Source of the DNA: Peltaster fructicola
Taxonomy: Eukaryota > Ascomycota > Dothideomycetes
Direction of reading: 5' to 3'
Length of the DNA: 64,000 bases
Assembly: GCA_001592805.2 (NCBI GenBank)
Contig: CP051139.1
Location: 744,001-808,000 of the forward strand
Part shown: positions 1 through 64,000 of the stretch, piece by piece
Position numbering within the stretch: the stretch's first letter is position 1
How the letters are laid out: the number at the start of each line of letters is the position of its first letter
Notes under the pieces: model-generated
Told to the model about the DNA's origin: nothing
What the model saw: only the letters and a program-made list of their open reading frames with translations
Database searches by the model: none
Program-made: the position numbers and the translations under genes

Positions 1-926
1 GGGCCTGGTATAAACTCATGGTGAGCACGATCGGTTGTGTAAGGATGCGGAATGGTCTCGAAAGTGATTTGAGGAGCTTCCTGTTCAGGGACTCGTCCGA
101 CTGACCCTCGATGGAGTACTTGTTGGGAGCATCTTGTTCTTGCTCGAGGCGTGCTTTGCGCTGCTGTAGGATGATCGGAGCATAGGTTTCCTTCAGGAAC
201 AAGAATCCTGCGATTGTGTTGAGCATACAGACGATGGTAAGAACCCAAAAGATCCAGCGCCAGCCGAGACGCTTGACGATAACGCCTCCAGCCAGTGGAC
301 CTACTTTAAGTCAGCGAGAGTCGGTCAGCTTCATAAAGAGACATACCAATGGTTGGACCAAGCAAGGGCCCAAGTAAGTACCAACCAAAGATGCTTGCTC
401 TCTCACTTGGCATGAACATATCGCTGATCGTGCCACCGCCGTTTGCTATGCCCACAGCTCCGAAGAAGCCACTCAGTGTCCGCATTGCGATCAGGGTTTC
501 GATATTGGGGCTCAGAGCGCTTGGTATCTGCAGCAGAGAGAAGATTGTGAAGCAAATGATGTACAGCCGTCGTCGTCCGAACGTTTCTGACAGTGGTGCT
601 AGAAACAATGGACCCAATCCGAGCATAATTACGAAACCTGTCGTGCAACCGATGACAGTGGTGTCATCGGTGTTCAGCCCTTTGGCGATGTCTCCAATAC
701 CGGGTGTGAACATCGATGAAGCCAGAGGTGACAGCACTGACATTAGAGCAATGACTGCTGTGTTCACCAGCTTCCTAGATCGTGGCCAGTGTCGAGGGTT
801 CTCTGGGTCGTCATCGTTCATCTTCAGCACCTCCCGGCTGTCTCCGCCTTCGCCGCCATCGACAAGATGTCTGTCCTGCAGCAGAGGTGCTCGCTCATCG
901 TCCTGACTGATATCTTTGGCCGGCAT
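1..926 (-). CDS. MFS transporter, DHA1 drug:H+ antiporter-like (3' end outside window)
   Basis: This is the N-terminal part of a 12-14 TM major facilitator protein, probably an efflux pump at the plasma membrane. Exon 1 (about 345-926) encodes a hydrophilic, acidic N-terminus with the motif PENPRHWPRSRK, common in fungal DHA1 carriers, followed by about five membrane segments. MFS motif A appears as LSETFGRRRLY. An intron of about 43 bp beginning GTATGT separates it from exon 2 (1 to about 302), which continues with GPLAGGVIVKRLGWRWIFW, the usual loop after TM4-5, then TM6 and the central hydrophilic loop. The frame is still open at base 1, so the C-terminal half is missing only because the window ends. 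The substrate cannot be told from sequence. An adenylating enzyme gene lies just upstream in the same orientation, so a shared metabolic role is possible but unproven. Confidence 0.88.
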
Positions 927-1262
927 CTTGTCCCGTCAGTTGTAGCACTCCTAAGTAAGGAATTGACACTGTCGTTGATGACAAGAGAAGCTCAGCCAAG
1001 ATACCAAGTTTATGCAGCTATGGCTGCTTACTTACCGCTTCGCACCGCAAGTGCGCTGTGATGATACGCGGCCTCAGGTAACCAATGATGCGCTACATCT
1101 ATCAGATCTGAAAAGACGCGTGAAATCGATCGCCTAGAAACGATGAGGTCACTCTCTAGCAGAGCCTCAGGCTAGCCGCTTTTAGTCATAAAGGTCATTG
1201 CTCATGTCGGGTTGCTATCTTTCAAAAGGACGTGAAAAGTCTAGCTTCACTCCGTGTCAAAC
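927..1262. other. Intergenic, upstream of the MFS gene
   Basis: About 336 bp between the end of the adenylating-enzyme gene and the start of the MFS transporter, both on the minus strand. It should hold the transporter promoter. I see no convincing ORF or repeat. Confidence 0.5.
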
Positions 1263-3141
1263 TCAACTTGACTTGCTCGCAAGATATCTCAGCAGAGCTG
1301 CCTTCAGCTCTATCTTGTTCACCTTGCCGATGTTGGGATTGACAGGCCAATCGTCATAGCCAAGCTGCTTCAGCGTCACAGCACCACCTATCGCATAGTC
1401 TTTACCCAGAACCTCAACCACTTCGCTCTTCAGATCGTTCTCGGTCTTATCCTGAAAGCTTGACAGGATCGCGTATGGCTCAGCACCAAGTACCGGATGG
1501 TCAATGCCAATTACTGCAACCTAGTGCACGGTCAGCTCAGCTTCAATTCTCATCGATCTTCACTCACCACAGCACTTGTATATGCTGCCAGAGTTGTCTC
1601 CAACACTGCTGGTGTGATAGGTATGGCAGCACGTTTGATTATGTCCTTGCTTCTGCCAAGGATGAAACAGTGACCTTTCTCGTCGATGATTGCAGTATCA
1701 CCTGTTTTCATCCAGTTCACACCGTCTTGAGTGTAAAAGTTCTGCGGGCTGACATTGTGCAGGTAGTTGCGTATGGTGATATAAGTATCGACATGCATCT
1801 CGCCAGGAGTGCCGCGTGGTACGATGTTGCCTGCACCTGTCAGTCTTTGTCTACGACACTTGATGCTTACTCGCCTTGCTCGTCCACAAGTTTGATATTG
1901 ACACCCTCACGTACAGTGCCAAACGATGGTACATCAGCATAGTAGACAATGTCTCCCTTGAAGAATGGCCAGTGGAAGAAGTTGCCTCCCTCAGACATTC
2001 CGAACACGTTGACGAACTTAGCATTGGGAAATATCGCCTGTGCCAGCTGTACAGTTGTGCGCGTGAGTATGTCGCCACCCATAGCTACTGTTGCGACACT
2101 GCCATTCCTGCTTACATCTAAGGAGGGATGCGTGGCAATGGCGTGCAGTTGTGCTGGAAACAGAATCATGTCGGTGACTTGGAGCTGTGCGACTGCATCG
2201 ATCGCTCCTGCAGGTGCTGCGGAAGGCCCGGCTATTATCATGGTATCGCCATCTCCCCAGGTAGCCAGTGAGACCAGCGGCAAGACTGCCCGGAAGTTCG
2301 CAGAGTGGATGAGTCGTCGAGAAGGAGTGGTTTTGTCTGCTTTCGGGGCCGCTCCAAGACCATGCAGCAGAGTGAGGACGTTGCGTGGACATCCTTTTGG
2401 TCGTCCGACTGAGCTGCCACTTGTAAAGAGTGTAAGAGCAGTCCGATCATGGTTGTCCGATCGAGCGCTCTCAAGGATTGCAGCTTCGGCTGATGCATCG
2501 ATCTTTGGCCCATAGCTATCGAGTTCTGACCAACCTTGGGGAACAGCAGCGCTCTTATCTGAAGGAGAGACAAGCTTAACAGGCACCACAACACCCGTTG
2601 CCTTAATGGCTGCATCGACTGCTGCAGCACCTGCATTATCAGCAACGATGATTACTGCTGGTTGAAGTTCTTCCAGAAAACCTTCCAGCTGAACCTTGCG
2701 GGCGTCTTGGAGAAGCCCAAGATCGAGTGAGGCCATGTTCATCTTGGCCAAAATGCTTGTAAAGAAGCTCAAACACCAGTCAACACCATTTGGCAATATT
2801 GGTGATATCGTCGATCCTTCCTTGATGGCAGCATTCTTCAGTGCAGCTGTTAATCGCACAGCGCCCTGATGGAGCTGCTGGTATGTCCAGGTCAAGTTCC
2901 CAGAGACACCATTCGTAGATTGACCGGCAGAGCTTCCCACAATGTTGGCTAGATGAGACGAAGATTGGTGCATGGTCTGAACAGCTGCCTTCTTCCAGTT
3001 CTTGCGAAAAGGCTCCTCGAGAGCAGCGTATAATGATGGCTCGTATTCAAGACGGCCATTGTCGATGTGTGAAAGACAAGTGCTGGCTACCATGCTGATG
3101 GACTTCCTTGTGATATAGTAGCATGATGGTGGACATTGCAA
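1263..3141 (-). CDS. AMP-dependent acyl-CoA synthetase/ligase family protein
   Basis: Adenylates a carboxylic acid with ATP and usually transfers it to CoA; the substrate is unknown. Core motifs are visible in order: P-loop-like TLFTSGSSVGRPKG, the aromatic motif NVFGMSEGG, WMKTGDTAIIDEKG (ATP ribose-binding Asp), GRSKDIIKR (hinge), and near the C-terminus NIGKVNKIELK with the expected catalytic Lys. There are at least three exons: exon 1 from 3141 to about 1875, exon 2 from about 1837 to 1568, exon 3 from 1520 to 1263. The second intron is clean (GTGAGT...CTAG). The first joint is awkward: keeping the conserved residues on both sides in frame allows only a gap of about 20-26 bp, while the canonical alternative (GTGAGG...GTGCAG, about 80 bp) would remove a conserved stretch. 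No peroxisomal SKL-type ending is seen (it ends KSS). A later Met (MVAST) may be the true start. Confidence 0.8.
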
Positions 3142-4731
3142 TCGATGTCCATTTTATAGCTCGCCACGCTATGAGGTATGGATCACGGATCGCATCGTTC
3201 TTACGTTATATGACCATCTGACGTCTTACGAATGACGACAAACGGTACTTTCGTACTGCATGCCCACAGATCCATTGGCGTCTGGTTGACGGTAAAGCAG
3301 CAGACTCCACGGCTAAAAGAATGACCGAATGACCGACAGCTGAGCTGGACGAGAATATGATAGAAAGAAGATATTGCTCACTCGCTAATGCAGGTTAGTG
3401 ATCTGCACTCCAGGATGACCGGGGCTCTGCAGTAGGAAACATGGGGCCAAGGAGACAACATGGGGCGAAAAAAGGACTGCATGCTTACAAACGATGGAAG
3501 CTGTATTGCGTCGCACACTTTGGAATGCAAGCCCAGCAAATCATTCTCCACTGACCATTCAACGTGATCGCTGTGTGTCTCCCGCATCATTACCTTGAGT
3601 GACTGTCTCACTCAGGAGGGATCTGCGAATGTATCATGACCTCAGGCGGTTGTCATCGGGGCTTTGTTGCTGCTGCAGTGGTGCCGGTCACCACTCTGAC
3701 GTGTGACTGCTCGCGCATTCGCATCAAGTCATCCAACCAGGTACGTTGCTAGCATTCCACTGGGTCATATCGGCAGAGCGTCCCATGGATGCCGTTGTCA
3801 CGAGTACACATGTATGTTCTAGGAGACTGTGTCGAGTTGAAGGTATCAGGAACATGCATTTTGTGATGAATGTAGCATGCAACTGCCGAATGCATTAGTC
3901 CTTAACGTACTCATACTGCACCACCGACATCACTACCGACGAACACTATATCCGGTCGGTGACGCAGTGGTTCGCAGTGTCGGATTGTATACCAGCGAGA
4001 TGCAATGACACAAAGCAGTCGAGACATCCAATTTGCCCTCAAGAGTCGAGACATGATCGTCACAGCTATGCACTGCACAGTTCGGCATAGCGTATGGCAA
4101 AGCACGGTCTGCTCATGTTTGACGTGTGATGAGCATGCTCCGGCCCCAAGGGAATGCAAGGTGGCGTAATGCATGAAGCACAGCTGAGACCTGCTGCGAA
4201 GACCATGCAATCTTCAGAGCTGTACTATCAGGGTTCTGCGACCATCTCACAAGTGCCGTTTGGTGAAGACATTTCCCATGCCGTGCGAGACTTGCTGGGG
4301 TGTAGCAGATCACGAGGGCCACGATCTGATGGCAGCGGTCCGCACGAACTGATGGTTCCGTCAGTAGGTCGTAGTGATGTGAAAAGTAATGAAGTCATCG
4401 TGCTGTGGGTGTTGTGATCTGTAACAGAACCATTGTCGCTCTTGTCAGCGTAAAGCGACGAGATAAGAGGAGAGCAGCCAGATGTAAGTGCTGGAGTGTT
4501 GCATGTATCACGCCACAGAATATCTGAGACCATAGGCGGCAGTATCCGCTCGGCCGTATCGCTGAACCACAGTTGCGCTTGCTACAAGGCAGCAGAATAC
4601 TGACCCGCCTAGTGGCCAGCATCTAGGCGGCAGATTCGCTATAGACAACTCGACCTCGCTGCTTCGCTGCGACAACTTCATAGTCATCATGCGCCACGCA
4701 TGAGAACCGCAACACGAACATCACTACAACC
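3142..4731. other. 1.6-kb divergent intergenic region
   Basis: Lies between the adenylating-enzyme gene (minus) and the HeLo-pseudokinase-protease gene (plus), so it must contain both promoters. The scattered short ORFs on both strands have no protein-like character. I see no repeat or RNA gene. Confidence 0.5.
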
Positions 4732-7700
4732 ATGGACGCCTATAGGAATGCGCCTCTCGTGCATGGGCGCACGACTCACCTCACGAAGCTCTACTCAGAT
4801 GTCAAGCAAAGCGCAGTGAAGCAGAGCGCAGTTACAACTCTTGATGTCAAGTCCTTTCTCAGTCAGCAAGCTGCCACAGAGCAATTCAGCGCACTCCATC
4901 GCAAGTTCAGGATCCAAAAGGACCGCCTGGTCACCTGGGGTCTAGAATGGGACGATGAAGGCAAAGGCGCTGAGACCAACATCGACGAGACTGTTGAGCG
5001 AGCCGGCTTGACGGAGACGGTGACCAGCGTTCTCGCCAACGTCAAAGAAGTTACAGATGAACTCGAAAAGGTTCGCAGTGGTGTCTCTAAGCCTGGCGAG
5101 AAATATCAGCCGTCGATCTTCGATGAAGAACGATATGGCGACCTACTCAGCGATCTCACAGCATCCATCGATACGTTGTATGATCTCTCACGGACACGAA
5201 GAGCTCTGGTCCGAGGCGAGCATCCAATGCTGAGCAACACAACACAACAACAAGCAACACAATCCACGCCTATGTCTAAACGACAATCCAAGGCTCCAAG
5301 CTTTGCAGACAGCGATATAACATCAGCTCCTGCAGCACCTCGGGCCGTATACTCGCCATATGTCGGCTTACCACCTATAATCGACCCTTCGGCGCTGCGC
5401 ATGCCAGCCGAGAGTCCTCCACCCTACGAGCCTCCTGGTGTACCAATGGCGTCTCGACTAATCGCCAACCTCATCCGCGCACGAGCACCAGAAGAAGTGC
5501 GTAACGCTATGGGCAGCGACAATGCGGAGGTGCCTGTGCTTGTCGAATATGCAGACTTCGACCCAGCATATCGCCAGACCGGCGTGCCACCACCACTACA
5601 AAGAATTGAGGATCTATCCAGGACGTTCCCACCTATGCGTCCAGAATCGCAATCGAACCTTAGCCTGCTTGGCTACTTTGAGGATCCTAGACAGCCTCGT
5701 GTCGGACTAGTATATGACCTACCATATTCTGTGCAAAACAGGCTTCTCAGTAATCCTGCACGCAGAACAGAGAACATGGCACCTTTGAGCCTTCTCAGGT
5801 TGTTAAGAAAGCAAGATAGGACGACAGCAAATGCCGGCCAGTCAGATGCACCACCTCTCGAAGCACGCTTCAAGTTAGCTTTACGCCTTGCCGAGCAGCT
5901 GTATATGTTGCACTTGCAGGAGCTACCTCATGGTAACATCAACAGTAGCAGCGTACTTTTTGCCACAGCGAATAACGAGTCCACATTCACACGCATGAAA
6001 CAACTACGAGCGCCGATGTGGGCATCTTTCAACATCTTTCCACACTCATTGGGCGGGCCAGTGAGAGCTCCACACAACATATACAAGCACCCTCAGGAGG
6101 GTGAGAATTCAGCCGGAGATGGTCTGAAATACGACATGTATGCTTTCGCATTGCTACTGGTAGAGATCGGACTGTGGGCACCTCTCGGCGACTTCTACAA
6201 GCCAAAGTACAGTGCAGCGGATTTCAAGTTACGAATCGAAAAGCTCTGGATTCCCAAGCTCGCAGAACGTTGTGGTAGTGCATACATGCGAGCAGTTCAA
6301 GCATGCATTCGCAACGTCGATTCTGGAGAGCTGACAACAGAAGGCATGTTTGGCTACATCTTCGACAATCTACGCAAATGCTGCGCTCTTGATGAAGATA
6401 CTGAAGACCTTACGCCCTCATCACCATTCACCTCGCCTCAGCAGGAGTATCAGTCATTCGTACCATCGAACGTGGCTGTCACAGCACCTGTATTCACACG
6501 ACATGTAGAGGCACCACTCGCTCGAGGCGCTGAACTCGATCCGAACTTGCTGAGCCCGACGCTCTCGATGAAAGACTTCAAGAGAAGAGTTACGCAGATT
6601 CAGCGTCAATGGCGAAAGTACCGCTCATGGCTACGAGAGATACAGACGATTCCCGATGACGAAGCGATTGCACGAAAGCTGTCGGAGATGGAGAATGCAG
6701 ATGTCGCCGAAGCTGTACCTGCGCCTGCACCTGCATCTGCACAGCCCAAGACGAATCTATCAGAGTTCCCATTTCTCGAAATCCCTAAGGCTATTGTCGA
6801 AGACTGGAATAATGGTACTGCCGTGGAGTTGTCCCGCATTGTCAACAGAGCATTGAAAGGAACCAGAGAGTCGTGTTCGATAACACTGACATCTTTTGGA
6901 GAGACGCTCGAAACAGCTCGACCAACATACCTCGTCACCTGTGCATCGACGAAGATTGTGAAGGCTATGCTAAAGCGACACTTCAGGTGCGATCCAGCAT
7001 CATGCTATGTGCGCGTGGAGAAGGGTAAGGTCACCCGTTGTAGAAAGGCAAGGCCTATCTCAGCTGCTAGGGCAGCCACACGCAGTATGGCACCACGATA
7101 CGATCTGGACAGTGACGCAGTCAATTCTGACTACCAGCCACAACCAATGTGTGGTGCATCTATTGGTGCGTACAAAGACGAAGAACACCTCCCACCAGTG
7201 TCTTTCGGAGGCGTTGTCGTCATCGACGGCAAGTCGTATGGCATGAGTGTGCACCATATGCTCGAAGCCGATGAAGACGAAGAGGAGGATGACATTGATG
7301 AAGATGACGAAGAGGGGTCAGATACTGCTAGTCTGGTTGATGTCGGCGAGAATGCTGAGCTGCTACTATCTGATGATGGCAGCACGATTCGTGAGCTCTC
7401 TGTGGCATCGGACATCAGTCTTGACGAAGAGACGCAGTTCGCAGGCGATGTTGGTGGTATTGCTCCTGGCGAGGGCCTCGACATCGATATCACTCAACCT
7501 GCCCTCGACGACGCGATCGCCCAAAATCTGCATGCTGAGCAGAGCGACTCCGAGTCCGGTTCGGATTCTGGTGTAGATGAGGACCATATCTTGTCATACA
7601 AGCTTGGCCAAGTACACGCATCGTCCGGCTTGAAACGAAGCGCTACCAAAGGGACTGAAGAAGGATACAAAGGCATCAGTTCAAGTCTGCCACAAGAAAT

Positions 7701-8304
7701 TGACTGGGCGTTGTTCGAACTTCTCCCACCTCGAGTGCAGCCTTACAACATCGTCAAGGGCGGACAACAGTATTGTGACGGGCCTGCTGACGGCCAGGAC
7801 TCAATCCCAACAAGCATCCGAGGCAGTTCTCAGCTCGCTGGTGCCAAAGTACACTGTCTAGGCAGGACAAGTGGTCTATCGAGTGGCACTGTCTCCTCAG
7901 CCATGGAGCTTCTTAGACTGCAAGGTCGAACTACGTTCTCGGCCAGCTGGGCTGTCCATGGCGGTTTCGGAGTTGGAGGCGACTCCGGAGCCTGGGTCAT
8001 TGATAGCGAGAACTTGGTCGTCGGGCATGTTCTCGCAGAGAGAAACGGAAGGACATTCATCTGTCCAATGGACCTTCTCTTTGACGACATGAGGTCTACA
8101 CTGGGAGCGAAGAATATCTCTCTGCCTATACCGTCAAAGAACACTGAAGGCGGCTGGTTCATACAGGACACCGTTGCCGACGCGGTGTCACGCCTACGAT
8201 TGAACGACAACGATGGAGGAGTCGCTGTGCCATATTCGCCGGCTGCCTCACAACACGGAGGCGAACTCGCCCATAACATGGCACCATTGCAGTCTGCTCG
8301 TTGA
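4732..8304 (+). CDS. HeLo-like / pseudokinase / trypsin-like protease fusion protein
   Basis: An intronless 1190-residue protein with three recognisable parts. Residues about 1-150 resemble HeLo/HET-S-type helical domains, including the HRKFRIQKDRLVTWGLEW stretch typical of that fold, but the usual hydrophobic N-terminal helix is absent. Residues about 330-560 look like a kinase fold: LRLAEQLYMLHLQELPHGN sits where the catalytic loop should be, with HGN (400-402) replacing HRD, followed by a YDMYAFALLLVEIGLW helix; this is probably a pseudokinase. Residues about 780-1160 look like a chymotrypsin-fold protease: His 841/842 in SVHHML, Asp 991 in IDWALFEL, and Ser 1085 in VGGDSGAWVID, the GDSG nucleophile motif. 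A long acidic insert follows the His. Known: HeLo domains in fungi act in incompatibility cell death. Inferred: a cytosolic signalling or death protein with a protease output. The ATG at 4732 has good context (accATGG). Confidence 0.8.
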   Translation: MDAYRNAPLVHGRTTHLTKLYSDVKQSAVKQSAVTTLDVKSFLSQQAATEQFSALHRKFRIQKDRLVTWGLEWDDEGKGAETNIDETVERAGLTETVTSVLANVKEVTDELEKVRSGVSKPGEKYQPSIFDEERYGDLLSDLTASIDTLYDLSRTRRALVRGEHPMLSNTTQQQATQSTPMSKRQSKAPSFADSDITSAPAAPRAVYSPYVGLPPIIDPSALRMPAESPPPYEPPGVPMASRLIANLIRARAPEEVRNAMGSDNAEVPVLVEYADFDPAYRQTGVPPPLQRIEDLSRTFPPMRPESQSNLSLLGYFEDPRQPRVGLVYDLPYSVQNRLLSNPARRTENMAPLSLLRLLRKQDRTTANAGQSDAPPLEARFKLALRLAEQLYMLHLQELPHGNINSSSVLFATANNESTFTRMKQLRAPMWASFNIFPHSLGGPVRAPHNIYKHPQEGENSAGDGLKYDMYAFALLLVEIGLWAPLGDFYKPKYSAADFKLRIEKLWIPKLAERCGSAYMRAVQACIRNVDSGELTTEGMFGYIFDNLRKCCALDEDTEDLTPSSPFTSPQQEYQSFVPSNVAVTAPVFTRHVEAPLARGAELDPNLLSPTLSMKDFKRRVTQIQRQWRKYRSWLREIQTIPDDEAIARKLSEMENADVAEAVPAPAPASAQPKTNLSEFPFLEIPKAIVEDWNNGTAVELSRIVNRALKGTRESCSITLTSFGETLETARPTYLVTCASTKIVKAMLKRHFRCDPASCYVRVEKGKVTRCRKARPISAARAATRSMAPRYDLDSDAVNSDYQPQPMCGASIGAYKDEEHLPPVSFGGVVVIDGKSYGMSVHHMLEADEDEEEDDIDEDDEEGSDTASLVDVGENAELLLSDDGSTIRELSVASDISLDEETQFAGDVGGIAPGEGLDIDITQPALDDAIAQNLHAEQSDSESGSDSGVDEDHILSYKLGQVHASSGLKRSATKGTEEGYKGISSSLPQEIDWALFELLPPRVQPYNIVKGGQQYCDGPADGQDSIPTSIRGSSQLAGAKVHCLGRTSGLSSGTVSSAMELLRLQGRTTFSASWAVHGGFGVGGDSGAWVIDSENLVVGHVLAERNGRTFICPMDLLFDDMRSTLGAKNISLPIPSKNTEGGWFIQDTVADAVSRLRLNDNDGGVAVPYSPAASQHGGELAHNMAPLQSAR

Positions 8305-8604
8305 GATGAGCATCGACATTTGATTCATGATACACCTTGAGATACCCAACCAATCTATTCTTCTTCTTGATATGCCTTCGATCTTCAATCCCAACCTCAA
8401 CGTTTGTTCTGACATGTCAGCTCACCTCGGCCATCCTCGTATAATAATTACCGTGGTTCTCGGTCAAGCTCATGAATGCAGTCATCCGTTAGTGCCCGCC
8501 CAGCTCACACCAATGAACTTGTGTTTTGAGCTTTCGATTGCTTCGTAATGCTATACTCCCTCGGTCTTCTGATATACTAAACATTCCGACAACTTCGAGC
8601 TACC
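8305..8604. other. Short intergenic region
   Basis: 300 bp between two plus-strand genes: 3' flank of the fusion-protein gene and promoter of the CCDC97-like gene. No feature recognised. Confidence 0.5.
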
Positions 8605-9269
8605 ATGGGATCGACCTCAACGTCGTTTGCACCGCTCAACGGAGCTGCAAACGCATATGCTGAGCACCGAGATGATGCTCGTGCAAGTCCAACAAGAGTC
8701 AAGAACCGACGACGCAGATACCTGGATCTGCATCCGGAGTACTTCCATAACGATGGTAGAGAGCTAGCAGGTGCACAATGTTTGCCCTGTAGCAGAGCGT
8801 AAGACCAATGATGCATGCAGATCCGTTACTATACGACAGACTCGTTCGGCGATTCATGACAACAGAAGAGCGCGAGACCCATGGACAAGATCGTAGTCTT
8901 GCGAGTATGCTTGAAGCGAACCTCACCAGATCAGAGGCGAAGATTGAAGCGCTAGAGCATCCTGATCCTGACGATCCACTCGTGTATGTCAAGACAGATG
9001 ATGGCACGATCGTTGGCATAGAGCGTGACGAGGCCGCAAGACCTGACAATAGGGAAGATGCTTGGGAAAGATGGAAGGACTACATTACACAGAAGTTCTT
9101 GCAAGGTAAGGATGAAGATGCCGACTATACCGCGATCGATGAGAACGAGGCATATGACGATAGTGCTGAGGAGGATAGAGGTAGGTTGGAAAGATATACC
9201 GATGCGCAAGAGGAGCAGTTCGTGGGCAATGCTTCGCCGATGGGTGAGACAGGCGTACAAGACTTCTGA
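8605..9269 (+). CDS. CCDC97-like C-terminal domain (DUF2052) protein
   Basis: Two exons, 8605-8770 and 8821-9269, joined across a 50-bp GTGCAC...GCAG intron, giving 204 residues. The joint restores the conserved run YFHNDGRELADPLLYDRLV, followed by GQDRSLASMLEANLTRSEAK, which is the signature of the CCDC97 C-terminal domain. The tail is acidic (DEDADYTAIDENEAYDD). The human relative is reported with the SF3b branch-site recognition machinery, so a nuclear role in splicing is plausible; nothing in the sequence proves it. The neighbours are unrelated. The start at 8605 is the first ATG of an otherwise protein-like exon. Confidence 0.82.
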
Positions 9270-9504
9270 TCGGAAAGACGGAGTTCTAAGTGGTGTGTTT
9301 CCACTTCGAAGACCATGGAAATGCTGTGCGTTTCTGCAGGCTGTGGATGTTCATTGAGCAGGTCTGACATCGGCATTGGGATTGGTAGCATTTGAAATCA
9401 CTCACATGTATTGTATGTAATGTTCGAGGATTATTTACGCTTGGCGCATCTACCTCCTCCATAAGTCGAGTTTTGATCCATATGATATCGTCATCTCTTT
9501 CACC

Positions 9505-10691
9505 ATGGCCTCAATAATAGATAACCACCCAAAGGCTATCTCCGTCAATCTGGCTGAGCTTCAAGATGGAAGTGTATCATTAGAAACACTAGAACGAGCC
9601 TTTGGGCCAGACTCCCTTGGTATCATACTCGTTCGAGGTCTACCACAACACTTTGCTTCACTTAGGCATAAAATGCTTTCATTCTCGTCATATCTAGCCA
9701 ACCTACCAGACAAGGAACTTGGTAGGGTCTGAAGCTGCGATCATACAATATGAGCTGACTACCATAGCCAAGCTCGAAAGGCCTGAGGCAAAGTATAATG
9801 CTGGCTGGTCCTGTGGCAAAGAGACTCTTGCGGATGGACGCTACGACACATTCAAAGGCTCATACTATGCGCAGCCCATACACAATGACGCTCTCGAGCA
9901 GAGAGCGCGCGCTCTCTACCCCGATCTCGTCGCCTTCGTAGCGCCGAATACCTGGCCTGATGAAGCAGTGCTACCAGGCTTCCGGGAAACGTTCGAGTCG
10001 CTATGTCGACTGATCGTGGATGTAGCAGCCTTGGTCGCGCGAGCGTGTGATCGATATGGTGTGGCACGCCTTGATGGCTACCAGCCTGGCACCCTCGAGA
10101 ACATCGTCAGACAGAGTGTGTCAACCAAGGCACGACTCTTACACTACTTTCCTCCACCACCCGAGCATTCGATGGCGAGACCAGACTCTGCCGTGGCTTC
10201 AGACGACGACTGGTGTGCCACACACACCGATCTTGGCGCTCTGACCGGTAAGGAGACCAAGACTAATAAGACACTCGAGTTGACCACTTCTTGCAGGACT
10301 GACAGGGCAGATGTTCATTGATGAAGATTCGCATGCACCTAGACGACAGCCAGACGGAACACTGTCTGAGTTGCCAGAAATGCAGTCACATCCGGATGCC
10401 AAAGCCGGACTATGGATCAAGGACCGCTCTGGCAGAACAACACAAGTCGATATACCCAAGGATTGTCTTGGCTTTCAGACTGGTATGGCACTGCAGCTGA
10501 TCACTCGTGGTAAGTTTAGAGCAGTCCCACACTTCGTCAGAGGCGCAGCTCCGGGCAAAGCAGGACGTATAGCGAGGAACACTCTAGCAGTCTTCACACA
10601 GCCGAACCTGTGGGAGAAAGTGGACGAGACAAGAGACTTTGCAACATTTGCGCAGGAGATCATCAATGGGACATACGGCAGCACTAGCTGA
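9505..10691 (+). CDS. 2-oxoglutarate/Fe(II)-dependent dioxygenase-like protein
   Basis: Three exons (9505-9721, 9768-10247, 10297-10691) with short canonical introns give 363 residues. The cupin core is recognisable: HTDLG supplies the first iron ligands (His 225, Asp 227), split from the next strand by the second intron; LITRGKFRAVPHFVRG supplies the distal His (311); and RIARNTLAVF follows with the Arg expected to hold the 2-oxoglutarate carboxylate. N-terminal ILVRGLP and the SFSSYLANLP helix are typical of isopenicillin-N-synthase-like enzymes. The family hydroxylates or desaturates small molecules; the substrate is unknown. No signal peptide, so probably cytosolic. Not within an obvious biosynthetic cluster. 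Confidence 0.85.
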
Positions 10692-10743
10692 AGGATAAGA
10701 TTTGCCTAAGGGTATATTGTTTATCTCGTGAGGATTGGTTCGA

Positions 10744-11725
10744 TCATGTGGCAATGCCTACATCAATGCCAGTGCTTTTGCCCTTCACCCCAATCTTGTC
10801 TGCCTCGTGTTCGTGGAGTGCAACACCCTGCTGCCTCGCTTTTTCTGTGATGACCTTAAGTGCCTTGAGCATGGTCTCGCGCACTTCGACCGTCAAAGCA
10901 TCGACATCCTCGAATGTCTTGCCTTTCGTCTCAATTGGGTTGAGCACTGTCAAAGGCACGGTACCTGGGCGGAAGATCTTCCTTGGAATGCTGACCAAAT
11001 TGGAGTAGTTGGCTACGACAACTGGCACGATGGGCACCTGCGCCTGAATGGCGAGATGGAAGGCTCCCTTCTTGAATGGAAGCAAGTCTGGCTTGGCATA
11101 GTTGCTCCTGGTACCTTCGGGAAAGATGTAGACTGACTGTCGATCTTGCTTCATTTCTGCTGCAGCCTTGTCAAACGCCGCGAATGCCTGAGTACGTGAA
11201 GTTCGCTCGATAAAGACGGTCTTGCTCGCTGCCACTATGGAGTTTGTCAGCCACGTCTTCTTTCAATCATGATCAATACATACTGAACCATCCAAGGAAC
11301 GGCCAGTACTTCAAGCTCTTCTTTGCGGTTACCGAGCAGTACTTGGGAAAGATGTGGCCCAGGAACAGGACATCGAGCTCTGTCTGGTGGTTGCCTACGA
11401 ACACAGCAGGGCGAATAGTGTTCAGGTAATCATTGGGATCATCGATTGAGAACCACATCCCCGTAACCACCCACATAGTCCACTTGAAGCTTCTCGCTGT
11501 AGTCCATTGTCCCAAGCCACCTTTGCCTGCCGCACTCAAGCCTGCCGATGCTATTGTTCCATATGTTGCGCAAATGAAGAGAGCTGTGAAAGAGGCGAAG
11601 AGTCGTGCCCAGTATTCGACGAGGTGGTTGTTGATTGCCGTGCCAACACGGGCGAGGACCTGCAGGAAGATGATCCATGCCAGCAACCCTGTGAGGAACG
11701 TGGTGAAGGCGTTGAGGGTGTTCAT
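10744..11725 (-). CDS. SLC1: 1-acyl-sn-glycerol-3-phosphate acyltransferase (LPAAT)
   Basis: Acylates lysophosphatidate to phosphatidate in the ER or lipid-droplet membrane, in glycerolipid synthesis. Two exons (11284-11725 and 10744-11234) joined across a 49-bp GTATGT...ATAG intron give 310 residues; the joint creates the usual GWFMAASKTVFIER. PlsC motifs are intact: NHQTELD (residues 112-118, catalytic His and Asp) and FPEGTRS (around residue 187, glycerol-phosphate binding), then VPIVPVVV. Two or three N-terminal hydrophobic segments anchor it. The length matches yeast Slc1. The gene converges with the dioxygenase gene, with only about 50 bp between their stops. Confidence 0.93.
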
Positions 11726-11866
11726 TGTGTCGTACTCGGCTCGAGCATCAGGCTGTGAGGCATCTCACTCAGCCGCGGAGGTCTTGCTGGGCGTGTCGTG
11801 TGGTCGAAAGCCTTGACGTTGCTAGATCAAACATTTTCAGTCCTGCGTCAATGTGGGTTGCGTGCA

Positions 11867-11875
11867 TATAAAAGG
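11867..11875 (+). promoter_or_regulatory. TATA-box-like element on the plus strand
   Basis: The sequence TATAAAAGG is a strong TATA consensus reading rightwards. No convincing plus-strand gene follows within 1 kb, since the adjacent genes are both on the minus strand. It may be chance or may drive a short noncoding transcript. Confidence 0.3.
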
Positions 11876-12120
11876 TGGGGGAAGCGCCTCATGATCTCCT
11901 CAATACAGTACTAGTCTACATGTGCATTGTGTACATGGAAGTCTTGTATCTACAGCAGATGTTGCTCCGTACTGCCTCGCCAATGTGCAAGGGTCCTACA
12001 AATCCATACAGGCAAGTGTATGGACGAGCCTACGAATTGCTGGTTGAATATGCATAGCACTAGAATCCGAGTTGAGCTAGGACCTGGGCAGGACTGAGAA
12101 CATATCACTCTTGAAGGTAT

Positions 12121-12201
12121 GGTGATCCTAGCAGGCCGGATGTGTTCTGGATTCAAGGCTGGTGATCCTAGCAGGTCGGATGTGTTCTTCGATTCAAGGC
12201 T
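12121..12201. repeat. Direct tandem repeat, two copies of about 40 bp
   Basis: Two adjacent copies beginning GGTGATCCTAGCAGG and ending ATTCAAGGCT, differing at a few positions (for example GGCCGG versus GGTCGG). Noncoding, between two minus-strand genes; it looks like a recent slippage duplication. Confidence 0.9.
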
Positions 12202-12389
12202 CCGTGCGGTTGAGCAGTCTTGTTCATGCAGAAATGGCTTGATCGCGCCTCTTCTCGTTTCGAACGCGAGATGTTGAGGTCGCAGGGCAAGTACATATGT
12301 TCACCGCCCAGTCAGTCCACGGCTGTTGTGTGTGTGTCATTGGTCTTGCGCCCTTCAGCAGATGTCGATATACTGCTCTCAGATACCTC

Positions 12390-13996
12390 TCATGGTGGCA
12401 GGACAGGTATCTCCCGCTGTTCTCTTCGCACTCGTCGCAGCTCTTTCTCAAGCGCCCAGCCATCAGGTCGCTCTCCGTTCTGCCAACCTTCAGCAAGCTT
12501 TCGCTTCCTCTTGCGCCGTGTGTTAGATTTACCACTGACCATTTCCTTGATGAAGTCCGGAGGCTCGATCATACGAGCATCACTGAGCATCTGCTCAAAC
12601 TGCCAACCAAGAGGATACCGCGACACATCGCTTGAATAGCGTGTGCAGGGAGACCGCAGGAATGGCAGCACCCACGAATGAACCCTTGTCCCGAAGACTG
12701 ATGTCAGGTTGTCCCTCCAGCCGATGTCCCACGGATTCATGCCCTGTGGTGTCTTGAGAATGGCGAACGTGCGACGTGCAGATACCGGATGGTCTTCAGG
12801 GCCAAGCGGGTAAGTGATCGTGCCTTGCCAGATGGATGCAGCAAGCTCGTCTCGAGATCGACGTCGTGGTCGTGAAGGTCGTTCACTGCTGAAATAGCTG
12901 GCGTGTGATGGGTCGTCGATCTCTGAAGTCAAGGGTAGCTCGCTGCCTGCTGTTCTGCTGGGAGTCTGGGTTGGCGAAGGCGTCTGGCCTGTGAGTCCCT
13001 GGAGATCTGGAGGCAGAATGACAGCAATGTACATTGATCGTGCCCCTTTGTCGATATTCTCGACTGTCGTAAGGTTCGACAGCGTGAGCTGAATCGAGGT
13101 CATCGCCAATCCCGCTGTGAAGACGGCGAAGAAGCCACCAAGACCAAGAACGACAACCCACTGCACGTCGCCAACTGTGCCAGTCTAACAGAGTCAGTGC
13201 TTGTTTCCGCAGTGTCTGGAGTCCATACCTTGCGCTCGGCTTCCGCGATAAAGTATGCCATAACAATCATGGCGTACAGCGAGAACGTGGCCGCATAGAT
13301 GTTGAACTGCACGAAGAACTTGTATCCATTCTCGCCAACCATACCACCCACCCATGGACAAAAGTGATCCATCTTCTTCACGCACCTTCCGACATCCCGA
13401 CTGTGATGGACACGATCAGCCTTCCAAACGCCGCATGTGTGGCACCACATAGGCAGGCCATTCCTGTCGCAAACGAATGCATCCTTCGAATAGAACTCCT
13501 CAGTGCCTGGCGGAGGAATCGCACCTCGTCGCAGTATGCCCTCATAGTCTAGTTGCGCCAGCTCTTGACCATCTGTTACATGCGTCGGTACGCATGACTG
13601 TAGTGTTTTCTTCTCGCGAATCGGCTTTTCGAGGTTGTCGACAGGAGTTGAGTGTTGCGGTACATAGCCAGGGGCGAAAGAAACGATGTACAAGAGTCGG
13701 AAGTAGCACGATGCCATGAGTATTAAGAGTAAAAAGAAGACAATAGGCAATGCAATGCCGATCGCCATGCGCCGCTGGACGCCAGCATCCGGAGGCGCGT
13801 TAAGAAGGTAGTTCACTATACCCCTTAGCTATGCGGTGATGTCCGACGCCGAGCACAACATACCACATAATGGACCGACAAAGACGTAGCTGGCGTATGC
13901 TACGACAAGGATCAGGAACACTGGGATGAACTTGGCGACGATGATGTTCGTGCGCTGGCGCTTCCGCAGCCGTTCGTGCTCGTCGATGACCGCCAT
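12390..13996 (-). CDS. PFA5: Protein S-palmitoyltransferase, PFA5-type (DHHC family)
   Basis: Transfers palmitate to cysteines of target proteins at intracellular membranes. Three exons (13864-13996, 13229-13815, 12390-13184) give 504 residues. Exon 1 holds the first membrane helix (AKFIPVFLILVVAYASYVFV); TM2 and TM3 flank a cytosolic loop. The zinc cysteine-rich domain runs through WCHTCGVWKADRVHHSRDVG and RCVKKMDHFCPWVGGMVGEN, with DHFC (about residues 194-197) instead of DHHC, a substitution I associate with the fungal PFA5 branch. The catalytic Cys is present. The last exon gives a further helix and a long cytosolic tail rich in basic and proline residues. Start: ATG at 13996 begins a basic-amphipathic leader just before TM1. 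Confidence 0.88.
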
Positions 13997-16238
13997 CGCC
14001 AAAGGGTCATCAATCAGACGCGCATCGCTGCAGCATCGTCAAAGAAGCGAAAGCTGTACAAGGCGCAGGTGTGCGAGAGGCACAACACCGTGAGCATGAT
14101 GTTGTCGTGACGTGCGGAAGGCTGGGACCACTTTAGGAAAGGCTGGGCCGCCGCAGAGCCGCAGCACAACACTACCACTATACTACTCATTGCACTTATT
14201 TTGTCCTTCGACGAGAAACACTGCTCTCTTCCTTACATGTCATATCGTCGCTGCCTATTGCGCGCGAGCGCACTGTATACCACAGTAAGTATAGACATCA
14301 CTGCATAACAGACGGCACGTATGCTCTATGACGCGACCACGAACCGTGCTGTCTCTGGAAGTGAGAGTGTGCACCCGTCGCAGCACGAGGAATAAGTTTC
14401 TAATCACAGGCAAACAGTGATATGTCTGATGAGAAGACAATCGCTTACGCCCGAGGACAGTCCAAGCCACTCTGGCACCCGCTTCACACGTGCTTTAAGC
14501 AATGGCTTCAGCAGTGATATTTACACTCCACGACCATTGACTTGTGCATTCTCGATCGATAAGAGTTCGTCGATGCGATGATCGTCAGGCACCAAAAAGC
14601 GATCAAGCTCTTACGCCCGTTGACATGAATACAAGCAAGCAATAGTACCAACGCAACAATGCCAGCATTGCGTAGGTTGCATGCGCCTGAATGCTGTTCC
14701 TGCCGCAAGATTTCGATAGCGCCGACAGGCACGCCTTTGGGTTTGCTGTGAGAAGCTTCGCATGACGGTAGCGCAGGATGCTCTCCACGCGGCGTCCGAC
14801 AGGGGTGTGAGGCTCTTCACATGGACTAGGATAATCTTCTGCCTCGGCATCAAGACACGAACAGGTTCAGGAGGCAGTGAGATGTACAATTGCGTTGAAC
14901 GACTGGATGCTGACCAGATGTGGACCATTCAAGGCTGCGCTACAGTCGGTTTGTGTGGCAAGTGTACGAGGTGTTCCATCGACAGAGAGAGTCGCCAGAT
15001 CATATACAAGATCGTCGTTCGTGAAACGAGCTGCTGCCGGCAGTACGAAGTTTAGTCCAGGTACGACACATGACGGCATGACCGGGTACTCCTTGTCTGC
15101 TACCACCAGGTACGACAAGGAACCAGCGTCCCATTCCATCTGATTGGCACAAGGAACACCGTGATGTATAGCTATAGAGTACTTCACACCCTCTACAGCT
15201 AACCGGTCGGATATCTTACAGATTGTGGATGCTCTAGGAGAGATTAGTACGGTGCACTCTGGACACGTACATTGCTGATCAGTGCAGACAGCTGCATACG
15301 GCCGTGAGCAGTCGGGACATCTTCATCTCAACGTGCTCCGGCGCACGCTGCTCTGCGCAATTTCAGAAGGATGTAAGGCATGCAATAACCATGTGACTGA
15401 GTCTGTCTACACGACACCGCTAAGGATATATCTACACCCACGCGGAAGTCTATCAAAGAGGTGACGTTCGAAGGAATACCGGACATGATCTACATAGCAA
15501 CAACTACCAGACCAGGGGACTAGACCTGTTCCGTACCCTGCAGCACGCCAGTGCCCTAACAACCTGGCTGCTTTGTCAAAGTCTCACCCCGGGGAGACGC
15601 TTGCAGCCAATGGAGTGTGTGTCGCGGCTTGGGAAGACCTCGACGCTTATCATGGAACGGGCAAAGGCGAGACTTGCGCAAGCAACAGAGCACGAGCTGT
15701 CAGACTTCGGACTAACTTACTCTTAGCATCTGTCATGACATGCTGGCGTCCACTGCCACTGACTCATGGTCAGACGTTCACGTTGAGAATCGTTCCAGCC
15801 TGCGCACACACCTGCATGATTTCACCGAGGCTCAACGTTATACCATATCTATGGTCGAAGCATGGCTGCCAGAGCATAGTAGAACGCACAAGGATCGCTC
15901 TGGGGTCTGTCATGGCAAGGATCTCGCCGAAGGATCGTTTCTTTTCAGCGAGCCAGGAACAGCATCTCATCTCCTCACTTCTGCAATAACCCTGTCCTGC
16001 CGACGCCAGCTAGCGTTCGACGACCTCACTTACGCACGGCGGCGTCGACGAGACGACGTTCGTTCGTCTCAAAAACTTCGTCGCGATCACATATCCTTGT
16101 GAGAGACGCAGGAGCAGTTTCCTTGAGGTCCAAGCTGTAGCCAGAATGACAATAATAATAATACATGCTCTTCCGTAGGGTCGTGCATAGCCCACCGCGG
16201 GCACAATACTCCTTGTAGCATACATGTGATCCTGCAGA
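13997..16238. other. 2.2-kb gene-poor intergenic region
   Basis: Between the palmitoyltransferase start and the 3' end of the TALE homeodomain gene. Apart from one open cysteine-containing frame on the minus strand (listed separately), I see no coding signal, repeat or RNA gene. Confidence 0.45.
14867..15322 (-). other. Uncertain cysteine-rich open frame, no recognised family
   Basis: A 151-codon open stretch on the minus strand with no good initiating ATG at its 5' end. It begins with closely spaced cysteines (CPDC, then QQCTCPEC), followed by a more ordinary globular-looking segment (LSYLVVADKEYPVMPSC, FTNDDLVYDLATLSVDG). It could be an internal exon of an unannotated gene, a decayed gene, or chance: an open run of this length is expected a few times in 64 kb. 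I recognise no domain and could not find convincing splice partners. Confidence 0.25.
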
Positions 16239-17645
16239 TCAAGCATCCAGTATCCCGCCCGTACGAACTCGTTCGCGCTTCTCTCGCAGCTCGGGACATC
16301 GGCGTCGATGATTAATGAACCAGTTGCTCACTTGCGTCATGCTGATTCCAGTCGCCTGAGAAACGTCAGTATCCTTCTGTAGCCGGAAACGGGTCGCGAA
16401 AAGAGGCTTACACTGGAGAACAGCGCTTTCTGCTCCTCACTAGGGTATGGGTTGGAGATATTCTGCAGATCTGATCAGTGTCTGTTCTTGCTCGAGGAGA
16501 AGGGGGCCTGTGCGTACATTATCAAACCAAGTCTTCATGATCTCGGTAGATTGCTTCGGGAGGTTACTTCTTTTTCGTGATTTGCCTTGGGAATAATCAT
16601 AATGAGGCGGCATGAAGAATGCGCCTGCGTTAGTGTGACATGAATCGTGACAATCGTGGTCGTCGAAATGCCTGTGATAGCCCGTGCCAGACTGGTTGTA
16701 GCTGCTGCCGCGGCGGAGGGTGTCTGGAACGTGCCGTTTGAATGCACCTGTAGATGCCTGGTCGTATTCGGGCGAAGGAGGCGGGAGGTGGGCGTATGAT
16801 CGTGTGTCTGTGTGCATGCCTGCGGTCCTGTAAGGGATTGTATCTGTCCTGCCGCATGATGTATCAGATGACGGTGATATTGGGAATCTATCGAAAGACG
16901 GTCTCTCGAGTGTGCTTTCGAAGTGCGAGCTCGTGCTCATGCCTGAGCTGTTCGGTCTGCCAGTAAAGGTGTAGTATGACTTCTTACCAGGCTCGTAGCA
17001 TCGTGAGCTCGAGTATGTTGAGTGCAACGAGTATCGTCGATGGCGCTTGGTGGAAGGATCGGATAGTCGACGTGCGTAACCTGGGTACGAAGCTGATGTG
17101 TGCTCTGGGGAGGTACGGGCAGTGACGCTCTGCCATTGGGGTCGATCCTCTGTACGAGTCCTCTTGTTGGGATAGAATGCCAGAGGTTTGAAGGTCGAAG
17201 CAGAGATAGCGGGCTCTCTCGGGGATGGTTGAAAGGATGCGCCATCTACGCGAGGTGTCTCAGGCGGGGAGTTCATAGCATTGGCAATGACCTGAAATGT
17301 CAGCATCGACGGCGCACTGTCTGCGTAGAGTCTCACCATCTTCAGTGGGGGGAGCAGTGGTCTCCTCTCTCCGTATAGAGGCGATCTCAGTGCTGAACCA
17401 TCTTGGCTGCTTGGCCGATTGTAGTCCTTCACATCTGACTGTGTCGTAACATGTGGACGGAAAGACAGCAAATCAGACACAGCAGGCCCTCGTCGAGTTT
17501 CTGCAGAGGTGTAAGACGATGCATCACTAGCCCTTGAAGCATCTGGAGTTGGCAGTCGAGGTGAGTCGTTGCGCGAGAGTGTGCCGTTGCTGAGGCCCGA
17601 ATCGTGCGCGGGACCGGCATCCTCGAGAGCTCTCTTGCCCTCCAT
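16239..17645 (-). CDS. TALE-class homeodomain transcription factor
   Basis: Four exons (17337-17645, 16518-17291, 16412-16462, 16239-16355) give 416 residues. The homeodomain (about residues 341-402) is assembled across two introns: RKRSNLPKQSTEIMKTWFDN, then NPYPSEEQKALFSS, then TQVSNWFINHRRR. The NPYP insert after helix 1 marks the TALE three-residue extension, and WFINHRRR is the recognition helix. The protein ends soon after it. The N-terminal 340 residues are low-complexity, rich in Ser, Pro and Tyr. The first intron is only 45 bp, in frame and free of stops (GTGAGA...TTTCAG), so its retention would still give a full-length protein. Members of the class regulate fungal development and filamentation; the target here is unknown. 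It sits alone in gene-poor DNA. Confidence 0.92.
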
Positions 17646-20600
17646 GTTGACAGACGGGGAAGATGGCTGCTGAATGGTAGAACGAATCGATCACTGGAGG
17701 CAGCCTTCTTATGTCGCTTCCGGACGGATCTTTGAGACAAAACAGTCGCGAAGATTGGTAAGGAGGAGACCGTGTAGGAATGCTCGTCTCAACGCCAACG
17801 ATCAGCGCAGCAGTGATGACGACTCTGGATCCGGAATGATTGTTGAACAGTATATCATCATCGGTAAAGGAGAATTCCTCGACATGAACCAGAAAATGGA
17901 AGAAGGGCGGTCGGGCGGTTGTGCCAAGCAAGTGCGCAGCTGACCTGGGTACTGGTGGGACCTTGTAACAAAGCAATGCTGTTCGAGCTGGTGTGGAGTG
18001 GTGTTTGGGACTGGGTAGTCGAAGCTGGAGCGTAGAAGGGCTTTCAATCGATGCAGAGGATCCAGCAGCACGGAAGGCGGTGCATGCTCTGGAAACAGTA
18101 GTAAGATGCAAGTGTTTAAAAGTAGTCTGAGTAGATGGATTCCTTGCGCTTATGCAGTGTTCGAGAAAAGAGCAGTGGGAAGAAGGAGGTACAAATGAGT
18201 CTAGAGCAGAAAGAAGGAAGGTGATTAGGATATGCGGTATGTTGTGGGCATCGGCCGTGAGAAGGGTTGATGCAACGGACCACAACACACAGAAGAGAGA
18301 GTGGATTGACAGCCGGCAGGGATGGTTCGAAACCCTGGAGGCACAATATAGGTGGTAGTAGATTCTTTCAAACCAGATACAACGGCCCGCATGGCACTCG
18401 TCCATGCGTTGCTCAGCGTCATCCGCGCATACTGGGGAGACGCTAACTCTGAATTTCTGGGCGCTCACAATCTCGAGGTGGTGGTGAAAGCTTAGGCTCG
18501 CTCTGCTGTTGGTGGTTTATGATTAGTCTGCCCTTCCCTTAACTCACGCTGGTTGCTAGTGCGTAGCGTGACGGCTACGATATGTCAAGAGGTTCCTCCG
18601 AACAGACAGTTCGTGGAGAGTGATCTCCACGGGTGTAAGAGCAGCTCAACGTCCTGTGCTCAAGGGTATAGCAGCAGCCTTTTGCTAACGACAGTGTTGT
18701 GTTTTTCGTCACCCTCGGAGGATCCAGGACTCGACTTGACCTCTTCTTCCGCCCGTAACAGGTAGTATAGGATATGCGTAGTTCTCGGGTTCTCAATCGT
18801 ACTTTCGCTCTCACGTGCGTGTGAGGCAGGATTCTTTCGTCAGCCGGGTGACATGAACAAGCAATAACCGGAACGCAGCCTACCGCGGCCAGTCATGGAG
18901 CAATTCGGTACGAGTGTCTATCTTTGGTGGCTTGAAGGAGTCGTTCACCAGTCTTCGATGCTGGAGTCTGCTGCCTGTTCTCGACGGAGATTGGTTGAGC
19001 GTTATGCCACGCATGTGAGACGATCGGACGTGATCAACTCCTGCTGGGCAACAAGGCCAACGTAGGACATGTAGTGAAGATCTGGCAAGGGAAGAGACGT
19101 ATGGCGAGCAGGAGCGCCCGCCGCCGGTCATTCGGCTGCAGGTGTGCATTGCCTCTGCATGCCATGGTGTGTAGCGAACCGTAGTTGTCGTATTGTGAGC
19201 TGCTCAAAGGTTCTATTCGACACTTGTGGGGAGTTTCGTGCAAGGATGCTTTTTTGGCTTGCAGCACAGGCAGGCGCGCGCACGGTCCGCGCTTCCCTCT
19301 GACTCTTGACATGTTCCGACTGACTCAACACACTTTTCTGCACGTCGTCGTTCCTAAACCTAGTTCACCTCGGCAGCTGTCGCTTCTCGACGTCAACTAA
19401 TCTAAGTGCAGACCCCATCTCTGAGATGAACTGCCGCTCGAATAAGAGTTCAAACACTACACTTCTCCATCGCAACTAAGCTTTTTCCAGCAGATGGGAG
19501 CATCTCAGCACCGAGTCATGGTTTCTTTACTCACTGTTCGCACGTATTGCCAGGGTCGCACCGGCAGTCACTGGTCACTCGAACACGCCATCGCTGTCGT
19601 GCAACGTCGTGCTTGCGTCGGCACCGCAGCTTTCGAAACACAGTGCTTAGTGGATCGGCCTCGTCACGGTGACTGACAGCATTGGCGCATTTTCTTGACA
19701 GCTACAAAGTACTGGTAGAGCGACGGAAAAGTGTTGTCTCCCACAAGCCGCTCTCACCTACGCTCTCGTACAGCAGCATGCTATCCTCCTACCAGAACCG
19801 TTCTTCGACCTATAGCAATCTCATTGAGGCTGCGGTGTGAGCGTTCCGTCTTGAAGGGAGTCTGGATAAGGCCGGGTGGTCCAACCACTGGCTTTCCAGC
19901 GCTGCCTGGAGCATGAGCTCACAGGTCACACCACGAGCCACCCTGGCATCTGGTGGGAATCCTTCAGATTTGTCACATCTACGCTGATACATCGGCCACG
20001 CCGCACGCTCGCAGGAAGGATCATACACATGTCAAAACTGGAGTTGACATGAGGCTTTCCCGCTGTCAGCACCACCCCTGGCAGTCGTCGCTACCGTGGT
20101 CACGGAAGGAGTGTGCGGGAGGACACGCGTACGGCTTGAAGTGCCGGACCACTGTATCCTTGCTTACACACACACACACAGTTGTGACATGGCCGAGCAA
20201 ATGCGATCTCGTATCGGAGCATTGGTATCCTTTGCATGGCAGCACTGCTGGTGCGGGATAGGTTAATGCATGGGCGCTACCACTGACCGTTCACAAGAGC
20301 TCCCAGATGACGAGCAGTCGGGTTCGCTTCGCCATCTATTTCAACAAGGGAGACCGATCTCAGCCCGCGCTGGTAGTATACCCTTGCATGCGAACATTGT
20401 ATCGCCAACATCGTCTCTACAGCTGAGCAGCTCACAGGTCCACGAGAATGCTATGGTGGAGCATTTTGCCGCTTCAGATGTCTTGCATTTGCGATTGCCC
20501 ACTCTTTTCAGCGAGCCGCAGATCTAGCATCCAACGAATAGCCTTACACTAAGGTGTGACGACATAAGCATGGCATGCGTTTCTTAGGTCTGGGATCTTG

Positions 20601-21633
20601 GTTCTTCACAGCGATCATGAATCTTTTCTCAGACGCCGGTAACACTCGATCGATGGAGTCTGCCGAACCCACAACCAGGCTTTCAGTCCGTCACTCAATG
20701 CTGTGCACAGTTGCGCCGCATGCGAAAAGCCCTCGTGGCCTTGTTTATGGCCAATCCTTTCAAGCCAGTGTCTTCAGAGCTTCTCGAAGACCCAGCGTCA
20801 TGAAACGAATGAGGGTGCGACAGTCTTGCGACAACGATTGCGGGCTCGTCCCAGCATGATGGACTCTCGAGAAACGCAGGAATGGATGCGTTGTCCCAAC
20901 TTCCTGGGACTATACTCTGCAGCAACATCTTCACCGCATCGCAACGCATTGTTCTACCAATCGTTTCTTCCAATGGGTCTACTCAGCTGAAGGAGCATGT
21001 TCGAAGAATGCTTTCGCACGCATTCCATCCTTCCATCTCCGCCGTGTTCCGGTTTCAGATGCTTCATAACGGACTTTCTATTCAACATGGACGCTAGAGA
21101 ATAGCGAGGCCCGGAATAGTCTCGACTGAAACATGCTGTTCGAGGTTCTGATCATCGACTGGCCTCAAATCCATCCGAAAAGTAGGTCGTGTTACGCAAT
21201 GTGAGCAACGCAGCTAGGAGGAGCTATGCAATGCTCCTGGATGCAACACCGCAACCCTCAACGTCCTGAGGGTGTTGAGGAAGGCATGTTGGCTCAGCTG
21301 TGCCTGCGCCTGTGCTGCAATGTCAGTCATAACAGGACCACCTTCGTGAACTGCAGGAAATAAGGAGTGTCCCGTCGCCTCTTCTTGTTCCTCCCTGCTG
21401 CTTACGTGGTAGCAGATATTGATTACGAGTACTGCTCATTTCGCTGAACGCAACTTATTACTTGTACTCTGAAAGTCATCACTGCGATCGATAACGTTCT
21501 TCGTGTGTTGTGAATCATGTGAGCTGCCCACCTAGATCATCATGAGGTCATATCTGTAGTGTTATAATCCTGCAAATTATCACACGCCGAGCGTGCTGTG
21601 ATCATACAACGACTTTGTTGTACATATCCTATC
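17646..21633. other. 4-kb divergent intergenic region upstream of the TALE gene
   Basis: Between the TALE regulator (minus) and the DUF1769 gene (plus). It contains a pyrimidine-rich block on the minus strand just upstream of the TALE start, where a 313-codon frame (18468-17527) overlaps the TALE reading frame, and a short CA microsatellite near 20170. The other ORFs are under 100 codons and not protein-like. Probably a long regulatory region or an unannotated noncoding transcript. Confidence 0.5.
20166..20180. repeat. (CA)n microsatellite
   Basis: About seven and a half AC/CA units in a row in noncoding DNA. No further significance seen. Confidence 0.8.
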
Positions 21634-32394: not shown

Positions 32395-34002
32395 ATGGTT
32401 CTTGGCGACGGCAAGCACCATGATCACGAAGATTGGGTATATGAGTGGCCAGGCAACATCCGTGTTGAATTGGATCTCGCTGCATGTCTCGATGCGTTGC
32501 ACGGCAGAGCGATCCCTCATATCGATTCCACGCAGCCTCAGCATCCACTCCAACAAGTTTGTCTCGTGAGAGGCATACGCTACACTGAAGGGTTCGGCGA
32601 GCAGCTACGAGGTGTACTACCAGTCTACACACGCAGCCTCAACGCCCGGCAGATCATGAGCGACGGAATCCCGAAATTCACATGCAAAGAAGACATTCCT
32701 TACTGCATTTGGCATCCTACGACCGCCAAAGAGGACACATACCGAAGACTGCTGGGAACATACGGTGCAGAGTATCCTCAGTTGGCTTATCAGGTCGGAC
32801 GTGCTTGTGCTGTCGCCGGCTATACAAAGCTGTACGAAGAGCTTGACATCCTGCCGGACGTTCACATTGCAGAGGAGGCCCGCGAATCCGGATCGACCGA
32901 GATCTTCGATGTCATCATGGCGCAACCTGTTCGATACGATATCATGAACGACTATACACTGTCGGTACAGCTGGAGGCCCGCACACCATCCAATCTCAAC
33001 GGAGATACTGCAGTATCCTGGATGCTCAATGTCAAGCAGGAGATCTTATTCCCGGCATCTGGTTACATCAATCCAGCGACGGGCGAATTCGTTGTTCCCT
33101 CTCATCGTGGCTTCGAACGTCAATACTTCGATCTGACTGAGGACATGAACATAGATGAGCATGCGTCTGAGCTACATAGTCAACGACTGTCGACGACGCG
33201 ATTGGAAGTGCAACTACTGCACGAACCTCTGCCAACCGACTTGCCCACTGTTCAGAAGGATCTCCTCATCGTCATGGCAGCATATCATGGCGATATCGAT
33301 CGGTATGCCCGACTCCGCAGACCAGTGTTTGTGCTGTCTGAGGACTACTGCTGCCGCCGTGGATGCTATCACAATCCAATGTTCGCTATGTGGTGGTCGA
33401 AACAGCCTAGGAAGAAGCCAGAAGGACTACAAGCGGCGATCAATGCATGCATGATTGAATTGAACATCTTATCTGGCGCTCCTTATCCTGATGTCGACAC
33501 ACCATACACCATCTGGTGGCCGAGAACGGCCCGCGAGGCAACGTACAAGGAGCTTGCCAGGCTACAACCTAGCATGCTTCCTCAGATACTACACGCTTGC
33601 ATCGAGGCAAAGTACAAAGACCTGTTCGACGAATTGCTGCCGAAGGTGACGCCGACTAAGGCAATTGCTCTAGCTGCGGACCAGCACAGGGACGTCCACT
33701 TCCGCACAGCTATGCACCAGCGCATCGAGTCAATCACAGAGCCTCTCCGGACTGGTGCTGATGGTGCTTGGCGAGCAACAGAGTATGCGTCAAGCGACGA
33801 TGTGACTCTGTACATGAGTAACAAACTCTCGATCTCGACCAGTCTGGGCCGAGACGCGAGTTCTGGAGAATACTGTGATGCTTCCGAGGCAGAACTCAAT
33901 GCTTGTCTCCCAGAGTCCTGGAGAAGTGATGTTACGAATCGAGCTAGATTGCTATGCCACATTGATTATTACCATTGGCCGTTTCGACAAGGTCAGATGT
34001 AG
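32395..34002 (+). CDS. Unknown fungal protein with internal duplication
   Basis: A 535-residue frame from the ATG at 32395 (MVLGDGKHHDH). The coding signal continues upstream without an ATG, so an extra 5' exon may exist. The protein has two halves that resemble each other: DIPYCIWHPTTAKEDTYRRL at about 32694 matches DTPYTIWWPRTAREATYKEL at about 33496, each followed by a helix ending in YTKLYEEL or YKDLFDEL. The spacing (about 800 bp) and the conserved W-P-x-T-A-(K/R)-E-x-T-Y pattern suggest an ancient duplication of a whole domain. The helical pairs are faintly ankyrin-like. No signal peptide, membrane helix or known catalytic motif. I do not recognise a named family. Confidence 0.7.
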   Translation: MVLGDGKHHDHEDWVYEWPGNIRVELDLAACLDALHGRAIPHIDSTQPQHPLQQVCLVRGIRYTEGFGEQLRGVLPVYTRSLNARQIMSDGIPKFTCKEDIPYCIWHPTTAKEDTYRRLLGTYGAEYPQLAYQVGRACAVAGYTKLYEELDILPDVHIAEEARESGSTEIFDVIMAQPVRYDIMNDYTLSVQLEARTPSNLNGDTAVSWMLNVKQEILFPASGYINPATGEFVVPSHRGFERQYFDLTEDMNIDEHASELHSQRLSTTRLEVQLLHEPLPTDLPTVQKDLLIVMAAYHGDIDRYARLRRPVFVLSEDYCCRRGCYHNPMFAMWWSKQPRKKPEGLQAAINACMIELNILSGAPYPDVDTPYTIWWPRTAREATYKELARLQPSMLPQILHACIEAKYKDLFDELLPKVTPTKAIALAADQHRDVHFRTAMHQRIESITEPLRTGADGAWRATEYASSDDVTLYMSNKLSISTSLGRDASSGEYCDASEAELNACLPESWRSDVTNRARLLCHIDYYHWPFRQGQM

Positions 34003-34746
34003 GAACGATCATTCGCAATACTTGGTTGGCAGCCATGCACTTGTAATCACTTTGGTGCTGGGAGCAGTCCTCAAGACCTGATGCACTGCTCGGGTGCTAG
34101 TAGCCAAACTATCCATGGGAACACCACTGGCTTTATGCTGGGATTGCTGACCGCTGCACATGTCTTCAAAAGGCGTAAGCTTTTGTAGCCATGAGCCTCA
34201 GTCCCAGCCAGACGATACATTGTTATGAGCAGCCCGTCGTCACTGGCTGCTTGCATTGTCTTTGCCCTTGAGTTGCCTTTGATGCGTGAGACTCGATGAG
34301 TTGTCGATGAAGTGATAGCATGTAGAAAGCGTGTGGGAGGCTTGATCCTAAGGCAAAATTCATGGTGTGGAAAAGCAAGCACGTGAGACAGCAAGTCAAG
34401 CGACGCGTGCGAGCCCTGCATCCAAGATCGTTTGTTCTTCTACCTCCAATCGCAACACAATCGCATTTCCTGCTTCTTTCATCTGTGAGTCCAACAAGCA
34501 TTGTCCAAAGCCTTGGGAACAATCAAACTACTCTTCACGCGGAGAGCTGAACGCTCGCAGTATCACGAGGCGTTTTCACCTGGACGACCAGCTGTTCGAA
34601 AGCAAAGCCTCTCGACCTCATCAACCTTTTGCGTGCTATACGCCGCACCGAGATCTTGCTCAGTGTACACTTCCACTGAGCTCGAATCTCCCTTCCACAC
34701 TTCCAGAAGCCCAGTCTATATACTGTAGCAACACATACCACTCAGC
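34003..34746. other. DEF1 promoter region
   Basis: 740 bp upstream of DEF1. Short ORFs here overlap the DEF1 5' end in another frame and are not supported. No repeat seen. Confidence 0.45.
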
Positions 34747-37563
34747 ATGTCGGAAGTCGACACCAGACCTGCGTCCACAAGGGGCAGGAGCTCAGCCAGA
34801 GGCGGCCGCGGTGGCTTCAGCAGAGGAGGTCCTCGTGGAGGCAAACGCATCAACGGTACATCAGAGTCAGCAGCTGTCGAAGAAAGCTTTGATGACCAAG
34901 GAGAACTCGGCGACATGAAGCGCAAATACACTGCTCAGCTACCAGTGCTCAAGGACATGTTCGCAGACTGGAACGATGTCGATCTCCTCTTCGCGCTGCA
35001 AGAATCCGATGGCGACCTCGCAGCAACAGTCGACAAGATCTCACAAGGCAATGTCTCGCAATTCTCAGAGGTCAAGAAGAACAAGGACCGAGCTCGCTCC
35101 CGAGTCAAAGAAGAGCCAACCACTACTCCAAGCGACAAACCGGTTGGCAGCATTCGCGGCCGTGGAAGAGGTGGTCTTGAAGGCACTCGTGGAAGAGGTG
35201 GACGCGGTTCAGATCGTGGTCGCGGAGGTCATCGAGGTGCAAGAGGAGGTCACGCGACTACAAATGGCGCTGTCAAGGACGGCGACGGTCCGTCTGTACC
35301 TACCACAGAATCGACTGCATGGGATACTGGAGCCACGGAAGCATCGACTTCGGGATGGGACACAGCTGCAGCCGCGGAACCTGCTGCTGCACCAGCCGCT
35401 GCACCTGTCGAGGAGAAGCCTGCACAGAGCTTGTTGAAGAAGACGTGGGCAAGCATGTTCAGTCAACCAAAGCCTGCTCCAGCTCCAGCTCCTGCGCCAG
35501 CAGCGAAAGCCGAGCCTGAACCCCCAGCTCCTCTACCAGAGCCGGAGATCGTACCAGATGTCCCAACGCCTGCCATCCTCACCGAAGAAACTCAACCTGC
35601 CATCCTTGCAGCTGCCATTATCGATGGTGATGCTACCACAGAAGAGGCACAGATCCCGCCACCAAAGAACCCATTGACACAAGAGAATGTTGAGCACTTG
35701 CCTGACGAGTCGAACCCGCCAGCTACACACACTGCAGCCAGCACTGTTGATTCGAACGACCCTCGTAACCTCACACCGCTTCCAGGTCAGCAAGCTCCAA
35801 TCGGCAGACCTCCGCTAGGAGGCTTTGCAGCAAGCGCTCAACGTGCAGCGAGCGGCTCAATGAGAAGCGCTAGCTTCCAACGTCGTGTTCTGGAGCAGCA
35901 AGAAGCTGTTGTTATGCCTGGTCACAACGCAGTCGATCGTGCCGCTGTACAGTTCGGTAGCATGGGCTTGAACGGAGAGCCTGGGCTGGATGTCGATGAT
36001 GAGCGTGAGGATCCAGAGACACGTCAGGCACCACAGCACTCTCCACCATCTCAGCCAAAGGCGTCGCTTCCTCCTTCTCGACAGACTGCATCGACAACAG
36101 ATACAGGTGTGGTCGATACCACTACAAAGCAAGCTCCAGGGCTACCACCGGCATCTCAACAGAATGTACCGCAGCTGCAGGAGTCAAGCTTGACACAAGG
36201 TCTGCAACAAGAGCAGCAACAACATGCATACGGACAGAGTCAATTTGGCGGTTACGGTCAGTCCGCACCACAGCACGATGCACAGGCCGCTCAACAGAAG
36301 CCATACGATCCATTTACCAGCCAAGGGCAGCACCCTCAGTACGACCGCTTTGGACAGCCAATACAGGCACCACAACAATCATCTCAGCAAGGCCACTCTG
36401 GCTTTGGTGGTCTGCCATCTGGACAACACGACTACTCGTCATACTATGGCTCTGAGCAGCACCGCAATGCTTACAACCACTACTACGGTGCGCAGAATAA
36501 CTACGCCCAGCAGGACAACAGAAGCCAGGGACAGCAGCAAGATGCAAATCTCGGTCAGCGTGCAGCAAGTGGCTATGGTAGTGAGCAAGCCTATGCTGCT
36601 CAGGCACAACAACAGGTGAGTATGCAATATGATAGCTTGAGCAGAGCTGATTTGTTGAAGGCTCGCTACGCCGAGGGTGGTAACTCTGGCAACACTACAC
36701 CAAACCCACTGATGAGTGGACAGCAGCAGCACAACCCTGCTGCACAGCAGTCTGCTCACTCAATGCACCATCAACAGCAGGGCCAGTCGCAGCACCAGCA
36801 GCAGCAACAACACCCATACGGCACCAACGCAAGTGGCTTTCCGTATGGACACCCATACTTCAACAGCCCATATGCTCAAGCATATCAGAACCAGTTCGGC
36901 TTCAGTGGCTATCCGCAAGGCTACACTGGCAAGACAGGCGGCATGTATGGCGCGCCACAAGGATACGGCATGGGCTCGCAGTCATCGTACGAGCAGCACA
37001 GCTCCTCTCCAGGCAACACCAACGCCTTCTCTCAAAACCAGCAGAGCTCGTTGCGAAGTGCCAGCGGAGTGTCTTCTGGTCTAGGAGGTGCCACTCTTGA
37101 CGAGTATGGTCGCCAACCGGCCCAGGCGTCCTCCCATGCCAACTCCAGCTTCGGCATCAATGATCCATTCGCCCGCACTCCATCTGGTTTCGGGGCTCAG
37201 GGCTATGCAGGTCAAACCACCACTGCTGGACACGAGGATAGCCTGAAGGCATACGACAGCACTAAGACGGGCTCGTCTCCAGCATTGGCTCAGGCTGGCC
37301 GGCCTAGCTCTGCGGCAAACAATGTTCCAGCCACTACTCAAGCTGGACACCCTCACCCACAGGGACAGCAGGGCTTTGGTGGCTACCAAGGCTACCCAGC
37401 ACAGAACAGCCAGTATGGCGGTCTGGGAGGTCTCGGAGGTCACCAGCAACAGGGTCAAACCCAGCAAGGCCAATACAGCGGCTATGGTGCTTCAAACTTT
37501 AGCCAGTACGGCAGCTACAACTCTCGTGGTGGTTGGGGTCAGACATACGGTGGTGGCCACTAA
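34747..37563 (+). CDS. DEF1: RNA polymerase II degradation factor 1 (DEF1)
   Basis: Single-exon 938-residue protein. Def1 recruits the ubiquitin machinery to stalled RNA polymerase II. In order: an N-terminal RG-rich patch (SSARGGRGGFSRGGPRGGKR); a CUE-like ubiquitin-binding domain at about residues 62-105 (LPVLKDMFADWNDVDLLFAL); a second RG-rich stretch (about 135-170); Pro/Ala/Glu-rich linkers; and a very long Gln/Gly/Tyr-rich low-complexity C-terminus (about 450-938), which is the hallmark of Def1 and prion-like in composition. Known: in yeast the C-terminal part is removed by proteasomal processing, releasing the N-terminal part to the nucleus; whether that happens here is inference. Confidence 0.9.
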   Translation: MSEVDTRPASTRGRSSARGGRGGFSRGGPRGGKRINGTSESAAVEESFDDQGELGDMKRKYTAQLPVLKDMFADWNDVDLLFALQESDGDLAATVDKISQGNVSQFSEVKKNKDRARSRVKEEPTTTPSDKPVGSIRGRGRGGLEGTRGRGGRGSDRGRGGHRGARGGHATTNGAVKDGDGPSVPTTESTAWDTGATEASTSGWDTAAAAEPAAAPAAAPVEEKPAQSLLKKTWASMFSQPKPAPAPAPAPAAKAEPEPPAPLPEPEIVPDVPTPAILTEETQPAILAAAIIDGDATTEEAQIPPPKNPLTQENVEHLPDESNPPATHTAASTVDSNDPRNLTPLPGQQAPIGRPPLGGFAASAQRAASGSMRSASFQRRVLEQQEAVVMPGHNAVDRAAVQFGSMGLNGEPGLDVDDEREDPETRQAPQHSPPSQPKASLPPSRQTASTTDTGVVDTTTKQAPGLPPASQQNVPQLQESSLTQGLQQEQQQHAYGQSQFGGYGQSAPQHDAQAAQQKPYDPFTSQGQHPQYDRFGQPIQAPQQSSQQGHSGFGGLPSGQHDYSSYYGSEQHRNAYNHYYGAQNNYAQQDNRSQGQQQDANLGQRAASGYGSEQAYAAQAQQQVSMQYDSLSRADLLKARYAEGGNSGNTTPNPLMSGQQQHNPAAQQSAHSMHHQQQGQSQHQQQQQHPYGTNASGFPYGHPYFNSPYAQAYQNQFGFSGYPQGYTGKTGGMYGAPQGYGMGSQSSYEQHSSSPGNTNAFSQNQQSSLRSASGVSSGLGGATLDEYGRQPAQASSHANSSFGINDPFARTPSGFGAQGYAGQTTTAGHEDSLKAYDSTKTGSSPALAQAGRPSSAANNVPATTQAGHPHPQGQQGFGGYQGYPAQNSQYGGLGGLGGHQQQGQTQQGQYSGYGASNFSQYGSYNSRGGWGQTYGGGH

Positions 37564-38335
37564 TCATCAGCGAAATCCTTGAGCTTGTGAAGCAATCGCA
37601 TTCACGAGGGGCGTTTACTATGAAAGGATGTACTATGTTCTGGGTTTGCAAGGTCCTCACAGCTCAATCTATTCGAAAAGATGCATCTTCGATGGGAGAC
37701 GAGAAGGGACTGCTTCCATCTAAACTTCAGCGGGTTTGTTCACAAAAAAGATCATGTGCACTGTCACGATATGGGTTTCTTTCTCTGATCTTGCTTCTGC
37801 CTTGTGCAATTCCAGCAGATGCTGTAACTAAGGGAGTCAATCAAGAACGATACCATCTGCTCATGCAGTTGGAACGTGTACGTATAGCCTCTGGTGCATT
37901 GTGCTGTTGCTTCGCGATTTTCAGTCGCCGCATATGCAAGCTGCTCTCTACAGGATTCTTCTTGCTTGTGAATCCCCATGTGATGATGTCTCTGAAGAAC
38001 TTGCCGCCTCGCTTGCTGAAGAGTCCGCCGGCGGTGTCTGATCTCATGTGTTCCATGGACATCGAGTTGACCCTGTCTTGGCACTGGGGTTGTCGCGCCG
38101 CTAGCACTCATATCTGTCGGGGGACATTCCTGGTTTATCGACAGTTCAATACATGCAAGTAGCCTGGCGTCTGCATGCACGAATGAGGCGCAAGTTCTAT
38201 ATTTACACACATGATGGTGCTCAGCCTCTCAACTCGATGTGAGGGCGGGAGATATGCAAGCAATTGTGACAGGAGGCCTCGCGTCTCCATCACTCCAACG
38301 AATTTGTCCGACCACAGCAGATTCTCACGCTCACG
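37564..38335. other. Intergenic region containing a possible small minus-strand gene
   Basis: 770 bp between DEF1 and the nucleoside-hydrolase-like gene. The only coding-like stretch is the minus-strand ORF at 37841-38062. Confidence 0.4.
37841..38062 (-). CDS. Possible small basic protein, unknown
   Basis: A 73-codon ORF from MSMEHMRSDTAGG. It contains a compact amphipathic basic segment (GGLFSKRGGKFFRDIITWGF) followed by SKKNPVESSLHMRRLKIAKQ, which looks more protein-like than the surrounding shadows. The frame is open a little further upstream (to 38107), and a splice from an ATG near 38125 is conceivable. No family recognised. It could equally be chance. Confidence 0.3.
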   Translation of the reverse strand: MSMEHMRSDTAGGLFSKRGGKFFRDIITWGFTSKKNPVESSLHMRRLKIAKQQHNAPEAIRTRSNCMSRWYRS

Positions 38336-39542
38336 ATGGGCCCATTCGATCCAAGGAAGGTCATCATTGACTGTAGTGCGGTATAGTTCTGACAGAGCGT
38401 AGGGACGGACGACGCAGGCTAACATTTGCATCAGGAGCTCGAAGACGTCTTGGCTCTACTGAAAGCATTTGCGTCCGGTCGTCGGGCCCTTGAAGTGCTG
38501 TTGATATCAGTAACCAACCTCAGTGGACGGATTGTACCTGGTCTTGACAACGTTGTTTCTATGTTCGACCATCTCAAGGAAGAGCTGATGTGGCGGCGAC
38601 AGAAGCATTACCGTATCAGATACGACGAGCTAGAAGACCCGTCCAACCGTCCAGTGGTCAGCGTAGGATGTGACCAGCCGCTTGAGTCATCTACGACAGG
38701 ACTCGCTCTCTCAGAGATCTGGCAGAATGTTCACTCTGATCAGGGACCGACATCCTTCTTCACTGCATCACGCAAACCTGCACATGAAGAAATCTTACAG
38801 GTGCTGCGAGACAACGAACCAGGATCGATCACAATCGTGGCCATTGGTCCATTGACGACGATAGCAACCGCGGCTAGGTCTGACCCAGACACTTTCCTTC
38901 GCGCCAAGGAGGTGTTAGTAGTTGGCGGGTCGATGGATGCTACAGAGGTGCGTATAAGAACAGATGCTTTGAGTGGCCAGCTGATAGGGCCAGATCCTTG
39001 CGAAACCAGAGAACAACATATCCCAGGATCCCCTTGCTGCAGCACAACTCTTTGCTTTGACATCAAGCACGCCGAGTTCAACCATGCCGCTGGCCGCAAG
39101 CTATCCTGAGCATCTCGATTCATTACCTCGACTTCGTATATTGCTCTTCCCACAAAGCAGTACGAAGGGCTATGCAATCAATAGGACAGATTTGCAAGGA
39201 TTCGCAAGGGCTGGGGACGATTCACCTCTGCTGTTGTGGATCAAACCGACCTTGGAACTGTCGGACGACGATGACCTTCATTCGAGTCGGTTGCACGTTC
39301 CTGGAACTATGGCTCTTACCTACGCTGCTACGTCATTCGATTATGAGTGGTCGGGATCCGATCCAAAGGACATTCGTGTGAACTTGACTGGCGATACCAC
39401 CGGCTTGTATGTCGTCGAGGAATCGAATACCAGCTGCGGAAATCAGCTGTACATACGCTACAACGAGGCGCCGTCCTCCTATGGACTTATCTTGGTGCCC
39501 ACGATCTTCACGCGTGGACCCCCTTCGAAAGTAGGCATATGA
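38336..39542 (+). CDS. Nucleoside-hydrolase-fold protein with degenerate active site
   Basis: Three exons (38336-38380, 38435-38947, 38988-39542) give 370 residues; introns are GTATAG...ATCAG and GTGCGT...GATAG. The fold is that of inosine-uridine-preferring hydrolases: N-terminal KVIID strand, SITIVAIGPLTTIATAARSDP (NLGPLTNIA-type motif), then KEVLVVGGSMDATEGQ and NNISQDPLAAAQLF. The calcium/catalytic signature, DxDPGxDDA in active enzymes, reads DCSAELEDV here, so the second Asp is Ser and the first Asp of the DD pair is Glu. The usual HDP near the C-terminus reads HVPGTMAL, losing that Asp as well. Active members cleave ribonucleosides to base and ribose; this copy looks catalytically impaired unless an unusual geometry compensates. 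Confidence 0.75.
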
Positions 39543-39607
39543 GGGGCTTGCGGAGCTTCGCAAGAGGCTTGCAAGCAGGATGCAGGCAGATCTTCGCAGT
39601 GAGAGTC

Positions 39608-39618
39608 TATATATAAGG
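39608..39618 (+). promoter_or_regulatory. TATA-like element
   Basis: TATATATAAGG lies about 245 bp upstream of the next plus-strand ATG and is a plausible core-promoter element for that membrane-protein gene. Confidence 0.4.
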
Positions 39619-39861
39619 CGTCCAAATGCTGAAGGTTACATCGTCAAATCGAGCACGTGGCATGTGCAAATAACGAGAACTCAATCACTTGAGACGCAGC
39701 AATGACCTCACATCCACTTGACGCTCTTGCTATTCTGTTTTGATGGATATGTGCAAACTGGTGGTATATGATAGGATGGGTGCTCGAAATTTTGAGTTCA
39801 AACTTGACATGCGGACAAAACCACAGCGTCACAGCAACAGCACGAACCATCGTCCTTCGAC

Positions 39862-40728
39862 ATGCTTAGTACCAATGCCGCGATCAGTAATACCATGCCT
39901 CACCACTCACAGGATCCATCGAAACGCAAACAGACATTCGCCATTCCCTCACCATTTCAACCAGCATCATGTAATCTGAAGCCACTGCTCGAGCAATGCG
40001 ACCCTACGAAAGTCTACCTGTTCCACATCGACCGCAGTCACGCTGATTACAAACGCAACATCTTCCTGGTACCAGTGTTGCTCAATGGCACAATCGGTCT
40101 TCTGCTTCTCTGGCGAATCTACGCTGCTGCACCAACATACTGGGCGATGATTTTGTCCATGATCGGTGCACAGAGCTCCGCGAATGTGGACATCACAACC
40201 AGCACAAGAAAGCAGCAGATCTTGTTGGTCCTGCGGCGAGCAGCGCTGATCTTCCTCGACTTCCTGCTCCTTCGTCTCGTCGGCCCATGGCCAATAACAT
40301 TCTTCTTCGAACGACCTTCCAATCCAGTCACTTGGCGATTCAAGCTTGGCTTCCAGGCACAAGAAGTCATTGCTCGTGTGTCTCGTGGCTGGGGCGCTGA
40401 GGACCTTTTGAGCGGCACGAAGAAGGGCGGCGAGAGTCCTTTCTTCAAGACTCGAATCAATACCGCTGTCGACAAGGAGACCATGGCTAAGACAGGATAT
40501 CTCATGATGGACCGCAGCTGGGATCTGGACTTCCAACTCATGTTGGACGCGCACACTTTACTGAAGCGGAAGGACTTGACGCAGACTGACATAGATTGCG
40601 TCGCACTCGCGCACATGGAGAGTCCTATCGGATGGTGTGAATGGAGATGGCAGAAGCCGACGAGCTCAGACGAGGAGCTTCACAAGACGCTTGCAACATT
40701 GAGAGCAGAAGCCGCCGCAAGCAAGTAA
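39862..40728 (+). CDS. Uncharacterised fungal membrane protein
   Basis: A 288-residue single-exon protein. A second in-frame ATG at 39895 (MPHHSQDPSK) has better context and may be the start, giving 277 residues. Hydrophobic segments: NIFLVPVLLNGTIGLLLLW, a weaker YWAMILSMIGA, and AALIFLDFLLLRLVGPWPIT. After them comes a soluble C-terminal half with FFKTRINTAVDKETMAKTGY and MDRSWDLDFQLMLDAHTLLK, and a conserved-looking GWCEWRW. No catalytic motif or signal peptide is recognised. I have seen similar uncharacterised proteins in ascomycetes but know of no function. It converges with the GPHR gene, 16 bp between stops. Confidence 0.75.
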   Translation: MLSTNAAISNTMPHHSQDPSKRKQTFAIPSPFQPASCNLKPLLEQCDPTKVYLFHIDRSHADYKRNIFLVPVLLNGTIGLLLLWRIYAAAPTYWAMILSMIGAQSSANVDITTSTRKQQILLVLRRAALIFLDFLLLRLVGPWPITFFFERPSNPVTWRFKLGFQAQEVIARVSRGWGAEDLLSGTKKGGESPFFKTRINTAVDKETMAKTGYLMMDRSWDLDFQLMLDAHTLLKRKDLTQTDIDCVALAHMESPIGWCEWRWQKPTSSDEELHKTLATLRAEAAASK

Positions 40729-40744
40729 AACATACAAAGCACTA

Positions 40745-42378
40745 CTAATGTCGTTTCTCCATTTCAGTCCCATCGTCGTCCCAGTCGTCATTCCCACCCG
40801 CAACCTTGCGGCCGATGAAGATACCTACAGCTGTCAAGCCCACAGCTACAAGGAACCAGCTTTCAAACCAAGCCTCGACAAAGCTGCTCTCCAGTGGAGC
40901 TCCTAGCGCTTCTGTGATCACTCCGCTGACTTCAGCAGGCAAGTTGGCTCGCAACAGCAGCGCTGAACTGATGACATATGTGCCTGCCACCTGACTGATG
41001 ACCAGCGGCAGCGATGTCTGGGCGTGCTGTAGCACAGTCGGCGCGAAGCGTGAGAATAGTCGAAAGGTCTGCAGCACGGCGTTGGATAGGATGCTAGCAG
41101 CATGATGCCAGACATTAAGAAGCTGATCTGTCGTGACCATGCTGCTTGGTCGAGGTCGTTGTCCCAATGTGCAGTCAACACGCTTATGACGTTGTTGATC
41201 GGATCTGCCGATGCAAATGTAGCATCTGGCTGCCACCATCGTCGGACAGTGCTGATAGACGTCGCGCCTATCCTGTAGGCACAGTACAAGGCGAAGACTG
41301 TGTTGAAAACATTGAGGAGTCTGCCTGTCTTCGTCCTTAGCAGCTCTTGTTCTGCGTACCGTGCTCGTAAAGTAGACAACGATTGGCTCAATGAGAACCT
41401 CATCGTTTCCAATCCAGACACTTCCATCTCGAGCGCCTTTAGCTCCTGTGCCTCTGAGCTTCCTCGAAATGTGCCGACGACTCGTCCCATGAACCCAGCA
41501 CTGTTCGGTGTCTTAGGACTATCCACCGTCCTCTGCTGCAGCGCGCGTAACCTACTTTGCTTGGCAAGCAACATCTCTTCAGTAGCTGTCAGTCCTGCCT
41601 CTTTTCGCGATATGTCTGACTCCTTGACCGTCTTATGCCGTACGCCGAACGTCTGCCACAGCGATGCCACTGCTGCAAAGCCAGCAAGTGATGCCAATAA
41701 CGATATGCCAATGATCCCGACTCTTTCCAAGCAGGCCTCGGTGAGGATACGATCGCTCTTCCTGATTGCGGCATCCGCTTTAACCAATGCTTCTCGCAGG
41801 ATGGAGACCTGAGGTATGTACCAGAAGACTAGTAGCCATGATGCGAATAGACCAAGCTCCAGCACTAGGCGAGCACGAGAGGTACTTCGTTTCGTGGATG
41901 TCGAGTCCTGCGGTGTGAGCATCGTCTTGGCGAATGAATGTATCTCAATGGCTGGAGTGACGAGCACACTCAGCGCAAGCAGCCATGTGAGAGTGACCTG
42001 CAGTGCCAGACTGCGCGCTGCTGGATGGAGTGTATTGGAGATCTCGCATAGCAGCAGCTCGGCCAACACTGCTGAGAGGCCGATGGACACCGAGAAGACG
42101 ACCCGCGCAACGATTTGTGTGTTCGGCCTTCTCAGCGCTTGCAGAGTGGTTGTCTTACTCTTCTCGCCATTCTTGAACTGCGGTAGACTTGTCTGCGGCC
42201 TGGCGTCACCCGTAATCGAAGGCCATAGTCGCTGCGAGGCGATGATCGATACCACGACCCATGTGGCTGCGAATGGTAGGAGAGATAGTAGGACGGTTGT
42301 CGGCGGTGCTGTGTCAAGCCGTCGTTGTAGCTCCACGGGCTTGTGAGAGCCACAGTCCAGACAGTCGTCGAGGAACAT
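40745..42378 (-). CDS. Golgi pH regulator (GPHR/GTG) family protein, frameshifted
   Basis: A multipass membrane protein related to human GPHR and plant GTG1/2, which influence Golgi or ER acidification as anion channels. One frame runs from 42378 (MFLDDCLDCGS) through five or more hydrophobic segments and the coiled-coil loop (EMLLAKQSRLRALQQ) to QISFLMSGIMLLAS near 41090. The conserved continuation AVLQTFRLFSRFAPTVLQHA and SLPLVISQVAGTYVISSALLL lies in another frame and runs to 40745. No intron can fit, because the conserved residues on each side are only about five bases apart around 41081-41092. Either one base is wrong in the assembly or the gene is truly frameshifted. The C-terminal DDWDDDGTEMEKRH is family-like. 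Together about 540 residues, the expected length. Confidence 0.8.
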
Positions 42379-43087
42379 TTGTCGCTGATCGGGTCAGTCT
42401 GCGCATTTGACAAGTGTCCTGAGGTGTCCGTAAGGCATTGCAAAGGTGTATAACACCATCCGAGCTCTATGCAGGTATATCTCGTTAAGGTTTGGAGTGA
42501 CAGTCCCTGGATTGAGGAGGCTGCCGCGTCACCACGCGACTGTTTCTCTTGCACAACCGACATCGAGGTTCCTAGCAACGAGCCAACAAGTTGTTTACAG
42601 CATTGCTCCAGTTTGATACCCGTCTTCTGGTCTGATCATTTCATCTGCTGTTGCCAAGGATTCCCATTATTGTCGCGATAGAGCTCGCGGAGCTCCATCA
42701 ATGCACTCTTCTTCACAATCACATGTCAACGATATCGCAGCAGCAGACAGATCCTGAGATATCGTATGACAGTCATGCGGTCAGGAAAAAGTGTGAGAGC
42801 GACGCGCTGGACATGGTTCGATACGTATTGATGGCTGCACTGCCTCTTGGTCGCCTTAACCTCACCTTGACCTCACCACATCCACCACATAGCCATCTAC
42901 AGCGTGTCGAGCAGAGACTATGACCACAGGCACATGCGATCAGTCGCTCGGAAGCTGGAAGGCTACCAGAGCTACATCGCTGACCATGTCTTCACCGCGA
43001 GCTCCATCGACGATCTGGACGTCCTGAGAGTGACAAAGATCGCAACAATCCAGGTTGAGACCTTCTGCAACTGAATACATCGTGCCT
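42379..43087. other. Intergenic region
   Basis: 700 bp between the GPHR start (minus) and the small secreted-protein gene (minus). A minus-strand frame at 42940-43203 overlaps the secreted-protein gene and runs past its stop (DVQIVDGARGEDMVSD); it could be an alternative 3' exon, but no canonical joint was found. Confidence 0.35.
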
Positions 43088-43405
43088 TCAGCTATCTTTG
43101 ACCGCGACTGGCCGAATGAGCTTGCGGTCGAGCGATGCTGCGTATTGAATGGCATTGAATGAGCCACCATTGTAGTTGGTCTTGCTGACTCGTCCAAACA
43201 CATCTCTATACGAGCGTTCTGTCAAGGTCACAGCAGCATCGGCCGTGACTGCTGGTGTTATACTCGAAGCGACATCAATAGGAAGAGCGAACACCTTTAA
43301 GGTCAGTATTACTCGTCACATGTGCCAGCATTCCCAAACACTCACGTTCGGTATCGTTGTCAAAGAGACTGTCACCGGTATCACAACCTTGGAGAAGACA
43401 CGCAT
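43088..43405 (-). CDS. Small secreted protein, unknown
   Basis: Two exons (43346-43405 and 43088-43294) joined across a 51-bp GTGAGT...TTAAAG intron, with the CTGAC branch site close to the acceptor, give 88 residues. The first exon and the start of the second form a signal peptide (MRVFSKVVIPVTVSLTTIPN, then VFALP with a likely cleavage after FA). The mature part, about 65 residues, has no cysteine and contains VTLTERSYRDVFGRVSKTNY. The phase-perfect splice and signal peptide support a real gene. I recognise no family. Small secreted proteins in fungi include effectors, but nothing here proves that role. Confidence 0.5.
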
Positions 43406-45193
43406 TGCGGAATGCTATAGCAGGTCACTCCCAACGAGAACGCCGCGGCGGGTGATGTATGCCATTGCTGCTCTTTGTTGTAAGCACTGCTGGCCTGCTT
43501 GCTGTGTATGTCACGGACACATGGTTCAAGACAAAGAATACCTCGACCGTTTGCGTCTGATCGTACAAAGTCGAGCTGCAAATGCACAGCTATGCCCTCG
43601 ATGGCAATACAGCTGATAGAAGCGAGCGCTGTATGCTCAATTGGTACGGCACATGCTGCGACCAAGAATACCACGTCGGTGGAGTTCATAACAACCAATG
43701 GTTCCGTCCGGAATAGGAAAGCAGGAGTTCGGCATTCGAGGAATCATGGTCGGAAGCTCTCTCCTGTCCCTTGTTCCTGCGGCGGCCCGTCACCGCCAGT
43801 GACAATAATGGCTAACGATATTGAGGATGTGAAGCGTCTATCACCCTGCATGAAGCTCGCACAGAGCAAGCACCAACACGCAAGCCTGGATCACAATCCC
43901 TAGTAGCGATCGCCAGGACTGGAGCACGATGACGGCATTGGCAAGGGAGAAAGAGGGCGATCCTCTTCGCCAACGATATCGAGTGTTCTGCTCGGGAGAG
44001 TGTACCTCAATCGAGAACACATCATGCTGCACACGTACCCAGATGTTCTGTCGCGGTTCACTCTCCTGCAGCACGGCGGCCGTCCAGCAGACCGCCTACA
44101 GCCACAGCTGGCTCGCGTGAGCAGGCACACAAGTGTGACATCAAATATGGAGTGAATGCATTAGTGCAAACCTTCGCTATCATGACTGCATACACAAAAA
44201 AAAAGAAATCTGATTGGATGCGCATTCCTGGCTAGCATGCCTCAGCAACACAAAGATCAAGGCGGTGGAGCTCAACATGGCGTGCGGCCTTTGTGGCATG
44301 CTATCAGCCAGGATGATGAAAGCCACGCTTGACAGCACAAGGATGTCTTGAAGGTATAGGACGAGACGCGCACAGTATGATGCTGCTGTTGCTGCTGTCA
44401 CTGCCGCTGCTACACAATGCATAGCTGCAGCTCAGCCTCACCGGCGAGGAGACTGACGTCGGGCTGAAGGACCACTGCTGTGGATCGTCTGGTCTTCTGG
44501 CCGAAAGGCAAACGAACAGGTACTCTCTTCTACCACAATACACTTTCGGCCCCTGCTACACAGCTGAAGAGGAACGAAGAAGAACAAAATTCAACGATTC
44601 TCACATGCTTTGTTGCTCTGTCTCCTGATTGTGATAGGGTAGTCATCGGCAGTCATCTGTCGATCGCGCTTGTCAGTGTTAGTCCCTTTCGCTGCCTTCT
44701 CGCCTCGTCAGGCTACTAGCTAGAGCAGCAACAAGCGTACTACTACCACTACCGCAGCTTCTGCCAACCCTAGACAGCAGCGAACAGACAGTGGTCCGCC
44801 CCCTCCCTTCGCTCTCTGCCTGGCTTGCCTGCCTGCCATCACATCCTCCCTCCTCCCTTACCTTCGTCCAAAGAGAAAACTCTACTGTGCTATACCGCCT
44901 CTTCGCCAACTGCAGGCAACGAAGCCTTGCTGCTTTAGTGCCGCATTCTTACATGTATGCAAGGATCTGTCGGACCAATACGCGTTGACGCCGGAATTTT
45001 CGCTACCTGCCTACTTGCCCAGAGCTTCGCCCGTTGCGACGCATCACATCTCGCACGGCCAACACATCGCACGCACACTACACACATCCTCCACCCCCTT
45101 GGCCACGCGCTCGCTCAGCAGTAACATGAGCGTCAGTCTATCGTCGCGGCTTCGATTTCCAACAACTACTACAACAAACTCAACCCATCCATA
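43406..45193. other. 1.8-kb region with weak coding signals
   Basis: On the minus strand an open stretch at 43841-44095, preceded by a GTAG acceptor-like site, encodes SPSFSLANAVIVLQSWRSLL and a hydrophobic helix (GIVIQACVLVLALCEL). Other hydrophobic open frames lie at 43381-43698 and 44180-44422 (minus). They could be exons of a rapidly evolving membrane or secreted protein, but I could not assemble a consistent gene. The right end is the GDS1-like promoter. Confidence 0.3.
44798..44870 (+). promoter_or_regulatory. Pyrimidine-rich tract upstream of the GDS1-like gene
   Basis: A C/T-rich block (CCCTCCCTTCGCTCTCTGCC and following) on the coding strand about 330-400 bp upstream of the ATG. Such CT-rich stretches commonly precede transcription starts of fungal housekeeping genes. 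Confidence 0.4.
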
Positions 45194-46456
45194 ATGCCTT
45201 ACAACACCCGTCGCAAGTCGCTCTCGCTGGCCGAGCTCGGAATTCTCCCTAAACGATCCAGAGCTGTTTCGCACCCATCACCACCCAATACAATACTGGC
45301 CGACGGTCCTCCTCAGAAGAAGGTTCGCACGTCGCATGGCTCATTCGATGCAGCAGCGCCAGCCCGTGGTGCGATGAGTCCACCACGAACGACCACAATC
45401 CGGATCAAGGAGGAAAAGCCTCGAGCAACAGCTCAACTGTCACCGCCTCCCTCACCCGGTCGCGAGGGCAACAGCAAGGTCGACACTGAAGGTATCAATG
45501 ACGATATTGTCGTCGGCGTCATTGAGCAGCTCCAGAACACTGGTAACAGACCTCATCTGGTGAAGGAGCTTGCTGCCGTACTTGCGACATCCATTCACGC
45601 CGTCGACAAGTCTGCAAACCCTTCGGCGCTGATCTCGTCTCGTCTCACCAGCTACCTCAATCGCACGAGACCAGCCTTCACACCATGTCCTCTTGCGAAG
45701 CTCATCGAGCCCGTCCACCCCCGTCGCTTGTATTTCTACCTCACAACAATGCCTCAGCAACCACTCCCATCGGCGACAGACATCCTTCCACAGCTCATCC
45801 GCATCACGCCATCGCTATCGTCCGCGGACGACGAAGAGGAGGAACCATACCACCGCTCACGTGTGGAGCTTTCTCCATCTCCCGAGGTCGACTTGTCATC
45901 ACCCGAGCTCGACGACGAGGACGATGAGCCAGCTTCTCCTGCCCGCTCGTTCCAAACACGATCGCAAGAGCGAACACAATCGCCAAAGGACCTCTCACAC
46001 AACAGAAGAGCTGTCAGCCCACAGCTGGAGCCTGAGGAGAAGACCTTCAAACAGACAGCGAACCAGCTGTACAAACAGGAGCAAGAGCGTCAGAACAGTC
46101 TGCGCGAGGTCGACATGGACGTCGTTGCCGGTGCTATCAACGAAAACGAAAGTGTCGCCAGGTCTATTGAAGCAGAGGAGAACGCTCGCGACGCTGTTGC
46201 CGAGCTCTTCGAGCATGCTCAACACTTGCACATGCCAGTGTCCACCATGACATTCAGCAGCCCCATGATGTTGCCACAATCACACGACACCATCAACGCA
46301 CAACTGAAGTCCACCCGGAGAGACGAAGTCATGGAGCACATGAGCCTCGACGTTGGTCCCAAAGACGAGACAATGGAGATCATCGCCTGGGACAGTCTCC
46401 AATCACCAGAAAACATAGAGCTCGCCGAGCTCGAAGATATGTTCGACGCTTACTGA
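45194..46456 (+). CDS. GDS1-type winged-helix domain protein
   Basis: Single-exon protein of 420 residues from MPYNTRRKSLSLAELG. The winged-helix region (about residues 103-190) contains DDIVVGVIEQLQNTGNRPHL, ALISSRLTSYLNRTRPAFTP and a PRRLYFYLT strand, matching the fungal GDS1 domain. The N-terminus is basic and Pro-rich with an IRIKEE motif; the C-terminal half is acidic and includes a charged helix (TANQLYKQEQERQNSL) and ends in a DMFDAY-type acidic tail. Yeast GDS1 is linked genetically to mitochondrial function through NAM9; nuclear localisation and DNA binding are inferred from the fold. The acidic C-terminus could be an activation region. Confidence 0.85.
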   Translation: MPYNTRRKSLSLAELGILPKRSRAVSHPSPPNTILADGPPQKKVRTSHGSFDAAAPARGAMSPPRTTTIRIKEEKPRATAQLSPPPSPGREGNSKVDTEGINDDIVVGVIEQLQNTGNRPHLVKELAAVLATSIHAVDKSANPSALISSRLTSYLNRTRPAFTPCPLAKLIEPVHPRRLYFYLTTMPQQPLPSATDILPQLIRITPSLSSADDEEEEPYHRSRVELSPSPEVDLSSPELDDEDDEPASPARSFQTRSQERTQSPKDLSHNRRAVSPQLEPEEKTFKQTANQLYKQEQERQNSLREVDMDVVAGAINENESVARSIEAEENARDAVAELFEHAQHLHMPVSTMTFSSPMMLPQSHDTINAQLKSTRRDEVMEHMSLDVGPKDETMEIIAWDSLQSPENIELAELEDMFDAY

Positions 46457-46932
46457 AAGAGTTATCATTTAGAATGGATGCTGAAAGAGATACATGAAAG
46501 ATTGGACCAAAAAGTTGTATCGATAGATTGTCATGGCGCGAGCCTGATTATTGTACTTGGGCCACGAGATGGAGGCCTGCTGCCATCACCATTGTATATA
46601 TACATACGGCTGTAGTTTATGAGGAGACGGTCGGAGTGTTTTGGTGTCTGCTGGCCAGAATGATACGAAAGCTTGTAACACCTCATGTCTCTCGCAGTCT
46701 TTCGTCGTGCATCGTCTGTGCTGGTTGCTTCTGATAGAAACGTCCTATGCCTGTCTGTCGTTAGCCGAGTACTCTTGATGTAGTGTATCATCTTGGCAAG
46801 CATAGGATAGTCTTCAGTAATCAAACTTCTCGTTCACTAAGGTGTTACCTCTATGCCCCGTCTTGAAACATATTTTGGTGATGAGTGTCATCGTGGAATG
46901 GCTGAGGATCGAGGTAGGACTTACTCGGTGGT
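46457..46932. other. Convergent intergenic region
   Basis: 3' flanks of the GDS1-like (plus) and OMS1-like (minus) genes. No feature seen. Confidence 0.45.
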
Positions 46933-48051
46933 TCAAGTGGCTACCGTTGACTCAGATTCTGGGAGAGAGAACCACTTCCGCCAGGTACTTCGTGCTGACG
47001 CACCGTCTGCTGGAGCAGCTGGTATTGTCTCCAGCTTTGCAACGGCATGAGGTCCTGGTCTGAGCTCGTAAAGGTAGGTTGTGCCAAGGTCGAAGCGCTT
47101 TGTGCCAACGATTTCGAGTCCCGTTTGCAGAGCAGCCTCACTGACGAGCTCGTTCAGCTCCCGATTGTACCAGCAACCATAATTCTCAGCGTGCTTCTGA
47201 GCACTGCTATCCATCACCTTGTTGAGCCAGCTGTAATGACTGCGGCCGTGTTCCAGCAGGATAATTCGTGCATCAGGATTGCTGAGGTCGAGATGACGTG
47301 CCATGTTGACCACAAGTTCGACTGGAGATGCTGTCGAGCAGAGTCCCATGGTCTGCACGATGGTGTCGTACTTCTTGCCATCTGGAGCCAGTGGCATCTC
47401 GTCCAGTGCAGATCCCGCTACGAAGCGTACCTCCATGGGGTCTGCTTTCGGTGCTCTTCGTGTTGCACGCAGTGCTAAGAACTTTCTCTTGCAAACTTGC
47501 ACCATTTGCGGACTGAGATCAATGAAGGTCAAGCTCTTAATCGCCCTGTCTTTGTCGTCCAACTGATAGTATCCAAGATTCCTTCCGGTGCCACAGCTGA
47601 CCTCCAGCACATTTCCAGTACACATCTTCGCGATGTTCTTTCGATGCTTCAAGATACCCATCGACCATTCCGAGAAGTTGACATCGCCGTCAAAGTTGTC
47701 TGCAATCTCGTTGTATCGTTCAGCAACATCCTTCTGCTGTGATACGTCCTTGGCAGCATCCTCATTGCCGGCCGAGTAGATAGTTATTGCAAGTCGCGAG
47801 CAATATGCACCCATCACCAAAGCGACGGCGAAGGCGCCGTACATACCAAACTTGCGATGCCATTCCTTACGTCTCTTGAGATCAGCATCTCCTTTGATAT
47901 TGTTCGTCGCTCGAGGTTTGGATGAAGTTGGCTTCTGCTGCGGTTGCGCTGACAAGGGGATCGTGGATGAGGTTTGATTTGGTCGCGTCCGCAGACCGCG
48001 AGCGATGGTGACAGCTACATGTCGATGAGCTCGCGAGCGCAGCCCAAGCAT
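46933..48051 (-). CDS. OMS1: OMS1-like mitochondrial methyltransferase
   Basis: Class I SAM-dependent methyltransferase, 372 residues from the ATG at 48051. The frame is open to 48222, but MLGLRSRAHRHVAVTIARGL begins a basic, Arg-rich mitochondrial leader and is preferred. A single membrane helix lies at about residues 71-91 (YGAFAVALVMGAYCSRLAIT), then RYNEIADNFDGDVNFSEWSM, and SAM motif I VLEVSCGTGRN at about 148-158. Further family landmarks: TFIDLSPQMVQVC, IVQTMGLCSTASPVELV and ILLEHGRSHYSWLN. Yeast Oms1 is a mitochondrial inner-membrane protein that, when overexpressed, suppresses loss of Oxa1; its substrate is unsettled. It shares a 199-bp divergent promoter with the FAD oxidase gene. 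Confidence 0.88.
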   Translation of the reverse strand: MLGLRSRAHRHVAVTIARGLRTRPNQTSSTIPLSAQPQQKPTSSKPRATNNIKGDADLKRRKEWHRKFGMYGAFAVALVMGAYCSRLAITIYSAGNEDAAKDVSQQKDVAERYNEIADNFDGDVNFSEWSMGILKHRKNIAKMCTGNVLEVSCGTGRNLGYYQLDDKDRAIKSLTFIDLSPQMVQVCKRKFLALRATRRAPKADPMEVRFVAGSALDEMPLAPDGKKYDTIVQTMGLCSTASPVELVVNMARHLDLSNPDARIILLEHGRSHYSWLNKVMDSSAQKHAENYGCWYNRELNELVSEAALQTGLEIVGTKRFDLGTTYLYELRPGPHAVAKLETIPAAPADGASARSTWRKWFSLPESESTVAT

Positions 48052-48250
48052 TTGCTGCAGCTTGCGTATGTCGCCGATGAAGAGTGATGCAGTGCTGATC
48101 CTGTCGAAGCGAAGCTCAAAGAACCTTTGACTCCACTTCCTACGCCCTTCATCTCTACATACACCGTGCCATCCACAATACTCGTACTTATAGTAAGTGC
48201 TGCATGCCGTTTCTTCTGACATTCTCTATATTCCTACAATCTCATTCACA
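48052..48250. promoter_or_regulatory. Bidirectional promoter, OMS1-like / FAD oxidase
   Basis: 199 bp between the two divergent start codons, so both core promoters must fit here (or overlap the other gene's leader). No clear TATA box. Confidence 0.5.
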
Positions 48251-49591
48251 ATGGCTGTCCCGTCATCTATTCTTATCATTGGCTCAGGAGTGTTCGGCTT
48301 GAGCACAGCGCATGCACTGGCTCAACGACCAGAGTACAACCATACCAAGATCACAATGATCGACCGTGTAGCATTCCCAGCACCTGATGCCGGTAGTGTC
48401 GACAGTTCTCGTCTAATCCGTGCAGACTATACAGATTATGCCTACGGAGCCTTGGCAGCAGAGGCGCTCAAGCAATGGCGAGGAGAGTTCGGCGATGAAG
48501 GTCGATACACAGAGAGTGGGTTTGCCGTCCTTGTTGACAAGAACGGCGATGCCACAGGACAGGAAGCAGCAGACGATATGCTCGACAACATGCGTAAGCT
48601 CGGCGCCACGGTCGGCCGACGAGAAGACGGAGCAGACATTGTACTACTCAAGGACCAGGACGACATCAAAGCTGCTCTTCCAGGCTTTACTGGCACCGCT
48701 GCTGATAGTGGATATGTCAACTATACCTCTGGCTGGGCACATGCAGAGAATGGACTCCGCCATATGCGGCGAAAGGTCGAGGCTCTGAACCGTGTGATTT
48801 TCAAGGTCGCTGAGGTGAAGCGACTCATCTTTGAGCAACATGGTGACGTGCAACGAGTCGCGGGTGCCGAGATAGTTTCTGGAGAGAAGCTCATAGCAGA
48901 TCAGACGATCCTAGCAGCAGGAGCATGGTCAGGCAAGTACGTCGACCTACGAGGCATTGCCACTGCGTCAGGTCAGCCGTTAGCATACATGAGCATAAGC
49001 GACGAGGAGCAGGAGAGACTACTGCAGAACCCAGCACTCATCAATCCTAGCAACTTCATGTACATCATTCAGCCTCGAGATAACGTTCTCAAGGTTGCAA
49101 GACATAGCTTCGGCTGGTCTAACCCTCAACAGATTGAGCATCCCGAGAGGCCCGGCGAGACGATCTCAGTGAGTCTGCCACGAACGAAGCACGACGATCC
49201 AGACCTGAACATCCCTTCGGAAGGAGAAGCGGCATGCCGCAGCTACCTTGCTCAGTGTATGCCCGAATTCAAAGATCGGCCTTGGCTGCACACGAGGATC
49301 TGCTGGTACAGTGACACACCGAGCGGTGACTGGGTCGTTGACCATCACCCGCGGTACGAAGGCCTGCTTGTGGCCACTGGTGACTCAGGTCATGCGTACA
49401 AATTCCTGCCTGTGCTAGGCGAGAGAGTCGTCGATGTGCTGGAGAAACATACTCGCGACGATCTAGGCAGGCAGCTGATGGAGAAGTGGCAGTGGCCGAG
49501 CAAGCCAGCACCTCTGGACTACAGATGGACGGATGAATGGCGAGGCGGTCCCAAAGGCATGGTTTTGGACGAAGAGCTAGCGAAGAAATAG
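48251..49591 (+). CDS. FAD-dependent amine oxidase, fructosyl-amine/saccharopine oxidase type
   Basis: 446 residues from the ATG at 48251 (MAVPSSILIIGSGVFG); the upstream in-frame ATG at 48197 is disfavoured because the Rossmann strand should start at once. The FAD site is IIGSGVFGLSTAHAL (GxGxxG at residues 11-16), followed by DRVAFPAPDAGSVDSSRLIR, the covalent-flavin-family loop. The C-terminal signature GDSGHAYKFLPVLGERVVDV is characteristic of the sarcosine/fructosyl-amino-acid/saccharopine oxidase group. These enzymes oxidise a secondary amine and release hydrogen peroxide. The exact substrate is uncertain. The final residues ELAKK are not a clear PTS1, so peroxisomal location is open. 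Confidence 0.87.
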   Translation: MAVPSSILIIGSGVFGLSTAHALAQRPEYNHTKITMIDRVAFPAPDAGSVDSSRLIRADYTDYAYGALAAEALKQWRGEFGDEGRYTESGFAVLVDKNGDATGQEAADDMLDNMRKLGATVGRREDGADIVLLKDQDDIKAALPGFTGTAADSGYVNYTSGWAHAENGLRHMRRKVEALNRVIFKVAEVKRLIFEQHGDVQRVAGAEIVSGEKLIADQTILAAGAWSGKYVDLRGIATASGQPLAYMSISDEEQERLLQNPALINPSNFMYIIQPRDNVLKVARHSFGWSNPQQIEHPERPGETISVSLPRTKHDDPDLNIPSEGEAACRSYLAQCMPEFKDRPWLHTRICWYSDTPSGDWVVDHHPRYEGLLVATGDSGHAYKFLPVLGERVVDVLEKHTRDDLGRQLMEKWQWPSKPAPLDYRWTDEWRGGPKGMVLDEELAKK

Positions 49592-50610
49592 TGCATGACC
49601 AAAGCTAGATCAGTGATCCTTCTTTGTGTGCACACCGTCAGATACATTCCACAAAGAAATGAGACTTTGTCATACGACATGGGCTGCCCAAATGAAGAGG
49701 GTTGCATTGGTAATGAGGCTTCCGATACCGAAAGTGGTGTAGTGTCATGTAGACGTGTGCTGGATGACAACCGGCTTTGCCTACAACCCTCTCTCTCTCT
49801 CACACTCATAATCCTCTTTCTCCTACACTCAATTCCATTACTAGCAGTCACGAATGCTGCAGGCGAATGACAGTCAACATACATCTCGTTGTCTCCAGTC
49901 ATACGCTCTCATGCACCATGAGTCACCTTCAGCATTCACCAGCTGATGAGCGCGAGCAGCTCACAGCTCACACCGCTGACCGTCACGGTTGTTAAGAGCC
50001 GACACATGGCATGCTGATCGAATGATCCATAAACAATGCTGAGTTGTTCAATTTTTGGAGAGCATGATCTATCTACGAGCAAGTCTCTCTGGGCTTGACT
50101 CTGTCTATCATGCCGGATTTTCTTCAATACCAGCTGCTGGCTAACATTCTCAGGATACCACATGTGCAGATCTATGTCATGCTTCGACTGGAGAGAATCC
50201 CGCCAGCCATTTGCTCTTCAGTAAGATGCACCGATCGTGCAAAGTCGACAAGTTTGTCTGGAAAGATTGCCGCTCTGTTGAGAAAGTACAGAGCAAGAGA
50301 GACTGGAATCTTCTGCTTGCTTACTGTTCTCGCAGAGAGCAACGACTCAATCTGTGGGAAGACAACCCCTGAAAGCCCCCAAGCAAGTGAGGCTGAAGAT
50401 ACGCCCGAAACACCGCGCCATGCATAGCAACAAAAGCATATGATCGATTTCCGATCAAGTTGAATCATCCCCGATCACTTGTGACCAAGTGTCGGAGACT
50501 TCGCAAGTCCATCTTGACAGCAAGAGAAGGCTGGCACCAAACCCTCTCAAGCATGATGGGTCAAGCTGATAAAGTCGTATAGTGTTACAAGATGCCGATA
50601 CCACAGCCGT
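49592..50610. other. 1-kb convergent intergenic region
   Basis: 3' flanks of the FAD oxidase (plus) and TBP (minus) genes. A short CT/CA-rich microsatellite lies near 49788-49806. No supported ORF. Confidence 0.5.
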
Positions 50611-51530
50611 TCAGGACTTGCGGAAGTCTGAAAGCACTGGGTAGATGAGTTCGAAAGCCTGGTAGATCTCCTCTCGGACCTTCGCTCCAGTAAGAACGAT
50701 CTTGCCAGACACGAAGATCAGCAAGACAATCTTTGGCTTCATCATACGATAAATCAGACCGGGGAAGAGCTCTGGCTCGTAGGAGCTGAACATGTGATGG
50801 CGACTAGCCAGACCCTCGAGTCGAATTGGGAACTTGATGTCGCAGGAGCCGACAATGTTCTGGATCTTGAAATCCGTGAACTTCGCATTGAAGCCCAGTT
50901 TCTGGATGATACGCGCATACTTGCGACTGGCGAGCTTCGAGTCGTCCTCGGACTTGGCACCAGTGACGACCATCTTGCCGGAGGCAAAGATCAGAGCCGT
51001 GGTCTTGGGTTCACGAATACGCATGATGACGGCTGCAAAACGCTACAACAAATACTGTCAGCGTGCTTGGCTCAAGAAGCACTGCGAAGACTCTTACCTT
51101 TGGATTGTACTCGGCGTTGCGAGCGTGCAGCGCAATGGTCTTGAGATCGAGACGACAATCGAGGTTGACGGTCGCAACAATGTTTCTTGAGCAAGCATGT
51201 TAACACTCACGGTTACAATGTCTTTCGAGAAGGCAATACTCACTGAAGCGTCGGAACAATACCACTCACACCTTGTCCTGCACCTGGCGTCGCAGCAGGA
51301 GTAGCGGGAGTCACCCCATTCTGAGCCTGCGACGATGCTGGGTTGCTGCCTTGCTGCGACTGTCCGTTCACGAAGCTATTCCCGCCACTCGCTTGCTGCG
51401 ACTGTCCATCTTTCTCAGATGAAGGCGGAGTGAGGTGACCTGCACCTCCTGGGAAGGAGAGTGAGGTAGGCGCTGTGAAGTCCTTTGCCTGCTGAGCAGT
51501 GGAAGGATGCGTGATGTATGCGGTCTCCAT
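50611..51530 (-). CDS. SPT15: TATA-binding protein (TBP)
   Basis: General transcription factor for all three RNA polymerases. Three exons (51244-51530, 51098-51185, 50611-51042) give 268 residues. The N-terminal 90 residues are species-specific, Gln/Ser/Pro-rich. The conserved saddle follows: [80 protein letters not shown], and [20 protein letters not shown]. Both pseudo-repeats and the intercalating Phe pairs are intact. Introns fall at the repeat-1 start and after NAEYNPK. The leader intron is 58 bp. The ATG at 51530 begins [10 protein letters not shown]. Confidence 0.97.
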
Positions 51531-52855
51531 ATTGACGTTCGTTCAGTGTAGCTATTGCCTCCCGAAAGGTGGTTCTTCAGAGATCGCGACGATCAGCACG
51601 GTAGGCTTTTGTAGTGATGGGAGTGTGTGTAGTTCGTGTGTATGATAAGTAGGTGGCAAGTTGTGAGTGATCTTGCGCAACCAGTTTCAACCACTCGATG
51701 TGAGGTTTGCGACAGCTGAAACGGTGAGAGTGCCGTGCCAGAAGTGGGAGATGAACAAGCAAATGTCTCCCTCACTCGCTGTCGAGTGAATAATAGTCGT
51801 GAGAGTGTCTTGATAAAGGTGGACACTGCTAGACAGTAAACCTCCAAAAGAAAAGCCTTGGTTCGTAATGCGACCGGGCACGTGACCAAGCTTTCAGAAG
51901 GAGTGTATGACAATTTTCGCGCAGAAGTGAAACCGGAGAACTCCGAAACGATCACGAATCTGTAATAGAGACTCGCGACCTTCGTCTTTTGATACCGTAG
52001 CTACGAAATCCCGCGAGGTGGTCGAGAATCGAGGAGGACTGATGATTATGTGGCGCTGCTCGGTTTAGGTGGTGTAGGTGAACAGCAGCCGGGAGAAAAG
52101 GGAAATCAAAATTTTGGAAGGGGCGGGCGTCGGGCTATTTGTAGGCGCAGCAGGAAGCACAGACCTTTCTTGCGCTAATCTTCATCTTTTCGCCCTGGTC
52201 AACACTGTCTTCCTCGCCGCTTTCACATTCATTTGCCATTCATCAGCGAGCGATCTGATAGCATCTCGCCACTTCCGCCTTCATCAGTGCTTCGTTCATG
52301 TGCGAGAACGATGCGCACTGTTGCAAGATGAAGGAAATCAACAAGCATGCGCGGCACGACCACCAACATGGCACTATCTGCTAGCCTTTCCCGCTATGAC
52401 TCACAGGTGCTCCGCAAACAGCTGCGATTACGATCGCGGCCATCGGTGATACTCTTCCAAGCACTTCCACACCGGTCTCGTTCATCAGTGACCGTTGCGA
52501 CAACGACGACGGCAACGACTCCTCGACAAGCAGCGAATGCTGGCTATGCAAGATTACGCAAGCTCGAAGAATGGAGGCACATGCCACGACCTGATTCTGG
52601 GAATGCCATCTGACCACCTTTCAACAAGGCCGAAGGCTGCACCTACGCCGCTGCGCAGCACAGAGCCTTGTCTGCTATGCACGAGGCAAGGATGACTACT
52701 GCACACTCCTCGGACAAGTACGGTTGAGATGCAGTGTTTGTACTTCTTTGTTTGTCGGGTTGGGCAGGCTATATACAAGGCTACGTCGGTAACAACACAC
52801 GACTGAGGATATATACAGGCCGTGGTTGAAAGCCGTACTCAGACTCCGCGGACAT
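51531..52855. other. 1.3-kb intergenic region upstream of TBP
   Basis: Between the TBP start (minus) and the 3' end of the ETF-QO gene (minus). It holds the TBP promoter. Several 60-120-codon ORFs on both strands are not protein-like, and I see no repeat. Confidence 0.45.
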
Positions 52856-54870
52856 TCAAGTCATGACATACTTGGGACCTTCGCCACCTTGAGGTGTGCT
52901 CCAACTGTGAAATGTCAGCAGTGTACGGTATTCAGCAGAGATAAGACTTACTTGATGTCCTGAGAAGGATCTTTAATGTCGCACGTTTTACAGTGCACAC
53001 AGCTGTAGAGAGCATCAGCAACAACGCACAGTCCATATCGTATTAGGAGCACTCACTTCTGCGAATTGATCTGGAAGCGCACGCCCAGGTCCTTGGTGTC
53101 GTCCTCGATGTATTCATACACTCCAGCAGGGCAGAATCGGTTCTCGACGCCCTGGTACTTTGGATAGTCCATTTGAGCATGCTTGTCCCAGTCCTTGACC
53201 TGCAAGTGCACAGGCTGGTCCTCTTCATGGTTGGTACCTGTTCTGCTGACGGATGTGAGAATGTCGAAGCTGATCTTGCCGTCTGGCTTTGGGTATTCAA
53301 TCTTCTTGCACTGGTCTGCTGTCTTCGTGGAAGCGTAGTCTGGCTTGCCATGCTTGAGCGTCCATGGTGTGTATCCTCGGAACAGGAAAGCCTCGAGGCC
53401 AGAGTATATGATGCCACCGTAAAGGCCAAGAGCGGTGTGGAACGAAGGTCGCATGTTGCGCACTTGCTTGAGCTCCTTCCAGATAGTGCTCGATCGGAGA
53501 TTGTCTTCGTAGTCGAACAGGAACACGGCTCCGGACTTGTCTGCTGACTCTGTCACAGCAGAGTATGCTGCTTCTGCTGCAAGCATGCCACTACGCATGG
53601 CTGTGTGGGTACCCTTGATCTTGGGCACGTTGAGGAAACCGGCAGTATCACCGATCAGTGCTCCGCCTGGGAATGCACACTTCGGTATTGATTGGAATCC
53701 ACCTTCATTGAGTGTCCTTGCACCGTAGGAGATGCATTTTCCACCTTCTAGGATCGAGGCGTACAGAGGATGGTGCTTCATCTTCTGGAACTCCCCGTAT
53801 GGAGCCAGCCAAGGGTTCGGATAGTCGAGACCAACCACAAGTCCAATGGACACCATGTTGTCGCCAAAGTGGTACATCCATCCACCGCCGTATGTATCGC
53901 TAGGCAGCGGGTATCCCATACTGTGCACAACCAAGCCTTTCTCGAACTTCTCAGGCTGTATCTCCCACACTTCCTTGATACCGAGACCATATGTCTGGTG
54001 CTGGCTTTCTCTTCTGAGATCGTACTTCTTGACCACCTGCTTCGTCAAGCTGCCATGGCATCCTTCTGCTAGCAGTGTACAGCGAGCATGGAATTCCATA
54101 CCTCGCTCGAAACTGTCCTTTGGTTTGCCGTCTCTCCCAATACCCAAATCGTTTGTCGCCACACCACGTACCTCGCCTTGCGGTGTGTACAGCACTTCCG
54201 AGGCAGCAAAGCCAGCGTAAACCTCCACACCGATCTCTTCTGCTCTTTCGCCAAGCCACGTCGTAAGTTGGTTCAGGCTAACAATGTAGTTGCCGTGATT
54301 GTTCATCTGAGGTGGCGCAGGTATAGGGATGGCACTGGTCTTTGTGAGGAATCGCATCTTGTCTTTCGTAGCCGGCGTGACATGTTCGAAGCGGTTGGGG
54401 TTCTCTGGGTCGTTCCAATCTGGTAGGAGCTCGTTCAGAGCGCTTGGCTCAATGACATTGCCACTGACGATATGGTCACCAAGCTCGCCAGCCTTCTCGA
54501 GGAGTAACACTCTGAAGTCTTCGTTTCCTGCCTCATTGGCGATCTGCTTCAGCCTAATAGCAGCGCTCAATCCTGCTGGGCCGCCACCAACGATACACAC
54601 ATCCACTTCGTCTGCTTCTCTTTCGATCTGTGATGGATCTAGTCCATCGCTGACAGATGCAAATCGTCGTCGACTAGCAACAGTAGGTGATCGTCGTTGT
54701 CCGGCGGTGATTGAGGCAGGTCTGTATGCTCTTACTGAGCATCTCGACTTGACATGTGATGCGCATGTGATGCCGTGACTGCGTGCTGCGGCAGAACTGG
54801 TCAATGGTGTGTGCTGAAGACCTGCTATGCTTCGTCTAGCAGTGACGGATATCCGACCGGAGACAGACAT
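52856..54870 (-). CDS. Electron transfer flavoprotein-ubiquinone oxidoreductase
   Basis: Mitochondrial inner-membrane enzyme passing electrons from ETF (beta-oxidation, amino-acid catabolism) to ubiquinone. Three exons (53057-54870, 52952-53002, 52856-52904) give 637 residues, close to the family's usual length. A long Arg/Ser-rich presequence (about residues 1-75) precedes the FAD motif DVCIVGGGPAGLSAAIRLKQ (GGGPAG at 95-100). Then ETF-QO landmarks: LLLEKAGELGDHIVSGNVIE, EVYAGFAASEVLY, GALIGDTAGFLNVPKIKGTH. The 4Fe-4S cysteines are present: FCPAGVYEY, then NCVHCKTCDIKDPSQDINW assembled across the two 3' introns. The stop follows PKYVMT. Confidence 0.96.
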
Positions 54871-55405
54871 GATTGCCCAAAGAAAGACAATGATGTGAAA
54901 CGATACTACATGGAATGTCGAGACCTACAAAAAGCGGCTATGGACCATGCACGACCGCGGCTCACAGGCGTAATCAACCTTTGGAGATGTGCTATTGGCG
55001 CTGGATGGCCGCCTTTTGTTTTTGATGCACTCAATAGAAGGATAGCCTTATATGATAGCAACGTGTCGATGTTTCATGACTTGACCTCACTAAGTGTACG
55101 AATCTCATGCAGTATTTGCGATTGCATCTCATTCGCCCTCGTCCTCAGTTATTGCCAGTCCCACGACTTCTGCCGAGTAGTCTGTGTATGGTCTGTGCCA
55201 AGAGCACTGGATCTAAACTTCCTCGAGCAACGGTAGCTTCTGCGCCTCGTCAACATCATTCGCGACTGTTCACCACAGCTCGCAATCACACTACTCGCCT
55301 CACGTTCATCCTCCACGGATCCTACACCATAGGCTCAGTCGTCCAGGCCGTGTATCCTCTTCAAGAAGCTCTCCGACCGAGACCGCCGGTCGCAAGCAAT
55401 CCAAA
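54871..55405. other. Divergent promoter region
   Basis: 535 bp between ETF-QO (minus) and the SR-protein gene (plus). Contains both promoters; no other feature seen. Confidence 0.45.
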
Positions 55406-56958
55406 ATGGACGATCCAGGCTCCAAGAATGGAGACAGTGTGAGCAACACCAGGCTCTATCTCGGAAACCTCCCACGCAATGGTACGCACTTCTAGGTCTC
55501 ATGAGGGTCTGCCCAAGCGAAAGAAAGAGGATAGACATACATTCATCGGATCGTGGCGCTTAGGACAACTTCTACTTTCCTGTCATTTCGTCGCCTGCCA
55601 TCCTAGAGCCGTTCCTTTGGTCAGGTTGTCCACAGCCCACGGAGAATCTCAAGGCTCACGTTTGCACTTCCACTTCCATCGCATGGCATTCCATTGTTTC
55701 CTCTCTTCGCTGGCTACTCATGACTTGGCATCCTGGCATTCGCTAACTGGAAACCTCAGCTACCAAGGCCGATGTGGAGCGTCACTTCCAATCGCATGGC
55801 GCGGGCGAGATTACTGAAGTCAAGCTCATGAATGGCTTCGGCTTCATCGAGTATAAAGACTCGATGGACGCGCGTGACGTCGTGCCAGGTATACCACACT
55901 GGAAATTCCAAGTCGAATACTCACTGACATCGCTTTAGCTTTCCGTACGTGTTGTGTGCTTACTCAGGCTGCGTGGCTGGTGTCAGCATATTAGTTGTTG
56001 CCGCGGCCACGTGCCTGCTGTACACCTCTCGCTTGTTTACTGACATATCACAGACGGTTCTGACTTCATGGGAGAGCGTCTCGTTGTCCAATTCGCACGT
56101 GGCTCTACACGTCCACGTGATGGCTACGAGCGTGAGCCGCGTGCAGCACCACGTCCACGCCGTACAGTCCACCGCATGACAATCACCGGCCTACCAGCAG
56201 AGACTTCTTGGCAAGATCTGAAGGACTTTGCGCGTGTCGCTGGTCTCGACGTTGTCTACAGTGAGGTCAACCGCGATCGTGATCAGTCCGGATCTGGCAA
56301 AGGGTAAGCATCACGCAGGCTACCTTGAACATCAACGCTGATCCTTTGCAGCTTCGTCGAGTACGAGACCGCAGCCGATCTGCAGGCAGCTGTTGATAAG
56401 CTCAACGAGACAGACTTCAAGGGCTCCATAGTCCACTGCATTGTCGATGTGAGCACTATTACACCTAGGTTAAGCCTTGGAAAGAGCATTACTGACAAAT
56501 TCGAGACTCAATCTGAAGTTCCTCGACCACCACGTGAGCGCTACGCACGTTCTCGCTCTCCTGGCGGATACCGTGGCGGTCGCTACGGTCCACCACCACC
56601 ACAAGATTACTACTCCTACGATCGTCGTGGCCCACCTCGTGGTTACAGCCCACGTCGTGACGATGACTATCGCCGTCGTAGCCCACCACGCGACTACTAT
56701 CCGGATCCTCGTGATGATCACCGCTACGGTGGTCCACCACCACCTCGTCGCGGAGGTCCAGAAGACTATCCAGCTCCTCCCCGTGGACGCTACAACGACG
56801 ATCGTTACGGTGGTCCACCTCCAGCACCACGTGGTGGCTATGAGCAAGACCAGTACTCCAACGGCCATGGAAGAGAACCTCCATACGGCGGACGTGTGAG
56901 TCCACGCCGTGACAACCGCCCATACGACCGTGGTGGCTATGACCAGCGACCATACTAG
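55406..56958 (+). CDS. SR-type RNA-binding protein with two RRMs
   Basis: Nuclear pre-mRNA splicing or mRNP protein. Six exons: 55406-55481, 55760-55888, 55939-55944 (6 nt), 56054-56303, 56352-56448, 56506-56958; 336 residues. RRM1 runs from TRLYLGNLPRN through VERHFQSHGAGEITEVKLMN and GFGFIEYKDSMDARDVV to ERLVVQFARG. RRM2 runs from HRMTITGLPAETSWQDLKDF to GFVEYETAADLQAAVDKL; the SWQDLKD-type motif marks the pseudo-RRM of SR proteins. The C-terminus is rich in Arg, Gly, Pro and Tyr with scattered RS dipeptides (RYARSRSPGGYR, RRDDDYRRRSPP). The 278-bp first intron is unusually long for this window, a feature often tied to autoregulated splicing of SR genes. The family resembles fungal Srp1/Srp2. 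Confidence 0.9.
55939..55944 (+). other. 6-nt micro-exon of the SR-protein gene
   Basis: CTTTCC lies between ...CGCTTTAG and GTACGT. Both flanking introns have canonical ends and a CTGACAT branch site. Including it gives VVPAFHGSDFMGER, matching the conserved RRM1 end; skipping it keeps the frame but changes AFH to D. Confidence 0.75.
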
Positions 56959-57541
56959 AAGAAGTCTGCGGGACGCACGAACGATCGACGTGTATGTTCC
57001 AATCCCGCCTGTGAGTTGCAGCACGCAACTCTTGCTGCCTGGGAAGAGGCATGTCAACACGATCGCCCTTTCGAAGAAGCGTTGATGATTGCGACCGAAA
57101 GTTTGCACGATCTGCTTGCTAATGGTGGCAGCGTGCAGGTCTAATCTTGTGTAAGTTGCTCGCCTTTGCTAGCAAGGAGCCACTTTGCAGAAAACACATC
57201 TGCACCACAGCAGAAGAATCAAAATTTACCGTGTAACCAATGCCTCCAAACGTCATGAAAGCTTGACGTGCCCACATTCAGAAACCTTTGTGAATCAAAT
57301 GACACATACACCGACAGGCATCGTCAAAGATGCTTCCTATCATTACGATGAGGCTACCATTGTGTTGCACGCAGTTGTGGCAGCCTTCGGCTGTTCGTCG
57401 AAGTTGTTCTCAACCACCATGACAAGGATATCATTGTAGACATCTACTTTCCCATCAGAGACTGACTGAAGCCACCATAGCACAATTCGACGATTGTCAT
57501 ATAGTATTCATTGATCATGAGCGGTTGGGAGAGTACACAGC
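56959..57541. other. Convergent intergenic region
   Basis: 3' flanks of the SR-protein (plus) and universal-stress-domain (minus) genes. No supported ORF or repeat. Confidence 0.45.
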
Positions 57542-59083
57542 TCATCGAATGCCACGATCGAGCTGGGCGAGCAGACCAAGCACTGCTGCACCACCACCCT
57601 CCTCGTTCTGATCTTGTCGTCCTCGACTTCTGCTCCTTCCACCAGCTCTAGTAAAGCCAGCAGCATGAACGGCGTCTCTTTGCTGTCTCGCAGCCTCCTC
57701 TTCTGTCGTTTCGTCGTGCACTGCCAGACCACGTTCATATGCAGCCATTGCAGCCGTGTCCTCAGGTCGAAGCGGCTCTGGCAGCGCTTCTGTATGCCTG
57801 TCTGCGTTTTCCTCGTCTGAAACGTCTGGAGAGTCAAGATCTCTCAACTCTGGTGACTTTAGCACCCGCTCATCTGGACTGCCAAGATCGCTATTGTCTG
57901 AACGAGCGGAGGTCATGCGTGAAAGTGAGCTGCTTCGATGTTCTCTCGACGCTACGCGACCTCTGGGATGGTAGCCTATTGCTTCCGCAACTTTTTGAGC
58001 CTCCAGGTCTGGATCCCCAGCGCCTGTCAGTTGACCCAGCAGTCCAAGATCTGCTCCAGTCACACTGTGGCGGTTTTGCTTGTCGAGCAGGTGTCCACCT
58101 CGGCCATCCTCGCCACCTTTCGACTTGTCCAGGATGTCGCGATAGCCTGTTCTGTTTGGGTCCTGCAGACGCTTGAGCTTCTTGCTCTCACGCTTGCTGC
58201 TGGGCCGCACAACTATTACAGGGACTGGCGAGTATTGTAGGCAGTACTTCGAGACGCTGCCACTGCTGAGAAGTCCTTGGTAACCTGTAAGACTACGCCC
58301 TCTTGTGCCGACAACCAGAATAGCTGGCTCGTATATGCGAATCATCTGTTGAATCGTGTCAGGCACTTTGCCTATGGCGAACTCCAGCACCAGGCTGATG
58401 GTCTTGCCCTCTGTGTTCTTCTTGACGATGCCTTCTAAAAAGCGTGAGGCCTCTTCACGGTATCCCTTCTCACCCTGTCCACCAGACCACTTCGCGGCTT
58501 CCTTCGAGTCCTTCTCCACCACTCGCAGGCAGACAACTTCGTCGCCATCGTCGACCAGCTCGTCAATCAGCCATTCCAGAGCAGTATCGGAGTATTCGTT
58601 GGTGTCTGTGCCGCATAGGAATGTACGTGATCGCTTCGTGTACTCGTATTCCTTGTGTTTGCGGTTCAACGTTAGACTGAACTCGCTCGCCTGTGGGTTG
58701 GCAAAGGTGTCAAAGCTCACGCTCGGTCTGAACTGCGCAGGCGGAGGTGGAGAGCTCAGGCGTCGTCCTGTGGGTCCTGTGTATGTCTTTGAAGCTCCGG
58801 CGGGCTTTGCGCTGCTCGACCGTGATCCCGTCTCTTTAGCATGAGGTACAAATTGTACGCTCTGTCTACGGCCGTGCGTCGCGCCGGGTGTTGTGAATGT
58901 CGGTCTGCGCCATGCTGGCACAAATGCGCCTTTGGCAGATGATGTGGTGCCTGTGGTTGCGTTGTTGTCGTCGGTAGACCGGTCTGGCAGTGTGGTGACG
59001 TTATGGTTTGACAGAGATGACAATGGCGGTACAGGGTCGTTGGTTGGGATGGCTTTGGTTGTTGGTGATGGTGTAGATGCCAT
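57542..59083 (-). CDS. Universal stress protein (UspA) domain protein
   Basis: Single-exon 513-residue protein. The Usp fold covers about residues 153-293: RTFLCGTDTNEYSDTALEWL, then DEVVCLRVVEKDSKEAAKW, ISLVLEFAIGKVPDTIQQMI and the nucleotide-binding signature VVGTRGRSLTGYQGLLSSGS followed by VSKYCLQYSPVPVIVVRP, which fits the G-x2-G-x9-G(S/T) ATP-binding pattern. The N-terminal 150 residues are Ser/Thr/Pro-rich with AFVPAWRRPTFTTPG; the C-terminal 220 are charged and disordered (RVASREHRSSSLSR, DSPDVSDEENADRH). Fungal members are cytosolic and poorly characterised; a stress-signalling role is assumed from the domain. Confidence 0.9.
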   Translation of the reverse strand: MASTPSPTTKAIPTNDPVPPLSSLSNHNVTTLPDRSTDDNNATTGTTSSAKGAFVPAWRRPTFTTPGATHGRRQSVQFVPHAKETGSRSSSAKPAGASKTYTGPTGRRLSSPPPPAQFRPSVSFDTFANPQASEFSLTLNRKHKEYEYTKRSRTFLCGTDTNEYSDTALEWLIDELVDDGDEVVCLRVVEKDSKEAAKWSGGQGEKGYREEASRFLEGIVKKNTEGKTISLVLEFAIGKVPDTIQQMIRIYEPAILVVGTRGRSLTGYQGLLSSGSVSKYCLQYSPVPVIVVRPSSKRESKKLKRLQDPNRTGYRDILDKSKGGEDGRGGHLLDKQNRHSVTGADLGLLGQLTGAGDPDLEAQKVAEAIGYHPRGRVASREHRSSSLSRMTSARSDNSDLGSPDERVLKSPELRDLDSPDVSDEENADRHTEALPEPLRPEDTAAMAAYERGLAVHDETTEEEAARQQRDAVHAAGFTRAGGRSRSRGRQDQNEEGGGAAVLGLLAQLDRGIR

Positions 59084-59675
59084 GAGAACCTGTCAATCGC
59101 TCAATGGCGCAATAACGAGCACAGAAGTCAATGCAAGGTGCGATGATGTCGGAGGTGGAAGGCTTCATCCCCACCTCCAGACCGGGGGAGCTTGCTGTTG
59201 TTCCTGCAGACATGACGAGTCTGTCCGTGCTGCCATTGCTCTCTAGTCATTGCTACATCAATGGAAGAAAGCTGTTCTGCATCACGTAGGTACAGTCAAA
59301 TCGCGAAGCCCCACAGATGATACTGTCACGGCGCGTGGCTTTGAGTTTGGTCTACCACGTGTATCGCACATGCTTGGTAACCTCATATCTCATTCTCACA
59401 GTGAAAAGTGTCTAACTCTAGTGATACAGGCTTCTCAAGACAGTGTTTGAGTTGGCGTCGACGAAATTCATGTCATCGCGCAAAGAAAGACTATTAAGGA
59501 GGTTATCGGGATCCTGTAGTACATGTGATGGTGTGTGTATCGAGGTGTTGTTCATGGTATCGTGCACTCATTACTAGCAATTTGATCTTGGGTTGTTGTC
59601 GACCAAGCCCTTTACTGACAACACAGTGATGTCGTCCTGTATCGCTCAGCTCATCAAAGATATACGCTCTTCAGC
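59084..59675. other. Intergenic region upstream of the Usp gene
   Basis: 590 bp between the 3' end of DAP1 (minus) and the Usp-domain gene (minus). Presumed Usp promoter; nothing else seen. Confidence 0.45.
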
Positions 59676-60241
59676 TCATATCTTCTTCTCATCTGCTTCA
59701 GCCTCTGCATGTCCTACAGGCACAAGCTTGCCAACCACAAGATATTTCTCATTGAACCTCTCTTCCCAACCTCTCAGCGCGTCCATCTCATCAGTTCCCA
59801 AGTCCTCAAGTCGGTCCAATGGTCCATTGAGATCTTCGGTGAGCATATCTCTGTCAAAGCTTCCACAAGCTAGACCTCTGCTTGCATCTCGCCCAGCGAA
59901 GTTGGCATACGGACCTCCCGGACCATAGAAGTTACGGCCAGGCGTCACATCGAAGACCTTGCCTCTCACTGCCAGATATACAGGCTGAGTTCCCTGGCCA
60001 TTGAATGGCTCGAGTTGTGGAGGAGTGAAGATTCGGAAGACAGTGGGTGGTGGTGCTACAGGCAGCACTGCTGCAGGCTTGTCGGCTCGCAGTCGGAGGT
60101 AGATGCCGACCAGAAGAATGGCGAGAAGGAAGAAGTTCAAAGGCGTTGCTAGACCAGTGCTGCAATGCTTGTCAATCTTTGTGGATGCCGTGGCGCTGGT
60201 ATGCTGATATATGCTTACACTTGTGCTGCTGGTGCGTCCAT
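59676..60241 (-). CDS. DAP1: DAP1, membrane-associated haem-binding (MAPR) protein
   Basis: Two exons: a tiny first exon (60219-60241, MDAPAAQ) and 59676-60159, joined across a 59-bp GTAAGC...GCAG intron, giving 168 residues. One membrane helix (PLNFFLLAILLVGIYLRLRA) is followed by the cytochrome-b5-like haem/steroid-binding domain: FTPPQLEPFNGQGTQPVYLA, VRGKVFDVTPGRNFYGPGGP and YANFAGRDASRGLACGSFD, with the Tyr ligands of the MAPR family. Yeast Dap1 supports ERG11 (cytochrome P450) in sterol synthesis at the ER. The frame stays open upstream to 60341, but the spliced start yields the family-like short luminal N-terminus. Confidence 0.92.
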
Positions 60242-60996
60242 GTCGCTTGCCATTCGAGTGACTGGCGATGGACTTGCAAGTGCCGTGAAGGCTTATGTTC
60301 GCACTGCTGTCTCTTCCAAGACTGGTGGCACAATGGTTCAATATGATGCAATGAAGTGACGATTATGTGCAGCTCTCCTTCTGACGATTCAACGAAGAAG
60401 CTTGATCCCACGTCAGAGCACATGCCTGTCGCCCCGCCTTTTCTCCCGGTGCCATTAGTGTCCGCGTCAAGGTCCCAGCTTTGGAGCCCCTGTCTGCTAT
60501 GCTTGCTTTGATTTTCATTGCATCGGGCATTTGCGAGCCAATGAGTGCAGGCAATCCATTACTGCTTGATGCATGAGTTGCAGCTGTTGTGCGCGCAGCA
60601 TGCCAGGCACATCTGTTTACATGTACTGTCGCGATCGTAGCTCCATCATGCATAGTTATCACGACGATCGCGAAAAGCTTGCGCAAATGAGTTCAGAGAA
60701 GCTTCCGTGCTCATGTTGGTGACAGGGGGTGAAAGGACTCGAGCCTATTTGTGAAGAGGAGATTGACATTGACTCGCATGCGGTGCCAGTGGCTTGCAAG
60801 ATCGCTCGTAGGCTATCTCGCCTCAGAATAGTCGTCTTCAGCTATTAAAACTGTCCTCCTCCGCCGCGCATCACAGCATTGTTTCGAGAGCCACTGCTAC
60901 AGTGGAGTCGTCTGGACGAGGGAGCAAGCAAGCAAGTCGACAAAGGGCTGGCCCTGTTTCAGCTCTTGTTTGGACCTGACCCACTCAACACTAACC
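60242..60996. other. Divergent promoter region
   Basis: 755 bp between DAP1 (minus) and the coiled-coil protein gene (plus). No supported ORF. Confidence 0.45.
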
Positions 60997-62646
60997 ATGG
61001 CCCGCACGGTGGCGCTGAAGCTCAAATACACCTCACGATCGGGCCTTGTTAAAGCACCAGAATACACCATCCGAGAAGACCCTCCCTGGCTGCAAACACG
61101 ATCGTACTCCGAGGGCGCTGCACCGGAAGTGCGCAGAGCTTCGTCAACGTACAGCGTCGACATTGACGACTTGGTTGCAGCCATGGGGGAGGATATGCAG
61201 CCGGCGTTCGATGGAGCTACGTCGCCAACAAGTCACTCCTTTGCGCACCCACACCAGGAGATCACCGACCTCGGTCCTCAAACACGCACAACTCGCCTTC
61301 CCATCTTCAAGCAAGTCCGCTCGATGCTCTCAAACAATCGTGGCATGCCTGCCAACACCTCGCCTACCTCTGCTGCTGCTGCTGCCGCCGCCGCCATAAA
61401 ATGGGACGAGTACTCTGGTGAGATAAGCGAGCACGGCAAAGAAGCTAGGATCAAGCCTTCCACGTACAAGAATCCATACGAGGGCATCCTCAAATCACGA
61501 TTGCAGCCTTCCGCCGCGAGTTCGAGCAGACAGCCACAACAGTACCTGTCGCAGCAGCAGCAAGAGCGGCGCAGCGGTTCTCCAGTGTCTATGTTGGTCG
61601 ACGCAGACTTACAACTACTGGAACAAGAGCCAGGAAATATGAGTCCACCCAACTCAAGGCCTGTATCGCCAGTGTCAGCAGCATCGCCTGTTGCGCCCAT
61701 GCATATCGAGCCTATGCATGTCGAGCCCGTCGCGCCTGTCTATCTCGAGCCTGTCGCACCCGCCAGACCTAAGACCTCTGGCGATGCTACGCGATTGAAG
61801 CGCAAGCCTGTGGCATCCTCCCAAAATGAGCACTTTTCAGAACCAGCCGAGTTACGTCAGTTGCCGAACAGCAGTCATGGACCGGCTTCTCACAGTGACG
61901 ATCCATCGAGTCGATTCAGCTGGACCACAGCTGCTCCATCAGAAGCTCCACGAAAGTCGACGGATACACGATGGTCGCGGCAGACTAGAGCGGTGAGTGA
62001 TATGGATCCACAAAACCACAACAGCCACTTCAGTTGGAGTACTGTAGCTTCAGCGGTGCCTGGAGCCCTGCGTGAGCAGACACCTCCGCCTAGTCCTCCG
62101 CCTGTGCCAGTGCAGTATCTTGAGCCTGCTACATATGGTCCACCACACAGCACGCAATCGATCCTGTCCCGTCAACGTCCCTACAAGCGTCTCGACAAGC
62201 CTGAATGGGCGCCACCGCCTGCCCCTGTCTCCGAAGGATACACCCCTCGATCATTGACGCCAAAGGTTCACCGGATAGAGGAACACCCTACGAGTACGAC
62301 ACCATCAGCAGACGGCAAGAAGCGCTTACCGCTGCCACCTCTATTCACCGAGAAGTCCCTGTCACATCTCGAGGCTCTTCTGACACAAGAGAAGAATATC
62401 CTGGTTCAAAGACGCAATATTGAGAGGTCGATAGCAGAGCTAGAGCGCGTCGAGACTGCTAGCCCTCTGGAAGTCAGCTTCTCTGTCGTGCGGGAAGCGA
62501 AGAAGAAGCTAGAGGAGCGTCGCAAGGTCCTCGATGAGATCCGTCTGGAGGAGATGGACGTCGGCATTCGAATCGCAAGAGCTAGGAGGAAGGAGGACTT
62601 TGCCGACGGAGAGGGCACTTTCTGGGTACGAAGAGTAACCGGATGA
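60997..62646 (+). CDS. Unknown protein, disordered with C-terminal coiled coil
   Basis: 549 residues from the ATG at 60997 (ccATGG context, MARTVALKLKYTSRSG); an in-frame ATG nine codons upstream is less likely. An N-terminal basic strand is followed by a long disordered, Pro/Ser-rich region with an Ala run (about residues 124-132, then IKWDEYSGEI), a repeated HIEPMHVEPVAP/YLEPVAP motif, and a FSWTTAAP / FSWSTVAS pair. The C-terminal 95 residues are helical and charged (SLSHLEALLTQEKNILVQRR, REAKKKLEERRKVLDEIRLE), ending GTFWVRRVTG. No enzyme motif or membrane segment. Probably a scaffolding or cytoskeleton-associated protein, but this is a guess. Confidence 0.75.
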   Translation: MARTVALKLKYTSRSGLVKAPEYTIREDPPWLQTRSYSEGAAPEVRRASSTYSVDIDDLVAAMGEDMQPAFDGATSPTSHSFAHPHQEITDLGPQTRTTRLPIFKQVRSMLSNNRGMPANTSPTSAAAAAAAAIKWDEYSGEISEHGKEARIKPSTYKNPYEGILKSRLQPSAASSSRQPQQYLSQQQQERRSGSPVSMLVDADLQLLEQEPGNMSPPNSRPVSPVSAASPVAPMHIEPMHVEPVAPVYLEPVAPARPKTSGDATRLKRKPVASSQNEHFSEPAELRQLPNSSHGPASHSDDPSSRFSWTTAAPSEAPRKSTDTRWSRQTRAVSDMDPQNHNSHFSWSTVASAVPGALREQTPPPSPPPVPVQYLEPATYGPPHSTQSILSRQRPYKRLDKPEWAPPPAPVSEGYTPRSLTPKVHRIEEHPTSTTPSADGKKRLPLPPLFTEKSLSHLEALLTQEKNILVQRRNIERSIAELERVETASPLEVSFSVVREAKKKLEERRKVLDEIRLEEMDVGIRIARARRKEDFADGEGTFWVRRVTG

Positions 62647-62917
62647 GCTGGACCTCTATCAGCGTTGGGTACACGATCTCAGAACTCGTTGCACACTTTG
62701 AGACGAATGTTTCTTGGTTGAAAGGACCACCACAGTCACACGACTGGGCCTTCAACAATAACTACACACCTTTTCAGGCTTCCATTTGCAACAGCGTTTG
62801 ATGATTAGCGAGAACCTTGTACGACTACTCCTGTACCATTAGCATGCACTTGTCTAGTGTTACAGTGCATTACCTACATAAACTGAGAAATGATCATGCA
62901 TACCGTTCACAGACCCA

Positions 62918-63468
62918 TCAATGCTTCGTACCCGAACAGCAATCACGAGCATTGCTCTCCCAGTCCTTCGCCTCTTGGTCAGTCCTAGCTTCCTTGATCT
63001 CGCCGAATTGCTGTCCGGCCTCGTCACAGAATCGAGCCATCAGCGTGTCCTTAGCAGATAGACCTTCTGGGTTATGAGTCGTCCATCGTATGCGTGTCTG
63101 ATTGTATATGTTTGTCCACTCCGGATGATGCTTCTGCTTCTTGCACTCAGCAGCAACGTAATTCATAAAGTCCTAGCCGTTGTCAGACTTGTTGCTGTTC
63201 AGTCCCGAGTGCAACATACCCATGCTGCCTTAAAGCCTTTGAACTTGAAGCTTCGCTCAAGGCCTTTACCATCATGGCATATGCCCCAGCTGCCGTCGTC
63301 GATTAATGCTGTAGCCTCAGCGACAATTGCTTCAGGTGATGAGTCGCTAGAAACCTTGAGGTCACTCAACTGTACCATGGCTCGAGTACTTGTCGAGAAT
63401 GCTGACGATGTTTGTGTTGCCTTTGCGGCACTGTGTGCAAGTCGTCGAGTACTCACACGGATTAGCAT
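62918..63468 (-). CDS. Pterin-4a-carbinolamine dehydratase (PCD/DCoH)
   Basis: Dehydrates 4a-hydroxytetrahydrobiopterin, recycling the pterin cofactor. Two exons (63220-63468 and 62918-63172) joined across a 47-bp GTATGT...GCTAG intron give 167 residues. An N-terminal leader rich in Arg/Ser (MLIRVSTRRLAHSAAKATQT) suggests mitochondrial import. The PCD core is complete: FKGFKAAWDFMNYVAAECKK, then KHHPEWTNIYNQTRIRWTTH, with the His-His-Pro-Glu-Trp active-site motif and the distal TTHNPEGLSAKD. The ATG at 63468 is preferred over one at 63564 because it begins the targeting-like leader. Confidence 0.93.
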
Positions 63469-63812
63469 AGTGTCATGCAGTCTGAGATGGCTGCATTGAT
63501 TAAGATACAATGACGACAAGGCTGCAGACGACAACGATACGCCATCGTGCAGGGGATTTCTCAACGTTCAGATGAAGTTGAAGTCTACGATGCGTGGAGC
63601 TTGGCACGACTGCACAACGGAACATCGAACGACAACATGCAAGGGAGAACTGATATTCATACGTCGTTCTCGTTTTGAGACTATGATTACCAGTGAAGCC
63701 AAGCATGATCTTTGCTTGGAGACACTGATACACTCCTTGCGAGGATTCCCACAACCTTGAGCGCCGATCCATGAGGCATGCATACATTCGAAAGAACTGC
63801 TCAACGAGCGCT
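63469..63812. other. Intergenic region
   Basis: 344 bp between the eL13 3' end and the PCD start, both on the minus strand. No feature seen. Confidence 0.4.
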
Positions 63813-64000
63813 CTATTTCTTAGCAGCAGCAGCTTCCTCCTCCTTGGCCTTAGCACGCTTCTCACGCTTGCCTTGCAGGCGTGCATCGGATCGTGCTTTG
63901 CGGAGCTTGATATATGCGTTCTCCTCGCTCTCAAAGTCTGCAACCTTGCCGGTCTCAACAGCGTACTTGTTGGTGATTGGGAATGCTTTGCGGCTGGCGG
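63813..64000 (-). CDS. RPL13: 60S ribosomal protein L13 (eL13), C-terminal end only
   Basis: The last 61 codons of a gene that continues beyond the window. The sequence ASRKAFPITNKYAVETGKVA, then ENAYIKLRKARSDARLQGKR and EKRAKAKEEEAAAAKK, matches the C-terminal LRKARSxARxxGxREKRAK pattern of eL13. A cytosolic large-subunit protein. No intron in this part. Confidence 0.72.
   Translation of the reverse strand, partial: ASRKAFPITNKYAVETGKVADFESEENAYIKLRKARSDARLQGKREKRAKAKEEEAAAAKK

Follow-up and report, generated by a model that had tools for sequence, protein, structure and literature searches.

Within the window, the 64,000-nucleotide stretch of the Peltaster fructicola genome analysed here, the forward strand carries one open frame at positions 4732–8304 that encodes a protein of 1,190 aa, in agreement with the single gene originally predicted there. 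A search of the organism's own genome (18.99 Mb, 5 contigs, the window lying at C1:744001–808000) yielded one match to this protein. The motif positions given in the original prediction were exact (WG at 69–70, HGN at 400–402, HH at 841–842, D991, and S1085 in GGDSGA), and its reading of the domains as HeLo-like, pseudokinase and serine protease, with no killer helix, was borne out by Pfam, alignment, hydropathy and structural models. Coordinates of all features are collected in Table 1.

Table 1 Features of the gene; positions are counted from the first nucleotide of the window, residues from the start of the protein
Feature	Position	Strand	Basis
Coding frame of the very probable SltB orthologue, intronless	4732..8304	+	Translation, 1,190 aa; aligned with 47 relatives; single own-genome match
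HeLo-type helical domain without N-terminal hydrophobic helix, residues 49–160	4876..5211	+	PF14479, conservation, hydropathy
Pseudokinase domain, residues about 207–556	5350..6399	+	E272 at VAIK Lys, HGN at HRD, F-N-I-F at DFG
IQ-like motif I-Q-x-x-W-R in linker, residues 615–630, lineage-restricted	6574..6621	+	Pattern counts
Alpha/beta domain ahead of protease, residues 685–775	6784..7056	+	Aligned with N-terminal part of NAL1
Chymotrypsin-fold serine protease, residues 797–1135	7120..8136	+	C-terminal model and fold searches
H841-H842, H842 proposed as catalytic His	7252..7257	+	Both in 48/48; H842 presumed from motif
Acidic insert, residues 845–917, between catalytic His and Asp	7264..7482	+	Composition, 40% D+E
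D991 in E-I-D-W, proposed catalytic Asp	7702..7704	+	48/48, also two 42-row alignments
S1085 in GDSGA, proposed nucleophile	7984..7986	+	48/48, also two 42-row alignments

N-terminal HeLo-like domain and pseudokinase

When scanned alone against the HeLo family PF14479, residues 1–172 scored 24.0 bits, just over the cut-off of 23.2 bits; the whole protein remained below it (18 bits, E 0.0028), and its match starts at position 30 of the 205 profile positions. The same profile matched 13 of 13 N-terminal pieces at E ≤ 1, with 3.4e-10 as the best value. In a whole-protein Pfam scan of seven relatives, HeLo exceeded the cut-off in five (P0239, P0334, P0330, P0325 and P0114), stayed below it in P0044 and gave no match in P0163, a truncated Trichophyton protein. 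The window gene itself was missed when its genome was searched with PF14479 and PF24476, indicating that the HeLo and DUF7580 similarities are weak at the sequence level. Comparison of the HeLo profile with L002, the sole HeLo protein of the same genome found by the PF14479 search, was likewise weak (hhalign probability 16.8%, P 0.0015, 30 columns), so that HeLo homology rests on Pfam. Against PDB sequences, the profile retrieved no HET-S or MLKL chain and gave three chance-like matches (best E 0.2). Judged by sequence, the N-terminus of the window protein qualifies as a HeLo domain homologue.

The hydrophobic N-terminal helix, which the original prediction had called missing, was indeed not found in any of the family members scored. 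A hydropathy scan covered 217 of the 225 proteins of at least 1,000 aa, namely those with WG within the first 120 residues (the window protein included), and in none of them did the mean hydropathy reach 1.0 over 17 residues ahead of the WG. The highest value was 0.92, compared to 1.96 in the canonical HeLo protein L002, in which the hydrophobic stretch is present. From the loss of this helix we infer that the HeLo domain serves assembly or regulation and not membrane damage.

For the following segment, fold searches with the N-terminal model (pLDDT 77.8, pTM 0.63) placed a kinase fold. The 50 kinase rows listed did not include MLKL, which is uninformative either way. The position of the VAIK lysine is occupied by E in 46 and by D in two of the 48 aligned proteins (the window protein included). 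At the HRD position, H400 is found in 48/48, G401 in 38/48 and N402 in 39/48, with D in the other nine, and the F-N-I-F at the DFG position is mostly F-D-L-F in relatives. A DUF7580 match at residues 345–527 (19.6 bits) lies below its 27-bit cut-off.

C-terminal to the pseudokinase stands an IQ-like motif. The pattern [IVL]Q..[WY][RK] was counted within residues 501–900. Long proteins of the first homologue list have it in 107 of 111 cases, those of the third in one of 114. Of the seven relatives scanned, only P0114 gave a Pfam IQ match, which is not significant (E 0.72). Calmodulin binding through this motif in one lineage is possible.

Protease half and conservation among relatives

H841, H842, D991 and S1085 are invariant in all 48 aligned proteins, and the catalytic triad is probably H842-D991-S1085; H842 was taken to be the catalytic histidine by analogy with PA-clan motifs. 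Structure searches identified the C-terminal model (pLDDT 82.6, pTM 0.82) as chymotrypsin-like. With the His-Asp-Ser order, the GDSG motif and this predicted fold all present, the model identifies the domain as a PA-clan serine protease. The original prediction had named mismatching folds as the outcome that would count against it, and for the protease and kinase parts the models gave chymotrypsin-like and kinase folds. The acidic insert overlaps a low-confidence stretch of the model (195–227, corresponding to residues 869–901).

Structure comparison matched the model to NAL1 over both domains, alpha/beta and trypsin-like, at modest Foldseek TM-scores (0.38–0.43 by query length, rows 1–33). 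Two protease profiles (A3 and A8) found no protease chain and no NAL1 match among PDB sequences, and the relation to NAL1 is therefore structural only. The C-terminal half was placed by structure search alone, since Pfam and PDB sequence searches yielded no usable family; an NCBIfam scan of two proteins gave no match. A pseudo-protease or scaffold whose conserved triad is unused might be suspected from the short relative P0213, which has GDTGA instead of GDSGA. The invariance of the triad and the proteolysis reported for SltB (in the excerpts available of PMC11011638 and PMC5541321) speak against such a protein, which we consider extremely improbable.

The first homologue search found 522 relatives at E ≤ 1e-3, a similarity beyond chance. 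Among the 120 listed, the named matches belong to genera that we assign to Dothideomycetes, the closest named one being from Cladosporium fusiforme (55% identity over 97%). With the C-terminal half as query, 277 matches were obtained, the 120 listed including Trichophyton, Ascosphaera, Rhynchosporium, Cercophora and Colletotrichum. A third search, seeded with four Sordario-, Leotio- and Eurotiomycete fragments, gave 849 matches; many of the 120 listed are long proteins from Sordariomycetes, annotated as 'HET-s/LopB domain', 'protein kinase domain' or hypothetical. A precomputed HeLo domain (PF14479) is present in 95 of the 115 proteins newly listed in this search and absent from 20. With classes assigned by genus, the named matches listed span at least four classes. 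Many of the matches listed (120 each of 522, 277 and 849) are nameless, and the named ones are filamentous ascomycetes with the exception of P0274, labelled as a bacterial MAG. The combination of HeLo-like, pseudokinase and protease parts is not rare.

All three protease motifs were found in 220 of the 225 proteins of at least 1,000 aa; among the five lacking the full set, P0002 and P0086 stop ahead of the Ser motif. The C-terminal search contributed 118 new proteins of 331–813 aa among the matches listed, 108 of them with all three motifs (GDSG missing in six, VHH in four). With a slightly different pattern, the full set was present in 114 of the 115 proteins newly listed in the third search. 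Many of the 118 short proteins look like partial gene models.

Averaged over 47 relatives, identity to the window protein is highest in the protease (73% and 59% in its two parts) and the HeLo segment (61%). The pseudokinase follows with 50%, the alpha/beta domain with 48% and residues 1–48 with 43%, and linkers, acidic insert and tail reached 20–33%. The HeLo segment is thus clearly constrained.

Probable SltB orthology and the cell-death reading

According to excerpts of the published accounts, SltB of A. nidulans combines a pseudokinase with a chymotrypsin-like protease domain and undergoes auto-proteolysis, a step described as setting the pseudokinase portion free as a prodomain. The zinc-finger factor SltA (78 kDa) is then cleaved by SltB to a 32-kDa form, which acts in cation and alkaline-pH tolerance and in sltB expression (PMC4557415, PMC11011638, PMC5541321). 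Strains deleted for sltB are sensitive to cations and alkali and show vacuolar defects (PMC4557415). SltB is stated to be confined to Pezizomycotina, where it occurs together with SltA, and the authors regard the pathway as offering targets for antifungal drugs (excerpts of PMC4557415).

The window protein resembles SltB (AN6132) in size (1,190 vs 1272 aa), in the order pseudokinase then protease, in a conserved His and Ser that flank an Asp, in the spacing of mutated residues and in the loss of VAIK, HRD and DFG, the pseudokinase of SltB being described as devoid of all three (PMC4557415, in part). The null mutation sltB53 affects Phe-1126, 16 residues before Ser-1142, and sltB105 affects Gly-1156, 14 residues after it (PMC4557415, in part). 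The nearly invariant F1069 lies at exactly the sltB53 distance of 16 before S1085; the invariant G1098 lies 13 after it, one residue short of sltB105, so that a one-residue gap is needed. Colletotrichum, stated to carry an SltB homologue (excerpts of PMC5193415), gave full-length relatives in the third search. The single match obtained in the own genome also accords with SltB.

In SltB, the catalytic His is numbered both 925 and 939, and the Asp is unclear, with D1037, D1046 and D1049 as candidates (excerpts of PMC4557415). At the level of sequence, conservation points to the Asp of E-I/V-D-W as the catalytic one. The Asp–Ser distance is 94 in the window protein and 102–103 in two Eurotiomycete relatives; the published candidates lie 105, 96 and 93 before the Ser, distances that do not settle which corresponds to D991. 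By the Eurotiomycete spacing, D1037 would be the likeliest counterpart.

The two genes also differ. That of A. nidulans has an intron, whereas none is evident here, and five AGGCA sites (the SltA site) are reported upstream of A. nidulans sltB (excerpts of PMC4557415) compared to one in the 1,150 bp upstream of the window gene, where 2.7–3.2 were expected, i.e. no enrichment. Such sites would support, but do not define, an sltB gene. The last 200 bp upstream hold four AGGCA/AGGCG sites, with a chance of about 0.05–0.09 when examined post hoc. A zinc-finger search of the own genome gave 107 matches; among the 30 loci obtained with it and 12 further regions, none was nameable as SltA without a reference sequence. 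Excerpts of PMC4557415 state that no gene having the C-terminal part alone was found, in contrast to the 118 short proteins listed here.

Taken together, we conclude with high confidence that this filamentous ascomycete has its sltB orthologue in the window gene, which encodes a protein of a kind that is already known. This assignment draws on spacing, distribution and the published account by which A. nidulans SltB was compared.

Compatible with orthology to SltB is an assignment of the protease half to the Ssy5 kind (peptidase S64), with an inhibitory prodomain. Weak similarity to Ssy5 and the use of Ssy5–Stp1 as a working model were reported (excerpts of PMC4557415), and Pfam S64 (PF08192) weakly matched two of 21 family members (best E 0.46). 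However, a separate scan of eight members gave no S64 match at E ≤ 1, the predicted structure matches NAL1 across both domains, and the same excerpts state that homology to Ssy5 is without evidence, which makes membership in S64 rather unlikely.

The original prediction had proposed a death-pathway protein, in which an MLKL-like sensor of HeLo and pseudokinase parts fires a protease executioner. HeLo homology of the N-terminal pieces and the presence of a pseudokinase accord with this idea, and reviews report both HELL domains linked to kinases or pseudokinases and the presence of proteases in fungal death pathways (excerpts of PMC12881547 and PMC10197012). Against it stand the killer helix missing throughout the proteins scored, the single genome copy, the spread of relatives over at least four classes and the match to SltB, the published orthologue working in cation and alkali stress (PMC4557415, in part). 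HET-s/LopB domain proteins, in contrast, are said to vary extremely in sequence and in the number of copies (excerpts of PMC1325252). Nine neighbouring ORFs were scanned and showed no NLR, HET or gasdermin family, three of them being without any family match. A death-pathway role is therefore not supported and appears very unlikely. The front end is related to fungal cell-killing proteins, but as it is devoid of the membrane-attacking tip, the window protein is probably no death protein. The tempting reading is thus corrected to a known stress pathway, in which SltB is a protease that helps moulds withstand salt and alkaline stress.

For the SltB orthologue, the HeLo and pseudokinase parts may form a switch or scaffold that keeps the protease inactive, or near SltA, until stress arises; the helix-less HeLo domain would have a role in assembly or regulation. 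An MLKL-like front end controlling a protease output is possible, the reported output being transcription-factor processing. More tentatively, SltB may be a reused MLKL-type chassis: an ancestral HeLo-pseudokinase death protein would have lost its membrane helix and become fused to a NAL1-class protease, with its conformational switch retained but now releasing, under ion and alkali stress, a protease that processes a transcription factor. We regard this origin as conceivable, though somewhat less probable than not. If it is true, HeLo–HeLo contacts could connect stress signalling with fungal death proteins.

The analysis offers three testable additions to the knowledge on SltB: the HeLo domain has no membrane helix, a candidate is put forward for the catalytic Asp that had been unclear, and the protease half resembles NAL1. 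Neither HeLo nor NAL1 is mentioned in PMC4557415 or PMC11011638, nor is MLKL in PMC11011638. Our literature search retrieved no link of SltB to HeLo, MLKL or NAL1; we make no claim to priority, the 2016 SltB paper and supplements being outside its scope. No account of the HeLo/pseudokinase/protease architecture was found in the literature searched, including excerpts of PMC12881547, PMC10197012, PMC9815663 and PMC1325252, and none on DUF7580. The sole match for SltB combined with HeLo was an unrelated health-care paper.

Comparison with other known systems

Rice NARROW LEAF 1 (NAL1) and the window protein share an alpha/beta domain plus a trypsin-like domain and are 18% identical where the structures align. 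In addition, the window protein has HeLo and pseudokinase parts and a long acidic insert, none of which NAL1 is known to contain. Ssy5 (peptidase S64) is like SltB a protease that activates a transcription factor (excerpts of PMC4557415), but its sequence similarity to the family of the window protein is marginal.

From HET-S-type proteins, which are characterised by a hydrophobic, membrane-attacking N-terminal helix, the window protein is set apart by the lack of that helix. With MLKL and the fungal HeLo/HELL-pseudokinase proteins, it shares a HeLo-type bundle followed by a pseudokinase (by sequence, MLKL reached only E 0.97), but differs from them in lacking the membrane helix and in the added protease half. 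It hence falls outside the MLKL type, defined by a membrane-disrupting bundle and a pseudokinase gate without a protease domain. Should the HeLo-pseudokinase part gate the protease, a single switch design would be used for killing by one family and for stress signalling by another.

Linker and acidic insert of SltB

The stretch joining the pseudokinase to the protease half of SltB carries an IQ-like motif, which was observed in 107 of the 111 long proteins among the listed matches of the first protein search (120 of 522), compared to 1 of 114 among those listed for the third (120 of 849). The acidic insert differs in length among the aligned proteins and, speculatively, could be an element sensing cations or pH.

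Features of the SltB protein and neighbouring ORFs, in window coordinates (families paired with ORF coordinates by listed order)
Feature	Position	Remark
ORF, MFS transporter family	306-926	
ORF, AMP-binding enzyme family	1867-3141	
AGGCA/AGGCG cluster	4534-4629	four sites, within 200 bp 5' of the sltB start codon
IQ-like motif	6574-6621	between pseudokinase and protease half
Acidic insert	7264-7482	73 residues, 40% D+E; between proposed catalytic His and Asp
ORF, CCD97-like family	8808-9269	
ORF, acyltransferase family	10744-11725	
ORF, DHHC family	13100-13816	

Surroundings of sltB

The chance of the upstream AGGCA/AGGCG cluster, which was examined post hoc, was calculated to be about 0.05-0.09. 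A family scan near sltB covered nine ORFs of the window, three of which gave no family match.

Two relatives, and PF14479 and DUF7580 matches in P. fructicola

P0213, a short relative from Melanomma pulvis-pyrius (548 aa), features GDTGAW instead of GDSGAW, and is possibly an inactive paralogue or a gene-model fragment. Since residues 1-75 of P0274, filed under a Rickettsiales MAG, are identical to those of the fungal protein P0259, that assembly is likely contaminated with fungal sequence.

In the P. fructicola genome, the DUF7580 search yielded a single match (locus L003, 940-2565; C2:2937005-2937778), situated in a 541-aa frame. The sole PF14479 match of the genome search, which missed the sltB gene itself, was found at locus L002 (1441-2721; C2:3191545-3192198). 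This HeLo protein is of the canonical type, with a hydrophobic N-terminal helix.
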